From assembly GCA_030426665.1 (NCBI GenBank), contig JAUHYD010000022.1, positions 1 to 64,000 of the forward strand: DNA of 64,000 nucleotides, given 5' to 3'. The translations under genes and the position numbers were made by a program. Of this stretch, positions 1 to 64,000 are shown piece by piece. Source of the DNA: Bacteroidia bacterium. Lineage in GTDB: Bacteria > Bacteroidota > Bacteroidia > Chitinophagales > Chitinophagaceae. The stretch's first letter is position 1, and every line of letters begins with the position of its first letter. The notes beneath the pieces are model-generated. The model did not search any database. It was not told the origin of the DNA and saw only the letters and a program-made list of their open reading frames with translations.

Positions 1-3000
1 AACTACTCCACGTACCCCCGGATATTGAATGACTTAACGACGTCGTACTTCCGTTACACACCTCTCCTGTACCCGTAATCGCAGAGGTAGGTCCACTCAC
101 TGTAACCTCAAGTGTCGTATAACAGCCTGTAGACAACGTATACGTAATTGTCGTCACACCAATACTTACTCCCGTAATTGCAGCACCAGAATAGATAGAT
201 ATCGATGCCACTGAAGGATCACTACTACTCCAGGTACCACTACCAGGTGCACCACCAAGATAGTGTACAGGACCTATACATATCGATGATGGTCCGGCGA
301 TTATTGAAGGCCCCGACTGCACATGCACATTTTTTGTTACATAACAACTACCACTTAATGTATAACTGATAGTCACGTATCCATCACTTACCCCTGTAAC
401 AACGCCACTGGCGTCCACCGTTGCAACGGTAGCATTATCAGTACTCCAAACGCCTCCCGACACAGTATTTCCGAACGCTGTAGGTACTCCCACACACAAT
501 TCAGTAGAACCGATAATTGCTGGCAAACCGACAATTATCGTGTCCGTATAGGTAGTACCCAATACTGTGTAGCTGATGATAGAAGTACCATTTACAAGTC
601 CTGAAACAATACCTGACGTCGACCCAACTGTCGCTACAGTCGTGTTGCTACTCGCCCACGTACCGCCGGAAGGGGTTCCGCTAAGCGAAGTTGTCGCTCC
701 GGGACAAACTTGCAAAGACCCTGATATAACAGAACTTCCGGAAACTGAAACCGAGATACCAAAAGTGGCCGTGTCTGCACCACAACTATTTGACAAAATA
801 TATGATATAGTAACGGTACCGGAAGCCACCGCAGAAACCAGCCCTGAAGCAGAACCTACAGAGGCAACAAAACTATTTGACGAAGACCAAACACCGCCGC
901 TTACAGAGTTAGTAAAGGTAGAAGAAGTTCCGGTCAGCATCGTAGGACTACCTATTATCGGTCCTACAACAGGCACTGCATCTACAGTAACAATTATCGA
1001 AGTACTACACCCCGAAACAGAATATGAAATCAATGATGTCCCCGCTAGCAAACCCGAAACATCACCCGAAGTAGCACCGATTGTAGCCACTGAAGTTGAA
1101 CCACTTGTCCAGGCACCGCCGGATACAGTGTTAGTAAGGGTAGTCATATCTCCTTCACATACAGAAGCAGTGCCACCAATAGCACTGGGCGAGCTATTCA
1201 CAGTCACGATTGCCGTTACGTAACAGCCTCCCGACTGCATATAAGTTATTTCAGATGTTCCCGCTGCAACACCCGTTACCAATCCTGAGCTTGGTGCAAC
1301 AGTCGCAACAGAAGACCCGGAATTACTCCAGGTACCGCCGCTCGGGCTAGTACTCAAAGTAGTAGTAGCTCCACTACAAACTGTTAACGTTCCGGATATA
1401 GCACTAGGCGTAGTACTTACCGTAACTACCACAGTTGCATGACAACCGGCAAGAGAATATGATATGGTCGGCGTACCCGCAGCAACACCACTCACAACTC
1501 CTGTGGTGCTAACAGTAGCAAGCGACAAGTTACTGCTGGACCAGGTACCACCTGAAGTCGCATTAGTAAGCGTTGTTACATCCCCTGTACAAACCGCCGG
1601 CGTCCCACCAATGGAAGCAGGACTGGCAGTAACGCTAACTTCAGCCGTCACAAAACAACCCGACGAAACTGTATAGGTTATTGAGCTTGTACCGACACCC
1701 ACTCCCGAAACAATTCCTGAAGTAGATCCGATAGTGGCAACACTTGTACTACTACTGCTCCACGTACCACCACCCGATGCATTGCTCAGCGTGGTTGAAG
1801 TACCATCGCAAATGGAAAGAGTGCCGGTTATGGGAGACAAGACACTATACACAGTAACTACTGTTGTAGTTCTACAGCCGGACGGCAACGTGTACGATAT
1901 CATTGCAGTCCCTGCGCTTGCACCGGAAACAATGCCTGATGTAGAACCTACTGTTGCTACAGACGTAGCACTGCTTTCCCATGTACCTCCGCTGACTGAA
2001 TTACTTAAGGTTGTCGTAAATCCGGAACAAACAGATGTAGTGCCACCTATGGCAGAAGGTGATTCATTTACCGTTAACGTAGCAGAAGAATAACAACCGG
2101 TTGATAATGTATAACTGATTGTAGTTGTCCCGTTCAAAACTCCACTGACAACACCTGTCGTTGCCACAGTGGCTATAGAAGTAGCCGAACTACTCCACGT
2201 TCCACCGCTTGGCGTACTGGAAAGAGTTGTCGTATTACCTTCGCACACCAAAGCAGTTCCGGTTATCGCTGAAGGGTTATCATTTACCGTCACAACTACA
2301 GAAACCGAACAGCCGGACAAGTCATAAGTAATGGTCGCAGTACCTGTGGAGACACCGGATACGACACCCAAAGAAGTAACCGTAGCCACGGAACCGTTTA
2401 AACTACCCCAGGAACCACCGCTCGTAGCATTGGTCAATGTGGCTTCCCCGCCAACACATACCGATGCCGTGCCACCAATGGCTGCTGGCGATGCATTTAC
2501 CGCAATTTCCTTCGTCGCGAAACATCCTGTTGACAATGTATAACTGATCGTAGACGTTCCGGCAGTAGCACCGGTAACATCGCCTGTAGATATTACTGTT
2601 GCCACGGAAGGGCTGGAGCTACTCCACGAACCGCCGCTCGTCGCATCAGCAAGCGTGATTGTACTACCGGCACAAACCGAGCTCGCACCCGTTATTGCGG
2701 CAGGGTTACCATTCACGGTTACTATCTTTGTTGCCGCACAACCCGACGCCGTATACGTAATGGTGGCAGTACCTGCTGACACACCGGACACAACGCCTGA
2801 CACAACAGATGCAATGGACCCGGACGACGTACTCCATGTACCTCCGCTGGTAGAATTGGTCAATGTCGTGGTCCCCCCTACACATACCGATGCTGTGCCA
2901 CCTATGGCTGCAGGACCATTAACAGTTACGGTAGCTGTTCCTACACATCCGCCGGATACAGTATAAGAAATAACAGCAGTTCCTGCCGCAACCCCAGTCA

Positions 3001-4819
3001 CAACACCCGTACCGGAAACTACAGTTGCTACAGATGTAGCCCCGCTCGTCCATGTTCCGCCGGAAGTTCCGCTTGACAAAGTCGTATTCGCACCAACACA
3101 TAAAGACAACGTGCCGGTTACCGTTGGTGTAGTACAGCTTTCCATCGCTACATGTGCCCACCAGGTATCCCACTTGTTAGCAACAGTAGAACTTGCCTCT
3201 TGTATCGTCCAGAAGTCAAGGTCGTTTGTAGGATCAACTGCTGTGGCTGAATAATCTCCCCACCTGTTTTTTGACCCGCCATAAGTTTTATAATAAGTAT
3301 TTTGACCTTCCCTGAAAACATAGGGTGTTCCTATCGCGTCAGTAGCGTCAGTGTGCATTCGCAATGCATAAGCACAGCTTGGGTGAGTGCTTGCAGACAT
3401 CACAGAGAACCCAATTAACGCATCGTCATCACTATTTACTGCAATAGACGGGTAGGCGTAAAATTTCCCCGTAGAGGCATCATCAATTCTCCCGAACTGA
3501 ATCGGTGTACCAAAGGAATCCACCTGCCACCATTGAATAGCACTTCTCGTTGGATTAGAGCCCGACGCATAGGGAAGAAACACAGTATGCGCAAACCAGA
3601 TTTTGTTGTTCCTGTATATAACCTGCGTAATACGGTTATCACCTGTGTTTATTAGATTCGAGATACCGGTCTGTGGTCCGAAATCTCCAAACGAAGTTCC
3701 CGAAACCGGATAAGGCTGATACCACCAGGCGGCATCGCCTACAGGGTACCCTACTACCGACATAGTCTCAGAACCAACATCTCCGTTCATTTTCCACATC
3801 TTTACCATACTTGCTCCACCGTTCCACGACTCAGCAAAAAACATAGTCCCCATTGAATTATCATAGGTTAATGTCGGACATAAGTTTGATTCGCCTGATT
3901 GAAAAAACTCTGTGAATGGTGCGCTTCCACCGCCATATATCGTTGCTTTATCAAACGCAAAAGTTTTCCATCCCAATGAACTTCCGCTACTGTTCGGAAA
4001 CAAATAACCAGACACAACTATCCATTTATTATTAAACCCTACATTAGGAAAATCCAGCCAGTGCGTATCTGCACTATACGCGTCTATCTTAAACTCATAC
4101 CAGGTTCCGGTAGGGTCGTTAGTCGCAGATACCGCAATAAGAACAGAGGAAGATGCCGTACGTGCCCCGCAAACCGCAACAATAATCCACCTGTGTTCGT
4201 AAGGGTCATAATGAACTCTCGGATCAAAAGTCCCGCTCGATACCACTGGCGACCAAAACGAATTCAGCGATACCTGAGATATACTCGTTCCATCACGACG
4301 TTGAATCGTAACCGCCGAATTAACGGTTGTCACACAATACGTCGAATCCACAGCCCCATGGGTATCAGGAGGAATAGTCGTATTGTTATCAAGCGTCGAC
4401 TGAAAAGCTGTATCCGGAGCAGGTGATGCCGAAGACATTGGCGTAGGTGGCGCAATTGGCCCTAACGAACCATGTCCGCCGCCTTCCCTAAAACGTAGCA
4501 GCGTCGAATCAAAATACTCTAACGGATATAGGTCTTCTTCCTCTTCCCCTTCTTCCTCTTTCATTCTTTCCAGAAAAGGTTCCGGGTGCATACTGGAATA
4601 AGCCGCTGCTTCGCTAAAATTTAGTTCTCCTCTGGCTACTTCGTGGCCTGTACTCCTTACCTGAGCGTTAGCCACGGACACACCTGCGATAACTAATACC
4701 AAAAAGGCATATAGTGCTCTTTTAATTTGCATACGAACTTTGGATTTTACAACGGGAACAACTTGAATTGCTTTTATTCCACGAGGATTTGACGATTCTG
4801 TTGGGATGGGCAATTTCAT
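1..4819 (-). CDS. Giant secreted Ig-repeat protein, N-terminal part (3' end beyond window)
   Basis: The minus strand is open from an ATG at 4819 to the window edge, giving 1,606 codons without a stop, so this is the 5' part of a larger gene. An internal ATG at 4732 begins a classical signal peptide (MQIKRALYAFLVLVIAG, cleavage after ANA) and may be the true start; the upstream ATG adds 29 residues. After an acidic stretch near residue 90 comes a ~430-residue region with the motif PPDTHGAVDSTY and FDPRVHYDPYEHRW, which I read as a propeller-like secreted domain. From about residue 555 the protein becomes roughly fifteen BIG2-like Ig repeats of about 70 residues, each with SGGTWSS, SVATV, GVVSGVxAGTATISYT and one or two Cys. 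Such proteins are usually surface adhesins or T9SS cargo in Bacteroidota, but the C-terminus that would show this is outside the window. Confidence 0.85.
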   Translation of the reverse strand, partial: MKLPIPTESSNPRGIKAIQVVPVVKSKVRMQIKRALYAFLVLVIAGVSVANAQVRSTGHEVARGELNFSEAAAYSSMHPEPFLERMKEEEGEEEEDLYPLEYFDSTLLRFREGGGHGSLGPIAPPTPMSSASPAPDTAFQSTLDNNTTIPPDTHGAVDSTYCVTTVNSAVTIQRRDGTSISQVSLNSFWSPVVSSGTFDPRVHYDPYEHRWIIVAVCGARTASSSVLIAVSATNDPTGTWYEFKIDAYSADTHWLDFPNVGFNNKWIVVSGYLFPNSSGSSLGWKTFAFDKATIYGGGSAPFTEFFQSGESNLCPTLTYDNSMGTMFFAESWNGGASMVKMWKMNGDVGSETMSVVGYPVGDAAWWYQPYPVSGTSFGDFGPQTGISNLINTGDNRITQVIYRNNKIWFAHTVFLPYASGSNPTRSAIQWWQVDSFGTPIQFGRIDDASTGKFYAYPSIAVNSDDDALIGFSVMSASTHPSCAYALRMHTDATDAIGTPYVFREGQNTYYKTYGGSKNRWGDYSATAVDPTNDLDFWTIQEASSTVANKWDTWWAHVAMESCTTPTVTGTLSLCVGANTTLSSGTSGGTWTSGATSVATVVSGTGVVTGVAAGTAVISYTVSGGCVGTATVTVNGPAAIGGTASVCVGGTTTLTNSTSGGTWSTSSGSIASVVSGVVSGVSAGTATITYTASGCAATKIVTVNGNPAAITGASSVCAGSTITLADATSGGSWSSSSPSVATVISTGDVTGATAGTSTISYTLSTGCFATKEIAVNASPAAIGGTASVCVGGEATLTNATSGGSWGSLNGSVATVTSLGVVSGVSTGTATITYDLSGCSVSVVVTVNDNPSAITGTALVCEGNTTTLSSTPSGGTWSSSATSIATVATTGVVSGVLNGTTTISYTLSTGCYSSATLTVNESPSAIGGTTSVCSGFTTTLSNSVSGGTWESSATSVATVGSTSGIVSGASAGTAMISYTLPSGCRTTTVVTVYSVLSPITGTLSICDGTSTTLSNASGGGTWSSSSTSVATIGSTSGIVSGVGVGTSSITYTVSSGCFVTAEVSVTASPASIGGTPAVCTGDVTTLTNATSGGTWSSSNLSLATVSTTGVVSGVAAGTPTISYSLAGCHATVVVTVSTTPSAISGTLTVCSGATTTLSTSPSGGTWSNSGSSVATVAPSSGLVTGVAAGTSEITYMQSGGCYVTAIVTVNSSPSAIGGTASVCEGDMTTLTNTVSGGAWTSGSTSVATIGATSGDVSGLLAGTSLISYSVSGCSTSIIVTVDAVPVVGPIIGSPTMLTGTSSTFTNSVSGGVWSSSNSFVASVGSASGLVSAVASGTVTISYILSNSCGADTATFGISVSVSGSSVISGSLQVCPGATTSLSGTPSGGTWASSNTTVATVGSTSGIVSGLVNGTSIISYTVLGTTYTDTIIVGLPAIIGSTELCVGVPTAFGNTVSGGVWSTDNATVATVDASGVVTGVSDGYVTISYTLSGSCYVTKNVHVQSGPSIIAGPSSICIGPVHYLGGAPGSGTWSSSDPSVASISIYSGAAITGVSIGVTTITYTLSTGCYTTLEVTVSGPTSAITGTGEVCNGSTTSLSHSISGGTWSS

Positions 4820-4904
4820 AATGTGAGATTATTTATATAGTAACAAATCGCAATTTACATAGAATTTGTTAAAATAACTGACAACATATTAAATAAAACT
4901 CATA

Positions 4905-4934
4905 CAAATATAAAATTCTAATTATGTCAGTCAA
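4905..4934 (-). promoter_or_regulatory. Bacteroidota-type promoter for the giant Ig-repeat gene
   Basis: Read on the minus strand there is a TTG (4932-4934), a 19-base spacer and TATATTTG (4905-4912). This fits the Bacteroidota pattern TTG-N17-23-TAnnTTTG. It lies about 90 bases before the ATG at 4819. Motif match only; no transcription start is known. Confidence 0.45.
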
Positions 4935-5297
4935 TGTTGCTAACTAACCGATTCTCAGCCCAAAGCGTTACAGACTTGTGAAAATGGCGATATTTTCAGA
5001 CTTGTTCATTAAGGTGAATCAACCTTATAATTATTCAGAAATTTATTTGCGCACCATTCGGATCAATAGCTAGGTCTCGGTTTATTTGGGTCTTAAGTAG
5101 CTAATGGCAACGGGAGAAGTAACAAGCCCTATATTCAATCTCGTTTCTGTTTTCTGGTGTTTTTTAGACGTCCAATTATCTGATTATTAGTTTCAAAAAC
5201 AGCCGCAACTTTCATTTCACCTATATCAATATAAGAACGCCAAACAAGAGAAAGTTTGTTCCCCTAACCGAATACTACATGACTGAACATAACTACC
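4935..5297. other. Intergenic region without a recognised gene
   Basis: The AT-rich gap between the divergent giant gene and the lipoprotein gene holds no convincing ORF or RNA. A short direct repeat CAGACTTGT occurs twice around 4970-5004, and a weak 6-bp hairpin (TAAGGT/ACCTTA) lies at 5010-5027. Neither could be tied to a function. Confidence 0.5.
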
Positions 5298-5305
5298 TAT
5301 ATTTG
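5298..5305 (+). promoter_or_regulatory. Possible -7 element of lipoprotein gene
   Basis: TATATTTG matches the Bacteroidota -7 consensus TAnnTTTG. No good TTG is found 17-23 bases upstream. If it is used, transcription would begin about 10-15 bases before the ATG at 5327, which excludes the longer reading frame starting at 5279. Confidence 0.3.
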
Positions 5306-5326
5306 TGGCTCGTGAAGGATGCTTTT

Positions 5327-5737
5327 ATGACACAAAAAATACTTTTCTGCTCGATCAGTTTGTTGCTAACCAGCATGCTTTTCAACAACTGCACTAAGGA
5401 AGAGCCCGGAACCCCGATTTATCCTGAAAACTGTGCTAACTACCTGGTAGGCACCTATTCAGGAACTGATTATTGTTCCGCGTCTGGGCAGACACCCTAC
5501 AGTTGCAGTATTATTGCAAGCACACCGGTAAACATTACTATTAGCCACTTAGGTGGTGTCACCGTAAATGCGATACTCGACTGTGAGAAAAACACGCTGA
5601 CTATTCCTGCCCAAACCTTTGCAGGAAACTTTACTATCACAGGTTCAGGAACCTATACAGCAAACAGAATCGTTATTAACTGGAGTGGTGTATCGTCCGG
5701 AATACCAATGAACTGCAACACTACGTACACTCGTTAG
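5327..5737 (+). CDS. Small secreted lipoprotein, unknown function
   Basis: The product is a 136-residue protein with a lipoprotein signal peptide: MTQK, a hydrophobic core, then a lipobox-like LFNNC, so it is probably lipid-anchored in the envelope. I chose the ATG at 5327 over 5279 because it places the signal sequence at the N-terminus and follows a -7-like element. The mature part has four further Cys pairs or singles (ENCANY, DYCSASG, YSCSI, LDCEK, MNCNT) and beta-strand-like alternation ending in TYTR. It resembles the many short Bacteroidota lipoproteins with a lipocalin-like or Ig-like fold, but I recognise no specific family. It converges on the usher-like gene with a shared hairpin between them. 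Codon use is like its neighbours. Confidence 0.7.
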   Translation: MTQKILFCSISLLLTSMLFNNCTKEEPGTPIYPENCANYLVGTYSGTDYCSASGQTPYSCSIIASTPVNITISHLGGVTVNAILDCEKNTLTIPAQTFAGNFTITGSGTYTANRIVINWSGVSSGIPMNCNTTYTR

Positions 5738-5741
5738 CTGT

Positions 5742-5763
5742 TGCATTTTTCAGTAAAAATGCA
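5742..5763. terminator. Bidirectional hairpin terminator between convergent genes
   Basis: TGCATTTTT (5742-5750), a CAGT loop and AAAAATGCA (5755-5763) form a perfect 9-bp stem with T-rich arms. It sits between the lipoprotein stop at 5737 and the usher-like stop at 5770, so it could end both transcripts. Confidence 0.5.
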
Positions 5764-5769
5764 TTTACA

Positions 5770-8406
5770 TTATTTCTCTTCCTTTGACTCAGGAATCAAG
5801 ACAAAGTCAATCCAATCTGCCATGTCACCATCTACCGTTTCATGTATTGTCACCGGAAACTTACGTTTAGCTAGCGTCATATGTATCTTTGAAATCTGTG
5901 CACTATCCACTGTTACAATATATTTACCTGGACGTAGACCAAGATAACTAAAGTACCCATCAGATTCCGAAACCGTACGAGCAACCAGATTCTTCATCGT
6001 AGAATCAAAAATGCAAACAATTACCTGACCCAACCCTTCCGGTTCTTTTTTCCCATCGCGAAGAACTCCAACAGAACCCGACACTTCTCCTGCTACTGCA
6101 ACCGGCACTGATATGAGCACAAAGTTGTTGGGGCTTGCTACTATATTGAGTTTCTTATTCCTTATTTTCCATGATATATTATCAAACCCACTTTCCTTCA
6201 GTTCCACAAAGTACTTGTTATAGGGCTCCAGGTCAAGGATGCGAATCAGGCTGTCCTTTTCATCGTAAACTACTCTGCCTCCGTTTACTCTTGCTTTAAG
6301 CCCCCAAACAATTGGCTCTCCGGCATCTTGCAAACCATTGCTATTTACATCAAGGAACGGCTTGAAGACTATACCTCCCTTACCTACATTGGTACGATTA
6401 TTGGCACTTGCATAGCCCGACTTATGATCAAACACCATACTTCCGGACGCGGCAGCTATTCGGCTGTACGTCTTGTTACTACCGGCAAGCAATGATACAG
6501 CCGCCCGTGCAAATGACAAGTCATATCTCATACCCAACAAAAAATTTCTATTCTTAACGTTGTAGTATTCCTGATATGCGAAACTTGCATAGCCCTTTTT
6601 GAAAATGCGCTTCTCTATCGTCAACTTTGAGAATATCGGAATGTTTGTTTTATGGTCGTATTGTAGTTGCGCTGTCAACATCGACTTTGCGGGCAGCGGT
6701 ACTGTTGCAGAAGCAACACTATACAAGTACGGAACAGTACTTCTGGCAAAAGACATATAAGAACTCAAATTGACCCCCACTCTACCAACAAAACCGGTAA
6801 ACGACAACTCTGTATTCGTATATTGAGTATTGGGCAAAATAATATTATTGACCGTTAGCCTTGAAAACATCGAAAACTTCTTTGAATGAAATGGCATTGA
6901 TATTATTGCCTTACGGTCCTCGAGGTAATTGTAAAATATGGCAGTTTGCCCTTTCTTGTACTTTACATAATCTAACTCATATTGAAAACCTGATCGGTAA
7001 CGTGAGCTCAATATTCCGCGAAACCGAACGTTGTGTGTATACTCGCCGGTAAATAGCATACGTGGTGCTAGTCTCACCGAGCTGTTGACGTACGGCATAA
7101 AACTACCGGAAGTAACAGACGACAAATATTCCGTACCACCACCTACAGTGATGTTTCTGGAAATGCCATATTTCATACTTGCCCGCGTAAACTTACTATC
7201 CTTTCCATCTTCAACAATCCCGGCGTTTATAGAATACTCAAACTCATTCTTGGGTAAAAAATTAAACGGAATATTGATGTACTGTTGACTGGTTCGCACC
7301 TCACCGTAGGGGCCGTAAAATTTCAATTTTACTATCGTAAACCCATACACAAGTGGCACTTCAAAGGAGTAAAAGCCACCAGCATCCGCCTTCTTATAGT
7401 CAACAAGCACATCGTTTACATATAGCTCTATTGTCCATCCTGGCTCAGTTGTATTAGTCAATGTATATGATCCGTATGACTTTCGATAAAGTGTAGATGC
7501 GTTTGTTACCTGCACGCCTACTACCGGTGCATATAAAGTGGCAGTAGACTGTGTAAATATTTTGCCTGCCGCAACTTGCCTTACAGCCTTAGCATCGTTA
7601 TCAACAAAGCGCCATTGATAGAACTGTAGCTTTTCATTGAACCCCTGCTGACTGTAATAATTAAAAGATGTATTGAGTTCGCCGCCTGCAAGTTCAGAGC
7701 CAAGGCCAAGGTTTACCGATGTCTGATTACCGCCCGGAGATTGGTCTGACGTCATTAACGCCCAATCTGCTGTGCCAAAATGAAAAAATGGATGCTGCCG
7801 CTCAACAACAGTATCCACATCGTTCTCCCCATTTAGCTTCCGCACGTTTTTACGCATCAGCGCCTGCCGCTCTTCCTTGATAGCTGGCAACTCCTCGTTA
7901 GAACTCAATGTAACTACAAGCCTTCTAAACTGAAACGCCCCCTCAAACCCAAAAATTGATTTTATGTACTTTAGGTTGAGGTACAAATCAGTTTCAGTAG
8001 GTATGAATCCATCATCTTTAAACTTTGTTTCTACGCCCTTATAAACTATCCTGTTATTCGGAACATCAATCAGGTACACATTTTGCTCATTAATAAAAAA
8101 GCCAAATATTGAATCACGATTGTCGTTTGGAATATTTCTGATTTTTATAAAATCGAACACAGACGTAATAGACAGAAAAATCTCGTCATCCCGGTAAGCG
8201 GCTGGTATCTCCTTACTTCCGATGCCTTTCACTTCTAATTTTACAGAAATTTCATCAACGAAATTATCTTCATCTGTACTGCTTTGCGCATACCCTGTAA
8301 ATATGGATGAAAGTGACAGAATAACAATAATTGCAAATCTCCGCAGTGACGAAAAAATTATGTAAGGATACAAGCGGCGGTATAAGTAAACAAAAAATAC
8401 TGTCAT
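5770..8406 (-). CDS. Usher-like outer-membrane protein (chaperone-usher type)
   Basis: This 878-residue protein has an N-terminal signal sequence (hydrophobic stretch about residues 18-40, ending GYAQ). The length matches fimbrial ushers, which are outer-membrane pores that assemble pilins handed over by a periplasmic chaperone. Around residues 290-380 it carries usher-like features: an AAGKIFTQSTATLYAPVVGV strand region, then a plug-like segment with GWTIELYVNDVLVDYKK, GGFYSFEVPL and KLKFYGPYGEV. Alternating beta-strands that suit a barrel follow. The C-terminus has an FLDVNSNGLQDAGEP loop, as in SdrD/B-like domains, and a carboxypeptidase-regulatory-like domain (SDGYFSYLGLRPGKYIVTV). It is the last gene of a four-gene operon with a PapD-like chaperone and two DUF4402 subunits, which strongly supports the call. 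The similarity is distant, so a general outer-membrane export pore is the main alternative. Confidence 0.68.
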   Translation of the reverse strand: MTVFFVYLYRRLYPYIIFSSLRRFAIIVILSLSSIFTGYAQSSTDEDNFVDEISVKLEVKGIGSKEIPAAYRDDEIFLSITSVFDFIKIRNIPNDNRDSIFGFFINEQNVYLIDVPNNRIVYKGVETKFKDDGFIPTETDLYLNLKYIKSIFGFEGAFQFRRLVVTLSSNEELPAIKEERQALMRKNVRKLNGENDVDTVVERQHPFFHFGTADWALMTSDQSPGGNQTSVNLGLGSELAGGELNTSFNYYSQQGFNEKLQFYQWRFVDNDAKAVRQVAAGKIFTQSTATLYAPVVGVQVTNASTLYRKSYGSYTLTNTTEPGWTIELYVNDVLVDYKKADAGGFYSFEVPLVYGFTIVKLKFYGPYGEVRTSQQYINIPFNFLPKNEFEYSINAGIVEDGKDSKFTRASMKYGISRNITVGGGTEYLSSVTSGSFMPYVNSSVRLAPRMLFTGEYTHNVRFRGILSSRYRSGFQYELDYVKYKKGQTAIFYNYLEDRKAIISMPFHSKKFSMFSRLTVNNIILPNTQYTNTELSFTGFVGRVGVNLSSYMSFARSTVPYLYSVASATVPLPAKSMLTAQLQYDHKTNIPIFSKLTIEKRIFKKGYASFAYQEYYNVKNRNFLLGMRYDLSFARAAVSLLAGSNKTYSRIAAASGSMVFDHKSGYASANNRTNVGKGGIVFKPFLDVNSNGLQDAGEPIVWGLKARVNGGRVVYDEKDSLIRILDLEPYNKYFVELKESGFDNISWKIRNKKLNIVASPNNFVLISVPVAVAGEVSGSVGVLRDGKKEPEGLGQVIVCIFDSTMKNLVARTVSESDGYFSYLGLRPGKYIVTVDSAQISKIHMTLAKRKFPVTIHETVDGDMADWIDFVLIPESKEEK

Positions 8407-8438
8407 TCTATCTATTCAAATTTATACAACCTTGCCAA

Positions 8439-8993
8439 TTATTCCTGTATAAATGTAACATAAAATGAACCATTATATGCCCCGGAAGGGTTTGCAACCG
8501 GACTGCCCACATTCAACACACCGCCAATATTCACAGTATTGTACGCAGGCGGATTCGCAGACGAAATAAAAGGCGAGCTGGGGTACGAACTACCAACATG
8601 CATAGACATAAACCCACCGGCAGAGCCTGTCAGGTTTGCATCCGGACCATTAAGAATAGAAATCAAAGTACCGGGTGCTGCAACTATTTCAAAACTTGCG
8701 GGACCGTACACATATCCCCCATCCGCTAAAACTATCGAACCTGTTGCCGTCCTGACCCCTGAACCCGAGACACTAACCGTACCACCGGAAGAGCTTTGAT
8801 AAAATGCACCGAACCTAAGCCCTTGCGCTGGATTGAAAGACACTGATATCGGTCGTGGTGGTGGCTGCTGAGCGACAGCACTTACACAAACAAAAAGCAA
8901 CCCCACAAACGCTACTACCTGAGTATACATTTTTGTGGTTTGCATTTTCGCTTTATTCAGGATATTCATTAAATTAAAATTTTCGTTACCCAC
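8439..8993 (-). CDS. DUF4402-like secreted subunit, second copy
   Basis: The product is 184 residues at most; ATGs at codons 9 and 17 give better-placed signal peptides (MQTTKMYTQVVAFVGLL... ending AVAQ). The mature part is a small glycine- and serine-rich beta protein. It follows the DUF4402 pattern: LRFGAFY, then GTVSVSGSGVRTATGSIVL, ASFEIVAAPGT, NIGGVLNVG and a closing YNGSFYVTF strand. Here DUF4402 is linked to fibre-like subunits by its gene neighbourhood. This copy is more divergent than the one at the operon head and lacks the usual VNYN ending, so it may be a tip or adaptor subunit rather than the main one. It lies 188 bases after the chaperone and 32 bases before the usher-like gene, on the same strand. 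Confidence 0.65.
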   Translation of the reverse strand: MGNENFNLMNILNKAKMQTTKMYTQVVAFVGLLFVCVSAVAQQPPPRPISVSFNPAQGLRFGAFYQSSSGGTVSVSGSGVRTATGSIVLADGGYVYGPASFEIVAAPGTLISILNGPDANLTGSAGGFMSMHVGSSYPSSPFISSANPPAYNTVNIGGVLNVGSPVANPSGAYNGSFYVTFIQE

Positions 8994-9181
8994 CTTTCAA
9001 TCTCAAAATCTGCACACTTAGTTTTGTCCCGATAACCCAACAAAGCAAGTCTGAAAACCTCTTCAAATCCGACCTTTCTCAAATGCAAAATTAAGTAAAA
9101 ACAATAAAGACTGCTGACCAATTGCGGCACTTAATGATCCCTTTACAAGCGAATAACAGACAGTTTGAAATATATTTGTTA

Positions 9182-10054
9182 TCACTTAGAGCTAAGGTCG
9201 AGATAGGCTTCAACTTCCTTTTCAGTATCATCTGCATTTTGCAGCGTATAAACTAAATGCAATCTTCCGGAAGAATAATCTACACCCTTATCTGTATCCA
9301 TTTCAGTACTGAACATTCTAAGCGTGTTCGGGGTATACACGCCCAAACCTTTCACAAGTTTCACCTCAACAGACTTTCCCTTTTTATCGATATGAAAAAC
9401 TCTCAAAGTCCCGTATACCGACATCTTCCCGGTTCTGTTAAATGATACATTTATCACAGGCTTCCCTTCTGCCGTGGCATCGACAGACAAATCAGAAAGT
9501 GTCACGTCTCCATCATTTTCACCTTTCCGGATTATTACAGGAATAGTGATACCGAATATCGGTTTCAGCTGAATGGCAATTCCTGCGGTATCCTCCCCTG
9601 CTTTTTCCTCTCCCAATGGCTTTTCCTGAGGAACAGCACGAAAATAAAGGTGTGACCGATACTCACCCTCTGTCATTTGGCTTGTCCGAATCAGCTGAAT
9701 TTTCACAACCTGCGATTCATTTGGAGCTAGTGTTACCTTTCTGGGAAAGTACCTGATAAAATGATCTGCAAATAATTGACCGGAATCAGGAACGGTTATC
9801 TCTTCAAAAGCACCGTTCTCGCGCATACGCAGATTCTTTACAGAAACAGCATAAACTGCCGTATCCTTCCCCACATTTGCCAAACTTACTTCCTGAGACC
9901 GTTTTGTATTTTCAAAAACAATCCGAAGTGGCGATATCAATAAATCACCCTGAGCAGTCGCAGTGCTTGCAACTACTAATAAAATTAGGCACATAGCCGA
10001 AAAGCGCTGAACTACCGGAGTTAACCTTCTGGCAGAACAAAAGAAATTATTCAT
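9182..10054 (-). CDS. PapD/FimC-like periplasmic pilus chaperone
   Basis: The product is about 290 residues from the ATG at 10054, with a signal peptide ending ATAQ. A longer start at 10111 would overlap the upstream stop as TAATG, so translational coupling is possible. The mature N-terminus (LLISPLRIVFENTKRSQEV followed by LANVGKDTAVYAVSV) is the first strand pattern of PapD-like chaperones. FPRKVTLAPNESQVVKIQL matches the conserved segment before the G1 strand used for donor-strand complementation of pilins. A second Ig-like domain follows (KPVINVSFNRTGKMSVYGTLRVF). Such chaperones bind pilin subunits in the periplasm and hand them to the usher. The gene sits between two DUF4402 genes and upstream of the usher-like gene. 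It is longer than typical 230-residue PapD proteins, mainly through the signal region and inter-domain loops. Confidence 0.8.
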   Translation of the reverse strand: MNNFFCSARRLTPVVQRFSAMCLILLVVASTATAQGDLLISPLRIVFENTKRSQEVSLANVGKDTAVYAVSVKNLRMRENGAFEEITVPDSGQLFADHFIRYFPRKVTLAPNESQVVKIQLIRTSQMTEGEYRSHLYFRAVPQEKPLGEEKAGEDTAGIAIQLKPIFGITIPVIIRKGENDGDVTLSDLSVDATAEGKPVINVSFNRTGKMSVYGTLRVFHIDKKGKSVEVKLVKGLGVYTPNTLRMFSTEMDTDKGVDYSSGRLHLVYTLQNADDTEKEVEAYLDLSSK

Positions 10055-10110
10055 AAATATTTGATTGAAAGCTTTCAAAGGATAATACTGAAGCCCAAAG
10101 ATACAATTCA

Positions 10111-10635
10111 TTAATTATAATTCACTGTAACAGGCACAGCAGATGCATTGACATATAAGCCTGCCGGCTGTCCGGCGGAAATGCTCAATGAACCGCCAAC
10201 GGCAAGCGTACAACTTCCTGACGTACTTAAAGTACCGGTAACCGCCGGGCTACTTGTAAAAGAATTGATTGAAAGCACAGAACTTCCGGGACCGTTAACC
10301 GTAGCAGAACCCGGCAAAGTAATAGAAAATGTATATGAAGGCATACCTGCAATCGAAAAACCGGCGGCCGACACTGTCCCTACTGTAGCCGGCAAAGTAA
10401 CTCCGGCCCCTAACGTACTCCGTGTACCTGAAGGCGACAACACCAATACCCCACCTGTAGACGCTGAAACCGCAGCATTTCCAAAGTTCATGTCCACTGT
10501 CTTAGCCATACTTATAGGGACCACAACACCTGCCGATACTGATGCAATAGCGGTTTGCTGCGCAAAAGTCGCAGTAAACCCTCCGGAGGCAATTGAAAAA
10601 ATAAATACGAATATCCAACGCATTTGTCGTAGCAT
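10111..10635 (-). CDS. DUF4402 secreted subunit (putative major fibre subunit)
   Basis: The protein has about 174 residues from the ATG at 10635; an ATG at 10680 gives a longer N-terminus that is unlikely. A signal peptide (MRWIFVFIFSIASGG... ending TFAQ) precedes a typical DUF4402 domain. It opens with a VVVPISMAKTVDMNFGN strand, then GGVLVLSPSGTRSTLG, AAGFSIAGMPSYTFSITLP, a central SSPAVTGTLS segment, and closes with AVGGSLSISAGQPAGLYV and VPVTVNYN. The conserved opening and closing strands are consistent with an incomplete Ig-like pilin fold completed by a partner strand; that is inference. The gene heads the operon and its stop touches the longer chaperone start, which fits a secreted subunit served by that chaperone. 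Confidence 0.8.
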   Translation of the reverse strand: MLRQMRWIFVFIFSIASGGFTATFAQQTAIASVSAGVVVPISMAKTVDMNFGNAAVSASTGGVLVLSPSGTRSTLGAGVTLPATVGTVSAAGFSIAGMPSYTFSITLPGSATVNGPGSSVLSINSFTSSPAVTGTLSTSGSCTLAVGGSLSISAGQPAGLYVNASAVPVTVNYN

Positions 10636-10731
10636 TTCGGTCGATTGAAATGTTGCAGGTGCAAGTACTAAACTTTGCATCTACTGCAAATTGCCATTCG
10701 TTTATTCATTAACAAACCGACAGCAATACAA

Positions 10732-10770
10732 CAAATATAGGATAAAATAGTTAATTAGTTAACGGTTAAC
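10732..10770 (-). promoter_or_regulatory. Promoter/operator region of the chaperone-usher operon
   Basis: On the minus strand TATATTTG (10732-10739) matches the Bacteroidota -7 element about 100 bases before the DUF4402 start. No TTG occurs at the expected -33 distance. Instead three GTTAA repeats occur on the plus strand at 10750, 10758 and 10765, spaced 8 and 7 bases apart and including palindromic GTTAAC. A weak -33 replaced by a repeat cluster suggests an activator site, but this is inference from motif position. Confidence 0.35.
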
Positions 10771-10798
10771 AAAAAATATTTTGAAAATTAAATTTACC

Positions 10799-11194
10799 CT
10801 AACTAGCCTTTTTTGATGCTATAAGACTAACAATCTGACTGATTTTTTCTAAATCACTATCACCTTTTTTGATAAAGTCATAGGCGCCTAAATTCATCGC
10901 ATCTATCGCCACCTGCGCATCATCATGTCCGGAAATCACCAACAACGTAATATCCGGATTATATTGTTTAACCAATTGCAATACATCTAGCCCGTTGAAT
11001 GGCTTCATGTCGTAATCAAGGAATATTATGTCCGGACACATGTCCAGCTTTTTTATGCAATCATACCCGTTGTCAAAAAGTATATTATCTTTATATCCAA
11101 GATTTATCAGGTGCTGCCGATACAACATTCGACTGAAGTAGTCATCGTCAACTATAAAAAATTTCAATTTATTTACGTGCTCCACTTTTCTCAT
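10799..11194 (-). CDS. Stand-alone response-regulator receiver domain protein
   Basis: The protein has about 131 residues from the ATG at 11194 (an upstream ATG at 11224 adds ten poor residues). It is a single CheY-like receiver with no output domain. The acidic pocket is the DDD after FFIV (residues 16-18), the phosphoacceptor is D60 in FLDYD, the switch Ser is in LVISGHDD, and the conserved Lys is in DFIKKG. It can therefore accept a phosphoryl group from a kinase or Hpt domain and signal by protein contact, or act as a phosphate sink. It is transcribed divergently from the NtrC-type regulator and hybrid kinase, 140 bases away, and in the same direction as the chaperone-usher operon, whose first ATG lies about 165 bases beyond its stop. 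This suggests, without proof, that it belongs to one of those systems. Confidence 0.85.
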   Translation of the reverse strand: MRKVEHVNKLKFFIVDDDYFSRMLYRQHLINLGYKDNILFDNGYDCIKKLDMCPDIIFLDYDMKPFNGLDVLQLVKQYNPDITLLVISGHDDAQVAIDAMNLGAYDFIKKGDSDLEKISQIVSLIASKKAS

Positions 11195-11334
11195 TTTACT
11201 ATATAGTATCGAACAACGTGCCAAAATCGTAAATAGCTGATTTTCAATAGACTACATTTCAATCATTTGCCGACAGTTCCAAAAAGTAGATAATAATTCC
11301 AAAATACGGAAAAAATTAATAGTATATTCGCCTT

Positions 11335-12690
11335 ATGGAACAGTTCCGAATATTTATTGTCGAAGACGACCCTTGGTACGGTGAAATTCTCGAATATCAT
11401 CTATCGCTGAATCCCGACCATGAAATCTACCGATATACCTCCGGCAAAGATTGTCTTGCAAACCTGGGGAAGAAGCCCGGGCTTATAAGCATAGATTATT
11501 CCCTTCCTGATATAAATGGGGTTGAACTACTGAAAAAAATTAAACAGCAGGTCCCTGACACGCCTGTTGTTGTTATTAGTGGCCAGGAAGATATCAGTAC
11601 CGCAGTAGACCTCTTAAAACAAGGTGCTTCTGACTATTTTATTAAAGATGACAATACCAAAGAACTGCTTTGGAATGCTATCATAAGGATCAAGGAGCAC
11701 CAGTCCCTGAAAAAAGAAGTTGAAGAACTTAAAGAAGAACTAGGACATAAATATGACTTCAGCAAAGCCATTAAAGGTAATAGTCGGGCAATGGTGCGCA
11801 TTTTCTCTTTATTGGAAAAAGCAGCGAAAACAAACATAAATGTTTCAGTAACTGGTGAAACAGGTACAGGAAAGGAAGTAATAGCAAAAGCTATTCATTA
11901 TAACTCAGAGAGAAAAAAGAAGCCTTTTGTTGCGGTCAATATGGCTGCTATCCCAAGAGAGTTGATTGAAAGTGAATTGTTCGGACACGAAAAGGGTGCA
12001 TTTACCGGAGCGGCAGCGCGTAAATCCGGTAAGTTTGAAGAAGCCAACAAAGGCACTATTTTTCTTGACGAAATCGCAGAGTTAGACCTGAGTCTTCAGA
12101 GCAAAATTCTACGTGTATTGCAGGAGCGGGAATTAATAAGGGTTGGTGGAAACGAAAAAGTCAGCCTGGATGTGCGCTTAATCGTTGCGACCCACAAAAA
12201 TCTCCTCGAGGAAGTCAAAAAGGGAACTTTCCGTGAAGATCTCTTCTACAGAATTATGGGATTGCCTATCGAGTTGCCGCCGCTCCGAGAACGCGGCGAC
12301 GACATTTTGCTGCTCGCAAAATTCTTCCTCGACGAATTCTGTAAAAGCAATAAACTTAAAGCTATTGGCATTTCGCCTGAGGCAAAAGAGAAGTTTATGA
12401 AATACAATTACCCCGGAAATGTACGCGAACTAAAAGCCGTGATTGACTTGTCCGCTGTTATGTGCGACGGAGAAAGCATCAAGGAAGAGGACATATACTT
12501 TGCCAGCGCCTCATCCGACGACTTCTTATCTGCGTCTGAAAAAACAATGAAGGAATATACATCAGACATTATCAGCCACTTCTTAAAGAAATACAACAAC
12601 AATGTCGTGAAAGTTGCAGACAAGTTGGAAATAGGAAAGTCTACCATTTACAAAATGATTCAAAACAACGAAATCACGCTGCATCAATAG
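11335..12690 (+). CDS. NtrC-family sigma-54-dependent response regulator
   Basis: This 451-residue protein has three parts. A receiver (about 1-120) has EDD at 10-12, phosphoacceptor D54, S82 and K104. A short coiled linker (120-140) follows. A sigma-54 AAA+ domain (about 143-375) has Walker A GETGTGKE (174-181), the sigma-54 contact loop GAFTGA (221-226), Walker B GTIFLDE (240-246) and the arginine-finger region. The C-terminal Fis-type helix-turn-helix includes VVKVADKLEIGKSTIYKMI. Phosphorylation should drive oligomerisation and ATP-dependent opening of sigma-54 promoters. The hybrid kinase starts 9 bases after the stop, so the two almost certainly form a pair. No clear GG-N10-GC sigma-54 promoter was seen upstream of the neighbouring genes. 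A TATATTCG site ends just 4 bases before the ATG, so a leaderless message is possible. Confidence 0.93.
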   Translation: MEQFRIFIVEDDPWYGEILEYHLSLNPDHEIYRYTSGKDCLANLGKKPGLISIDYSLPDINGVELLKKIKQQVPDTPVVVISGQEDISTAVDLLKQGASDYFIKDDNTKELLWNAIIRIKEHQSLKKEVEELKEELGHKYDFSKAIKGNSRAMVRIFSLLEKAAKTNINVSVTGETGTGKEVIAKAIHYNSERKKKPFVAVNMAAIPRELIESELFGHEKGAFTGAAARKSGKFEEANKGTIFLDEIAELDLSLQSKILRVLQERELIRVGGNEKVSLDVRLIVATHKNLLEEVKKGTFREDLFYRIMGLPIELPPLRERGDDILLLAKFFLDEFCKSNKLKAIGISPEAKEKFMKYNYPGNVRELKAVIDLSAVMCDGESIKEEDIYFASASSDDFLSASEKTMKEYTSDIISHFLKKYNNNVVKVADKLEIGKSTIYKMIQNNEITLHQ

Positions 12691-12699
12691 TATCTTTTT

Positions 12700-15570
12700 A
12701 TGACAACAAGGGATTTACAAGAAGAACTTGACAAAGAAAGAGCACTACTTAAATCAGCTCAGGACAGGATAGCGATTCAAAAAAAGGAACTGGAAGGACT
12801 AAAACGGAAAGTGTTGCAACACGGCCGAAAGGGCGAACAATCCGCCGACAGTTCCAACATCCTTATGGGCTTGATTTCTAGTCTTGAACAAGGGGTACTA
12901 ATCGTAGACGACCAGCAAAATATAGTTAATGTAAATAATAACTTTTGTGAAAAATTTGGGGTTCAGGATAGCCCGGAATCCTTGATAGGAACCGACTGCA
13001 AGTCAATCATAGACTATATTAACAACTCAATTATTTCTCCTATCCATTATGCAGAAGATGCTTTAGAAATACTTGAAAGCCGCATACCGTCCTTCGATAA
13101 TGAGCTTAAGCTATCGACCGGCTTAGTGTGTAGCTGCGACTACATTCCGATAAAGAACGAAAACAAGTTTGCCGGCTACATTCTGAAGTTTAAGGATATT
13201 ACTCGAAGCAAAACCATTAGCGAAACTTTTGAGACGCAACGAAAATTCTACGAACAAATTCTAAATAATGTACCTGCCGACATAATCGTGTTTGACACCG
13301 AGCAGCGATATCTATATGTCAACCCCATGGCAGTTAGCAATCCGGAACTGCGGAAATGGTTGATAGGAAAATCGCACGAAGAATACGTCGCTCACACCAA
13401 AAAGCCTTTAGAGATCGACAAGGCAAGAAAAAACGCTTTCAATAAAGTGCTGAAAACAAGAGCAAAGCAGGAGTGGGAAGAACACTACGTAAATCCAAAG
13501 GGAGAAACTTTTTATCATTTACGTGTGTTGTATCCTGTCCTTGATAGTAATAATGAAATAGAAATAGTTATCGGGTACGGTGTCAATATCACAGAACGAA
13601 AGAAAATTGAGGAAGAGATTCAGCTAAGCGAAGAAAAGTATCGAGGCATCATTGAAAACATGAACCTTGGCATGATAGAAATTGACACCAACGAAAAAAT
13701 CATTTATGCAAATGACAGATTCTGCAAAATGAGTGGGTATTCTTTAGACGAACTTATTTCTAAAAAAGCAACAGATCTTTTCCTGAATGGATATAGCCTC
13801 AGAAAAACAAAAACTAAACTTCATAAACGAGAATACGGAATAAGTAAAAGTTACGACCTCGCTGTTAAAACAAAAGACGGAGCCGACCGTTGGTGGCTTA
13901 CGAGTGCTACCCCACTGTTTGACGTTCACGACAAATTGAAAGGGACAATAAGCATACACCTTGATATTACCGAACAAAAAAAGCTCGCGGAGCAACTGCG
14001 AATTGCAAAGCAGGAAACCGAACGTTCGTCAAAGTCTAAGGATATCTTCCTTACTAACATGAGCCACGAGATTCGTACACCACTCAACGCTATTATGGGA
14101 CTGGGGAAGTTGCTGAGCAAGAGCAACCTCGATACCAGACAAAAAAATTACCTCAACGGAATTGAAAATGCATCATCAAATCTGTTAAGTATAATTAATG
14201 ATCTGCTCGATATTTCTAAGATAGAAGCCGGAAAGATTTCAATCGAAAATATCAGTTTCAATCTTGAAAATATATTGCAGCAATCTGTAAACATCCTTGA
14301 ACATAATGCTGAAGGGAAAGGACTGATTCTGACACACGAAATCGACAACCGTATCGGACCAGTTCTAATTGGAGACCCTTTCAGGCTCAATCAGGTGTTT
14401 ATGAACATGATGAGCAATGCTATAAAGTTTACAGAGCAAGGCTCTGTGTTGCTTAGAGCTATACTGGAAAAGGAAGAAGATGGCTTTCAGGACGTACTCA
14501 TTACAATAACAGATACAGGCGTTGGAATAAAAGAAGAGTACCTCAAAACCATATTTGACAAGTTCACACAAGAAGACGAAACAGTCGTTAGAAAATTCGG
14601 CGGCACCGGGCTTGGCATGAGCATCACCAAGCAATTGATGGAGCTGATGGGCGGAAGTATCGCCATAGAAAGCAAGAAAAATGTCGGCACTACTGTTTCA
14701 CTTAAATTAAGATTCAAACTTGGCAATGCGAGAGTATTTGAGAAAAAACGCACGATAAAGAATGACACAATAAACATCAAAGGGAAGCGGATACTACTTG
14801 TCGAAGACAACAACCTCAACAGGCTATTGGCCTTTACAATTCTCACTGATTACGGCGCATTAATAACAGAAGCCGAGAACGGACTTGAAGCCGTTGAAAT
14901 TGCTAAAAAAGAACGTTTTGATATCGCCTTGGTTGACATACAAATGCCGGTTATGGATGGCATACAGGCTACAAAAATCATGCGCAAGGAGCTTAAGCTC
15001 ACTATTCCAATTCTTGCATTGACTGCGAATGCAGTGAAAAGCCATGAGCAAAAGTTTCTGGAGGCAGGTATGGACGATATGATTTTAAAACCTTATAATG
15101 AAATCAATCTTGTAAACCCGATTGCAAAATGGCTTGGCATAAAGGGTCAAATTGATATTCCTAGTGAAGACCTGCCAAAGAAGGAAGCAAAACCTGTAGA
15201 AAAAAAGGAAGCTACAAAAAGCAAAGAGAAACTATATGACCTTTCGAAGCTATTGGCTATTTGTAAGGATGACAACGAGTTTATTAGAAAGATGCTAAGC
15301 CTCTTTGTAAATGAAACACCACCCCTGGTAACGAAAATGAAGGAAGGGCTTGCAGCCGGCGACTTTGAAACAGTAAGGTTCTACGCCCATCGAATGAAGC
15401 CTTCAATAACAAACCTCGGTATTAACACCCTGGTGTCGGACATATTGAAAATTGAACTTACAAAAGATGACAATCCCGAACTTGCGGATATGGTTAAAAA
15501 ACTGGATGCCACAATTGAGGAAGTCGTTGACCAAATGATGGCGGAATATCCAAACCTGAAGAAAAATTAA
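12700..15570 (+). CDS. Hybrid sensor histidine kinase with PAS, receiver and Hpt domains
   Basis: The 956-residue protein has no clear membrane segment, so it is probably cytoplasmic. An N-terminal coiled coil (1-45) is followed by about three PAS domains, two closing with ...GVNITERKKIEEEIQ and ...SIHLDITEQKKLAEQ. The HisKA motif NMSHEIRTPLNAIMG carries phospho-acceptor H456. The HATPase domain shows MMSNAIKFTEQG, DTGVGI and GGTGLGMSI. The receiver has LLVEDNNLN and phosphoacceptor D746. A C-terminal Hpt domain has H897 in AHRMKPSI. All four phosphorelay stations are therefore present (H456 to D746 to H897 to an external receiver). The likely final partners are the adjacent NtrC-type regulator and the stand-alone receiver. 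The signal sensed by the PAS domains is unknown. Confidence 0.93.
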   Translation: MTTRDLQEELDKERALLKSAQDRIAIQKKELEGLKRKVLQHGRKGEQSADSSNILMGLISSLEQGVLIVDDQQNIVNVNNNFCEKFGVQDSPESLIGTDCKSIIDYINNSIISPIHYAEDALEILESRIPSFDNELKLSTGLVCSCDYIPIKNENKFAGYILKFKDITRSKTISETFETQRKFYEQILNNVPADIIVFDTEQRYLYVNPMAVSNPELRKWLIGKSHEEYVAHTKKPLEIDKARKNAFNKVLKTRAKQEWEEHYVNPKGETFYHLRVLYPVLDSNNEIEIVIGYGVNITERKKIEEEIQLSEEKYRGIIENMNLGMIEIDTNEKIIYANDRFCKMSGYSLDELISKKATDLFLNGYSLRKTKTKLHKREYGISKSYDLAVKTKDGADRWWLTSATPLFDVHDKLKGTISIHLDITEQKKLAEQLRIAKQETERSSKSKDIFLTNMSHEIRTPLNAIMGLGKLLSKSNLDTRQKNYLNGIENASSNLLSIINDLLDISKIEAGKISIENISFNLENILQQSVNILEHNAEGKGLILTHEIDNRIGPVLIGDPFRLNQVFMNMMSNAIKFTEQGSVLLRAILEKEEDGFQDVLITITDTGVGIKEEYLKTIFDKFTQEDETVVRKFGGTGLGMSITKQLMELMGGSIAIESKKNVGTTVSLKLRFKLGNARVFEKKRTIKNDTINIKGKRILLVEDNNLNRLLAFTILTDYGALITEAENGLEAVEIAKKERFDIALVDIQMPVMDGIQATKIMRKELKLTIPILALTANAVKSHEQKFLEAGMDDMILKPYNEINLVNPIAKWLGIKGQIDIPSEDLPKKEAKPVEKKEATKSKEKLYDLSKLLAICKDDNEFIRKMLSLFVNETPPLVTKMKEGLAAGDFETVRFYAHRMKPSITNLGINTLVSDILKIELTKDDNPELADMVKKLDATIEEVVDQMMAEYPNLKKN

Positions 15571-15661
15571 TTCGTAAAGGATTGAATCTTCATCAGGATA
15601 ACTTGCACCCGGGGCTTCGCTACCTAATTAAACAAGCTGCCACAAATACCAAGCTGTACGC

Positions 15662-16288
15662 ATGTTACTGACATTACTTACGCCTGATAGAAATGCTCCG
15701 GACGAATTAGCCATCGTCAATCAACTACTTAAACTTGGTTTAGACCGACTACATATCAGGAAGCCTCAGTTTAATACCGACGAATACAACAGCTACCTTA
15801 ATAACATAGAAAAGCGATTTCATTCCCGTGTAATTATTTGTGGCTCATTCCCTCTTTACCGTTCGCATTCATTAGGTGGTATCCATCTCAATACAGCCGC
15901 AAGAAACGACCAACAAGTCATTGAAACAATAAACGACATATCAAAACGCGATGTGTCCACTTCCTTTCATTCATGGAAAGAGATTCAAAACTGCGAAGTT
16001 CCCTATGGACATGTATTTATTAGCCCGGTGTTTGACAGCATTTCAAAACCCGGTTACAAAGGCGCAATCGCACTCGAAGGCATCGATATTGCGCGAAAAG
16101 AACTAAAAAAACACAACCGACACTGCCCGAAAATAATTGGATTAGGAGGAGTTGATGAACACAATATCCCTTCGCTGATAAAGCACAAATTCGACGGAGC
16201 TGCACTCCTGGGATCTATCTGGAATGCAGCTGACCCCATCCGCACTTTCAAAAGGATAAAAGAAGCCGCTACCTTTCCACAGCTGTAA
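15662..16288 (+). CDS. Thiamine-phosphate synthase / TenI-like protein
   Basis: This 208-residue TIM-barrel protein belongs to the ThiE/TenI family, which joins the pyrimidine and thiazole parts of thiamine or aromatises the thiazole. Recognisable family positions are LHIRKP (usual QYREK), GGIHLN (usual GVHLGQ), HVFISPVFDSISKPGYKG (usual GPIFPTxTK) and IIGLGGVDEHNI (phosphate-binding loop). Several canonical substrate residues are changed, so either a divergent ThiE or a TenI-type aromatase fits. The gene is 91 bases downstream of the kinase gene and overlaps the end of the convergent ThiF-like gene by 20 bases, placing it with ThiH and ThiF in a thiazole cluster. No TPP riboswitch was seen upstream. 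Confidence 0.75.
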   Translation: MLLTLLTPDRNAPDELAIVNQLLKLGLDRLHIRKPQFNTDEYNSYLNNIEKRFHSRVIICGSFPLYRSHSLGGIHLNTAARNDQQVIETINDISKRDVSTSFHSWKEIQNCEVPYGHVFISPVFDSISKPGYKGAIALEGIDIARKELKKHNRHCPKIIGLGGVDEHNIPSLIKHKFDGAALLGSIWNAADPIRTFKRIKEAATFPQL

Positions 16289-17336
16289 GACCGCCCATCA
16301 GGTTATAGACTTTTGCAAAACCACTTTCGACCAGTATCGTGACTGATTTTTCACTTCTGACACCGGACGCACAATACACGACAACAGGTTGCATCTTATC
16401 CAGCAACCTAATATTTTGCTCAAACCCAGACAGGGGAATATTCCGCCCTCCGATATTATCAATAGCATGCTCATCTTCCTCCCTTACATCTACAAGTTGC
16501 ACCGACGAGTCTCGATTCAGCAAGTCGAGCAATTCATCATAAGCTATAGTGCCAACCTCGACAGTACATTGTTGACACAAGGTAACAGGCAGTTCAGTCA
16601 CTTGTAAGTTAGCCGGATTCAGCTTAAAACTAAAACTATGAGTATCCATAGTAAGTGTGTCAATAACTAACAACCTACCCGTTAAGACATCACCTATACC
16701 TGTTATCACTTTTATCACCTCGTTCGCCTGTATGGTGCCTATAATACCCGGCAATGTCGCCACAACACCTATATCTGCACAGTTTGGAGAAGCTCCCGCT
16801 CCCGGTGGCTCTGGAAACAGACACCGATAAGTCGGCCCTCCCTGATAGTTAAAGACCGAAACCTGCCCTTCAAATTTGTAAATAGCTCCCGAAACCATAG
16901 GTTTGCCCAGCATTACACAGGCATCATTAATCAAATAACGAGCGTCAAAGTTATCCGAGCCATCAACAACTATATCATAGTCCCTGATTATCTCCAATGC
17001 ATTTTCACTGTCAAGAAATGCAGGATGTACAACTACAGAAATTTCAGGATTGATAGCAGCGATGCGTTCCGCTGCCACAGTTGCTTTTGGTTTACCAATA
17101 TCACTATTATGATATAAAACCTGCCGCTGAAGGTTAGATATGTCAACAACATCCCCGTCTGCAATACCTATGGTCCCGACACCTGCTGCCGCAAGGTATT
17201 GCAATACAGGACACCCAAGCCCTCCTGCTCCCACTACCAAAACACGGGCAGATTTTAATTTGTGCTGCCCCCCTACTCCTATTTCAGGAAGTATAATCTG
17301 TTTGCTATATCTGGCTTTTTCTTCTTTCGACAACAT
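16269..17336 (-). CDS. thiF: ThiF/MoeB-type adenylyltransferase fused to rhodanese domain
   Basis: The protein is 355 residues from the ATG at 17336; an ATG at 17357 adds seven. The N-terminal E1-like domain has the nucleotide loop GAGGLGCPVLQYLAAAG, SNLQRQVLYH, the Asp motif DGSDNFDARYL, and PNCADIGVVATLPG with the likely catalytic Cys. The Zn ligands of ThiF/MoeB are only partly kept: PTYRC has one Cys instead of PCYRC, while CQQC is present. The C-terminal rhodanese domain has the active Cys in VVVYCASGVRS. It should adenylate a ubiquitin-like sulfur carrier (ThiS or MoaD) and supply persulfide sulfur in thiazole or molybdopterin synthesis. It follows thiH by about 33 bases on the same strand, which favours the thiamine role. 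A MoeB role cannot be excluded. Confidence 0.85.
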   Translation of the reverse strand: MLSKEEKARYSKQIILPEIGVGGQHKLKSARVLVVGAGGLGCPVLQYLAAAGVGTIGIADGDVVDISNLQRQVLYHNSDIGKPKATVAAERIAAINPEISVVVHPAFLDSENALEIIRDYDIVVDGSDNFDARYLINDACVMLGKPMVSGAIYKFEGQVSVFNYQGGPTYRCLFPEPPGAGASPNCADIGVVATLPGIIGTIQANEVIKVITGIGDVLTGRLLVIDTLTMDTHSFSFKLNPANLQVTELPVTLCQQCTVEVGTIAYDELLDLLNRDSSVQLVDVREEDEHAIDNIGGRNIPLSGFEQNIRLLDKMQPVVVYCASGVRSEKSVTILVESGFAKVYNLMGGLTAVER

Positions 17337-17369
17337 GGCACATGCATTCTTTATCAATGAGTGTCTCTT

Positions 17370-18497
17370 CTATAAATGTCCGACTGCTATATTGCTGTCA
17401 AATCGGTCCCAGTCCTTCCATACCACCTTATACCCTTTCCCCTCTATCATATTAGTAACATCTTCGACAGAACGGGAATCATCAATTTCAAATTGCTCCA
17501 ATGATTCCGGCTCCGATGTATACCCTCCGGGATTAGTTTTAGAACCTGCACTAATGGTCGTCGCGCCCAATTGTATGATATTATCTCTGAACAGCTCGCT
17601 TTCCCGGGTTGACACAGACAGTTCAACTTCCTCATTGTATATCCGCCACGCACATATCAGCTGTACCAACTCCCGGTCAGAAATGACAACTTTTGGCTCT
17701 ATCAGCCCCTCCGCCGGCCTTAACCGGGGGAACGATATACTATATTTTGTCTGCCAATACTTTTTCTCAAGATATCCAACATGCAATGCAGTAAAGAAAT
17801 TATCGACCCGCCAGTCTTCTAATCCAATTAGCACACCAAGCCCAATTTTATGAACCCCTGCACGCCCCAACCTATCCGGAGTAGCCAACCTATAATCAAA
17901 ATTAGATTTCTTCCCTTTCGGATGATGGGTCTTATACTCGTCCCTATGATAAGTTTCCTGATATACTAAGACCGCATACAAACCATCTGCCCCCAGCATT
18001 CGGTACTCCTCTTCTTCTAAAGGCTGTACTTCTATAGATATATTAGCAAAATGCGGGCGAATAGTCTGAATCGCTTTCGCTAAATATGCTGCACCCACGG
18101 TGCTGTTGGCCTCCCCTGTCACCAATAATACGTGATCAAACCCCTGCTTTTTCAGGTAATCAACTTCCTGCATTATCTCGATCCCGGAAAGTGTTTTCCT
18201 TTTAATTTTATTGTCAAGGCTAAATCCACAGTACGTACAAATGTTTTGGCACTCATTCGAAAGGTAAAGCGGTGCATAAAGCTGGATTGTTTTCCCAAAT
18301 CGTTTCTGAGTAATACTATTACTCAACTGAGCCATTCGCTCGAGATAGGGCGCTGCAGCCGGAGAAATCAGTGCCTTAAAGTCCTCAATACTCCTTTTCC
18401 CCCTACCTAACGCTCGTTCCACATCTGCAGCGGTTTTAGAATAAATACTATCCGCTACTTCCTGCCAACTATATCCGTCAAGTACTTCTTTGAACAT
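17370..18497 (-). CDS. thiH: 2-iminoacetate synthase ThiH (radical SAM)
   Basis: This 375-residue radical SAM enzyme cleaves tyrosine to dehydroglycine (2-iminoacetate) for the thiazole ring of thiamine. The 4Fe-4S cluster motif is C83-x3-C87-x2-C90 in ECQNICTYCGF. Other ThiH features are the upstream LYAPLYLSN strand, LLVTGEAN, the EVQPLEEEEY segment, VLVYQETYHRDEY, and the C-terminal ISAGSKTNPGGY. Length fits E. coli ThiH (377). It heads a two-gene operon with the ThiF-like gene, while a ThiE-like gene converges from the other side. ThiC, ThiG and ThiS are not in the window and must be elsewhere if the pathway is complete. Confidence 0.93.
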   Translation of the reverse strand: MFKEVLDGYSWQEVADSIYSKTAADVERALGRGKRSIEDFKALISPAAAPYLERMAQLSNSITQKRFGKTIQLYAPLYLSNECQNICTYCGFSLDNKIKRKTLSGIEIMQEVDYLKKQGFDHVLLVTGEANSTVGAAYLAKAIQTIRPHFANISIEVQPLEEEEYRMLGADGLYAVLVYQETYHRDEYKTHHPKGKKSNFDYRLATPDRLGRAGVHKIGLGVLIGLEDWRVDNFFTALHVGYLEKKYWQTKYSISFPRLRPAEGLIEPKVVISDRELVQLICAWRIYNEEVELSVSTRESELFRDNIIQLGATTISAGSKTNPGGYTSEPESLEQFEIDDSRSVEDVTNMIEGKGYKVVWKDWDRFDSNIAVGHL

Positions 18498-18569
18498 CTG
18501 TATTCACCATTTATTTAATGACTATTTGCAGGAAACTACCCCAGAAAACTGTCGATGTTTGCCACTATG

Positions 18570-18603
18570 CAAATGTAACCAACTTACACCATACCCCTGC
18601 CAA
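18570..18603 (-). promoter_or_regulatory. Bacteroidota-type promoter for thiH-thiF
   Basis: On the minus strand a TTG (18601-18603), 23-base spacer and TACATTTG (18570-18577) fit TTG-N17-23-TAnnTTTG, about 70 bases before the thiH ATG at 18497. No TPP riboswitch core (CUGAGA) was found in the leader. Confidence 0.45.
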
Positions 18604-18640
18604 TGACAGATCTATTTTAAGACTCATAACAAATATTTTT

Positions 18641-18780
18641 ATCCCGGCGTGTAAACAATATGTGGCGCACAAGCACTTTAAAAATGACAAGGGAAAATAT
18701 CTTCGGTCGAAATGGGCACTATTTGAGGACTAATTCTAGTAGCGATGCGCCTGAGCCTCTGATGATGCCTTTTTAGGTCG
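18641..18780 (+). repeat. Dispersed ~140-bp repeat, copy 1
   Basis: The stretch from ATCCCGGCGTGTAAACAAT to TTTTTAGGTCG is repeated with about three-quarters identity or better at 22547-22684. The best-kept block is GGCGCACAAGCACTTTAAAA plus the GGGCACTATTTG segment. One forward frame stays open through most of both copies (reading VNN-WRTSTLKMTRE), so it may be a remnant of a small coding element or a non-coding repeat. Confidence 0.7.
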
Positions 18781-19340
18781 TAGAAGCAAGTACAAACGCA
18801 AAAAAGAATAACCCAACGACCACCCTTCCGCTACAGCTAAATAGCAGCAAGCGATAGACAGAAAACCAGCACAACTCCGCCCAATAGAGCTTTACGAAAC
18901 AGCGTCAAGCTCCTTTTTTTCGGCGGAGCCTTTGAAAAAAAGAGCCTTTTTTCTTTGCTACCTTCTATTTTGGCGAAGCAAAAAAGAAAGTAGAGTAACA
19001 TGGGCAAGATTAAAGTGAATGTACAACGCACACCTCCGGATATTCGCACTGCGACATCCTATAGCCCGGAACCCTCGCAGTGTGCGTTGGCCATTTCCCT
19101 ACCATTTCATATCAGTAATTATCAATACCATCAATGTCATGGTTCAACGTAGCTGCCATGACAAAAATAATAGCTACGAGCTCAACAACCCACTGTCATT
19201 TCGACAATGGAAAAATCTGCAACTCGTGATATGCGGTAAATACCTCTTATTGTGGGAAGGACATTCAACAGATAAACATGACAGTAAAATGGCATAGCTG
19301 CCGGAACAATCATTTTTCTTATCTTTATAATGTAACACCT
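18781..19340. other. Intergenic region with hairpins and low-complexity repeats
   Basis: No convincing gene. Around 18895-18995 lies a T- and A-rich stretch with GGCGGAGCCTTTG and a TTTTTTCTTTGCT / AGCAAAAAAGAAA imperfect inverted repeat. It yields a spurious minus-strand ORF with FFSKAPPKKRSLTL, a sequence I regard as a common extragenic repeat in this phylum. At 19024-19089 there are two competing inverted repeats (described separately). Confidence 0.5.
19024..19089. repeat. Inverted repeat with two alternative stems
   Basis: CAACGCACAC (19024-19033) pairs with GTGTGCGTTG (19080-19089). Inside and overlapping it, CACTGCGA (19047-19054) pairs with TCGCAGTG (19075-19082). The two stems share bases 19080-19082, so they are at least partly exclusive. 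It lies about 250 bases before the PKD gene start. Confidence 0.5.
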
Positions 19341-22300
19341 ATGAAACGCTACATTATATACTTCCTGTTATTTCTCGTTTACAGTTCGTCGTCCAATGCC
19401 CAAATGTTTGATTGGGTGAAAGGTGGTGGAACCAATGAAGACCTTTCATCATGGGTATTTGATGAAAGTATACAGTATATGTGTACTGACCATAATGGCA
19501 ACGTATATGCTTTGGGTGTGGTAGGCAGAAATGCACCACTGACCGCGGATACCTTTTTTCGTGCCTCAGGAGCTTACGGGGTTCCTCAAAATATATTTAT
19601 CAGCAGTTATGATTGTGACGGAAATATGCGTTGGGCTAAACTGATAGGTTCTTCCAGTGGACAATGCTACCCTTATGGAATTTCATGCGACACATCAGGG
19701 CATGTATATGTTTCAGGGTTGGTTAGTAATGGTAATTTATATATTGGATATGACACTACCGTTACCGGGTCGCTGTATCAATGTCAGGCAGTCATGCAAT
19801 TTGATACCGTGGGACAATTCAATTGGATAAGATACATAGGCGATAATACGTTCGCCACTTTATATGGCGCAAATGGTTATGGTTCATCCGTTGCTGTAGA
19901 CGGAGATGATAATGTGCATTTCTTTTGTCAGATGAAAAGTGGTGTGCCAATTACGCCGACACTCACCAGTATATGGGGCATTTATGACGTAGAATATAGC
20001 CCATCGGGCGTGTTATTGGATGTAAAAAGGATGCTACTTGCAGACACAGCACTTTATTTTGATAGAGTTGTTATAGATAAACCAACAGGGAAAGTGTATG
20101 CCGTTGGGAAAAAAACAGGGCCAACGGGTGGTTATGCTCACCCTTTTATAGCAGCATTTGATACCGATCGGAATGTCATCTGGAAAGATACGTTGAGAAA
20201 CCCTACTGTTACATCATCATCGGGTGGATCCTTCGGCTCTATCGCCATTGATGAATATGGAAATTTATATGTGGTAGGATGAGCCAGTTACATGGCAATT
20301 TATCGTACCGATACGGCTATTAATGAAATTGCAGGAGGGAATTCAATTGCGTTTGTTTTCAAGATTGACACTGCCGGGTACTGCCATTGGGTGCGTACTT
20401 ATTCCGGCACAATTGGTAGTGGGTTATCGGACGTGTGTATTGTCGGAGACCATAAAATTGCAGCTGTGGGTGGATATTTAGGGGAAGTAAGGGTCGGTTC
20501 ATCAGGCTTTATTACTCCCGCCGGAGAAAACTTCAATGCCTATTTCACGGTGTTAGATACTGCCGGGTATTTGCATGAACTTCAGCAGTTACATGGTTCC
20601 GGTTCCGACGGTGGTTATGCCATATCGTCCGACCAAATTGGTAATCTGTACTTCGGTGGTCAGGCGGGAGTGAATATATATGCAGGAAGCCTTACGCCCT
20701 ATACCTCCGTAGGTGGAAATACTGACTTTTTTGTGATGCGTTATGGGGTCGATTGTGATTGTGTTTCTATGCCTGTTGCCTCTTATACAGATACAGGCAC
20801 ATTAATTCGTGGTTTTACCTATACCGGCACAACGACAGGTATAGACAGTGTCCGTTGGGATTTCGGCGATGGTGGTACGAGTACACTCTTGAACCCGATA
20901 CACACATACACTACTGCTGATACATTTTCAGCATGTGTACGTGTATATACCTCTTGTGGCTCAGACCTGTATTGCAGTGATATTGAGATTCCTTGTATAG
21001 CACCTCCTGTTGCATCTTATGTTATGAGTGGCACCGGACTTACCCGCAACTTCACCTATACCGGTACTCCGGCAGGAATAGACAGTGTTACATGGAGTTT
21101 TAGTGATGGGGGGACGGATGTCGGAAGTACGGTATCTCACTCTTTTGCTTCCGCAGCAACTTATACGGTATGTGTTACCGCGCATACACCGTGCGGCACA
21201 CACACTTCCTGTAGCTCGGTCGGTATAACATGTACGTCCAGTCCGGTTTCCGCATTTACTGTAAGCACCGGAGCCGGATTGACAAAAAGCTTTGCCTATA
21301 CCGGTACTATGGCAGGAATAGATAGTGTTACGTGGGACTTCGGCGATGGTAATACGGGAACAGGCTTAACTCCGACAAATACTTATACCGCAGCGGGAAC
21401 ATATACGGTATGCGCTACGGTATATACCAACTGTGGTACACATACGGCATGTACAACTATAGGGGTTACCTGTGTTACTCCTCCTGCTGCGTCTTTTACC
21501 CTTTCCGGCTCTGATCTGTCCCGGAACTTTACTTATACCGGTACTACGGCGGGAATGGACAGCGTGCGATGGGACTTTGGGGATGGCAGTACTACAACAA
21601 TAGTCAATCCGCTACATGCGTTTGCGGCGGCAGGTACTTATACGGTTTGTGTTACGGTATATACCAACTGCGGTAGTGATACTTATTGCAACCCCGTGAC
21701 GGTAACCTGCGCAACCTTGCCAACGGCATCTTTTACCTACTCGGGTACGGGTGATACAAGAAGTTTTTTGTACACCGGCACCACGACCGGCATGGATAGT
21801 GTTCGTTGGTATTTCGGCGATGGCGGTACTGCAACCATTGTTGCTCCAAGCCATACCTACACTGCTGAAAGCATCTACAACGTTTGTGTCTATGTATTCA
21901 CAAATTGTGGTAGCGATACTTTTTGCCAGAGCGTGAATGTGAATTGTTTTTTACCGATTACGGCTGCGTTTACCGATACAGGAGCGTTGGTGCATGGGTT
22001 TTCTTATACAGGCACATTATCCGGCTATGACAGCGTGGTTTGGGATTTTGGAGATGGGGTGACAGATACAGGATTGCATGCCATACATACTTATGCAATT
22101 GCCGATACATACCATGTGTGTGCAACGGTATATACAGAGTGTGGTACGGATATGTTATGTATGGATGTGATTATAAATTATCCAACAGATGTTCCCGGAA
22201 TTTCATTACAGCAGGTACAGGTATTTCCCAACCCTGTAACTCAGGAGTTGCATGTTTCAGGTCTGCGTTATAAAACCGGTTACACCATATACAATGTTGT

Positions 22301-22439
22301 AGGTGTTAAGCTCGAAAAAGGTCACTTACAACCCGGAGCAGCTATCATCCAGACAGCAGCACTTCCGCCGGGCGTATATCTCATAGAACTGTCAGCGAAA
22401 AGCGGATATAGGAAAACCCTGCAGTTTATAAAGCGATAA
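19341..22439 (+). pseudogene. Propeller + PKD-repeat + T9SS secreted protein, broken by in-frame TGA
   Basis: One frame runs from the ATG at 19341 to 22439 but has a TGA at 20280-20282 (GTA GGA TGA GCC AGT). The next ATG, 20292, is in the same frame, so this is a nonsense change, not a frameshift. Read through, the protein would be about 1,032 residues. It has a signal peptide (MKRYIIYFLLFLVYSSSSNAQ) and a propeller-like half with SBBP-type motifs (AVDGDDNVHFF, AIDEYGNLYVVG, GNLYFGGQ). Six PKD domains of ~78 aa follow, with (D/S)SVRWDFGDG, then a T9SS type A sorting domain (VFPNPVTQELHVSG...LPPGVYLIEL...FIKR). The first half alone lacks the sorting signal and the second half alone lacks a signal peptide, so neither should be exported properly. 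A sequencing error or rare readthrough is the alternative; TGG (Trp) is the simplest ancestor. Confidence 0.8.
20775..22180 (+). repeat. Six tandem PKD-domain repeats inside the broken gene
   Basis: Six copies of about 234 bases encode ~78-residue PKD domains. Each has xSFTYTGT, DSVRWDFGDG (or a variant), a HTYT segment and a closing VCVTVYTNCGxxxxC. The paired Cys near the end of each copy suggests one disulfide per domain. Confidence 0.8.
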
Positions 22440-22546
22440 TTGTACAAATCGGGCATCCCAATAACCACCCGTCTTTTCGCCCCCCATTTGATTGAACCAT
22501 AATCAAGACCCAATAGTTTTGCGGAAAACAGCTCAGGCAGTAGCCT

Positions 22547-22684
22547 ATCCCGGCGTGTAAACAATAGGTGGCGCACAAGCACTTTAAAAATGACAAGGGA
22601 AAGTTTGGCCAATCGGGATGGGCACTATTTGACGACTAATTATAGTAGCGAAGTTTCTGAGCGCATGATGGTGCTTTTTATCGG
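22547..22684 (+). repeat. Dispersed ~140-bp repeat, copy 2
   Basis: Second copy of the element at 18641-18780, in the same orientation and just downstream of the broken PKD gene, so that gene is flanked by direct copies. The rest of the 22440-22868 gap holds no gene. A short direct repeat AATAGCTTTCTACTTT occurs twice around 22785-22835. Confidence 0.7.
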
Positions 22685-22834
22685 CAACCTATCGCCATCG
22701 CACGATAAGTCCTAATCCCTGATTCTTTTTCACCAGTCATCACATTGCGTCCCGAATTATTACCCGAAGTTAAAATACACAGATAATAGCTTTCTACTTT
22801 TTTCGTTTATTTAGGAAAATAGCTTTCTACTTTC

Positions 22835-22842
22835 TACTTTTG
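22835..22842 (+). promoter_or_regulatory. Possible -7 element for the envelope cassette
   Basis: TACTTTTG matches TAnnTTTG and lies 26 bases before the ATG of the YfhO-like gene. There is no TTG at the usual upstream distance, so support is partial. Confidence 0.3.
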
Positions 22843-22868
22843 GCTCAACAGTTTTCAAATCAGCAAAT

Positions 22869-25295
22869 ATGCAATTCGACATAAAGAAGTACAAAACAGA
22901 CCTGATTATTATTGTTTGTTTTGCAGTAGCATCGCTACTGTATTGTTTCCCTCAATTAGAAGGCAAAAAACTGAGCCAACACGATAATATATCATGGCAG
23001 GGCATGTCGCACGAGGCAATGGAGTACCATGAAAAAACCGGGGAAGATGTTTTGTGGTCTAACAGTATGTTTGGCGGTATGCCTACCTATACCACTTATG
23101 TAGGAACATCTAATACCAACTACCCGGGATATATACAAACCCTTATTCAAGATCTGGGAAAGCCTGCATATTTCTTCTTCCTGGCCATGTTTTCGTTTTT
23201 CCTGTTGATGCGGGTATTGAATATAAACAAATGGTTGGCTGCCGCCGGGGCATTAGCCTATGCCTTTTCTACCTACAATCCTATAATTATCAGCGTTGGA
23301 CACGATACCAAAATGATGACACTTGGATATATGCCTGCGGCACTTGCCGGGCTTTACCTCATTTATAGAGAGAAATGGCTTACCGGTGCCGCTCTGCTGG
23401 GCATCACTTTTTCCCTGATTTTCGCAAACAACCACTTTCAAGTTATTTACTACTCCTTTATCATGTTCGGCTGTTTCGGACTAGTTATGCTGTATGTGGC
23501 TATTAAGGAAGGGAAAATTAAGCAATTCCTTATTTCGTCGGCCATTGCCGCCGGCAGTATGGCATTGGGCATCGGACCTAGTATGCCTTCTTTGCTCACC
23601 ACATCAGAATACGCTAAAGAAACAATGCGTGGCGGAGCGAGCGAACTATCCGGTCATGACAAAAAAACAAACGGAGGGTTAGACAAAGAATACGCTTTCA
23701 GATGGAGCAACGGAATTGGTGAAACATTCTGCCTGATGATACCGTACCTGTACGGTGGCTCCAGCGGAGAAAGTGCCGACAAAGCACCCAAAACACTTGA
23801 TGCCATCGGGGGAAATGCTGATAAACTGCCACTATATTGGGGTCCGCAACCTTTCCTTAGCGGCCCGGTATATTTCGGCGCGGCAATCTGTTTCCTATTC
23901 GTACTTGGGTTATTTGTAATTCGTTCGCCACACAAATGGTGGATTGTCGCTGCGTCCGTAATTTGTATTGTCTTATCCTGGGGTAAGAACTTCGAGGGAG
24001 TTAACTATTTCCTGTTTGACCACATACCCTACCTCAACAAATTCCGGACGGTATCAATGGCATTGGTGATACCTCAATTCCTGTTCCCACTTCTCGGTAT
24101 ATGGGCCGTGCAGGAAGTACTGGACAAAAAAGACGACCCCAAAACGTGGAAAAGTATTCAAATGGCGGCTGGTATCACCATTGGCATTTGCCTGTTGCTG
24201 GGTGTAGGCGGTAGTATTTTCTTCGACTTCACCGGCCCCGGCGATGCACGATTCCAACCGGAAATGGTAAAACTACTAAGGGCTGACAGAGCATCACTCG
24301 CAGCAAAAAGCGGTTTTACCAGTGCTGCCTTTATCGCTGTTGCGGCAGCCCTGCTTTGGGCTTTTCTGAAAAACAAAATTTCGATTACAATACTGGCGGG
24401 TGGCATTGCAGCAGTTATCGCCATCGACCTCATACCAATATCGAAAAACTACCTCAACGAAGATAACTACGTGGACGCATCTGAGTATGAAAATCGGTTT
24501 ACCCCAACCAAGGCAGATGCTGCCATTATGCGCGACCCCGACCCGTACTATAGAGTGCTGGACCTTAGCCGCGACACCTACAACGATGCCGTACAAGCCT
24601 ACTTCCACAAATGTGTTGGTGGCTACCATCCGGCAAAGATGGAAATTTATCAAGACCTTATTGACAGACACATGAGTCGTGGCTTTAACGGGGAAGTCTT
24701 AAACATGCTTAACACAAAGTACATCATTGCCGGAAGACAGGGGTCTGAACCCCAGGTTATACCTAACCCAACCGCATGTGGCAATGCTTGGTTTGTGAAC
24801 CGAATAAAGTGGGCTAGCACCGCAGACGAAGAAATGAATGCACTTAACGCACCTCAAATCGGAGATACTGCCGTGGACCCAAATGCGTTCAGTCCGCTTG
24901 AAGAAGTTGTCTTGCGCTCAACCTATAAAGGCGACCTTGCTAACGCCTCTGTCGGAAAAGACAGCAGTGCCTACGTAAAACTATCAGAATATGGACTAGA
25001 CGACATTTCGTTTACAAGCCACAACTCTTCTGCCGGCATCGCTGTATTCTCAGACATATACTATTCTAAGGGGTGGAAAGCATATATAGATGATAAGGAA
25101 ACACCCATACTGCGCGCCGACTATGTATTAAGGGCAATTCAGGTACCGAAAGGAGACCACAAAATTGTATTTAAGTTCCGACCGCAGTCTTTTTATACCG
25201 GAAAAAAAGTAGCGTTGGTAAGCAGCATTCTGCTAGTTGCCCTGATGCTGGGTGCGTTTTATCCTATGTTCAAAAAACAACCGGAAACAAAATAG
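22869..25295 (+). CDS. YfhO-family polytopic membrane protein
   Basis: This 808-residue membrane protein begins with a transmembrane helix (LIIIVCFAVASLLYCF), followed by a periplasmic loop with the conserved start-region motifs GKKLSQHDNISWQGM and SNSMFGGMPTYTTY. About a dozen hydrophobic segments follow up to residue ~540, then a large soluble domain and a last helix near the C-terminus (VALVSSILLVALMLGAFYP). The pattern fits YfhO, a GT-C-like family linked in Gram-positives to glycosylation of lipoteichoic acid. In Bacteroidota its role is unproven and probably concerns lipid-linked sugar transfer to an envelope molecule. An acyltransferase, a flippase and a potassium channel follow with tiny gaps or overlaps, so the four genes are likely one operon. 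Confidence 0.85.
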   Translation: MQFDIKKYKTDLIIIVCFAVASLLYCFPQLEGKKLSQHDNISWQGMSHEAMEYHEKTGEDVLWSNSMFGGMPTYTTYVGTSNTNYPGYIQTLIQDLGKPAYFFFLAMFSFFLLMRVLNINKWLAAAGALAYAFSTYNPIIISVGHDTKMMTLGYMPAALAGLYLIYREKWLTGAALLGITFSLIFANNHFQVIYYSFIMFGCFGLVMLYVAIKEGKIKQFLISSAIAAGSMALGIGPSMPSLLTTSEYAKETMRGGASELSGHDKKTNGGLDKEYAFRWSNGIGETFCLMIPYLYGGSSGESADKAPKTLDAIGGNADKLPLYWGPQPFLSGPVYFGAAICFLFVLGLFVIRSPHKWWIVAASVICIVLSWGKNFEGVNYFLFDHIPYLNKFRTVSMALVIPQFLFPLLGIWAVQEVLDKKDDPKTWKSIQMAAGITIGICLLLGVGGSIFFDFTGPGDARFQPEMVKLLRADRASLAAKSGFTSAAFIAVAAALLWAFLKNKISITILAGGIAAVIAIDLIPISKNYLNEDNYVDASEYENRFTPTKADAAIMRDPDPYYRVLDLSRDTYNDAVQAYFHKCVGGYHPAKMEIYQDLIDRHMSRGFNGEVLNMLNTKYIIAGRQGSEPQVIPNPTACGNAWFVNRIKWASTADEEMNALNAPQIGDTAVDPNAFSPLEEVVLRSTYKGDLANASVGKDSSAYVKLSEYGLDDISFTSHNSSAGIAVFSDIYYSKGWKAYIDDKETPILRADYVLRAIQVPKGDHKIVFKFRPQSFYTGKKVALVSSILLVALMLGAFYPMFKKQPETK

Positions 25296-25299
25296 TTGC

Positions 25300-25833
25300 A
25301 TGGCACATAAATCCGCATACCACCTCAAAAGCCTCTTCCGAATGCGGAGAGAAATGAGTGCGGGTTTTTATATCACTGACTTCCTGTTTCGTAAGTTGTT
25401 CCGACAAAATGCTAACACATCGTGGGCAGTACACCACACCAGTACTATCCATAATCCAGAAAAAATAAAAAGAGGCAAAAATGTATATCCGGGTGATTCT
25501 CCGGGAGTGTACATCAATGCAGCTAACGGCATTGAACTTGGCGATTACACCAACATAGGGCCGAATGTTGGGCTGGTTTCCACCAACCACGACTTCGTAA
25601 ATAACGATGCGCACACTGCTGCCCACCCTATTGTTATCGGCAAATTTTGCTGGATGGGCATGGGGTCCGTAATATTGCCGGGGGTAGCCCTCGGCGACTT
25701 TACCATAGTAGGTGCCGGTGCAATTGTGACAAAAAGTTTCACAGAAGGATATTGCGTTATAGCTGGCAATCCTGCTCGTGTCATAAAACAGCTAAACAAA
25801 GAAGAATGTAACGCCTTTGCCCAAAGCAAATAA
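25300..25833 (+). CDS. Hexapeptide-repeat (LbH) acyltransferase
   Basis: The 177-residue protein starts at the ATG at 25300, 4 bases after the YfhO-like stop; a longer frame from 25252 overlaps that gene and is unlikely. Left-handed beta-helix hexapeptides run through IELGDYTNIGPNVGLVS, then the catalytic-His-type loop TNHDF, IVIGKFCWMGMGSVILPGV and LGDFTIVGAGAIVTKSF, ending in CVIAGNPARVIKQL. This is the plan of acetyltransferases that modify sugars or serine-like acceptors (maltose/galactoside/colanic acid type). Its place between the YfhO-like gene and the flippase suggests a role in acylating a cell-surface glycan. The substrate cannot be told from sequence. Confidence 0.88.
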   Translation: MAHKSAYHLKSLFRMRREMSAGFYITDFLFRKLFRQNANTSWAVHHTSTIHNPEKIKRGKNVYPGDSPGVYINAANGIELGDYTNIGPNVGLVSTNHDFVNNDAHTAAHPIVIGKFCWMGMGSVILPGVALGDFTIVGAGAIVTKSFTEGYCVIAGNPARVIKQLNKEECNAFAQSK

Positions 25834-27250
25834 CATATTTCTCAGTAACTCTTTCTTTATTTTCATCACACGCTTCTTCCCTTCATTGGCGAGCCTGTTG
25901 GTGATGATATGGTATTCAAAACATTTGCCACCGGATACCTACGGCACCTATCTTTCTTTCTGGATACAACTCAACATTGTTTACCCTTTTATCTGCTTCG
26001 GCATACACTCGCTCACTATTACCTACTCCCGCGATATACTTGCCAATATCCTATACCGGATAAAAGCCGGTCGGTACTTCCTGTTTGTACTATGGATGAT
26101 GGTGCTAAGCGCAGGCTTTGCATGGTTGCAATCGCAAAACGGTAGCGTGACTCCATTAGTGTCATTTCTTTTCATTCTTACTTTTTCGGTCAGTGTAATA
26201 TCTGAATCACTGCTGATAGTTTTTAAAAGATATAAAACAGTCTCTCTTACAGGGCTGCTTTACGCCACCGCATTTTGCCTCATCCATTGGTACGGATTGA
26301 GTGAGAAGTTTACAATTCAGCAACTTTTCGCCTGCCTGCTCGTGATCAACCTGATTAGGGTATTTATATATAGTTGTAGCATATTACTGGAAGTTAGAAA
26401 AGACACAGATGGGTATGCACATGAAGATCTAGACATGAAATCTATTCGTTCTTTGTGGATGCACCTCGGAATTTACGATATCGTTCAAATGCTTTCCAAC
26501 TGGGTTGATAAGTTTGCAATATCGCTTTTGCTTACGGCTCCGTTGTCTGCTGTCTATTATAATGGCGCACAGAATGTGCCCTTCCTGCCCGTACTCTTGA
26601 GTGCTGCGGGTAGTGCAGTTCTACTACAACTGGCAGACAACAGAATTGGAGACGAAAAGAACAGCACAATTTCTCTGGTCAATCACTCCGGACGCATACT
26701 CTCGAGCATTGTCTTCCCCATTTTCTTCTTTCTTTTCTTTTTCCGAAGCGAACTTATTGTAACTGTGTTCTCCAACAAATACATTGCATCAATCCCCGTT
26801 TTCGCGATATACCTTTTGGTACTCCCTGTGCGCGCTTACAGCTTCACGACGGTTTTACAAAGGCAGCACAAAGGCAACATCATCAACATCGGTGCTATCG
26901 GCGAACTGATGCTCGCTGCTGCGTTAATGTATCCGCTTTATCAATGGTTGGGCTTACCGGGTGTCGCACTGAGCTTTGTAATCTCCACCTACCTTCAGGC
27001 TGCGTTCTACCTTTTATATACAGGTAAGGTGCTAAAAACTAATCCGATAAAACTGATACCCGCTGCAAACTGGCTGATAAAACTCATAATTTTTGGAAGT
27101 ATCTTTATGTCGGCTCATCATTGGAGTATAGTACGGTTCAATGGCAAAACGGGCCTACTGTTCGGTGCGGCAGTGCTACTGCTGTCGATAGGTGTGTCAT
27201 TAATCATAGAAACAAAAAGGAACAAAGCACATGGCAACGCTGTTGCGTAA
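25817..27250 (+). CDS. Wzx-like polysaccharide flippase
   Basis: The product is about 477 residues with some twelve to fourteen hydrophobic segments, matching the MATE-like polysaccharide transporter family that moves lipid-linked sugar units across the inner membrane. The N-terminus (SNSFFIFITRFFPSLASLLVMIWYS) and the motif LPPDTYGTYLSFW resemble Wzx/RfbX proteins. The likely start is a TTG at 25817 that overlaps the acyltransferase stop by 17 bases; the next ATG (Met 29) would remove the first helix. The KirBac gene starts 20 bases before its stop. Close packing with YfhO-like and acyltransferase genes supports a shared pathway for an envelope glycan. Confidence 0.8.
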   Translation: MPKANNIFLSNSFFIFITRFFPSLASLLVMIWYSKHLPPDTYGTYLSFWIQLNIVYPFICFGIHSLTITYSRDILANILYRIKAGRYFLFVLWMMVLSAGFAWLQSQNGSVTPLVSFLFILTFSVSVISESLLIVFKRYKTVSLTGLLYATAFCLIHWYGLSEKFTIQQLFACLLVINLIRVFIYSCSILLEVRKDTDGYAHEDLDMKSIRSLWMHLGIYDIVQMLSNWVDKFAISLLLTAPLSAVYYNGAQNVPFLPVLLSAAGSAVLLQLADNRIGDEKNSTISLVNHSGRILSSIVFPIFFFLFFFRSELIVTVFSNKYIASIPVFAIYLLVLPVRAYSFTTVLQRQHKGNIINIGAIGELMLAAALMYPLYQWLGLPGVALSFVISTYLQAAFYLLYTGKVLKTNPIKLIPAANWLIKLIIFGSIFMSAHHWSIVRFNGKTGLLFGAAVLLLSIGVSLIIETKRNKAHGNAVA

Positions 27251-28190
27251 ACAAAAGTCTGAAAACATCGACAATACCGGTTTCGGCACTAATAGCAATG
27301 CGGAAGGCGGAAGACTCGTGAATCCTGACGGCTCAACCAACCTTAAAAAGCGTGGGTTGCCTGTATGGGAGCGGGTATCGATATTTCACTATTGTCTGAG
27401 AATGAAACGTAGTCATTTCTTCATTGCCATACTACTGTTCTACACTACTATCAATATCTTCTTCGCACTGATATACTTTTTCATTGGCGTTGAACACCTT
27501 TACGGAATAGACCTGACACATACTGTATTCGAAAAGGTAATGGCTGCATTTTTCTTCAGTTCACAGACATTGACTACAGTTGGCTACGGACACGTTTCTC
27601 CTTCCGGCATGCTGACAAATATTGTGGCATCAACTGAATCGCTTTTAGGAATCCTTTCGTTTGCAGTAGTTACCGGTCTTATTTACGGTCGTTTCTCGCG
27701 CCCAAAAGCGTACCTGATGTTTAGCGAGAATATGCTGGTGGCACCATACAAAGACAGCAAGGCTTTAATGGTCAGAATGGCAACCTACAAGTACAATCAC
27801 CTTACGGATGCAGAGGCCCAACTGACGGTAGCCCTCCATCTAAATGAAGGAGGAAAAATGGTGACCCGCTTCTACCCCTTAGCGCTGGAAATATCAAAAA
27901 TAAATACGCTCTCACTCAGTTGGACACTTGTTCATAACATCACACAGGACAGCCCTCTGTATAAGCATTCAGTCGACGAGCTACAGGAAGCAAAAATGGA
28001 GGTGATTGTCTATGTCAAAGCGTTTGACGATAACTTCTCAAGCGTTGTACAACAACGAACATCCTACACCTATCAACAATTAGTATACGGGGCAAAGTTT
28101 CTGCCCATGTTCGAGCGGTCTCCGAACGGAGATTATACCCTCGTTGAGCTGGACAGAATAAACGCTCACGAAGCCGCAAACCTGCCTTAG
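27231..28190 (+). CDS. Inward-rectifier potassium channel (KirBac)
   Basis: This 319-residue channel protein has the KirBac plan. Residues 1-45 form the cytoplasmic slide region, including NPDGSTNLKKRG. The outer helix runs from about 60 to 85. A pore helix leads to the selectivity filter TVGYG (116-120), then an inner helix (about 130-155) containing a Gly hinge. A C-terminal cytoplasmic Ig-like domain starts at RFSRPKAYLMFSENMLVAPY and carries the family motif MVRMATYKYNHLTDAEAQL. It conducts K+ into the cell as a tetramer. It overlaps the flippase gene by 20 bases, so it is likely co-transcribed with the envelope cassette, an unusual pairing. A strong hairpin follows its stop. Confidence 0.92.
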   Translation: MATLLRKQKSENIDNTGFGTNSNAEGGRLVNPDGSTNLKKRGLPVWERVSIFHYCLRMKRSHFFIAILLFYTTINIFFALIYFFIGVEHLYGIDLTHTVFEKVMAAFFFSSQTLTTVGYGHVSPSGMLTNIVASTESLLGILSFAVVTGLIYGRFSRPKAYLMFSENMLVAPYKDSKALMVRMATYKYNHLTDAEAQLTVALHLNEGGKMVTRFYPLALEISKINTLSLSWTLVHNITQDSPLYKHSVDELQEAKMEVIVYVKAFDDNFSSVVQQRTSYTYQQLVYGAKFLPMFERSPNGDYTLVELDRINAHEAANLP

Positions 28191-28195
28191 AAAAT

Positions 28196-28229
28196 GCGGT
28201 TCGTTCAGCGATGAAACCGAACGAACCGC
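28196..28229. terminator. Strong hairpin terminator
   Basis: GCGGTTCGTTC (28196-28206) and GAACGAACCGC (28219-28229) form a perfect 11-bp stem with a 12-base loop. It begins 6 bases after the KirBac stop and before the convergent T9SS gene ends at 28252, so it can serve both strands. Confidence 0.7.
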
Positions 28230-28251
28230 TGCAACCAAGTTTACATCAGTA

Positions 28252-29295
28252 CTATTCAAATACCACTTTACGACTCTTTGTGACGCCACCGGCTTGCATT
28301 CGAAGAATATAAACACCCTTTGCGTAGCTTGTTGTATTTATTGTAATATTTTGTTTTCCGGCAGTAGCTTTATCCGATACTACCTCAACATCGCGACCTA
28401 CTATGTCTGTCAACGTAATCACTACACGCTGCTTATAATCTGTACTGTAAGCGATATTCAATAACCCTGAAGAAGGGTTAGGTGTAACCTGCAACTCTGA
28501 AATACTGTTATTTATTTCGGCTACTCCGCTAAACTGCGCGGCAGAATAGGCAACAAAATAATACTCTGACGGGGTCGGAGATCCCAACTGAGTAACATGA
28601 TGAAGTGTCAAAATAGGACTGTGGTAATCTGCTTTATACCATTCATAAGAAGATATTTGATACGTCTCAATTACCGGTGTACCAAACAAATTTGCACTAT
28701 CGCTGAATACCTGTGTAGAATGTACCCTGAGTACGTTGTTGTCCGTTCTGCCAGGCAATATCAGGGTACCATAACCGTCTGCACTTACATCTATTGTACC
28801 TGTATGATGGGCGGTAACTATTCCCAACTTAAATATTCCGGAACTGGTATCAGTAAAGGAATCGCCATATGTGAATGGATAGCGCAACTGATCTGCCGGA
28901 TTAGACAATGTAAGGCTAGTATCGCTCGCAATATGATACCCTACCAACGACAATCTATCGGTACCGGCATAGTAGTAGTTTTGGTTTGAGGACGTCACCG
29001 TCGGGCCGGAAAGCACAATGTTACTCCCGGCAAAGTCCGGATTGCAAGCAGGCACCACCGACAAACAGGATTTAACGCGAGTAGTATCCGGAGAAACACC
29101 ATGAAGAAAAGTAAAATCCCAGGTTACCGCTGCCCCTGAACTACCTGGCGCAACACCAATATCATCGCATACGACTACTGCGAAAGCGTCGCTAAGAGTG
29201 GGATTAGAATTGGCGGCAGTAAGTGTCGGCTGGGCAAATGCGCTAATTGAAATAGCAGAAAAGAATGCTAAAGAAGCAATTGATTTTAGAAACAT
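28252..29295 (-). CDS. Secreted protein with T9SS type A sorting domain
   Basis: The product is 347 residues from the ATG at 29295, which opens a signal peptide (MFLKSIASLAFFSAIS ending AFAQ); a start at 29328 is unlikely. The central part is a beta-rich domain of unknown function with three Cys (VVCDDIG, SCLSVVPACNPDF) and motifs such as TWDFTFLHG and PADQLRYPFTYGDSF that recur in Bacteroidota secreted proteins. The C-terminus is a T9SS sorting domain (LQVTPNPSSGLLNIAYS, LTDIVGRDVEVV, YAKGVYILRMQ, SRKVVFE), so it should be exported by the type IX system and attached or released at the surface. A good promoter lies upstream. Specific function unknown. Confidence 0.85.
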   Translation of the reverse strand: MFLKSIASLAFFSAISISAFAQPTLTAANSNPTLSDAFAVVVCDDIGVAPGSSGAAVTWDFTFLHGVSPDTTRVKSCLSVVPACNPDFAGSNIVLSGPTVTSSNQNYYYAGTDRLSLVGYHIASDTSLTLSNPADQLRYPFTYGDSFTDTSSGIFKLGIVTAHHTGTIDVSADGYGTLILPGRTDNNVLRVHSTQVFSDSANLFGTPVIETYQISSYEWYKADYHSPILTLHHVTQLGSPTPSEYYFVAYSAAQFSGVAEINNSISELQVTPNPSSGLLNIAYSTDYKQRVVITLTDIVGRDVEVVSDKATAGKQNITINTTSYAKGVYILRMQAGGVTKSRKVVFE

Positions 29296-29325
29296 AATAG
29301 AGGATTTAGGATTAAAAAATATCAT

Positions 29326-29354
29326 CAAATATAGGATTTAATACACTACCCAAA
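29326..29354 (-). promoter_or_regulatory. Bacteroidota-type promoter for the T9SS gene
   Basis: On the minus strand TTTG (29351-29354), a 17-base spacer and TATATTTG (29326-29333) match both promoter boxes exactly. The ATG at 29295 is 30 bases downstream of the -7 box. Confidence 0.55.
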
Positions 29355-29487
29355 AAATATCTTTACGTTATTACAGCAGTTCAACAACTTAGCGTAAAGT
29401 ATGCAGGAACGCCGCACTCCACTAAAAAAACTTCGTACCTTCGCCAGCAGTACATATTTTGCAATATCTCACACAACTACATATATA

Positions 29488-30381
29488 ATGAAAAGAATAC
29501 TGACCACATTTCTCGGATTTTGTCTTGCTACTTTATTATTCTCATCATGTATTGTCTCTAAGAAGAAATTTGACGCGGAAACCCAACGTGCCGACAAAGA
29601 ACGTGCTGCAAAACTGGCATTGAACAAACAACTTGATGAGCAAGTAGCGCTAAACAAGCGACTCAATGCAACCAATGTTGACCTAAAGAACACCATTGCT
29701 GCACTTAATTCCCGGATTGCTGCACTTAAAGACAGCATTGGCAATCTGGAAGAAACCATAACTACGCTGAACAACAGAATAAACGTACTCGGCGATGAAA
29801 AAGAAAGCACTAAACGTCAGCTGAATACGACAAAAGAGCAAGTTGCAGAGCAACGTAGAAGACTGGAGCAACTGCAAGCACTACTGGACCAACAAAAGAT
29901 GGCAGTAGAGGGATTGCGCAACAAAATCACCGAAGCACTCAAAGGGTTTAGCAGTGACGAATTGACCGTAAAAATGAAAAACGGCAAGGTATACATCAGT
30001 ATGCAGGAGAGCCTGCTATTCCCGTCCGGCAGTGCCGTGGTGAACCCCAAAGGTAAAGAAGCACTTTCTAAAGTGGCGGAAGTACTCCATACCAGCACCG
30101 ACATCAATATCAATATTGAAGGACACACAGATAGTATTCCGATCCATACCCATCGTTTCGCTGACAACTGGGAGCTGAGTACTGCTCGTGCAACGTCTAT
30201 TGCCCATGTGCTGATAGATGAATATCATGTAACGCCGCAAAGGTTAGTGGCCAGCGGACGTAGCGAGTACGACCCGATAGCTTCTAACAGCACACCGGAA
30301 GGCAGAGGGAAGAACCGCCGTACCGAAATCATTCTGGAGCCTAAGCTTGATGAGCTGATGAAGCTAATGAATGAGCGGTAG
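29488..30381 (+). CDS. OmpA-family lipoprotein with coiled coil
   Basis: The product is 297 residues from the ATG at 29488; the longer frame from 29401 lacks a signal sequence at its start. A lipoprotein signal (MKRILTTFLGFCLATLLF, lipobox FSSC) leads into a long coiled coil, about residues 30-155, with heptad-like KQLDEQVALNKRLNATNVDL. The C-terminal OmpA/MotB domain binds peptidoglycan: YISMQESLLFPSGSA, the NIEGHTDSIP motif, NWELSTARA, RLVASGRSEYDP and GRGKNRRTEI, including the Asp and Arg used to hold the diaminopimelate group. It likely tethers the outer membrane to the cell wall. Downstream is a convergent HTH gene with only 40 bases between. Confidence 0.9.
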   Translation: MKRILTTFLGFCLATLLFSSCIVSKKKFDAETQRADKERAAKLALNKQLDEQVALNKRLNATNVDLKNTIAALNSRIAALKDSIGNLEETITTLNNRINVLGDEKESTKRQLNTTKEQVAEQRRRLEQLQALLDQQKMAVEGLRNKITEALKGFSSDELTVKMKNGKVYISMQESLLFPSGSAVVNPKGKEALSKVAEVLHTSTDININIEGHTDSIPIHTHRFADNWELSTARATSIAHVLIDEYHVTPQRLVASGRSEYDPIASNSTPEGRGKNRRTEIILEPKLDELMKLMNER

Positions 30382-30421
30382 AATTGGTCTCGGTCATAGG
30401 AATATATTTCTACTGAACTAA

Positions 30422-31423
30422 TCATGAATGTCGGTGAGGAGCATCGACAATGGTGGAAATGGAGCTATGAGAGTGGTGAGTAACAGACTGGTTTTGCGCA
30501 CCCTGTTGTCGATTTTTGTGTTTTTGGCTTAGATCTGGCATTTCATTGAAAATCAAATTGTTGTAAAAATAGCTCAGTGGATTTTTGCACATTCTTTGCT
30601 CACTTCTTACCGTTTCTACTTTAGATGTAAGTGGGCTTTTGGGGCAGCCCGACTCGGGTTTGGGTGGGGTGATTTGCTCTTCATTGGCGGGTTGTTGAGG
30701 TGTTTCTTTGCATTTGGATAAACCCTGTAAATACCGGAGGCGTTCGGCGTTGCTCCTTTCTCTTATCTCTTCAGGAGTGGGTGTTGGTGTCGGTGGTGAG
30801 GGTGGGATTGTACTAATTTCGTCTTCGTCGGGGAACGGGATGTTGTATTTTTCGTAAGTCTCAATTGTTTCAGGGTCGGAAAAGAAGTCTTCGCGTGCGT
30901 CTATTAATGTTTCGGTTCGGTCTTCGGGTTCCCACGGGATGCGTCCGCCTATACCTGTAAGGTGCTCCGGCATGAGGTCGGAGGTGTATATGTCGGCACG
31001 TTTTGCAATATACTCATCGACATAGGGTGTGATTTTTTCGGCAAGTGGTTCATCATGCTGCTTTATATTGTCGAGCATGCAAGTGAGTACTTGCATACTT
31101 TCATTGATAGTAGCACGGCTCTTGAGGTTTTTGATAGTGAGTGTGAGCTTGTGCAATGTATCGACTTCTTTGTAGGAGACGGGGTTGGTGAGCCGTCGCT
31201 CTGAGAGGTAGTATTCTGTAAGGTGCCCGAAAATAAGGTAGCAATTCTCTGCGAGAATGGCGGGCATGTGATTGACGGATTTTTTGAGTCGGTTCCAGTT
31301 CCCTTCTTTGACCCAATAGGACATTGTACGCCTGCTGATATTGAGGAGGTTTGCAATTTGTGTTTTTGTGAGCTCCGTCTGAAAGAAGAGATTGCGGGCT
31401 TGCTGTTTTTGTTCTGTTTTCAT
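30422..31423 (-). CDS. HTH protein of a multicopy Bacteroidota-type family
   Basis: This 333-residue protein has an N-terminal helix-turn-helix at about residues 15-45 (TKTQIANLLNISRRTMSYWVKEG), like those of phage terminase small subunits and Mu/resolvase-type proteins. A helical domain follows (AENCYLIFGHLTEYYLSERR, VDTLHKLTLTIKNLKSRATI). The second half is low-complexity, with a PTPTPTP stretch near residue 220 and Gln/Pro/Ser-rich sequence. I recall similar HTH genes occurring in several copies in Chitinophagales-type genomes, apparently without phage neighbours, but I cannot check this here. DNA binding is likely; the target is unknown. No phage genes surround it. It could be a domesticated mobile-element protein. 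Confidence 0.6.
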   Translation of the reverse strand: MKTEQKQQARNLFFQTELTKTQIANLLNISRRTMSYWVKEGNWNRLKKSVNHMPAILAENCYLIFGHLTEYYLSERRLTNPVSYKEVDTLHKLTLTIKNLKSRATINESMQVLTCMLDNIKQHDEPLAEKITPYVDEYIAKRADIYTSDLMPEHLTGIGGRIPWEPEDRTETLIDAREDFFSDPETIETYEKYNIPFPDEDEISTIPPSPPTPTPTPEEIRERSNAERLRYLQGLSKCKETPQQPANEEQITPPKPESGCPKSPLTSKVETVRSEQRMCKNPLSYFYNNLIFNEMPDLSQKHKNRQQGAQNQSVTHHSHSSISTIVDAPHRHS

Positions 31424-31777
31424 GCGATAATAGGGTTTAGTATATAAAGGTCTTTATAGGTTTTGAGAATGGCAAGTCGGGTTTTTATGGTAATGCGATT
31501 TTTGACCTTTCATAAGACGCTATGGGGTTATCATGGAAATTAAAGCCCCTCCCCGGCCCTCCCCTCCGACTTTATCGGAGCAGGCTGCGGAGAGGGAGGT
31601 GGTTCGTGCTACTCGTGTTGTTGTGTTTTTTTGTTGGTAGTAGCCGCGCCGAACCAGGACATTAGGGGTATTGCTATCACTATCCTTTACCCTTATCCCC
31701 TAAAGGGTGACGTGGGTTGTGATGAACTATGGGTGAGCCTTGTGGGTTTGTTTCTACCAATGAGTTCCATCAGCCAT
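31424..31777. other. Intergenic region with GC-rich palindromic repeats
   Basis: No gene is seen. At 31546-31602 lies a GC-rich stretch with CCCCTCCCCGGCCCTCCCC, an inner hairpin CTCCGA/TCGGAG (31564-31580) and GAGAGGGAGG. I have seen similar extragenic sequence in this phylum. A second small inverted repeat, ACCCTT/AAGGGT, lies around 31688-31708. Confidence 0.45.
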
Positions 31778-32116
31778 TTATTCGAAATGTCTAAATATCA
31801 TAAATGCAAGGCCAATACAAAACAAGGGGATAAAAATTTGCTTGTTGTATTTTGCGAGCCAGTTGGGTAAGAATATGTCAAAATTATCACGGGTCGATGC
31901 TGAATATTTTCTTGCCATAACAGTAAGCGGACACCTGCCATTAAACACGAGAAGTACCAGCCCTTCTCCAATAACGGCTGCGACAGCCCACCATGAATAA
32001 ACAGAAACGTTACCTGTAATACCACTCCACAATACATAGCATATTACAAACACAAACAGACACCAAATAAGCGTATGGATAATCTTGATAAAATTCAACT
32101 TTGTAGATGATTCCAT
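31778..32116 (-). CDS. Small four-helix membrane protein, unknown
   Basis: The product is about 112 residues from the ATG at 32116; a longer start at 32167 is less likely. It is strongly hydrophobic with about four membrane segments (IIHTLIWCLFVFVICYVLW, WWAVAAVIGEGLVLLVF, and IFIPLFCIGLAFMIF near the end). A conserved-looking loop reads NGRCPLTVMARKY then NFDIFLPNWLA, slightly reminiscent of DUF2784-type proteins with a CPLT motif, but I cannot confirm the family. It stands alone between intergenic repeat regions. No function is proposed. Confidence 0.6.
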   Translation of the reverse strand: MESSTKLNFIKIIHTLIWCLFVFVICYVLWSGITGNVSVYSWWAVAAVIGEGLVLLVFNGRCPLTVMARKYSASTRDNFDIFLPNWLAKYNKQIFIPLFCIGLAFMIFRHFE

Positions 32117-32231
32117 AATCACATGGGGAAAACAACAGGAAGATAAAAGTAATGAACATATTATCATTCTAGCTAACGTCTCTTAACCGGTTTCTTGATT
32201 ATAGTCACCATTGAGCAGTCCGAGCAGGCAC

Positions 32232-32580
32232 CACCCTGTTGTCAGAGTTTGCAATTCTGGTGCTTCGGCAGGCAGTTGAAAATATAATCTATTCCCCGAT
32301 TCGTCAATCCGGAGATTGACTACCGCAGTGACGTAGTCAGAGACGTACGGCAATCAGCAATATTTTTATAAAATACGATTTGTGGAGACATAATTTTGAC
32401 GGGAGCGAGACGCTCCGGGCTTTATGGACGAAGCGTGATGCTTCGACCAGTGGGGGCAGTCTGGGTGGACGCTACCCTCTTGTCGGAGATTGCAACTCTG
32501 GTGCTTTGGCAGGCGATTGAAAGTATAATCTATTCCCCCGCTTCGTCAATCCGGAGATTGACTACCGCAGTAACGTAGCG
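32232..32580. repeat. Hairpin-array repeat, copies 1 and 2
   Basis: Two related units (32232-32458 and 32474-32580) sit between genes. Shared pieces are a TTGCAA-centred segment, GGTGCTTTGGCAGG, a TATTCCCC-CTTCGTCAAT block and short stems. Stems seen are GTCAATC/GATTGAC (32303-32320 and again 32545-32562), GGAGC/GCTCC with loop GAGAC (32402-32416), and CGAAGC/GCTTCG with loop GTGAT (32429-32445). The order is repeated at 35353-35573. They look like REP-type extragenic palindromes. Confidence 0.7.
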
Positions 32581-32665
32581 TAACGCCTCGACAGGAGGGG
32601 CCTGTTATATGCGCCATATCGCCCAACTAGCGGCTCCCTTCATCTTAAATTATTGGAGGATATCG

Positions 32666-35044
32666 CTACTGTTTTACGAACCGATTTAAATGTGTACCAT
32701 TTATACGAAGCAGGTAAATGCCTGATGAAAGATCCGATACATTTATTCGCTCAGTTTTCTTGCTGCAATCTTTAGCAAGTAATACCCTACCAAGAACATC
32801 AGAAATTGAGATACTAGTAATCACGGTCTTCGATTTAATAGTCAGGTCACCGGACGTGGGATTTGGAAACAAACGTATTCCATCTTCTATATTCGCAGTA
32901 CTTCCTACACCTGTTTCCGGACACCCAATACCATTTTTCACTTCATTTGTCATCACTACGTCGTTTACGTCAAAGTAAATGCCGGCCCGATTAATTATTT
33001 CGGCTCCATCGGGTATGCCTGCCTTCGTCTTAATACTATACATTACAGCGCCATCGCAGAGACCGTGGTGCGAACTGTCGAGCAGATTAATGCTCGGAAA
33101 GTCGAACTTAATAATATTCCTACCCACCGCATCCTTCCAGGTCGATACGTACATGGTATGACTGGCCATCACTATTTTCATTGTCGAAGGATCGAGGTAA
33201 TCAGATAAAGTGTCCATCACATAAATATTGTGCGCAGTATCATTTCCGGTGTTCTCGAAGTGTATATCATACTCCAGATCTATCGGGACCTCCCCTGAAA
33301 CAAAGCATCTGTCGGGGCGCACCCAAATAGCATTAGGATCACAGCCTGCACGTACCGTGTCAACCTTGATAAATATATTATTCGTTGTGTCCGCATCTCC
33401 GACGATTGGTGTCAGCGTCATTCTTGTATGTACGGTATCGCCTATGGTTAACGCTACTGTACCGTACTCCGCTTCATAATGAAGCCGCAATGGCGAAGAC
33501 ATGCCAGAAGACAATGCACTTAAGTCCCATACGATGGTGCCGGGTACTGCAGAAACAGCAGCAGGGCTTATCTGAGTTGGCGCACCAGCATATTTTGAAC
33601 TATAGTTAAGCGTGAGGGTTCCTGTCATTGGTGTGCAGCCCGAGTTTTGAACATATACATTTGCCCATTGGTCACGAACACCGGTTACCGGAATTACAGC
33701 ATTTACCGAAAGGTCGAAGGAACTACCCGATGTGCAGCTCATCCCAAAATATTTAATCGGATAAATGTACACGCCCGGAACAAGGCTGTCGTAAATAATG
33801 CCGGAAGACGGACCAGTTGTAGACATGGTACCATCTGGTATAACGCGGAAGGAATATACATCGCCGATTGTTCCGTATGCCGTATAATAAAATCCCCCTG
33901 TTGCAGAAACTGTATCTATCGCCACTCCATTTGAGTCTATCTCGGTTAATACAGGTTTGGCAAGGGCTGTTTCAGTCGACTGGTATAACCCATCGCCATT
34001 GCTATCATAGAAAAACCTCACTGGCAAGGTGGCGCAGAAAATATTGTCATAGGTAAATCTGAGAGAATCTATAAGCGAGCCTGCATCATACAACATTTGT
34101 TTTATCGTATAAGTGCCGGGTGCATTATAGGTATGCGAGAAAGATGCATACCCGCCGGATATCCCTGGTGCAATTGCGACAACATCACTAATACCGTCGC
34201 CGTAAAAATTGTGCAAGCTATATGTGGAAGAATATGCGCGCGTGGTAGTTGTAATAAGCGGGCCGTTGCACAAGCGATTTAGGTCTGTCCCAAAAGTATC
34301 TGCGGCAAATGCAGGTGTACCTAAGCCTGCACATACTTGAATGTTCTTGAGACGTTTGCGACTTCGTCCGGCTCCGTTGGTAGCCATAAAACCAAAATGC
34401 CCGGTACCCCAAATTGGACTAAACCCATTCATAACAACAGCACCTCCATCAAAATTCGCAGTAATATTTCCATGGTCATAATTTACAACACAGTGATGCC
34501 ATTGAGAATCAGTAAGAAACATCTGATGGGTGAGCGGAGTACAAATATTAGTGTCCGGTCCGGAACCACCACTCCAACTATAGTGTGTAGAGTTAATTTT
34601 TTTCATATAAATCTCATCAACGCAGCCTATTGTTCGGAACGCTAATGCAAACCCTGATACTGTGTCAGGAAAACCAAGCTGACCGCCCTCTTTCGATGTA
34701 CTACCCAATCCGGAAAGCGGAGAAGTGAAAAACCAAAATGTTAATCCATCTGAGCAGGAGTAATTACTGTCAATCATAAAGTCGAAGGAAGCACTAAACG
34801 TAGATGCGGTGCCATACAGGGTTGCGGGTATTGAATTGTACAAGAAGTTGTTCTCAGAAGAAATAGAATTGCAAGCAACGAATGTGTCATTGATATACTT
34901 GCAACCATGAGATCTGCTCGACCCTCTTTTCCACGCAATTGTGTCTGAAGGGATATTGAACAGGTTCATGCATTGAGCAATTGACTCAAACGAGCCACCC
35001 TGCAATAACAAGAAAAGGCTACATATTTTCAATAGGTTTTTCAT
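32666..35044 (-). CDS. Secreted L-type-lectin-like T9SS protein
   Basis: This 792-residue protein has a signal peptide (MKNLLKICSLFLLLQGG... ending SIAQ). Residues about 25-240 resemble an L-type (legume-like) lectin domain: FSASFDFMIDSNYSCSDGLTFWFF, GFPDTVSGFALAF, a WHHCVVNYDHGNITANFDG strand and FGFMATNGAGRS. A PKD-like segment (SFSHTYNAPGTYTI), an SdrD/B-like loop (FFYDSNGDGLYQSTE) and DUF11-like domains (ENTGNDTAHNIYVMDTLSD, YFDVNDVVMTNEV) follow. It ends in a T9SS type A sorting domain (LFPNPTSGDLTI, DVLGRVLL, SSGIYLLRI, FVKQ). It is probably exported to the surface and binds glycans. Hairpin arrays lie on both sides of the gene. Confidence 0.85.
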   Translation of the reverse strand: MKNLLKICSLFLLLQGGSFESIAQCMNLFNIPSDTIAWKRGSSRSHGCKYINDTFVACNSISSENNFLYNSIPATLYGTASTFSASFDFMIDSNYSCSDGLTFWFFTSPLSGLGSTSKEGGQLGFPDTVSGFALAFRTIGCVDEIYMKKINSTHYSWSGGSGPDTNICTPLTHQMFLTDSQWHHCVVNYDHGNITANFDGGAVVMNGFSPIWGTGHFGFMATNGAGRSRKRLKNIQVCAGLGTPAFAADTFGTDLNRLCNGPLITTTTRAYSSTYSLHNFYGDGISDVVAIAPGISGGYASFSHTYNAPGTYTIKQMLYDAGSLIDSLRFTYDNIFCATLPVRFFYDSNGDGLYQSTETALAKPVLTEIDSNGVAIDTVSATGGFYYTAYGTIGDVYSFRVIPDGTMSTTGPSSGIIYDSLVPGVYIYPIKYFGMSCTSGSSFDLSVNAVIPVTGVRDQWANVYVQNSGCTPMTGTLTLNYSSKYAGAPTQISPAAVSAVPGTIVWDLSALSSGMSSPLRLHYEAEYGTVALTIGDTVHTRMTLTPIVGDADTTNNIFIKVDTVRAGCDPNAIWVRPDRCFVSGEVPIDLEYDIHFENTGNDTAHNIYVMDTLSDYLDPSTMKIVMASHTMYVSTWKDAVGRNIIKFDFPSINLLDSSHHGLCDGAVMYSIKTKAGIPDGAEIINRAGIYFDVNDVVMTNEVKNGIGCPETGVGSTANIEDGIRLFPNPTSGDLTIKSKTVITSISISDVLGRVLLAKDCSKKTERINVSDLSSGIYLLRINGTHLNRFVKQ

Positions 35045-35212
35045 AACAAAAAGTTTAATGATCTCACAATAATAAAAAGAGAAACAAGAGCTTGACTTTA
35101 TTCTCAGCAGCTAAGCATTCATAAATACTAATATCCTACCCATGCAAGATATTATATTTTAAAGATAGGTAAATTTATTGAAATTTCTTTTTTCATCGAC
35201 TTACCCCACTCG

Positions 35213-35603
35213 TCCGAGTTTGTAACTCGGATGCTTTGGCGTGGCGTTTTCAACGCAAGTAATATCGCCCCTCCCTTCGAGGCGTGTGTTGAATTAAAAG
35301 CGATACAATCGCTGTACCTTAGAATCTGCGTTGCAAACACCGACTAGTGGAGCTTGCAACTCTGGTGCTTTGGCAGGCGATTGAAAGTATAGTCTATTCC
35401 CCCGCTTCGTCAATCAGGAGATCGATTACCACAGTGACGTAGTCAGAGACGTACGCCAATCAACAGTATTTTATAAGATACGCTTAGTGGGGTAACTGAG
35501 ATATTATTTTGACGGGAGCGAGACGCTCCGGGCGTTAGGGACGAAGCGTGATGCTTCGACCAGCGGGAACCTTAGAATCCGCGTTGCCATCACGGATTAG
35601 TGG
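35213..35603. repeat. Hairpin-array repeat, copy 3 and flanking stems
   Basis: TCCGAGTT/AACTCGGA (35213-35231, 3-base loop) is followed by a unit at 35353-35573 that matches the arrays at 32232-32580, including GGAGC/GCTCC (35515-35529) and CGAAGC/GCTTCG (35542-35558). The unit is bracketed by two related ~30-base pieces beginning CTTAGAATC (around 35317 and 35571). The rest of the gap 35045-35212 shows no gene. Confidence 0.7.
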
Positions 35604-35620
35604 TGGTAGTTGCTATACAT

Positions 35621-36073
35621 TCACTTAATTTTTATTTGGTCACTATCCTCTATTTCATCGGGTCGTATGTCTCTATCCATTGCGATAAGCATATTGATTA
35701 AATCCCGTCTGGGCAACTCCATACATTTACCATTGAATGCAAAAACAGAACCATAACCTATACATAAAGAATCAGTTTTTCCCGATTCATGATTGATAAA
35801 TATTCTGGCACGGCTATCTATATCACAGCTGGCATGAGCATTACAAGGGTTTGACTCTATTATCCACTGTAATATCTGCTTCTGCTTATCTTTTTCATAG
35901 ATATAAAAGGTATCTCGGGGAATAAGATTGCCTACATCCTCACAGGGAACAGAAATAACAGTTTCAATACTCATTTTCGTTTTTATTATCGTTATAACCT
36001 TCACAGGATCGCCTTTGTCTTTATGCTGAAATGAGCATAATAGAATACATGCAACAATATACACTTGTTTCAT
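35621..36073 (-). CDS. Small secreted protein of unknown function
   Basis: The product is about 150 residues from the ATG at 36073 (MKQVYIVACILLCSFQHKDKG), a short signal-like or lipoprotein-like N-terminus with a poor lipobox; a longer frame from 36166 has no signal at its start. The mature part has five Cys (VPCEDVG, NPCNAHASCDID, SLCIGYG, GKCMEL) and charged helices at the end. I do not recognise a family. It stands alone between two hairpin-array gaps, has normal codon use and no clear partner. It could be a periplasmic or surface protein. Confidence 0.55.
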   Translation of the reverse strand: MKQVYIVACILLCSFQHKDKGDPVKVITIIKTKMSIETVISVPCEDVGNLIPRDTFYIYEKDKQKQILQWIIESNPCNAHASCDIDSRARIFINHESGKTDSLCIGYGSVFAFNGKCMELPRRDLINMLIAMDRDIRPDEIEDSDQIKIK

Positions 36074-36255
36074 TTCGCTATTTTTAATTAGAACTTTTAC
36101 TATCTTCATCAGATTAAATATATCTACCCAATCTACTCGCTGTAAGTGTAATGAAGTATATGTCATATTGGTCTCGTATTTGATATCCTGTACTCAAAAA
36201 CGAACACCTAAATATAAGTTGTTTGGCTAAACCTTGTATTGGGGCACGCTTATTC

Positions 36256-36384
36256 GTCGGTCAGAAACCGACTACCTTGCCTGCCGTAGAATTTTTCTAT
36301 GGCAAACGCAGACTTCCGGTTGCAAACCGGTTACACTATATTTGTCACGAGTTTGCTCACGCACTGTGCTAGACTACAAACTCG
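36256..36384. repeat. Array of short hairpins upstream of the rplY terminator
   Basis: Successive stems are GTCGGT/ACCGAC (36256-36272, loop CAGAA), CCGGT/ACCGG (36316-36330, loop TGCAA) and CGAGTTTG/CAAACTCG (36348-36384), the last enclosing GCAC-T-GTGC. They share the small-stem, A-rich-loop style of the arrays at 32232-32580 and 35213-35603 but differ in sequence. No gene is supported between 36074 and 36637. Confidence 0.6.
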
Positions 36385-36637
36385 CGCCAGTGGAGAACCT
36401 TCAGAAAATCCCTCTGGTCGAAGGGGCTTCCTTCGTCCTAAACACATGGCGGTTCTCGCTCCTGACCAACGCCTCCCTACAGCCCCTTACAGATACTACT
36501 CGCAATACCAGGTCCTTCATAGATAAAAGCCGGTGTACACCTGAACTAAAGACGCTCCGGCAGCGGTAAATATGCCTCCGGATGCAATGATGGGTAAAGT
36601 GCCTTATTTACACACTCACTATATACAGAAATAAAAA

Positions 36638-36662
36638 GTGGCTGCCCTTTTGAGACAGCCAC
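36638..36662 (-). terminator. Rho-independent terminator of prs-rplY
   Basis: GTGGCTG (36638-36644) pairs with CAGCCAC (36656-36662). On the minus strand the stem is followed by TTTTTATT, a typical U-tract, 26 bases after the rplY stop. Confidence 0.75.
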
Positions 36663-36687
36663 ATTATCACATTTATGCAAGAAAAAT

Positions 36688-37284
36688 TTATTTTTTTGCT
36701 GCTGCTTCTTCTGCTGCTGCAGTATCGGCCGCCTGACGTAGCGCACGCGTTGTAACAACAGACGCAATTGGAATACGTGGAGAGTTCATGATTTCCATAT
36801 TCTCTGCAACTACATCCTGCACGCGAATGTTTCCATGTAATTCCAGATCATCAATCTTCACCTCGATATGCTCAACAAGATACCTAGGATAAGTTCTAAC
36901 CTTAAGCGACTTCATCTTAAGTTCCAAACGTCCACCCACTTTTACTCCGACGGGCTGGCCAACGAAGTTCAACGGTAGGTTTGCAATAACTTTCTGACCA
37001 TCAACCAATTCTAAAAAGTCAACGTGCATCAACTCATCGGTAATCACGTCAAACTGCAAGTCTTTCATAATGGTTCTGTAGGTAGTACCATCAATAGTGA
37101 TTTCTGCAATCTGGAACTCAGGTGTGTACACCAAAGTACGGAAAGCCATAATAGGCGCGCTAAAATGGATGATTTCTTTTCCTCCGTATATAACGGCAGG
37201 CACTTGTTGCTCAGAACGAATGTGGCGTGTAGCTTTTTTGCCAAGTTCGCTTCTTCTTGTTCCTTCAATTTTTACACTTTTCAT
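36688..37284 (-). CDS. rplY: 50S ribosomal protein L25 (CTC family)
   Basis: This 198-residue protein has the long CTC/TL5 form of L25. The N-terminal 5S rRNA-binding domain spans about residues 1-95 (VKIEGTRRSELGKKATRHIR, VPAVIYGG, MKDLQFDVITDELMHVDFLEL). The C-terminal domain spans about 95-180 (GQPVGVKVGGRLELKMKSLKV, IEVKIDDLELHGNIRVQDV), followed by an Ala/Lys-rich tail. It binds 5S rRNA in the large subunit. It follows prs by 143 bases on the same strand, a common pairing in bacteria, and is closed by a good terminator. No unusual features. Confidence 0.95.
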   Translation of the reverse strand: MKSVKIEGTRRSELGKKATRHIRSEQQVPAVIYGGKEIIHFSAPIMAFRTLVYTPEFQIAEITIDGTTYRTIMKDLQFDVITDELMHVDFLELVDGQKVIANLPLNFVGQPVGVKVGGRLELKMKSLKVRTYPRYLVEHIEVKIDDLELHGNIRVQDVVAENMEIMNSPRIPIASVVTTRALRQAADTAAAEEAAAKK

Positions 37285-37427
37285 TTTTAGTGTTTTTCTC
37301 TTTCAGCGCCGGGCGAATACCCACCAAACATCCGGTCGTTGAAATTGTTTCTAAATAAAGGTTTTCCCTGTCTGTTCGGGAGGTGGATTTTTTTGTTTAA
37401 ACAGTCGTAAATTTCTTATAATATCAT

Positions 37428-38372
37428 CTATTTTCTTTGGCTATGAATAAACAAAGAACTGATAGACTTATTTTCAAATGTATTTCTGATAGCTACGGCA
37501 AACAGTTTTGCTGTCGGCAATACTTTAATCTTATCGATTTGCTGCTTCAAAGGTATTGTATCGCATACCACCAGCTCTTCTAACTCTGAGTTAGCCACAT
37601 TTTCATATGCCTTGCCACTCAACACAGGATGGGTACAAAATGCCCTTACAGACAATGCACCTTTCTCTTTCAGGATAGCCGCAGACTTACACAAAGTACC
37701 GGCAGTATCGCAAATATCATCAATCAATATAACGTTTCTACCAGCCACATCGCCGATTACAGTCATTGCTGCAATTTCATTGGCTCGTTTGCGCTGCTTG
37801 TCGCAGATCACCATATCTACCTGAAAGTACTTAGCTACTTCTCTCACTCTGTTGGTACTACCTACATCAGGCGCCGCAAAAATCAGATTGTCGATTTTCA
37901 GGTTTTCGATATAAGGAATAAAGATTGCAGACGCATCGAGGTGATCGACAGGAATGTCAAAAAAGCCTTGAATCTGCGGAGCGTGCAGGTCCATTGTCAT
38001 TACCCGATTGGCACCGGCAACTGTCAGCAAATTGGCAACCAATTTGGATGCAATAGCCACACGAGGCTTATCTTTTCTATCTTGTCTGGCCAAACCAAAG
38101 TATGGAATAACTGCGGTAATGTAGCCTGCGGACGCTCTACGGGCCGCATCTATCATCATAAGTAGTTCCATCAGATTATCTGACGGTGAGAATGTTGACT
38201 GAACCAGAAAAACATAATCACCCCGGATAGACTCCTGAAACACCGGCTGAAATTCGCCATCGCTGAACTGCTGAATACTAAGCGCACCCAACTCAACACC
38301 AAAGCTTTTTGCAATTTTTTCCGCCAGATATGACGACTTTGTACCTGAAAATATCTTCACTGAGGATTCCAT
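37428..38372 (-). CDS. prs: Ribose-phosphate pyrophosphokinase
   Basis: The 314-residue enzyme makes PRPP from ribose-5-phosphate and ATP for nucleotide, histidine and tryptophan synthesis. It carries the family hallmarks: FSDGEFQPVFQESIRGDYVFLVQS near the start, the flexible-loop-preceding PYFGLARQDRKDKPR, the Mg/ATP region DLHAPQIQGFFDIPVDHL, and the PRPP-binding loop VILIDDICDTAGTL. Length matches class I enzymes. A TAACTTTG (-7-like) site is found on the minus strand at 38390-38397, just before the start. It is followed by rplY in the same direction. Confidence 0.96.
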   Translation of the reverse strand: MESSVKIFSGTKSSYLAEKIAKSFGVELGALSIQQFSDGEFQPVFQESIRGDYVFLVQSTFSPSDNLMELLMMIDAARRASAGYITAVIPYFGLARQDRKDKPRVAIASKLVANLLTVAGANRVMTMDLHAPQIQGFFDIPVDHLDASAIFIPYIENLKIDNLIFAAPDVGSTNRVREVAKYFQVDMVICDKQRKRANEIAAMTVIGDVAGRNVILIDDICDTAGTLCKSAAILKEKGALSVRAFCTHPVLSGKAYENVANSELEELVVCDTIPLKQQIDKIKVLPTAKLFAVAIRNTFENKSISSLFIHSQRK

Positions 38373-38483
38373 AACTGTATAATGGGTGGCAAAGTTACAT
38401 AAAGCGATTCATAAAGCCTAAGCAAATATCTAACTAACAAACCAATTCAAACACAAAATACCAGGAAACAGAAAAACACAACC

Positions 38484-39515
38484 CTACACCTGTTTACGAT
38501 TTAGAACAGACAGTCTTTTATTTACCACCTTCAACCATACCTGCATTCCATTATTATTCCAATGCGTATCACCTACCCTATATAAAGATGCAGGGTCTGA
38601 CGTTTGCTTAAATTTATTGTAGACATCGAGACAAGGCATAATTAGCCGTTTGTCGTTCTGAAGCAAAGGAATAAAACCATTATACCCTTCAGGCTGTAAT
38701 ATGGTAGCCGGGTTAGGAATTACAGATAGACATACCTCCATAAATCCCAGACTTTTGTATTTGGTATATATCGAGTTGAGGGTATTTACTACGTAATTCA
38801 TTTCGGTATCTGATATCGGCGCGTAAGAACTGTATATACCATGATTTATCACCGTAGACTTGAAAAACAAAAAGTTTCCGTCTTTAGATATCGATATATT
38901 TCCTGATGCTCTATTAAAAAGATAATAATTAAGTTCAGCTTTCAGGAATTTCAGGCGATTGATAAAATTATAGTCAAATAACAGGTATTCCAGATTTTTG
39001 TTAACTACTGCAGACAGGTTTTTTTTTCCGTCTCCGCCTGTAGCTGCATAATCCGACCTCTTCGAAAAGTCAAAAAAGTAACGATTCCTTAGTATACCCC
39101 TTACAAATCGTTCAGTAATTTCTATTATCAAAACATTTTTCTTGGTGGGGTCAGGCGTATATGTGAATGGGCGAACATTCTTGAAGTGCTGATATGTTGC
39201 TACACCTTTAAAAATATAACCGGGCAAATCAGCGGTGTAGCTATCTCCTATTATACACAAGTTAATAGAGCCTTTTGTGGAATCATGATAGTTTGGGTAT
39301 TCATATTCGTAGGGTTCCTGAAATTTGACGACATGATCTAAATATGCCATCCTAGTCAAATCACCCCATTTCGATTTATATTTTCCATACCACTTATCAT
39401 TCATGGCATTTTGATTGTTCCACTCCCATATTTTGGCAAGCGTTCTACTAGAAACAGAAGTCGTTACAAGTCCGATGCCAATAATAACACATATATATGC
39501 AAGTATCTTCTTCAA
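38484..39515 (-). CDS. AlgJ/AlgX-like SGNH O-acetylation protein
   Basis: This 343-residue protein has an N-terminal membrane or signal segment (MKKILAYICVIIGIGLV). SGNH-hydrolase-like catalytic motifs are present: GDSYTADL with Ser 92, and a C-terminal DTHWNNNG with Asp 316 and His 318. The strand VLIIEITERFV fits AlgJ/AlgX-like (DHHW) proteins, which work in the periplasm with a membrane O-acyltransferase to acetylate exopolysaccharide. The AlgI-like gene lies 6 bases upstream on the same strand, which strongly supports this partnership. The polysaccharide acted on is not encoded here, so the substrate is unknown. Confidence 0.8.
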   Translation of the reverse strand: MKKILAYICVIIGIGLVTTSVSSRTLAKIWEWNNQNAMNDKWYGKYKSKWGDLTRMAYLDHVVKFQEPYEYEYPNYHDSTKGSINLCIIGDSYTADLPGYIFKGVATYQHFKNVRPFTYTPDPTKKNVLIIEITERFVRGILRNRYFFDFSKRSDYAATGGDGKKNLSAVVNKNLEYLLFDYNFINRLKFLKAELNYYLFNRASGNISISKDGNFLFFKSTVINHGIYSSYAPISDTEMNYVVNTLNSIYTKYKSLGFMEVCLSVIPNPATILQPEGYNGFIPLLQNDKRLIMPCLDVYNKFKQTSDPASLYRVGDTHWNNNGMQVWLKVVNKRLSVLNRKQV

Positions 39516-39521
39516 ACGCAG

Positions 39522-40913
39522 CTAAAATTGAAAATAAATAAATTGATTTTCATCAAAAACACCAAAAAAGTAACAAACGATAACCATCAACGATAAGTAA
39601 ACCCAAAAAGAAGAATCTTTCTGTATAAAATGCTTTTGCCACTTGTACTCCCTCAACATCATCACTAAAATGAAAAATACCGAAACTACCAACTCTACCC
39701 CATTTAAACCAGCATTAAGCCCCCCTGATTTCATTGTTACTATTCCCCATATATAATCAATTGCCTCCCCGATATTCGCCGCTCTGAAAAATACCCAACA
39801 AAATGTAACAACAATAAAATTAGCTACTATCAAAAATGCACTCGCTGCGTACTTATTTAGCTTACCAATGTTAGGTTTATGTGGCATAATGGTTACTAAA
39901 ACCCCATGTATTGCCCCCCAAATCACAAACGTCCAATTAGCCCCGTGCCATAGTCCGCTTAATAAAAATACTATAAATACATTTCTTTTGCGCTTAGCCT
40001 CCCCTTTTCTGTTTCCTCCCAATGGGATATATAAATAATCCCGAAACCATGTAGAGAGTGATATATGCCACCTTGTCCAAAACTCTGATACACTTTTAGA
40101 TATATATGGCTGATTAAAGTTCTCCATAAGATTTATACCCATTACTTTTGATGCTCCGATTGCTATATCTGAGTAACCTGAGAAGTCACAGTATATCTGT
40201 ATTGAATACAACATTGCACCGATTAATAGCGTTACTGACGACAGGTTTTCATGGTTATAAAAGCAGTGATCAACAGCAATTGATACCCTATCGGCAATAA
40301 CGACTTTCTTAAAAAAGCCCCACAACATCCGGGAAATACCTTCTTTAATATTGTCCCAATTATACTTTCTGTACTCATGAAACTGAGGCAGCATATTTTG
40401 TGGTCGCTCAATAGGCCCTGCAACCAACTGCGGGTAATACATCACATATAAGGCATAGACTACAAAGTTTCGTTCCGGCTTCTGATTTCCCCGGTACACT
40501 TCTATGGTATAACTCATTGCCTGAAACGTATGAAAAGAAAGCCCGATAGGCAAAATAATATCAATATAAGGTAACTGATAATGAGGAACCAAATACTCAA
40601 TAAGAGGTTCGAAGCTCCCCAACAGAAAATTAAAATATTTATAAAACACCAGTATCCCAACATTCGCAACAATACTGACGACTAACAACATCTTCCGCTT
40701 GTGCCCTGCAGAATTGTGTATATATATTCCCGCTACATAATCTATAATGATGGTAAAAAACAGAATAAGAATATACAACGGCACAAACGTCATATAAAAA
40801 TAACAACTAGACAATAACAACAACCAAACGCGTAATTTTTGCTGTTTCAATTGGAAGAACAGTATCGTCACAACCATGAAAAACACCAAAAAATGAATAG
40901 AATTGAATATCAT
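39522..40913 (-). CDS. MBOAT O-acyltransferase (AlgI-like)
   Basis: This 463-residue integral membrane protein has about eleven hydrophobic segments. It belongs to the membrane-bound O-acyltransferase family, AlgI/DltB type, which passes acetyl groups across the membrane to periplasmic partners. Family motifs include GLSFHTFQAMSYTIEVYRG, YPQLVAGPIERPQNMLPQF, DFSGYSDIAIGASKVMGI, FWTRWHISLSTWFRDYLYIPLGG and the catalytic LWHGANWTFVIWG with His 323. The AlgJ-like gene starts 6 bases after its stop, forming a two-gene acetylation unit. The -7 region upstream is imperfect (TACCTTCG at 40944-40951 on the minus strand). Confidence 0.93.
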   Translation of the reverse strand: MIFNSIHFLVFFMVVTILFFQLKQQKLRVWLLLLSSCYFYMTFVPLYILILFFTIIIDYVAGIYIHNSAGHKRKMLLVVSIVANVGILVFYKYFNFLLGSFEPLIEYLVPHYQLPYIDIILPIGLSFHTFQAMSYTIEVYRGNQKPERNFVVYALYVMYYPQLVAGPIERPQNMLPQFHEYRKYNWDNIKEGISRMLWGFFKKVVIADRVSIAVDHCFYNHENLSSVTLLIGAMLYSIQIYCDFSGYSDIAIGASKVMGINLMENFNQPYISKSVSEFWTRWHISLSTWFRDYLYIPLGGNRKGEAKRKRNVFIVFLLSGLWHGANWTFVIWGAIHGVLVTIMPHKPNIGKLNKYAASAFLIVANFIVVTFCWVFFRAANIGEAIDYIWGIVTMKSGGLNAGLNGVELVVSVFFILVMMLREYKWQKHFIQKDSSFWVYLSLMVIVCYFFGVFDENQFIYFQF

Positions 40914-41043
40914 ATATATGCAGGACGATCGTGCGTAGACAAACGAAGGTAAAAATAATACTTAGCGAGAAAAATAATAAATTTAAATTATTGGTAAGCT
41001 TATTTTCAGAACTGTCATATAACAATCAACTGTCTTCAAAATC

Positions 41044-41076
41044 TTGAATGACTAAAGGATTAAAACCATAATTTTG
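41044..41076 (+). promoter_or_regulatory. Bacteroidota-type promoter for hutU
   Basis: TTG (41044-41046), a 22-base spacer and TAATTTTG (41069-41076) match the two boxes. The hutU ATG at 41120 is 43 bases downstream. The remainder of the 40914-41119 gap is AT-rich with no other feature seen. Confidence 0.5.
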
Positions 41077-41119
41077 TGACTCAAAAGTTATCTAGTACCA
41101 AGGAATACAGAATAAAATT

Positions 41120-42769
41120 ATGGATACGAAGAAGAGAATAATTCGTGCCCCTCATGGCACACAACTTAGTTGTAAAAACTGGGTGGCTGAAGCGGCCTAC
41201 AGAATGATTCAAAATAACCTTGACCCGGAAGTGGCTGAACGCCCCGAAGATTTGGTTGTATATGGCGGCATAGGTAAGGCGGCTAGAAACTGGGAGAGTT
41301 TCGATAAAATACTGGATTGTCTGCGGAATCTGGAAGAAGACCAGACGCTAATGGTACAAAGTGGGAAGCCTGTTGGAGTACTCCGCTCACACAAAGATGC
41401 TCCCCGGGTTCTCATAGCCAATAGTAACCTGGTCGGACGATGGGCTACCTGGGAACACTTTCGTGAATTGGAAGCAAAGGGTCTGATGATGTATGGTCAA
41501 ATGACAGCGGGCAGCTGGATATATATAGGATCGCAAGGCATTGTACAAGGCACATACGAAACATACATGTCATTGGCAGATATACATTACAATGGCTCGC
41601 TTAAGGGCACACTGAATGTTACTGCGGGCCTTGGCGGCATGGGTGGTGCACAACCGCTTGCCATCACGATGAACGAAGGTGTTTGTCTTGCAGCCGAAAT
41701 GGAGGAATGGCGCATCCTGAAAAGAATAGAAACCAGATATCTGGATAAATGGACGTCTGATATAGATGAGGCTATAGACTGGTCATTAGAAGCAAAGAAA
41801 AATGGAGAACGTGTATCGATTGGAGTTTGTTGCAATGTCGTAGACCTCCTGCAAAGGCTGATTGATAGAAACATCACGCCCGATACACTTACCGACCAGA
41901 CATCTGCACACGATGCACTAATCGGATATTTCCCTGAAGGAATGAGTGTAGAAGAGGCGAATGTATTGAGAGAAAAAGCTCCGAAAGAATACGAAGAGCG
42001 TTCGTTGGACACAATGGCAAAACATGTTCGTCAAATGCTGGAGCTGCAAAAAAGAGGGGCTGTAACTTTCGATTATGGCAATAATCTACGTGGTCAGGCC
42101 CATGACAAACGAGGAGTTGAAAACGCATTTGACTTCCCCGGATTTGTACCGGCCTACATACGGCCTTTGTTTTGCGAGGGAAAGGGTCCTTTCCGCTGGG
42201 TAGCATTAAGCGGTGACCCTGAAGATATATACACTACAGACAAGGCGTTGATGGAGTTATTCCCCGAGAATAAAGGTTTGCACAGGTGGTTGCACATGGC
42301 AAAAGAGCGTATTGCTTTTCAAGGATTGCCATCACGTATCTGTTGGTTAGGTATGGGTGAGCGCGAAAAAGCTGGTTTATTATTCAATGAGCTGGTACGT
42401 ACGGGGAAAGTAAAAGCGCCTATCGTTATTGGTAGAGACCACCTCGACACAGGTTCAGTAGCGTCTCCTAACAGAGAAACGGAAGCCATGAAAGATGGTA
42501 GTGATGCCGTAGCAGACTGGCCGATTCTGAATGCACTTATCAATACTGCCGGCGGTGCCAGTTGGGTTTCTTTCCATCATGGAGGCGGTGTAGGAATGGG
42601 CTATTCGTTACATGCAGGAATGGTAATTGTAGCTGATGGCACTGATGATGCAGAGCGTAGATTGCGCCGTGTATTATTCAACGATCCTGCGATGGGTGTT
42701 ATCCGTCATGCGGATGCCGGCTACGATATTGCTATAGAAACAGGCGACAAATTCGGACTAAATTTGTAA
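41120..42769 (+). CDS. hutU: Urocanate hydratase
   Basis: The 549-residue enzyme converts urocanate to imidazolonepropionate, the second step of histidine breakdown, using tightly bound NAD+. Family signatures are [48 protein letters not shown], the NAD-binding [41 protein letters not shown] with the catalytic-site Cys 408, and [18 protein letters not shown]. Length is the family norm. It stands alone here: hutH, hutI and hutG/F are not in the window. A promoter precedes it and a strong hairpin follows. Confidence 0.97.
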
Positions 42770-42801
42770 TTGCAAATACCCCTTAATATTTCGTCTATTA
42801 C

Positions 42802-42847
42802 ATAAAACAATGAACCCATTGCTTAAGCAATGGGTTCATTGTTTTAT
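42802..42847. terminator. Perfect 46-base inverted repeat (bidirectional terminator)
   Basis: The arms 42802-42824 and 42825-42847 are exact reverse complements (core AACCCATTGC-TTAA-GCAATGGGTT) with A-rich and T-rich outer ends. The hairpin lies between the convergent hutU and ABC exporter genes. Confidence 0.8.
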
Positions 42848-42863
42848 AGCACAAGATAGTAGT

Positions 42864-44675
42864 CTATTCTTCGAACATCTGCAACTTATTCAGGCTCCTG
42901 TATAACCCATCCGGTAACCCTATAAGCTCCTGGTGAGTGCCACTTTCCTTCACTACCCCATCCTCCAATACAAGAATCTGATCTGCATTTCGTATAGTTG
43001 ATAGACGATGAGCAATAACAAAGGAGGTACGGTTTTTCATGAGATTGTACAATGCCTCCTGGACCAATGATTCAGACTCAGAGTCAAGCGAGCTGGTAGC
43101 CTCATCCAGTACCAAAATGACCGGATCTTTAAGAATTGCGCGGGCAATGGCAATACGCTGGCGTTGGCCGCCTGACAGCTTTACTCCTCGCTCACCTACC
43201 ATTGTCTGATACCCTTCCGGGAACCCTGAAATAAACTCATGTGCGTTTGCCTGTTTTGCTGCGCTGAAGACAGCTTCCTCCGAAGCATCCGGGTTTCCAT
43301 AAGCGATATTTTCATAAACCGTCCCGCCAAATAGCAAGATATCCTGCGGTACGAGCGCCATTTGCTTACGCAACTCTGATAACGGTATTGAGGTTGCATC
43401 CCTTCCATCGAACTGGATTTTGCCCTCATCCGGCTCATAAAAGCGCAATAGCAAGGACACTATCGTACTCTTACCTGCTCCACTCGGCCCAACAATGGCT
43501 ATTTGCTGACCGCTACGGGCATTCAGGCTCAGGCTTTTAATGACCGGCATCTCTTTCCGTGAAGGATAGCTGAAAACAATTCCTTCCATCTCCACGTTTC
43601 CTTTCAGTTTATTCTCCTCCTGCACTAGGGTATTAACGATCGATACCTGTTCTGTTTCTTCTTTCAGCAGCTCCCTTACACGCTGAGTAGCGCCAAGTGT
43701 TTTTTGCAACTGACTAAACATCTCAGCAAAACCTGCCATTGTACCACCAACAAACGCTGTATATACTACAAATGCCGTAAGGTCACCGAATGAAAGCTGT
43801 CCACTCTGCATTAGCCCGGCGCCATACCATACAACCAACACAATTGCACCAAATACGCTAAAAAGCATAAACGACACAAACAGCCCACGGAAACGTCCAT
43901 TCTTAATAGCAAGACTAACGACCTCACGTATATGCTTTTGGTACCTGGCTATCTCATACCATTCGTTGGAAAATGCTTTTACATTGCTGATACCTTGTAA
44001 TGTTTCCTGCACAACAGTATTGGAATCTGCCAACTGATCCTGCGCTTTGCGCGACATCTTACGTATAAACTTCCCAAACACCAGCGCTATTACTACTATT
44101 ACAGGCACAACCGAGAGCATAATGGCAGTCATTTTAGGGCTGATATAGAATATCAAACCTATACCAATTACCAATGTTAAAACGCCACGCAGCAATTCTG
44201 CCAATAGTCCGGTCACGGCGTCCTGTATTTGCGAGACATCAGCTGTAATTCTGCTGGATAACTCTCCCACCCTACGCTGAGCAAAAAAGTTCATCGGCAT
44301 CATTATCATGCGTTTGTATATATCCTGCCGCATGTCTGCGACAGCATTCTCACCGACATATGTAAAGAGATATATCCGCAAATAAGAAAATACCATCTGA
44401 AGTGCCAAAACACCTATCATCACCAACGCAATACTGCCGGGTGACGCTAACAATGTGTCTTTCACATCGCCATGGGCACTATCAATCAATCGCTTTAACA
44501 GGTACGGAAACGCCATTATCGTACCACTGGAAAATCCGATAAATATAAGGCCGGCGATAAACGAACCACGATATGGGTTGAGGTAGCGAAAAATAATCAT
44601 CGCCTCCTTCATGGCTTCTTTAGTAATTTTTGCCTTCGGCGATTCTTCCCTGTTTGTATCTCTGTTTCGAGCCAT
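42864..44675 (-). CDS. MsbA-like ABC exporter (fused permease and ATPase)
   Basis: The 603-residue half-transporter has an N-terminal six-helix domain (about residues 30-330) that includes RVGELSSRITADVSQIQDAV and QDQLADSNTVVQETLQGISNVKAF. The ATPase domain (about 360-600) has Walker A GPSGAGKST with Lys 402, Q-loop VPQDILLFGGTV, signature KLSGGQRQRIAIARA, Walker B VILVLDEATSSLDSES and an H-loop AHRLST. It resembles MsbA/lipid A or multidrug exporters and should act as a homodimer at the inner membrane. The start region is hydrophilic (MARNRDTNREES). A TAACTTTG -7-like site is at 44710-44717 on the minus strand. Substrate unknown. Confidence 0.93.
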   Translation of the reverse strand: MARNRDTNREESPKAKITKEAMKEAMIIFRYLNPYRGSFIAGLIFIGFSSGTIMAFPYLLKRLIDSAHGDVKDTLLASPGSIALVMIGVLALQMVFSYLRIYLFTYVGENAVADMRQDIYKRMIMMPMNFFAQRRVGELSSRITADVSQIQDAVTGLLAELLRGVLTLVIGIGLIFYISPKMTAIMLSVVPVIVVIALVFGKFIRKMSRKAQDQLADSNTVVQETLQGISNVKAFSNEWYEIARYQKHIREVVSLAIKNGRFRGLFVSFMLFSVFGAIVLVVWYGAGLMQSGQLSFGDLTAFVVYTAFVGGTMAGFAEMFSQLQKTLGATQRVRELLKEETEQVSIVNTLVQEENKLKGNVEMEGIVFSYPSRKEMPVIKSLSLNARSGQQIAIVGPSGAGKSTIVSLLLRFYEPDEGKIQFDGRDATSIPLSELRKQMALVPQDILLFGGTVYENIAYGNPDASEEAVFSAAKQANAHEFISGFPEGYQTMVGERGVKLSGGQRQRIAIARAILKDPVILVLDEATSSLDSESESLVQEALYNLMKNRTSFVIAHRLSTIRNADQILVLEDGVVKESGTHQELIGLPDGLYRSLNKLQMFEE

Positions 44676-44857
44676 TAAATAAAAATCTGCACTATATAAC
44701 TTACGAATGCAAAGTTAAGTTACATTATCTGTCACAGCATACCTTTTCGGTAAGTGTTTGTCTTTTCTCGGTAAAAAGAAGTGTTTTCGTATTGCAAACA
44801 TCAAGGGAGCTATTATAGATAAATAATGCACGTTGTCGCATTGCACCCAAATAACAA

Positions 44858-46264
44858 TTAGTCGAATAACTCAGGATCTACAATATATCCGGATACAGTA
44901 TCAACAGGTTTAAAATATACGCTATTCAACCTGTCGTAAGGAATCATATCCCATTGAACAATAAGCGACTTAGTTACGTCCTTCGCCCATCTACGCTCGG
45001 CAGTGTTATCAGAAATCAAAATAGAAGCAAATTTCCCACTTTCAATTGATGACAACAACCAGAATTCATAAGAGGTTCCCCAAATCAGTTTTAATCGAGA
45101 TACATCGAGCTTTTTACTACTGACAATCATTTTCCGGCCACCATATTTTTTTAGAAATTCACGTTCCCAATTGAGGCGTTCAGTATAGGATACATGCGTC
45201 GACTGAATTCGTAGACAACCTGTTATCATAATCAATACCATTAACGCTAAGGCTAAGTTTCGATTCATGTTAGGTAACACATCAAAGACAAGAGGCAAGC
45301 CCAAAAAAAAGCCCAAAGGCAAGTACTGCGCTTCAATATAAAAAAGAGGTGTATAATCTCCGGGGTAGCAAGTGTTAACAAGCAATATATAGCCGAGAAC
45401 TGTACCTGAGAAGAAGCCTGCCTTCAAGTACTCTTTTTTTGAAATATATTGAAATAGAACAATAGAAAATACAATTGGTATCCAATAAAACTTTTCCAGG
45501 CAGTTTGACAAAAACCTATGAGTAGCATAAGTGTCAAAATAGCTTGGGAATAATGTGATAAAATTGTTGAGTCCTCTAAACGCGCTTTCATCATATCCTG
45601 TTGAATAAAATAGAAGTTTAAAAACAAAAGTGGCTACAAATACAGCACCAATGGCAAGCAGTATCCTTCTGTCCAAATGAATATCATTGCGTAATAAGAA
45701 GAAACAAATGGAGTAAAACATCACCACAATCATCAGCGGATGAAAGAAAACAATTGTCACAATCAGTAATACAGATATGACAATTAACGGTAACCGGAGC
45801 GTCTTCCATTTCTTTCCCCATAATAGAGAAAAGAGCACCATTGTCAATGCTATCGCCTGAGGAGACTGAGCAGTCGGCCAATAGAATGCATCAGAGAGAA
45901 ACAGAATATTGACAAGCAATATGACTAGTGCAAAACGGTAGCGCTTCAGCAGTATACCACATATCAAGTAACATACCAGAAAAACCGATACAAAACCAAC
46001 GGAAAATGCAATACTGACCAGGGTAAGTGGCAACTTCGCTTTAATACACAAAAGCGGAAATATTCGGGCAAACCCATCGCCGAAACGATAAATCTGAACT
46101 GCGAAGTTGCTATCCTTAGCCATATAAAAAACGGAACAGGCTGCATCTATAAAAACTATCCGCTCCAAATAGTACACTACAGCAAGTACTAACAGCACAA
46201 CGTAAACTGCTAAACCAATAAAATAACTTCTTTTGAAAATATCCATAGGGTTACGCTTATTCAA
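44858..46264 (-). CDS. Polytopic membrane protein, GT-C-like, unknown
   Basis: This 468-residue protein has about eleven membrane segments and a soluble C-terminal end (about 370-468: ERLNWEREFLKKYGGRKMIVSS...SYEFWLLSSIESGK). The first periplasmic loop after helix 1 (YYLERIVFIDAACSVFYMAKD) contains an acidic residue in a position typical of GT-C glycosyltransferases such as mannosyltransferase-like PMT proteins, but I see no decisive motif. Similar membrane proteins in Bacteroidota sit near glycan genes. It is transcribed in the same direction as the giant gene that ends 250 bases upstream, with a strong terminator between, so it is probably a separate unit. An alternative ATG is at 46246. 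Confidence 0.65.
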   Translation of the reverse strand: MNKRNPMDIFKRSYFIGLAVYVVLLVLAVVYYLERIVFIDAACSVFYMAKDSNFAVQIYRFGDGFARIFPLLCIKAKLPLTLVSIAFSVGFVSVFLVCYLICGILLKRYRFALVILLVNILFLSDAFYWPTAQSPQAIALTMVLFSLLWGKKWKTLRLPLIVISVLLIVTIVFFHPLMIVVMFYSICFFLLRNDIHLDRRILLAIGAVFVATFVFKLLFYSTGYDESAFRGLNNFITLFPSYFDTYATHRFLSNCLEKFYWIPIVFSIVLFQYISKKEYLKAGFFSGTVLGYILLVNTCYPGDYTPLFYIEAQYLPLGFFLGLPLVFDVLPNMNRNLALALMVLIMITGCLRIQSTHVSYTERLNWEREFLKKYGGRKMIVSSKKLDVSRLKLIWGTSYEFWLLSSIESGKFASILISDNTAERRWAKDVTKSLIVQWDMIPYDRLNSVYFKPVDTVSGYIVDPELFD

Positions 46265-46446
46265 AAAATAGCACTATAAAAAACAAAACCGTCGGTTACG
46301 AGCAACAGTAATTTAAGTAAGGAGTTGACGGCAACACATACTGAAAAAGCAACAATGATGCCAAGAATTATTCCCATGCAATAAAACTGCAACTTTAGGG
46401 TAATTTGAAACCTTAGAACAACCTGAATGTTGCCTATCAAATACAA

Positions 46447-46488
46447 ACGAACAACGGGTTTCAGAATAAACTGAAACCCGTTGTTCGT
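46447..46488 (-). terminator. Strong terminator of the giant repeat gene
   Basis: Arms 46447-46464 and 46471-46488 form a perfect 18-bp stem (core AACAACGGGTTTCAG) with a 6-base loop, followed on the minus strand by a T-rich stretch (TTTGTATTTG). It lies 28 bases after the giant gene stop at 46516. Confidence 0.8.
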
Positions 46489-46515
46489 ATTACACACCGT
46501 ACTTCGGTGTTATTT

Positions 46516-49500
46516 CTATCGGCGAATGGTCACATGGAACACCTTGCTTCTTTCGCCGGAACGTACATTAACCAGATACATTCCATTAGCAAGCATATTG
46601 TCAATTACCACTTGTTGATCAAGTGAACCATTATTAGCCATCGCTGTACTTCTGTATACTATCTGACCCAACATGTCTGCAACTTCAATGTAGACCTTGT
46701 CATCATTTGTAGTACCTACAAAGCCCTTGATACTGAATGTACCATTGTTAGGGTTAGGCATCAACTTCAGGTCCATATCTGCCTGAGCTACATTGACAAC
46801 TCCAACCGAACCAACATTTATAACGATGGTATTGAAAGAGTACAAACCACCACATCTACCACTGCTTAGAACACGACACGTAACGGTGTCTTTGTCTTCA
46901 AGCATATTGGTAAGGAAGGTCAGTGAAGTTGCACCCGCAATCGGAGTACCATTCAATATCCACTGTAATTCAGGTGCAGGACCTGCATTAATTATAGATG
47001 CTGTAAACTCTACAAACTGACCAGGTGTAATCTCAGTAGTTCCAACATCTGTTGTTATAACAATCGTCGGTACCAATGGACTTTCAACCACCATGTTCAC
47101 TAAACTGCTTGCTACTGTATCAGCAGTGCGGCATGTAGCAGAACTAGTCAGTTTACAGTACACTCTGTCACCGTTATTCGGAATCACAGTGTACATATCA
47201 CCGCTACCTACAACCGTATCATTTCTCATCCAAGTGTAAATCGGAGCCGAACCACCATGATCAGGTGTCGCTGTGAATGTAACAGCAGAACCATTACAAA
47301 CCGTATCACCCGGATCAGCAGTTACCGTTACCGCCGGAGTTACCGTAGGACTAACTGTCATCGTCATCATAGCGTTCGCTACCGAAGGCATAGGACAAGC
47401 AACGCTGCTGGTCATTTCTACCGTAACGACATCGCCGTTAGATGGAACATAAGAGTAAGTAGCAGCACCGGAACCTGCCGGAGTAGCATTTACGTACCAT
47501 TGGTAAACAGGAGTAAGACCTCCATTTACACCGGCCGCAGTAAACGTCACACCCGTACCGGAGCAAAGCGTACCTGAAGTACTTGACGTAATCGTAACAC
47601 CAGGAGTAACCGTTGGCGTTTCTGTAACAGTAGCTACACCAGTCATCGCATTTCCGCAACCTGTTGTTGCGTTAGTTGCCATTACCGAGTAAGTTCCCGC
47701 TGTCTGCATACCGAATCCGATAGCCAAACCTGTACCCGCAACCGGACTACCGACTGCTGTTGCGCCATTGTACAACTGGTATTCAACGCCAGGAGCAGAA
47801 CCACCTAAGCCAACTGTAACACCTGTACCACCTTCGCAGTAGCTACCACCACCAACTACAGGATATGCAGATGGCAACGGATTAACAGAAACCGTAGCGA
47901 TACCACCCATATTTTGCGTACAACCGGTAATGGTATTTACCGCAACAACTGAGTAGGTACCGGAAACAGACTGTATGCCGAAGCTAAAGGCACTTCCACT
48001 TCCTGCTACCGGACTACCAACTGCCGTAGTGCCTCTGTATAGTGTATACTCGATATCTGACATAGAACCTGAAAGTCCTACATAGACACCGGCATCACCT
48101 GCACAATAGCCACCGCCACCAGTCATAACATATACGTCCGGAGTCGGGTTAACAACAATCGTTGCGCTACCGGCCATATTAGACGTACAAGTTGTTGCCG
48201 GGTTTCTAGCTACCACGGTGTAAACACCGGCAGTAGAATAAACTCCGAAGTCAATAGACAATCCTGTTCCTGCTACCGGAGTACCAACAGCTGTACCATC
48301 TCTGAACAACTGATATGTGATACCTGTTGCAGATCCATCAATACCAACGTGTCTGCCGGCAGATCCACTACAATAGTTTCCACCACCTGTTACGTTAAAG
48401 ACAGTCGGCAACGGATTGCTGCTCACGAACACGCTGCTTGCCATATTTCTAACGCACCCGTTAGTAGCATTTACAGCAACAACATCGTATGTACCCGGTA
48501 CTGTCTGAGGACCGAATGTGACAGAACTTCCTGTACCAGCTACGACTGTACTTGTAGCAACCGCTGCTCTACGTAGTGTATAGTTTATACCTGTCTCTGA
48601 ACCACTCAACGTTACCGGTACTCCAACAGAACCTTCACAGAAAGCACCGCCACCGGAAACAAAGAACAATGCAGGACGAGGTGTTACCGTCACACTTGCA
48701 CTACCTGCCATATTTGCACTACAACCGGTAATTGAGTTGGTTGCAGACACTGAGTAAACACCGGCAATCGTTTTGTAACCGAAGCTAACAGAAGAACCTG
48801 TACCAGTTACATCTGCACCTGACACCGTAGCACCACGGTACAAGCGATAAGTCACATTGGTATCGGAACCACTTAATGCGATATTGATACCGGCACCACC
48901 TTCACAATAACTAGACGCACCTGCAACTACCGTATGAACTACAGGAAGCGGATTAACCACTATTGTAGCCGCACCTGTCATCGCCGCAGTACAACCAGTT
49001 GTCGCATTTGCTGCCATCACTGTGTAATTACCTGCTGCCATAAACGTACCGAATGAAACAGGACCACCTGTGCCCGTCATTACACTACCTACTGCAACAG
49101 AACCATTATATATTGTATAGTTGACACCTATCTGAGAACTACTCAATCCAACACTTGCACCGGAACCACCCACACAATAATTACCACCACCGGTTACATC
49201 AAAGGCAACAGGAATAGCATTTACGTTAATGTCAGCAAAACCAGACATATCACTTACACAACCGGTTGTTGCATTAGAAGCTACAACTGTATAGTTGCCA
49301 GCCTCAGTTTGTACACCAAAGTCAAGCGCTAAACCAGCACCTGTCAATGGACTTCCAACAGCAGAGCCATCTTTGTACAACTGATACATGATACCAGCTT
49401 GTGATCCGTCTGTACCGATATTAAATCCTGTACCATCTGCACAATAAGTACCTCCGCCTGTTACATTGTACACAACCGGAGCAGGGTTCAACCCAACCGT

Positions 49501-52500
49501 TGCTGTACCAGTCATTGCAGACGTACAAAGAGTAGACACATTCTGTGCCATCACCGAGTAAGTACCAACAGTTGTCATGATACCAAATGTAAGTGCACCA
49601 CCAGTTCCTGACATCGGCATTCCTACTGCTGTAGCACCATTATACAATTGGTAATTCACTCCAACCTGTGAGCTGCTCAGTCCAACAGCTACTCCCGCAT
49701 CACCTGCACAGAAGTTACCTCCACCAGTCACTGACTGAGCAACCGGAAGCGGATTAATATTTATCACTGCTGAGCCGGACATTGCAGCACTACATGTGGT
49801 AGAACTGTTAGCAGCCATTACACTATAAGTACCAGCAACGCTGAACATACCGAAGCTGATCGGGCTACCGGAACCAAGAACCGGACCTGCCGCAACCGCT
49901 GTACCGTTGTACAATGTGTAAGTAACACCTACCTGAGAGCCGTCTAGCGAAATCTCAGTTCCGGCACTACCTGCACATATATTATCTCCACCTTCAACTG
50001 TAAATGCATCAGGTAAAGCATTTACGCTAATTGTCGCAGCACCAGTCATGTTTTGCGTACAAGACGTGAATGCGTCTGTTGCCATTACAGTATATATACC
50101 AGCCGCAGTCTTCATACCAAAGTTGATTGAAGAACCTGTACCTGCTACAGGAGCACCAACCGGAGTTGTTCCGAGGTACAATTGGTAGTTAACTCCAATA
50201 GTAGAACCGCTCAGCGTTACTGCTACACCGGTACCACCTGCGCAATAGGATCCGCCACCCGCTACAACATATTGTGTAGGCAATGGATTAAGACCAACTT
50301 CAACTTCGCCTGACATATCGCTTGTACAAGACGTTGCTGAGCTTGTTGCAACTACAGAGTACATACCCGTCGTTGTAATCAACCCAAAGTCAACCGGGCT
50401 ACCGGTACCGTCAATCGGAGAACCAACGGCAGCAGCACCTTTATACAACTGATAGCTAACGCCAATGTCTGATGCGTCGACTCCAATGTGAACACCGGAA
50501 CCACCAACACAATATCCACCACCACCGGTAACTGTATATGTAGCAGGAACAGCATTTATGCTAATTGTCGCATCGCCCGACATTGTTGCTGAGCACATTG
50601 TCGTTGTGTTGTTTGCCTGAATTGTATACGTACCTGCTGCTGTCTGCAGACCAAAGTCTATTGCAGAACCTGTACCAGCTACCGGACTACCTGTCGGAGT
50701 TGCTCCGTTATAGAGCTGATAACTAACTCCAGCCTGAGAACCAGTCAATCCAACATATACGCCACTTCCACCATCACAATAGCTACCACCACCTGTTACA
50801 GTGTAAGCAACCGGCAATGGATTGACTACAACTGTCGCGCTGCTGGTCATCGCCGCGCTACAACCAGTTGTTGAATTTGTAGCCATAACAGTGTAAACAC
50901 CAGCAGCAGTCTGCTGACCGAATGTGATACCGGTTCCGGTACCTGCCATCGGAGTTCCTACAGCCGTTGCACCATTGTACAACTGATAAGTAACACCTGT
51001 TTCAGAGCTAGTGATATTAACAAACATTCCAACACCACCGTCGCAATAAGCACCGCCACCTGTTACGGTTTGTGCTACAGGAAGTGCATTTTCAGAAACT
51101 GTAACTGTACCTGTCATGCTTGTTGTACAACTTGTAGCAGATTTAGTTCCTACAACAGAGTAAACACCAGAGGTCGTAAACATTCCGAAGTCAATCGCAC
51201 CACCAGTGCCAGCAACCGGACTGCCTACTGCAGTTCCACCACGATACAGTTGATAGTTCACGTCTACTTCAGAGTTACTCAGGCTAACACTAACGCCTGC
51301 ACCACCGGTACAGAATGCACCACCACCTGAAACAGCATAAGCTATCGGTTGTGGGTTAACATTAATCTCAGCAGTTCCTGTCATGTTATTTGTACAACCA
51401 CTCAATGTATTTGTCGCAACTACGCTGTAAATACCTGCATCGGTTTTCACACCAAAGTCAATTGCTACTCCGGTACCGGCCATCGGACTACCAACGGCCG
51501 TTGTGCCATTGTATAGTTGATAGGAAATACCCGGAACTGAACTGCTAAGACCTACATGGAATCCTGTACCACCGGCACAGTATGTTCCACCACCAGTTAC
51601 AGTTTGTGCTGCAGGAAGAGGATCAATATTCACCGCAACAGTACCTGTCATATTAGCACTACATCCTGTTGATGTATTGACAGCAGAAACAGAATATGTA
51701 CCTGCAACAGTCTTAAGTCCGAAGCTGATAGCTCCACCTGTTCCTGCCACGGCGCTACCTGTTGCGGTTGTACCATTATACAACTGGTAGTTGATTCCTG
51801 TTTGTGAGTTACTTAAACCAACAGCAACACCCGTTCCACCTGCGCAATAATTACCACCACCAGTTACGGTATAGGCAACAGGAAGTGTATTTATCGAAAT
51901 CACTGCTGTACCTGCCATATTGTTTGGACAACCTGTACTTGCATTCACAGCGGATACACTATAGGTACCTACCGTGGTAAATATGCCGAAGTCAATAGCA
52001 CTACCAGTACCTGAAATCGGAGTACCCACTGCTGTTGTACCTCTGTATAATTGATAGTTGATTCCTGAGTTAGAGCTTGCAAGACCTACATGAACACCTG
52101 CATCACCCGCACAGTAGCTACCGCCACCGGTTACAGTTTGTTCAGTCGGCAACGGATTAACGATTATTGTAGCACCACCGGTCATATTATTTACACAACC
52201 TGTAGCATCATTTGTTGCAACAACCGTATACGTACCTGCCACAGTCTGGTAGCCGAAGTTTACTGCAGCTCCCGTACCCGGACGAGAAGTCACAAATGCA
52301 CCGCCTCTGTAAAGGTCGTAAGTAGTACTTCCTTGAGAATTGCTTAATCCAACTTCAACACCTAACCCGCCAATACAATAAGCACCGCTACCGGTAACAG
52401 TTTGCGCAATCGGCAATGGATTAACATATATTATTGCACTTCCTACCATATTCTTAACGCAGCCTGTTGTTGCATTAGTTGCACGAACCGTATAAGTTCC

Positions 52501-55500
52501 CGCAGCAGTCTGAGCACCGAAGCTGATAGCAGTTCCCGTACCCGCAACCGGGATACCCGTTGCAGTAGTACCGTTATACAATTGATAATTGATTCCTGTT
52601 GAGGAGTTAGACAAACCAACAGTCACACCTGTACCGCCTGAACAGTAGCTACCGCCGCCCGTTACATTAAAGGTAGCAGGTAGAGGGTCTACACTAATTG
52701 TGCGTGTACCGTTCATGTTTCTCGTACAACCGGTTAAGATATTCGTAGCCGATACAGAATAAACACCCGCAACCGTCTGCATTCCGAAAGAAATTGTAGA
52801 ACCTGTACCAACCACCGGAGAGGCAATCGCAGTAACACCGCGATACAATTGGTAGCGGATATCTACTTCGGTACTTGCCAACCCGATTTCAACACCGGAG
52901 CCACCGGAGCAATACGAACCACCACCAGTCACATCCTGAACAACAGGAAGAGGATTGGTAGTAATCGTCGTACTTCCAATCATGTCAGACGTACAGCTGG
53001 AGAATATATTTGTCGCACGTACTGTATAAGTGCCAACACCGGTTTGAAGACCGAAGTCAATTGTAAGACCGGTTCCTTCAAAAGGAGCACCTACAGCTGT
53101 TGTTCCGTTATATAGTTGATAGTCGATTGCAATATCTGAACCTGACAAACCAACATTTACACCGGTACCGCCGATACAATATGCACCACCACCGGTTACG
53201 GTATGCACCGGAGGCAATGGAAGCACAGTGATATTTGTAGTTCCGGTCATTCCTCGTACACATCCCGTTGTCGGATTCGTTGCTCTAACTGAGTATGTAC
53301 CTGCTGTTGTAAGACTTCCAAAAGAAATTCCAGCGCCAGTTCCACTTACTGTTCCACCAGATACTGATGATCCATTGTACAATTGGTAGACTATTCCGGT
53401 TTGAGAACCGCTCAATACCAATTCGAGGCCTGAACCACCCGCACAATAAGAACCACCACCTGAAAGCGTGTAAGCGTTTGGCAAAGGATCTATGCTGATA
53501 GTCGCACTACCCGCCATGTCGTTAACACATCCGGTACTTGTGTTTGTAGCAAATACCGTATATGAACCAACGCCCGCAAACACTCCAAAATTAAGTGCGC
53601 TGCCTGTTCCGAACTTAAGCCCACCAATTGCGGTAGAACCATAGTATAACTGATAAACGATACCTGAAGTAGAACCTGACAATCCAACATTAACACCTCC
53701 GGTGCCTGCACAGTAGCTGCCACCTCCGGTTACGTTGAATACTACAGGTAGTGGATTAACCACTACAGTAGCAGTGCCGGACATATTCCGAACACAACCC
53801 GTAGTTGCATTAGTTGCAACAACCGAATAAACGCCGGCAATAGTCTGCAATCCGAACGAAGCAGGCGCTCCTGTACCAGTCAAACTTGACACAGCAACAG
53901 AACCACGATATAGTTGATAAGTAATTCCTGACTCTGCGGTATCCAAACCAACATTTACACCCGTGCCACCGGCACAATAACTACCACCTCCAGTCACATT
54001 ATGCAATACAGGTAATGGGTTAACAACAATAACCGACGTTCCAGCCATACCTGTGTTACAACCTGTAGTTGCGTTGACAGCATGAACCGTATAAGTACCG
54101 GCAACGGTAAACAGACCAAAGTCAATAGCTGAACCTGTACCCGCAACCGGACTGCCGGAAACTGAAGAACCATTATATAGCTGATAGTTTATACCAACCT
54201 CAGAAGTATCGATGCCAACATGATATCCGGTATCTCCGACACACATGGTACCACCACCTGTCATATTGTAAACAATCGGAAGCGGATTAACAATTACTGT
54301 TGCACTTCCGGACATATCGTTGACACAAGATGTTGTTGTATTTGTAGCAAATACAGTATACGTACCAGCTACAGTCTGCAAACCAAATGATATTGCTGAC
54401 CCGGTACCTGCTACCGGACTACCGGTTGCAGATGTACCGTTGTACAACTGGTAACTGATACCACTACCTGAATTATCCAACCCTACTGCAACACCTGCAT
54501 CTCCATCACAGAAGCTACCACCACCTGTTACTGCATACACAGTAGGCAACGGATTAACAACTACAGTTGCACTTCCTGTCATTGCATTCTCACAGCCTGT
54601 AGTTGCATTAGTAGCCAGAACGGAGTAAGTACCTGCAGCAGTCTGTAAGCCAAAGTCGATGCTGGAGCTTGCACCACCTATCGGACTGCCGACAGCTGTC
54701 GCGCCATTGTACAATTGATAGTTAATACCTGAATTTGTAAATGCTACACCAACATGAACACCAGTTCCACCGGCACAGTATTCACCACCACCGGTAACAA
54801 GGAATGCTGTTGGTAACGGATTTATCGTTACATCAACACTACCAACCATATTAGTAGTACATCCGTTTGTTGCGTCTGTCGCAACAACTGAGTAACTACC
54901 GGCAACAGTCTGAAGACCAAATGATATTGCAGAACCAGTACCTGCCACAGGGCTACCCATTGCTGTGATGCCTCTGTAAAGTTGATAGTTGATACCTGTG
55001 TTTGAACTAACAAGTCCAACAGTTACACCTGTACCACCCGCACAATAATCTCCGCCACCGGTAACAGAATAAGCAGTTGGCACTGTATATATACTAACGG
55101 TTGCAGTACCTGACATAGTGCTTTCGCACAACGTACCCGCATCTATAGCCACAACAGAATAAGTTCCGGCATCGTTATGAAGACCAAAGTCAAGTGCAGC
55201 ACCGGTACCAGCTACCAAACCACCAACGGACACGATTCCGTTATAAAGTTGATAATTAATACCAGTATTAGAATTATCCAAACCGATTGAAACACCTGCA
55301 CCACCTGCACAATAGCTACCACCACCTGTCACATTATAAACGGTCGGAACCGGATTAATAGTAATTCCTACTGTTCCCGTCATATCACTTACGCACGATG
55401 TAGTCGCATTGGTAGCCATTACAGAATATGTTCCAGCCGCTGTCTGAAGGCCGAAATCAAGAGAGAAGTCAGTACCCGCGACGGCACTACCCACTGCAGA

Positions 55501-58500
55501 CGAGCCATTGTATAACTGATAAAGAATTCCTGTATCAGAATTGTTCAAACCAACATTCAGTCCTGCACCACCAGCACAATAGCTACCACCACCTGTTACC
55601 GTATAAGCTATAGGCAATGGATCGATAACAATGGTTGAAGAACCTGACATTGCGTTTGTACATGTCGTAGTTGTGTTAGTAGCTAGTACTGTATAAGTAC
55701 CAGCGGCAGTATATACACCGAACGATATAGAGCTACCGGTACCGGCCACCGAACCACTAACTGCAGTAACACCATCATAAAGCTGATAGGATACTCCTGT
55801 TTGAGAGTTACTCAAACCAACAGCAAGTCCGGAACCTCCAGAGCAATAATTTCCACCACCAGTAACCGTATAAGCAACCGGCAATGGATTGATAGTCACA
55901 TTTGCACTACCAGTCATGTTGTTTACACATCCGGTTGTTGCATTTGTAGCTTGCACTGTATAGGTACCTGATACCATTTGTGCACCAAAACTAATTGCTG
56001 AACCTGTACCTGCAACAGAACCTCCTGTTGCTGCAGAACCAATATAAAGTTGATAGTCAACACCAGACTCTGAGTTATTCAAACCAACGGTTACCCCTGT
56101 TCCGTCATCACATGCAGTACCACCACCGGTTACGGTGTAAACGTTTGGTAACGGATCGATAACTACAACCGCACTACCAGACATACTGTTTGTACATGAA
56201 GTAGAAGTATTGGTCGCCAAAACAGTATACGTTCCTGCACCTGTCATCAAACCGAAATCGATGGCAGAACCAGCACCGGCAACCGGCGTTCCTATCGTGG
56301 TAACTCCATTATACAATTGGTAAGTAAACCCTGCATCCGAATTGCTCAGACCTACATGAACTCCTGTACCACCTGAACAATAACTACCACCTCCCGTTAC
56401 ATTGTAAACAGTAGGCAAACTCAATATTGATATTGTAGCACTTCCGCTCATATCATTAACACATGATGTAGAAGCATTTGTTGCTTGTACAGTATAGGTA
56501 CCAGCCGCTGTAAACGTACCCAGAGTCAGTGCAGAACCTGTCCCTGCAACTGTTCCCCCAACCGCAGTACTACCGTTGTACACCTGATAGTTAATACCTA
56601 CCGTAGAATTAGCCAACCCAACATTCAGGCCGGAACCACCACTACAGTAAGAGCCACCACCGGTAACAGCGTATGCCGTTGGCAATGGATTAACAACTAT
56701 TGTCGCACTTCCTGCCATGTTGTTTTCACAAAGCGTAGAAGTATTTGTTGCTTTCACTGTATAAGTACCTGCTGCGGTCAACAATCCAAAATCAAGTCCG
56801 GAATTGCCTCCGGCAACAGGACTTCCAACAGGAGCAGCACCGTTATACAATTGATAATTTACTCCAATCAAACCGTAATCTAATACAACATGCAGCCCAA
56901 CACCTCCTGCACAATAGCTACCACCACCTGATACAGTATAAACTGTCGGTAACGGATTAACTGTAAGTGATACCGTTGCCGTATTCTGACAGCTATTACC
57001 ATCAGTACCAACAACTGTGTAGGTAGTATTAGATGAAGGACTCGCAGAAACACTTGAACCCGTAGTCGCAGACAATCCTGTTGATGGCGACCAGTTATAG
57101 CTGACACCACCGGCAGCATTAAGTGTAGCAGATGAACCAGCACAAATGGCACCGGTACCTGTTGCAGTTATTGTCGGCAAAGGATTAACAGATACAGAAA
57201 CTGTAGCTGTATTTTGACATGTATTCGCATCCGTACCGGTAATAGTATAAGTCGTACTAACTGTCGGGCTAGCAGTTACACTTGCTCCCGTAGAAGACGA
57301 AAGACTTGTAGCAGGAGTCCAAACGTATGTACTTGCTCCTCCGGCAGTTAATGTCAATGAACCATCTGCACAAATTGTACCACCACCACCTGGTATAATC
57401 GTTGGCAATGGATTAATTACAATTGTAGCAGTGCCTGACATATCACTTTCACATGACGTCGAAGCATTTGTAGCTCTAACCGAATAAGTTCCGGCAGCTG
57501 TCAACAACCCAAAGTCTACACCTGTATTTGCACCCGGTATCGGAGACCCTACGGTCGATGAACCATTATACAATTGATAATTTACACCAATTACACCATA
57601 AGTCAACACCACATGCAACCCTGCTCCGCCAGCACAATAACTACCACCACCTGAAACAGTATAAATGGTAGGCAAAGTATTAACTGTAACTGTAACAGAT
57701 GCAGTATTCTGACAACTATTACCATCAGTTCCTACCACAGTATAAATAGTATTTGCTGAAGGACTTGCCGTAACACTCGATCCGGTAGTTGCTGAAAGGC
57801 CGGTTGATGGTGACCAGTTATAACTTACACCTCCACCTGCTGTTAGTGTCGTAGACGCACCGGAACATATCGCACCGGAACCTGCAGTAGCAGTAATTGT
57901 TGGCAAAGGATTAACTGTCACAGTCACAGACGACGTGTTTTCGCATCCGTTTGCATCTGTTCCGGTAACCGTATATGTACTAGTAACTGTAGGATTAGCA
58001 GTAACACTAGCACCGGTTGATGAAGACAAACCAGTTGAAGGAGACCAAACATAGGAACTCGCTCCACCCGCAGTCAAACCTATTGAACCACCCACGCAAA
58101 TCGCACCACCGCCACTTGCTGTTACTGTTGGTAATGGATTAACTGTCACGGTAAGGCTTGTACTGTTTTCACATGTATTACCATCAGTTCCGGTAATAGT
58201 GTAAGTCGTAGTAACTGTTGGGTTTGCGGTAACGCTTGCTCCAGTTGTTGCAGACAAGCCGGTAGATGGTGTCCAAACATAAGAAGTACTACTACCACTA
58301 ACCGTCAACGTTGTTGACGAACCCGTACATATTGCAGTACTACCACTTGACGTTATTGTTGGTAATGGATTAACGGTCACAGTAAGGCTTGTGCTGTTCT
58401 CACATGTATTTGCATCTGTACCGGTTATAGTATATGTTGTAGTCACTGTTGGGGACGCCGTTACACTTGCTCCCGTTGTGGCTGACAACCCTGTGGATGG

Positions 58501-61500
58501 AGTCCATACATAAGACGTACTACTACCACTAACCGTCAAGGTTGTTGACGAACCATCACATATCGCTGTACTGCCACTTGAACTGATGGTCGGTAGAGGA
58601 TTAACTGATACTGTAACGGTGGCCGTGTTTTCACAAGAATTTCCGTCAACACCTGTTACCGTATAGGTAGTAGTTGTTGTTGGACTTGCGGTCACACTCG
58701 CACCTGTAGATGATGACAATCCGGTTGATGGTGACCAAGAATAGGTACTCGCACCACCGGCAGTCAAGCTCGCTGAACTACCAGCACAAATTGTACTACC
58801 GCCACCTGCAGTAACTGTTGGCAATGGATTGATCACAACCGTCGCACTTCCCGTCATATCGTTTTCACAAAGCGTCGACGCATTTGTGGCACGTACTGTA
58901 TATGTCCCTGCTGCAGTAATCAAACCAAAGTCAACACCAGTATTTGCTCCGGCCACCGGAGAACCAAATACCGAAGAACCGTTGTATAGTTGATAGTTAA
59001 CACCAATTACACCATAAGCCAATACAACATGTAAGCCTACCCCACCGGCACAATAGCTTCCACCTCCTGAAACCAAGTAAGCAGTTGGTGCCGGATTCAC
59101 TGTAAGTGTTGCAGTTGCCGTATTAACGCATCCGTTACCATCTGTACCGGTTACAGTGTATGTTGTAGTAACGGTCGGACTAGCTGTGACACTAGAACCA
59201 GTTGTCGCTGACAAACTTGAAGGAGGAGCCCATGTATAAGATACGCCGCCGCTTGCAGTTAATCCTGTTGGAATTCCGCCACAAATCGTAACACTACCAC
59301 CTGTTGTTGTAATGGTAGGTAATGGGTTTACCGTTACAGTCAAACTTGTGGTATTAACGCATGTATTGGCGTCAGTACCGGTGATTGTATAAGTTGTTGT
59401 TACCGTTGGACTAGCCGTTACGCTAGAACCGGTAGATGCTGACAAACTTGACGATGGACTCCATACATATGTACTGGCACCGCCTGCAGTCAAAGCAGTT
59501 GAAGAACCAATACAAATATCCGTGCTACCACTTGAGGTCACTGTAGGTAACGGATTTACCGTCACAGTCAAACTTGTGGTATTTACACAGGTATTAGCAT
59601 CTGTACCAGTAATAGTATAAGTTGTCGTTACTGTTGGACTTGCAGTCACACTTGCACCAGTTGTCGCTGACAATCCGGTAGCAGGACTCCAAACATAAGA
59701 TACAGCCCCGCCCGCAGTCAAACCAGTTGAGGACCCTATACATATATCTGTACTTCCACTTGATGTCACTGTCGGAAGTGGATTTACAGTTACAGTTGTA
59801 GTCGCGGTATTAACGCAACCATTGGCATCTGTGCCGGTTACTGTATAAGTTGTTGTCACTGTCGGGCTAGCTGTAACACCAGAACCGGTAGACGCTGACA
59901 AACTTGTTGATGGACTCCATACGTAAGTACTTGCGCCACCTGCAGTCAACCCGGTGGTAGACCCGGTACATATCGCAACATCTGAACTTGTTGTAATCGT
60001 AGGAAGCGGATTAACTGTTAAAATAACTTCAGTTCTTGCTGCGCTTACGCAAGATAAAGAACCATCAGGAGCATAGTTAAACCTCACATTAGGGGTCCTG
60101 GGTGAATAATTAACGCCAAATACACCCGATTTACCGTAACCAACCTTTATACTCATATATGAATTAGAAGCAATTACACTTCCAACCGGCGTTGCAGAAT
60201 TTGAGTACTGTACACCACCCAGCCCTACGGAGTACGTTGTGTCCACTATATAGAAGCCATAAGTAGAACTTGCATTCAATGTCACAGGAGAAGATAGCGA
60301 TATTGACCGTACACCATTTGACGCCAAATAAGAACCTGGCAAACTGCCGATTACTGTCCAACCGGTAGAACTTCCGTCAAAACCAACCATTGTGCCCGTT
60401 CTGTAATACACAACATAATTACCGGTGCCTGAAAATGTGTTTACATCTATATTGCTTATATCCAAATCTGAACTACCGACAGTAACATCAAACATAATAC
60501 CGGCTTGCCCGTTACCTGCTGCTAGTGTCGATAATAAATCATATTTGTCATATGCCTCAGCATAATAAGAAGTTGTAGCTGTTGCACCTGTAATGGTGTA
60601 AGATTCACCAGTGTATAGTAATGTCCCTCCTGAAGAAGCGTCATACCACCTGATACCACCACCTGAAGACGGAGTGGCGGTAATTGTTCCATCACTACCA
60701 TAACATACTTCATCGCCAGTGCTCGCATCAACTGTTGGCAAAGGAGAAACTGTCACGGTCAGCGACGCTGTGTTTACGCAACTATTCCCGTCAGTTCCGG
60801 AAACTGTATATGTCGTCGTTACGGTCGGGCTTGCAGTTACGCTTGCACCGGTAGTTGCCGACAATCCCGTTGATGGAGACCATACATAAGACGTACTGCT
60901 ACCACTAGCAGTTAATCCAGTTGATGATCCAAAACAAATCACAACATTTCCGCTTGTACTTACCGTTGGCAACGGATTAACTGTTACAGTCAGACTTGTG
61001 CTGTTAACGCATGTATTAGCGTCAGTTCCGGTAATTGTATACGTAGTCGTTGACGTTGGATTAGCTGTTACACTTGAACCCGTTGTCGCGGACAACCCTG
61101 TTGATGGTGACCATACATAGGTACTAGCGCCACCGGCGGTAAGACCTGTAGATGAACCAGTACATATAGCAACATCACCACTCGATGTAATCGTAGGTAA
61201 TGGATTTACACTTACCGTTAGCGTTGCTGTGTTCACACAGGTATTCGCATCAGTTCCGGTAATTGTATAAGTAATAGTTGATGTAGGATTAGCTGTTACA
61301 CTTGAACCTGTTGTAGCAGACAAGCCTGTTGATGGCGACCATACATAAGTACTTGCACCTCCTGCGGTAAGGCCTGTTGACGAACCCGTACAAATCGTAA
61401 CATCACCACTTGATGTAATCGTCGGTAATGGATTGACACTTACCGTTAGCGTTGCGGTGTTCACACAGGTATTTGCGTCAGTTCCGGTAATTGTATACGT

Positions 61501-64000
61501 AGTCGTTGATGTTGGATTAGCCGTTACACTAGAACCCGTTGTCGCTGACAAGCCCGTTGATGGTGACCATACATAGGTACTAGCGCCACCTGCTGTAAGA
61601 CTAGTTGATGAACCTGTACAAATAGTAACATCACCACTTGACGTAATCGTCGGTAATGGATTTACACTTACTGTTAGTGTCGCGGTGTTCACGCAGGTAT
61701 TTGCGTCTGTTCCGGTAATTGTATAAGTAATCGTCGATGTTGGATTAGCGGTTACACTTGAACCAGTTGTCGCGGACAAGCCTGTTGATGGTGACCATAC
61801 ATAGGTACTTGCGCCACCTGCTGTAAGACCTGTTGATGAACCCGTACATATAGTAACATCACCACTCGACGTAATCGTAGGTAATGGATTGACACTTACC
61901 GTTAATGTCGCTGTGTTCACACAGGTATTTGCGTCCGTTCCGGTAATTGTATACGTAATCGTCGACGTTGGATTCGCTGTTACACTTGAACCAGTTGTCG
62001 CTGACAAGCCCGTTGATGGTGACCATACATAAGTACTTGCACCTCCTGCGGTTAGGCCTGTTGACGAACCGGTACAAATGGTAACATCACCACTCGATGT
62101 AATCGTAGGTAATGGGTTAACACTTACCGTTAATGTCGCTGTGTTCACACAGGTATTCGCGTCTGTTCCGGTTATTGTATACGTAGTTGTCGAAGTTGGA
62201 TTAGCGGTTACACTTGAACCAGTTGTCGCAGACAACCCTGTTGATGGTGACCATACATAAGTACTTGCGCCACCTGCTGTAAGGCCAGTTGAGGAACCCG
62301 TACATATAGTAACGTCACCACTTGACGTAATCGTAGGTAATGGATTTACACTTACCGTAAGCGTCGCTGTGTTCACGCAGGTATTCGCATCAGTTCCGGT
62401 TATTGTATACGTAGTCGTCGATGTTGGGTTTGCTGTTACACTTGAACCTGTTGACGCTGACAATCCTGTTGATGGTGACCATACGTAAGTACTTGCACCT
62501 CCTGCGGTAAGACCTGTTGAAGAACCTGTACATATAGTAACATCACCACTCGTTGTAATCGTCGGTAATGGGTTAACACTTACCGTCAATGTTGCTGTGT
62601 TCACACAGGTATTTGCGTCAGTTCCAGTTATTGTATAAGTAATCGTCGAAGTTGGATTAGCTGTTACACTTGAACCTGTGGTCGCAGACAAACCTGTTGA
62701 TGGTGACCACACATAGGTACTTGCACCACCTGCGGTAAGGCCTGTAGATGAACCCGTACATATAGTAACATCACCACTCGTCGTAATCGTCGGTAATGGA
62801 TTAACACTTACCGTTAGCGTCGCTGTGTTCACGCAGGTATTCGCATCAGTTCCGGTTATTGTATACGTAGTCGTCGATGTTGGGTTTGCTGTTACACTTG
62901 AACCAGTTGTCGCGGACAAACCTGTAGATGGTGACCATACATAGGTACTTGCACCTCCTGCAGTAAGACCTGTTGAAGAACCTGTACATATAGTAACATC
63001 ACCACTCGATGTGATCGTAGGTAATGGGTTAACACTTACCGTCAATGTTGCTGTGTTCACACAGGTATTCGCGTCCGTTCCGGTAATTGTATAAGTAGTC
63101 GTTGATGTTGGATTAGCTGTTACACTTGAACCTGTTGTCGCTGACAATCCTGTTGATGGTGACCATACATAAGTACTTGCACCTCCTGCACTAAGACCAG
63201 TTGATGAACCAGTACATATGGTAACATCACCACTTGACGTAATCGTAGGTAATGGGTTAACACTTACCGTTAATGTCGCTGTGTTCACACATGTATTTGC
63301 GTCAGTTCCGGTTATTGTATACGTAGTCGTTGATGTTGGATTAGCGGTTACACTTGAACCCGTTGTCGCCGATAAGCCTGTTGATGGTGACCACACATAA
63401 GTACTTGCGCCACCTGCGGTAAGACCAGTTGATGAACCAGTACATATAGTAACATCACCACTCGATGTAATCGTAGGTAATGGGTTAACACTTACCGTTA
63501 GCGTCGCTGTGTTCACACATGTATTTGCGTCCGTTCCGGTAATTGTATACGTAGTCGTCGATGTTGGATTAGCTGTTACACTTGAACCCGTTGTCGCTGA
63601 TAACCCTGTTGATGGTGACCACACATAAGTACTTGCACCACCTGCTGTAAGGCCGGTTGATGAACCGGTACAAATAGTAACATCACCACTTGACGTAATC
63701 GTAGGTAATGGATTGACACTTACTGTTAATGTCGCGGTGTTCACACAGGTATTCGCGTCAGTTCCGGTAATTGTATACGTAGTCGTCGATGTAGGATTAG
63801 CTGTCACACTTGAACCCGTTGTCGCAGACAAACCTGTTGATGGTGACCAAACATAGGTACTTGCACCTCCTGCTGTAAGGCCTGTTGAGGAACCCGTACA
63901 TATGGTAACATCACCACTTGACGTAATCGTAGGCAATGGATTGACACTTACCGTCAATGTCGCTGTATTTACACAGGTATTTGCGTCAGTTCCGGTAATT
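46516..64000 (-). CDS. Giant T9SS-exported repeat adhesin, C-terminal ~5,800 residues (5' end beyond window)
   Basis: The minus frame is open from the stop TAG at 46516 to the window edge, giving at least 5,827 residues, and the start lies outside. From the N-terminal side there are first 13 near-identical 76-aa Ig-like units (CTGSSTGLTAGGASTYVW, TYTITGTDANTCVNT, VNPLPTI) plus a partial. A ~245-aa segment with Ig-like and jelly-roll-like parts is inserted at 60005-60743. More divergent 76-aa units mixed with three ~89-aa units follow, then 34 tandem ~89-aa units (VTGGGSYCAGG, YQLYNG, GTYTVxATN, a Cys, VNPLP). Three further Ig-like domains and a T9SS type A tail (LKLMPNPNNGTFSIKGF, ANGMYLVNVRS, HVTIRR) complete it. 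Each unit has two Cys, so one disulfide per domain is likely. It should be exported by type IX secretion as a very long surface filament or adhesin. A strong terminator follows. Confidence 0.9.
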   Translation of the reverse strand, partial: ITGTDANTCVNTATLTVSVNPLPTITSSGDVTICTGSSTGLTAGGASTYVWSPSTGLSATTGSSVTANPTSTTTYTITGTDANTCVNTATLTVSVNPLPTITSSGDVTICTGSSTGLTAGGASTYVWSPSTGLSATTGSSVTANPTSTTTYTITGTDANTCVNTATLTVSVNPLPTITSSGDVTICTGSSTGLTAGGASTYVWSPSTGLSATTGSSVTANPTSTTTYTITGTDANTCVNTATLTVSVNPLPTITSSGDVTICTGSSTGLSAGGASTYVWSPSTGLSATTGSSVTANPTSTTTYTITGTDANTCVNTATLTVSVNPLPTITSSGDVTICTGSSTGLTAGGASTYVWSPSTGLSATTGSSVTANPTSTTTYTITGTDANTCVNTATLTVSVNPLPTITTSGDVTICTGSSTGLTAGGASTYVWSPSTGLSATTGSSVTANPTSTITYTITGTDANTCVNTATLTVSVNPLPTITTSGDVTICTGSSTGLTAGGASTYVWSPSTGLSASTGSSVTANPTSTTTYTITGTDANTCVNTATLTVSVNPLPTITSSGDVTICTGSSTGLTAGGASTYVWSPSTGLSATTGSSVTANPTSTTTYTITGTDANTCVNTATLTVSVNPLPTITSSGDVTICTGSSTGLTAGGASTYVWSPSTGLSATTGSSVTANPTSTITYTITGTDANTCVNTATLTVSVNPLPTITSSGDVTICTGSSTGLTAGGASTYVWSPSTGLSATTGSSVTANPTSTITYTITGTDANTCVNTATLTVSVNPLPTITSSGDVTICTGSSTSLTAGGASTYVWSPSTGLSATTGSSVTANPTSTTTYTITGTDANTCVNTATLTVSVNPLPTITSSGDVTICTGSSTGLTAGGASTYVWSPSTGLSATTGSSVTANPTSTITYTITGTDANTCVNTATLTVSVNPLPTITSSGDVAICTGSSTGLTAGGASTYVWSPSTGLSATTGSSVTANPTSTTTYTITGTDANTCVNSTSLTVTVNPLPTVSTSGNVVICFGSSTGLTASGSSTSYVWSPSTGLSATTGASVTASPTVTTTYTVSGTDGNSCVNTASLTVTVSPLPTVDASTGDEVCYGSDGTITATPSSGGGIRWYDASSGGTLLYTGESYTITGATATTSYYAEAYDKYDLLSTLAAGNGQAGIMFDVTVGSSDLDISNIDVNTFSGTGNYVVYYRTGTMVGFDGSSTGWTVIGSLPGSYLASNGVRSISLSSPVTLNASSTYGFYIVDTTYSVGLGGVQYSNSATPVGSVIASNSYMSIKVGYGKSGVFGVNYSPRTPNVRFNYAPDGSLSCVSAARTEVILTVNPLPTITTSSDVAICTGSTTGLTAGGASTYVWSPSTSLSASTGSGVTASPTVTTTYTVTGTDANGCVNTATTTVTVNPLPTVTSSGSTDICIGSSTGLTAGGAVSYVWSPATGLSATTGASVTASPTVTTTYTITGTDANTCVNTTSLTVTVNPLPTVTSSGSTDICIGSSTALTAGGASTYVWSPSSSLSASTGSSVTASPTVTTTYTITGTDANTCVNTTSLTVTVNPLPTITTTGGSVTICGGIPTGLTASGGVSYTWAPPSSLSATTGSSVTASPTVTTTYTVTGTDGNGCVNTATATLTVNPAPTAYLVSGGGSYCAGGVGLHVVLAYGVIGVNYQLYNGSSVFGSPVAGANTGVDFGLITAAGTYTVRATNASTLCENDMTGSATVVINPLPTVTAGGGSTICAGSSASLTAGGASTYSWSPSTGLSSSTGASVTASPTTTTTYTVTGVDGNSCENTATVTVSVNPLPTISSSGSTAICDGSSTTLTVSGSSTSYVWTPSTGLSATTGASVTASPTVTTTYTITGTDANTCENSTSLTVTVNPLPTITSSGSTAICTGSSTTLTVSGSSTSYVWTPSTGLSATTGASVTANPTVTTTYTITGTDGNTCENSTSLTVTVNPLPTVTASGGGAICVGGSIGLTAGGASSYVWSPSTGLSSSTGASVTANPTVTSTYTVTGTDANGCENTSSVTVTVNPLPTITATAGSGAICSGASTTLTAGGGVSYNWSPSTGLSATTGSSVTASPSANTIYTVVGTDGNSCQNTASVTVTVNTLPTIYTVSGGGSYCAGGAGLHVVLTYGVIGVNYQLYNGSSTVGSPIPGANTGVDFGLLTAAGTYSVRATNASTSCESDMSGTATIVINPLPTIIPGGGGTICADGSLTLTAGGASTYVWTPATSLSSSTGASVTASPTVSTTYTITGTDANTCQNTATVSVSVNPLPTITATGTGAICAGSSATLNAAGGVSYNWSPSTGLSATTGSSVSASPSSNTTYTVVGTDGNSCQNTATVSLTVNPLPTVYTVSGGGSYCAGGVGLHVVLDYGLIGVNYQLYNGAAPVGSPVAGGNSGLDFGLLTAAGTYTVKATNTSTLCENNMAGSATIVVNPLPTAYAVTGGGSYCSGGSGLNVGLANSTVGINYQVYNGSTAVGGTVAGTGSALTLGTFTAAGTYTVQATNASTSCVNDMSGSATISILSLPTVYNVTGGGSYCSGGTGVHVGLSNSDAGFTYQLYNGVTTIGTPVAGAGSAIDFGLMTGAGTYTVLATNTSTSCTNSMSGSAVVVIDPLPNVYTVTGGGTACDDGTGVTVGLNNSESGVDYQLYIGSAATGGSVAGTGSAISFGAQMVSGTYTVQATNATTGCVNNMTGSANVTINPLPVAYTVTGGGNYCSGGSGLAVGLSNSQTGVSYQLYDGVTAVSGSVAGTGSSISFGVYTAAGTYTVLATNTTTTCTNAMSGSSTIVIDPLPIAYTVTGGGSYCAGGAGLNVGLNNSDTGILYQLYNGSSAVGSAVAGTDFSLDFGLQTAAGTYSVMATNATTSCVSDMTGTVGITINPVPTVYNVTGGGSYCAGGAGVSIGLDNSNTGINYQLYNGIVSVGGLVAGTGAALDFGLHNDAGTYSVVAIDAGTLCESTMSGTATVSIYTVPTAYSVTGGGDYCAGGTGVTVGLVSSNTGINYQLYRGITAMGSPVAGTGSAISFGLQTVAGSYSVVATDATNGCTTNMVGSVDVTINPLPTAFLVTGGGEYCAGGTGVHVGVAFTNSGINYQLYNGATAVGSPIGGASSSIDFGLQTAAGTYSVLATNATTGCENAMTGSATVVVNPLPTVYAVTGGGSFCDGDAGVAVGLDNSGSGISYQLYNGTSATGSPVAGTGSAISFGLQTVAGTYTVFATNTTTSCVNDMSGSATVIVNPLPIVYNMTGGGTMCVGDTGYHVGIDTSEVGINYQLYNGSSVSGSPVAGTGSAIDFGLFTVAGTYTVHAVNATTGCNTGMAGTSVIVVNPLPVLHNVTGGGSYCAGGTGVNVGLDTAESGITYQLYRGSVAVSSLTGTGAPASFGLQTIAGVYSVVATNATTGCVRNMSGTATVVVNPLPVVFNVTGGGSYCAGTGGVNVGLSGSTSGIVYQLYYGSTAIGGLKFGTGSALNFGVFAGVGSYTVFATNTSTGCVNDMAGSATISIDPLPNAYTLSGGGSYCAGGSGLELVLSGSQTGIVYQLYNGSSVSGGTVSGTGAGISFGSLTTAGTYSVRATNPTTGCVRGMTGTTNITVLPLPPVHTVTGGGAYCIGGTGVNVGLSGSDIAIDYQLYNGTTAVGAPFEGTGLTIDFGLQTGVGTYTVRATNIFSSCTSDMIGSTTITTNPLPVVQDVTGGGSYCSGGSGVEIGLASTEVDIRYQLYRGVTAIASPVVGTGSTISFGMQTVAGVYSVSATNILTGCTRNMNGTRTISVDPLPATFNVTGGGSYCSGGTGVTVGLSNSSTGINYQLYNGTTATGIPVAGTGTAISFGAQTAAGTYTVRATNATTGCVKNMVGSAIIYVNPLPIAQTVTGSGAYCIGGLGVEVGLSNSQGSTTYDLYRGGAFVTSRPGTGAAVNFGYQTVAGTYTVVATNDATGCVNNMTGGATIIVNPLPTEQTVTGGGSYCAGDAGVHVGLASSNSGINYQLYRGTTAVGTPISGTGSAIDFGIFTTVGTYSVSAVNASTGCPNNMAGTAVISINTLPVAYTVTGGGNYCAGGTGVAVGLSNSQTGINYQLYNGTTATGSAVAGTGGAISFGLKTVAGTYSVSAVNTSTGCSANMTGTVAVNIDPLPAAQTVTGGGTYCAGGTGFHVGLSSSVPGISYQLYNGTTAVGSPMAGTGVAIDFGVKTDAGIYSVVATNTLSGCTNNMTGTAEINVNPQPIAYAVSGGGAFCTGGAGVSVSLSNSEVDVNYQLYRGGTAVGSPVAGTGGAIDFGMFTTSGVYSVVGTKSATSCTTSMTGTVTVSENALPVAQTVTGGGAYCDGGVGMFVNITSSETGVTYQLYNGATAVGTPMAGTGTGITFGQQTAAGVYTVMATNSTTGCSAAMTSSATVVVNPLPVAYTVTGGGSYCDGGSGVYVGLTGSQAGVSYQLYNGATPTGSPVAGTGSAIDFGLQTAAGTYTIQANNTTTMCSATMSGDATISINAVPATYTVTGGGGYCVGGSGVHIGVDASDIGVSYQLYKGAAAVGSPIDGTGSPVDFGLITTTGMYSVVATSSATSCTSDMSGEVEVGLNPLPTQYVVAGGGSYCAGGTGVAVTLSGSTIGVNYQLYLGTTPVGAPVAGTGSSINFGMKTAAGIYTVMATDAFTSCTQNMTGAATISVNALPDAFTVEGGDNICAGSAGTEISLDGSQVGVTYTLYNGTAVAAGPVLGSGSPISFGMFSVAGTYSVMAANSSTTCSAAMSGSAVININPLPVAQSVTGGGNFCAGDAGVAVGLSSSQVGVNYQLYNGATAVGMPMSGTGGALTFGIMTTVGTYSVMAQNVSTLCTSAMTGTATVGLNPAPVVYNVTGGGTYCADGTGFNIGTDGSQAGIMYQLYKDGSAVGSPLTGAGLALDFGVQTEAGNYTVVASNATTGCVSDMSGFADINVNAIPVAFDVTGGGNYCVGGSGASVGLSSSQIGVNYTIYNGSVAVGSVMTGTGGPVSFGTFMAAGNYTVMAANATTGCTAAMTGAATIVVNPLPVVHTVVAGASSYCEGGAGINIALSGSDTNVTYRLYRGATVSGADVTGTGSSVSFGYKTIAGVYSVSATNSITGCSANMAGSASVTVTPRPALFFVSGGGAFCEGSVGVPVTLSGSETGINYTLRRAAVATSTVVAGTGSSVTFGPQTVPGTYDVVAVNATNGCVRNMASSVFVSSNPLPTVFNVTGGGNYCSGSAGRHVGIDGSATGITYQLFRDGTAVGTPVAGTGLSIDFGVYSTAGVYTVVARNPATTCTSNMAGSATIVVNPTPDVYVMTGGGGYCAGDAGVYVGLSGSMSDIEYTLYRGTTAVGSPVAGSGSAFSFGIQSVSGTYSVVAVNTITGCTQNMGGIATVSVNPLPSAYPVVGGGSYCEGGTGVTVGLGGSAPGVEYQLYNGATAVGSPVAGTGLAIGFGMQTAGTYSVMATNATTGCGNAMTGVATVTETPTVTPGVTITSSTSGTLCSGTGVTFTAAGVNGGLTPVYQWYVNATPAGSGAATYSYVPSNGDVVTVEMTSSVACPMPSVANAMMTMTVSPTVTPAVTVTADPGDTVCNGSAVTFTATPDHGGSAPIYTWMRNDTVVGSGDMYTVIPNNGDRVYCKLTSSATCRTADTVASSLVNMVVESPLVPTIVITTDVGTTEITPGQFVEFTASIINAGPAPELQWILNGTPIAGATSLTFLTNMLEDKDTVTCRVLSSGRCGGLYSFNTIVINVGSVGVVNVAQADMDLKLMPNPNNGTFSIKGFVGTTNDDKVYIEVADMLGQIVYRSTAMANNGSLDQQVVIDNMLANGMYLVNVRSGERSKVFHVTIRR
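47620..56690 (-). repeat. 34 tandem ~267-bp units (89-aa domains)
   Basis: About 9.07 kb holds 34 units of about 267 bases in the giant gene; three more occur singly further up the protein. The consensus is PxxYxVTGGGxYCxGGxGVxVGLxxSxxGxxY, QLYNGxxAVGSPVAGTGS, IxFGxxTxAGTYxVxATNxxTxC and MxGxAxVxVNPL. Units differ from one another by tens of percent, so this array is older than the 228-bp array at the window end. Confidence 0.9.
60005..60743 (-). other. Inserted Ig-like plus jelly-roll-like segment inside the giant gene
   Basis: Between two 76-aa units is a ~245-aa non-repetitive segment. It starts with an Ig-like part (GDEVCYGSDGTITATPSSGGG, IRWYDASSGG, ATTSYYAEAY). A longer domain follows with STLAAGNGQAGIMFDVTV, GNYVVYYRTGTMVGFDGSS, ASSTYGFYIVDTTYSV and SPRTPNVRFNYAPDG. 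The latter resembles a beta-sandwich domain scattered through Bacteroidota secreted proteins. It could be the binding head of an otherwise structural stalk. Confidence 0.65.
60990..64000 (-). repeat. 13+ near-identical tandem 228-bp units (76-aa domains)
   Basis: Thirteen full units with an exact 228-base period, plus a partial at the edge, encode almost the same 76 residues. Protein differences are limited to a few exchanges such as T/I in TSTTTYT, T/S and A/V. DNA differences are frequent and mainly at third codon positions (for example GATGTAATCGTAGG, GACGTAATCGTCGG and GTTGTAATCGTCGG). Confidence 0.93.

Follow-up and report, generated by a model that had tools for sequence, protein, structure and literature searches.

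A probable chaperone-usher pilus system with DUF4402 subunits, and a dispersed family of candidate pilin genes sharing its promoter design, in a member of the Bacteroidota

In order to ask whether members of the Bacteroidota may build surface fibres by a chaperone-usher route with DUF4402 proteins as pilins, we characterized a locus within a 64,000-nucleotide stretch of Chitinophagaceae DNA (contig JAUHYD010000022.1; hereafter the window). An earlier note, made from the letters of the sequence, had read four consecutive minus-strand genes as subunit, chaperone, subunit and usher, and this order was borne out, with all four ORFs found between 5770 and 10680 where that note had placed them (Table 1). 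Subunit B is given there from its first GTG, although translation probably starts at an ATG further in. A gene for a lone receiver-domain protein adjoins the operon here as well as in the related loci L056-L058, and the operon most likely begins upstream with this gene (10799-11194), under a promoter at 11208-11311. On the other side lies a small probable lipoprotein gene, for which no Pfam match was found. Taken together, we are fairly confident that the locus represents a divergent and largely unannotated branch of chaperone-usher pili, with DUF4402 pilins and dispersed, co-regulated pilin genes.

Table 1 Features of the operon and its surroundings in the window (aa, amino acids).
Feature	Position	Strand	Basis
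Small probable lipoprotein, conserved neighbour	5279..5737	+	Homologue 53-62% identical beside the usher in L057 and L058
Divergent outer-membrane usher	5770..8406	-	878 aa; hhalign to E. coli ushers and Foldseek
DUF4402 subunit B	8439..8993	-	184 aa from first GTG; directly before usher; PF14352 61.4 bits
Periplasmic PapD/FimC-like chaperone	9182..10111	-	309 aa; PF00345 23.7 bits; hhalign
DUF4402 subunit A	10111..10680	-	189 aa; PF14352 84.5 bits; donor-strand-type N-terminal segment
Lone receiver-domain protein	10799..11194	-	PF00072 67 bits on 141-aa ORF; ATG at 11194
-24/-12-like promoter element TTGGCACGTTGTTCGAT	11208..11224	-	One mismatch to the motif preceding 15 scattered pilin genes
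AT-rich site, at the position of the scattered copies' IHF-like site	11230..11248	-	Alignment of 17 promoters
Dyad, putative proximal upstream activator site	11277..11290	-	Alignment of 17 promoters
TTCCGTATTTTGGAA dyad, putative distal upstream activator site	11297..11311	-	Alignment of 17 promoters
NtrC-type sigma54 activator (receiver and AAA+)	11335..12690	+	PF00158 234.5 bits, PF00072 69 bits
Hybrid histidine kinase with PAS, HisKA, receiver and Hpt domains	12700..15570	+	Domain matches; adjacent orthologues in L056-L058

The Pfam check of the four proteins recovered PF14352 (DUF4402) in both subunits, well above its cut-off of 25.2 bits, and PF00345 (PapD_N) in the chaperone, just above the cut-off of 23, but no match to PF00577 (Usher; gathering cut-off 27.1 bits) in the 878-aa protein, where the sole matches were weak ones, at the C-terminus, to SdrD_B and CarboxypepD_reg. 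Pfam and PGAP annotation would thus leave room for an unrelated outer-membrane barrel, such as a carboxypeptidase-regulatory-like or SdrD-like transporter, that merely adjoins a PapD-like chaperone gene. We regard this reading as hardly credible, given the profile and fold comparisons. Aligned by hhalign to seven E. coli K-12 ushers, a profile of 115 members of the usher family scored 97.1% (E 7e-11) over 534 collinear columns, spanning the plug, barrel and C-terminal domains (columns 130-745 of the FimD alignment), against 1.3% or less for the controls (reversed sequence, LptD and FhuA). Addition of four proteobacterial relatives raised the figures to 97.6% and 627 columns (FimD-alignment columns 130-828). 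The broad profile was needed for this match, since a 13-sequence profile of the genus alone scored weakly (7.8%). Although the predicted usher model is poor (pLDDT 57.7), its best 18 Foldseek matches in the PDB are all FimD or PapC (E 3e-19 to 5e-8), with a VIA Z of 16.4. Across 395 Bacteroidota genomes all PF00577 matches were sub-threshold (best 24.3 bits) and confined to members of the same family. Searching PDB sequences directly with the profiles of usher, chaperone and DUF4402 yielded no useful match, and homology therefore rests on profile-profile alignment and fold. In FimD, the usher N-terminal domain binds the chaperone (as the chaperone-subunit pair); this domain falls outside the alignment, as do the ~130 residues that precede the aligned part of the window usher. 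As predicted from alignment and model, the 878-aa protein is an usher with a plug region and C-terminal domains rather than the plugless non-usher barrel that would have counted against the earlier note.

The chaperone is predicted to be of the PapD/FimC type with two Ig-like domains, in keeping with the earlier assignment: hhalign against ten K-12 chaperones gave 95.4% (E 1.8e-8) over both domains, compared to 3.2% for a reversed decoy. The anchor residues of the PapD chaperone are R8 and K112. R63, within the motif SPLRIVF, is aligned to the FimC arginine and is invariant across the genus, and the alignment places no lysine at the position of PapD K112.

PF14352 was the only family found by the Pfam scan of subunits A and B, and a sequence-level link to known pilins was faint (hhalign to E. 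coli pilins 20% only, at the C-terminal 34 columns). The AF2 model of subunit A (pLDDT 95.8) retrieves almost exclusively chaperone-usher pilins from the PDB, although each single match is weak (best Foldseek E 0.07, VIA Z 7.5). These matches cover about residue 12 to residue 148, the C-terminal end of the modelled protein, and leave the N-terminal segment outside the matched fold. This outcome does not refute the earlier proposal, against which complete Ig folds with no missing strand and no predicted chaperone contact would have spoken. The mature N-termini differ between the two types. A-type N-termini have an alternating small/hydrophobic pattern, lack proline clusters and run 25 residues to the FG motif. 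B-type N-termini are shorter (19 residues) and rich in proline, as in subunit B itself, with at least two prolines among the first 12 residues in 84% of cases versus 0% for A-type. The two subunits may accordingly have separate roles, and we propose that subunit B forms the tip of the fibre.

Matches to the usher family were found in 86 of 395 sampled Bacteroidota genomes. Chaperone, DUF4402 and usher genes occurred together within the fetched stretch at 61 of 112 usher-family loci, and DUF4402 genes accompanied the usher at 43 more, where the locus often ran into the end of a contig or of the stretch. This gene order is kept far more often than chance would allow, and this phylum-wide survey, together with the pilin-like fold, supports the earlier suggestion that DUF4402 proteins are pilins of a distinct chaperone-usher branch. 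Judged by sequence, the branch extends beyond Bacteroidota: DUF4402-chaperone-usher clusters also lie on plasmids of Polaromonas and Novosphingobium, and their ushers match the family profile with E 3e-53 to 1e-96. Within the family, some ushers carry an extra C-terminal domain, and several operons of relatives contain a large T9SS-tagged gene.

The genome of the window contains, apart from the operon, 15 single-gene copies of one DUF4402 pilin, which are scattered. Their proteins differ by 0.6% and their fourfold-degenerate sites by 20%, meaning that the copies did not arise by fresh duplication and that purifying selection acts on the protein. Each copy has its own promoter, a terminator-like hairpin follows most of them, and the neighbouring ORFs that were read showed no evident transposase; all three observations, like the site differences, argue against a mobile element, or faulty assembly, as the source of the copies. 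Such an origin would fit the scatter itself, and also flanking genes that are hardly common between species (only two loci of G009 match flanks in G000; the flanks compared from other species spanned only ~650 bases), and we consider it very improbable compared with a selected multigene pilin family. These 15 genes, rather than the operon, probably encode the major subunit.

The 15 proteins might still not be the main substrate of the chaperone-usher operon, being instead co-regulated surface or matrix proteins that travel by another route, with subunits A and B forming a short tip or a small fibre. Two observations point this way: subunit A and the scattered copies fall in separate clades of the tree, and three near-complete congeners (G008, G025 and G032; 97-99% complete) retain 19, 8 and 7 DUF4402 matches, respectively, with neither chaperone nor usher detected, G008 even with the same promoter design. 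In these genomes DUF4402 proteins may be exported otherwise, or the genes may be lost or unassembled. Against it stand a promoter common to the copies and the operon, a donor-like N-terminus in both the copies and the operon subunit, and the distribution across near-complete genomes of the genus, where DUF4402 genes are present in 11 of 11 with an usher versus 3 of 14 without (Fisher p 1e-4, only a guide because the genomes share ancestry). The chaperone was found in the same 11 of 11 usher genomes and in one 59%-complete genome. Overall we consider export by another route unlikely, and favour the 15 proteins as pilins assembled by the window usher.

The promoter design common to the 15 copies and the operon comprises two dyads, an IHF-like site and a sigma54-like element. 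With a sequence model that was built including the operon site, the operon promoter scored 65.8 bits (E 1e-17), and at E below 1e-7 the matches of the model were limited to the 15 copies, the operon and a single giant gene, whose product is a repeat protein of 6,500 aa or more. Seven of 23 matches to the shorter promoter motif gained no score with the full model and were dropped from the regulon. GGCA (GG at -24) is invariant in the 17 aligned promoters. Canonical sigma54 promoters have GC at -12; the -12 element here reads TTGGT (GT, not GC) in the scattered copies and TTCGA in the operon. RpoN is present in the genome (PF04552), and the NtrC-type activator has adjacent orthologues 86-89% identical in L056-L058. 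We propose this activator as the regulator of the regulon.

On the chaperone-usher reading, the hybrid kinase and the NtrC-type activator (11335-15570) would switch on a sigma54-type regulon via the paired TCC-N8-GGA dyads, an IHF-like bend bringing the dyad-bound activator to the -24/-12 element. The operon (receiver, A, chaperone, B and usher), the 15 scattered pilin copies and the giant repeat-rich surface protein would then be expressed together. Subunits would cross the inner membrane by their signal peptides and be held by the FimC-like chaperone, and the usher barrel would thread them through. Subunit B, with no donor-type N-terminus, would start the putative fibre as its tip, and subunit A and the scattered copies, through their alternating small/hydrophobic N-termini, would polymerise by donor-strand exchange.

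To our knowledge, no pilus system has been described in which this many unlinked and nearly identical genes supply the major subunit. On balance we lean towards a separate branch with DUF4402 pilins that spans Bacteroidota and several Proteobacteria and in which, in one Chitinophagaceae-like genus, the major pilin is a scattered multigene family. Its 15 or so members, each a single-gene transcription unit, would answer to a common sigma54-type switch and be expressed along with a giant surface protein, while concerted evolution would keep their proteins almost the same within any one genome. In the open-access literature we found no mention of DUF4402, no relevant link of chaperone-usher systems with Chitinophaga or Pedobacter, no link of PF00577 with Bacteroidetes and no description of chaperone-usher systems in Bacteroidota. 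The results suggest that, in this phylum, an entire family of pili has escaped notice. DUF4402 gains a likely function as pilin, an unannotated usher family is pointed out, and cultured hosts (Chitinophaga, Pedobacter) make the system testable now. Two questions follow: whether gene dosage or the need to co-polymerise holds the scattered copies identical, and which signal, sensed by the kinase, demands so much pilin at once.

Among known systems, the type V (Fim/Mfa) pili share the Bacteroidia setting, and strand-exchange polymerisation has been proposed for them too, but their subunits differ from the DUF4402 proteins, in which the Pfam scan found no Fim/Mfa family match. No chaperone or usher has been described for type V pili (PMC5789003). 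The archaic pili (Csu of Acinetobacter, CupE of Pseudomonas) resemble the present system in that the DUF4402 model, searched with Foldseek, comes closest to the Csu rod subunit (7zl4). Archaic (Csu-type) subunits belong to the spore coat U (SCPU) family, whereas those studied here match PF14352 only. Archaic systems, the most widespread, are listed for proteobacteria, Cyanobacteria and Deinococcus-Thermus, and not for Bacteroidota (PMC4654587). The Polaromonas and Novosphingobium plasmid clusters have the same order (DUF4402, hypothetical, (DUF4402), chaperone, usher), their ushers being annotated as carboxypeptidase-like (regulatory) or hypothetical. With the type 1 (Fim) and P (Pap) pili of E. 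coli, the locus shares a FimC-like chaperone, a FimD/PapC-like usher with plug, barrel and C-terminal domains, pilin-like subunits and a compact operon; it differs in an usher that falls under the PF00577 cut-off, in its DUF4402 subunits and in copies of the major subunit that are encoded away from the operon, with promoters of their own.

An earlier note had read the minus-strand operon, in which DUF4402 subunit A precedes a PapD-like chaperone and subunit B an 878-aa usher-like protein, as a distinct chaperone-usher branch. This reading was borne out by profile alignment and PDB fold for the usher, by the chaperone profile, by a pilin-like fold for DUF4402 and by recurrence of the cluster. 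The 878-aa protein was not recognised as an usher by Pfam or NCBIfam models, and PF00577 gave no match above cut-off over 395 Bacteroidota genomes, its four sub-threshold matches each lying within a member of the usher family. We collected this family from 13 members in the genus, Bacteroidota-wide matches and 80 named loci; it was matched in 86 of the 395 sampled genomes (some matches span the plug or C-terminal part only), the named loci taking in Chitinophaga, Pedobacter and Bacteroidales, with MAGs labelled Taibaiella and Flavipsychrobacter supplying close relatives, which suggests a Chitinophagaceae-like Bacteroidota as host. Profile alignment of 115 family sequences with seven E. coli K-12 ushers gave 97.1% (E 7e-11, 534 columns), against 1.3% for a reversed control, 1.0% for LptD and 0.4% for FhuA. 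Adding four proteobacterial relatives raised the aligned columns to 627 and reached the C-terminal domains; the N-terminal domain falls outside the sequence alignment. The template-free usher model was poor (pLDDT 57.7), and its best 18 PDB matches were FimD or PapC throughout (E values from 3e-19 to 5e-8, against 7e-6 for the match that follows), with a VIA-align Z of 16.4 over 382 residues. The chaperone scored barely above the PF00345 cut-off, and its family profile aligned with ten K-12 chaperones across both domains (95.4%, E 1.8e-8); the arginine equivalent to PapD R8 is conserved, and no partner lysine was seen in the alignment.

Features at the operon and at related loci
Feature	Sequence	Coordinates	Strand
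Secreted repeat protein	window	2-4819	minus
Small probable lipoprotein	window	5279-5737	plus
878-aa usher-like protein	window	5770-8406	minus
DUF4402 subunit B	window	8439-8993	minus
Chaperone	window	9182-10111	minus
DUF4402 subunit A	window	10111-10680	minus
Receiver-domain gene	window	10799-11194	minus
NtrC-type sigma54 activator	window	11335-12690	plus
Hybrid kinase	window	12700-15570	plus
Giant ORF (L304)	G000:C40	16700-36366	
17th pilin-type promoter	C40	36500-36610	
Large in-operon gene	L056	4668-8426	
Large in-operon gene	L059	1550-6358	
Pseudoalteromonas relative, usher with extra domain	L309	4158-7346	

PDB matches of the DUF4402-A model (pLDDT 95.8, from a 98-sequence alignment) were nearly all chaperone-usher pilins (Csu rod subunit, FimF, CfaB, PapG pilin domain, FimG). 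Single matches were weak (E 0.07 or worse), and it is the composition of the list, rather than any one match, that carries the pilin signal. VIA-align matched the model to pilin cores over residues ~12-148 (highest Z 7.5), so that the first dozen residues lie outside the matched fold. Phylum-wide, subunits preceding the chaperone carry ~25 residues of alternating pattern ahead of an FG motif (e.g., QATATANASATIVTPISI) and no proline clusters, whereas those preceding the usher carry 19, typically with PPPRP following the first two residues; at least two prolines occur in 84% of the latter N-termini vs 0% of the former. These contrasting N-termini suggest that A is a shaft subunit able to donate a strand and B a tip subunit without one. 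No paper on DUF4402 was found in the open-access literature searched.

Chaperone, DUF4402 and usher occur together in 61 of 112 usher-family loci, and DUF4402 with usher in 43 more; within the genus, the chaperone is present in 11/11 usher genomes plus one 59%-complete genome. An equivalent cluster lies on Polaromonas and Novosphingobium plasmids, whose ushers (L306-L308) are annotated as carboxypeptidase-like or hypothetical; in Polaromonas JS666 a small hypothetical protein between the DUF4402 genes has a pilin-like end, VQVNYN. At many loci a large gene separates chaperone and subunit B, and both intact examples scanned have a C-terminal T9SS type A sorting domain above cut-off, i.e., cargo of a second secretion system within a chaperone-usher operon. 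Several family ushers have an extra C-terminal domain (L059, L060, L061, L063-L066); that of the Pseudoalteromonas relative is SPOR, above the Pfam cut-off, which would suggest attachment to peptidoglycan. At the window locus, the small probable lipoprotein belongs to no known family and is kept beside the usher in two relatives. The secreted protein just beyond the usher (at least 1,606 aa, its ORF cut by the window start) has repeats of the form SGGTWSSS...SVATV...GVVSGV...GTATITY, which resemble those of the C40 giant and of the in-operon gene of L061.

Unforeseen, and the more surprising part, is a family of near-identical pilin genes that are dispersed over the genome and probably under common control. 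Of the 17 DUF4402 genes in the window's own genome, the operon accounts for two; the other 15 are solitary, spread over nine contigs, and encode one ~174-aa protein with at most two differing residues within the compared 128-residue core, at a nucleotide identity of only 88-97%. Inside the genome the copies differ on average by 0.6% in protein and 20% at fourfold sites, compared with 13-29% and 47-59% against four congeners. In the tree, copies cluster by genome (a single label change suffices for five of the six groups, and support is weak for some), the operon A genes form a separate clade (support 100/98), and flanking genes are common to another species at two loci only. These patterns suggest that the copies were multiplied or homogenised inside each lineage, with the protein meanwhile kept unchanged; under gene conversion alone, synonymous differences would be lost as well, and thus selection on the protein would be required too.

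All 15 copies share one upstream design, which recurs in four further species: two TCC-N8-GGA dyads ~20 bases apart, an TTGATTNTCAA/IHF-like site and TTGGCAC-N5-TTGG. We take dyads, IHF-like site and -24/-12-like element to be the textbook sigma54 promoter arrangement, the -12 here reading GT, not GC; RpoN is encoded in the genome. A promoter model was trained on 17 examples, five of them from this genome; under it, the 15 copies scored 76-94 bits and the operon promoter, itself among the training sites, 65.8 bits (E 1e-17). One extra site in this genome (40.6 bits, E 1e-9) lies ~130 bases ahead of a giant ORF, which encodes Ig-like repeats, spans at least 6,500 aa and ends beyond the fetched stretch; remaining matches were weak, or known sites in reverse. 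Three congener genomes (97-99% complete) have 19, 8 and 7 DUF4402 matches (G008, G025 and G032, respectively) and no chaperone or usher detected, phylum-wide profiles included, and the G008 copies retain the promoter. Either chaperone and usher are unassembled or lost there, or DUF4402 exits the cell by another route.

According to published surveys, archaic chaperone-usher systems occur in proteobacteria, Cyanobacteria and Deinococcus-Thermus, and non-archaic clades in beta- and gamma-proteobacteria (PMC4654587); Porphyromonas type V pili are reported to lack chaperones and ushers (PMC5789003). The locus is best read as a divergent chaperone-usher branch.
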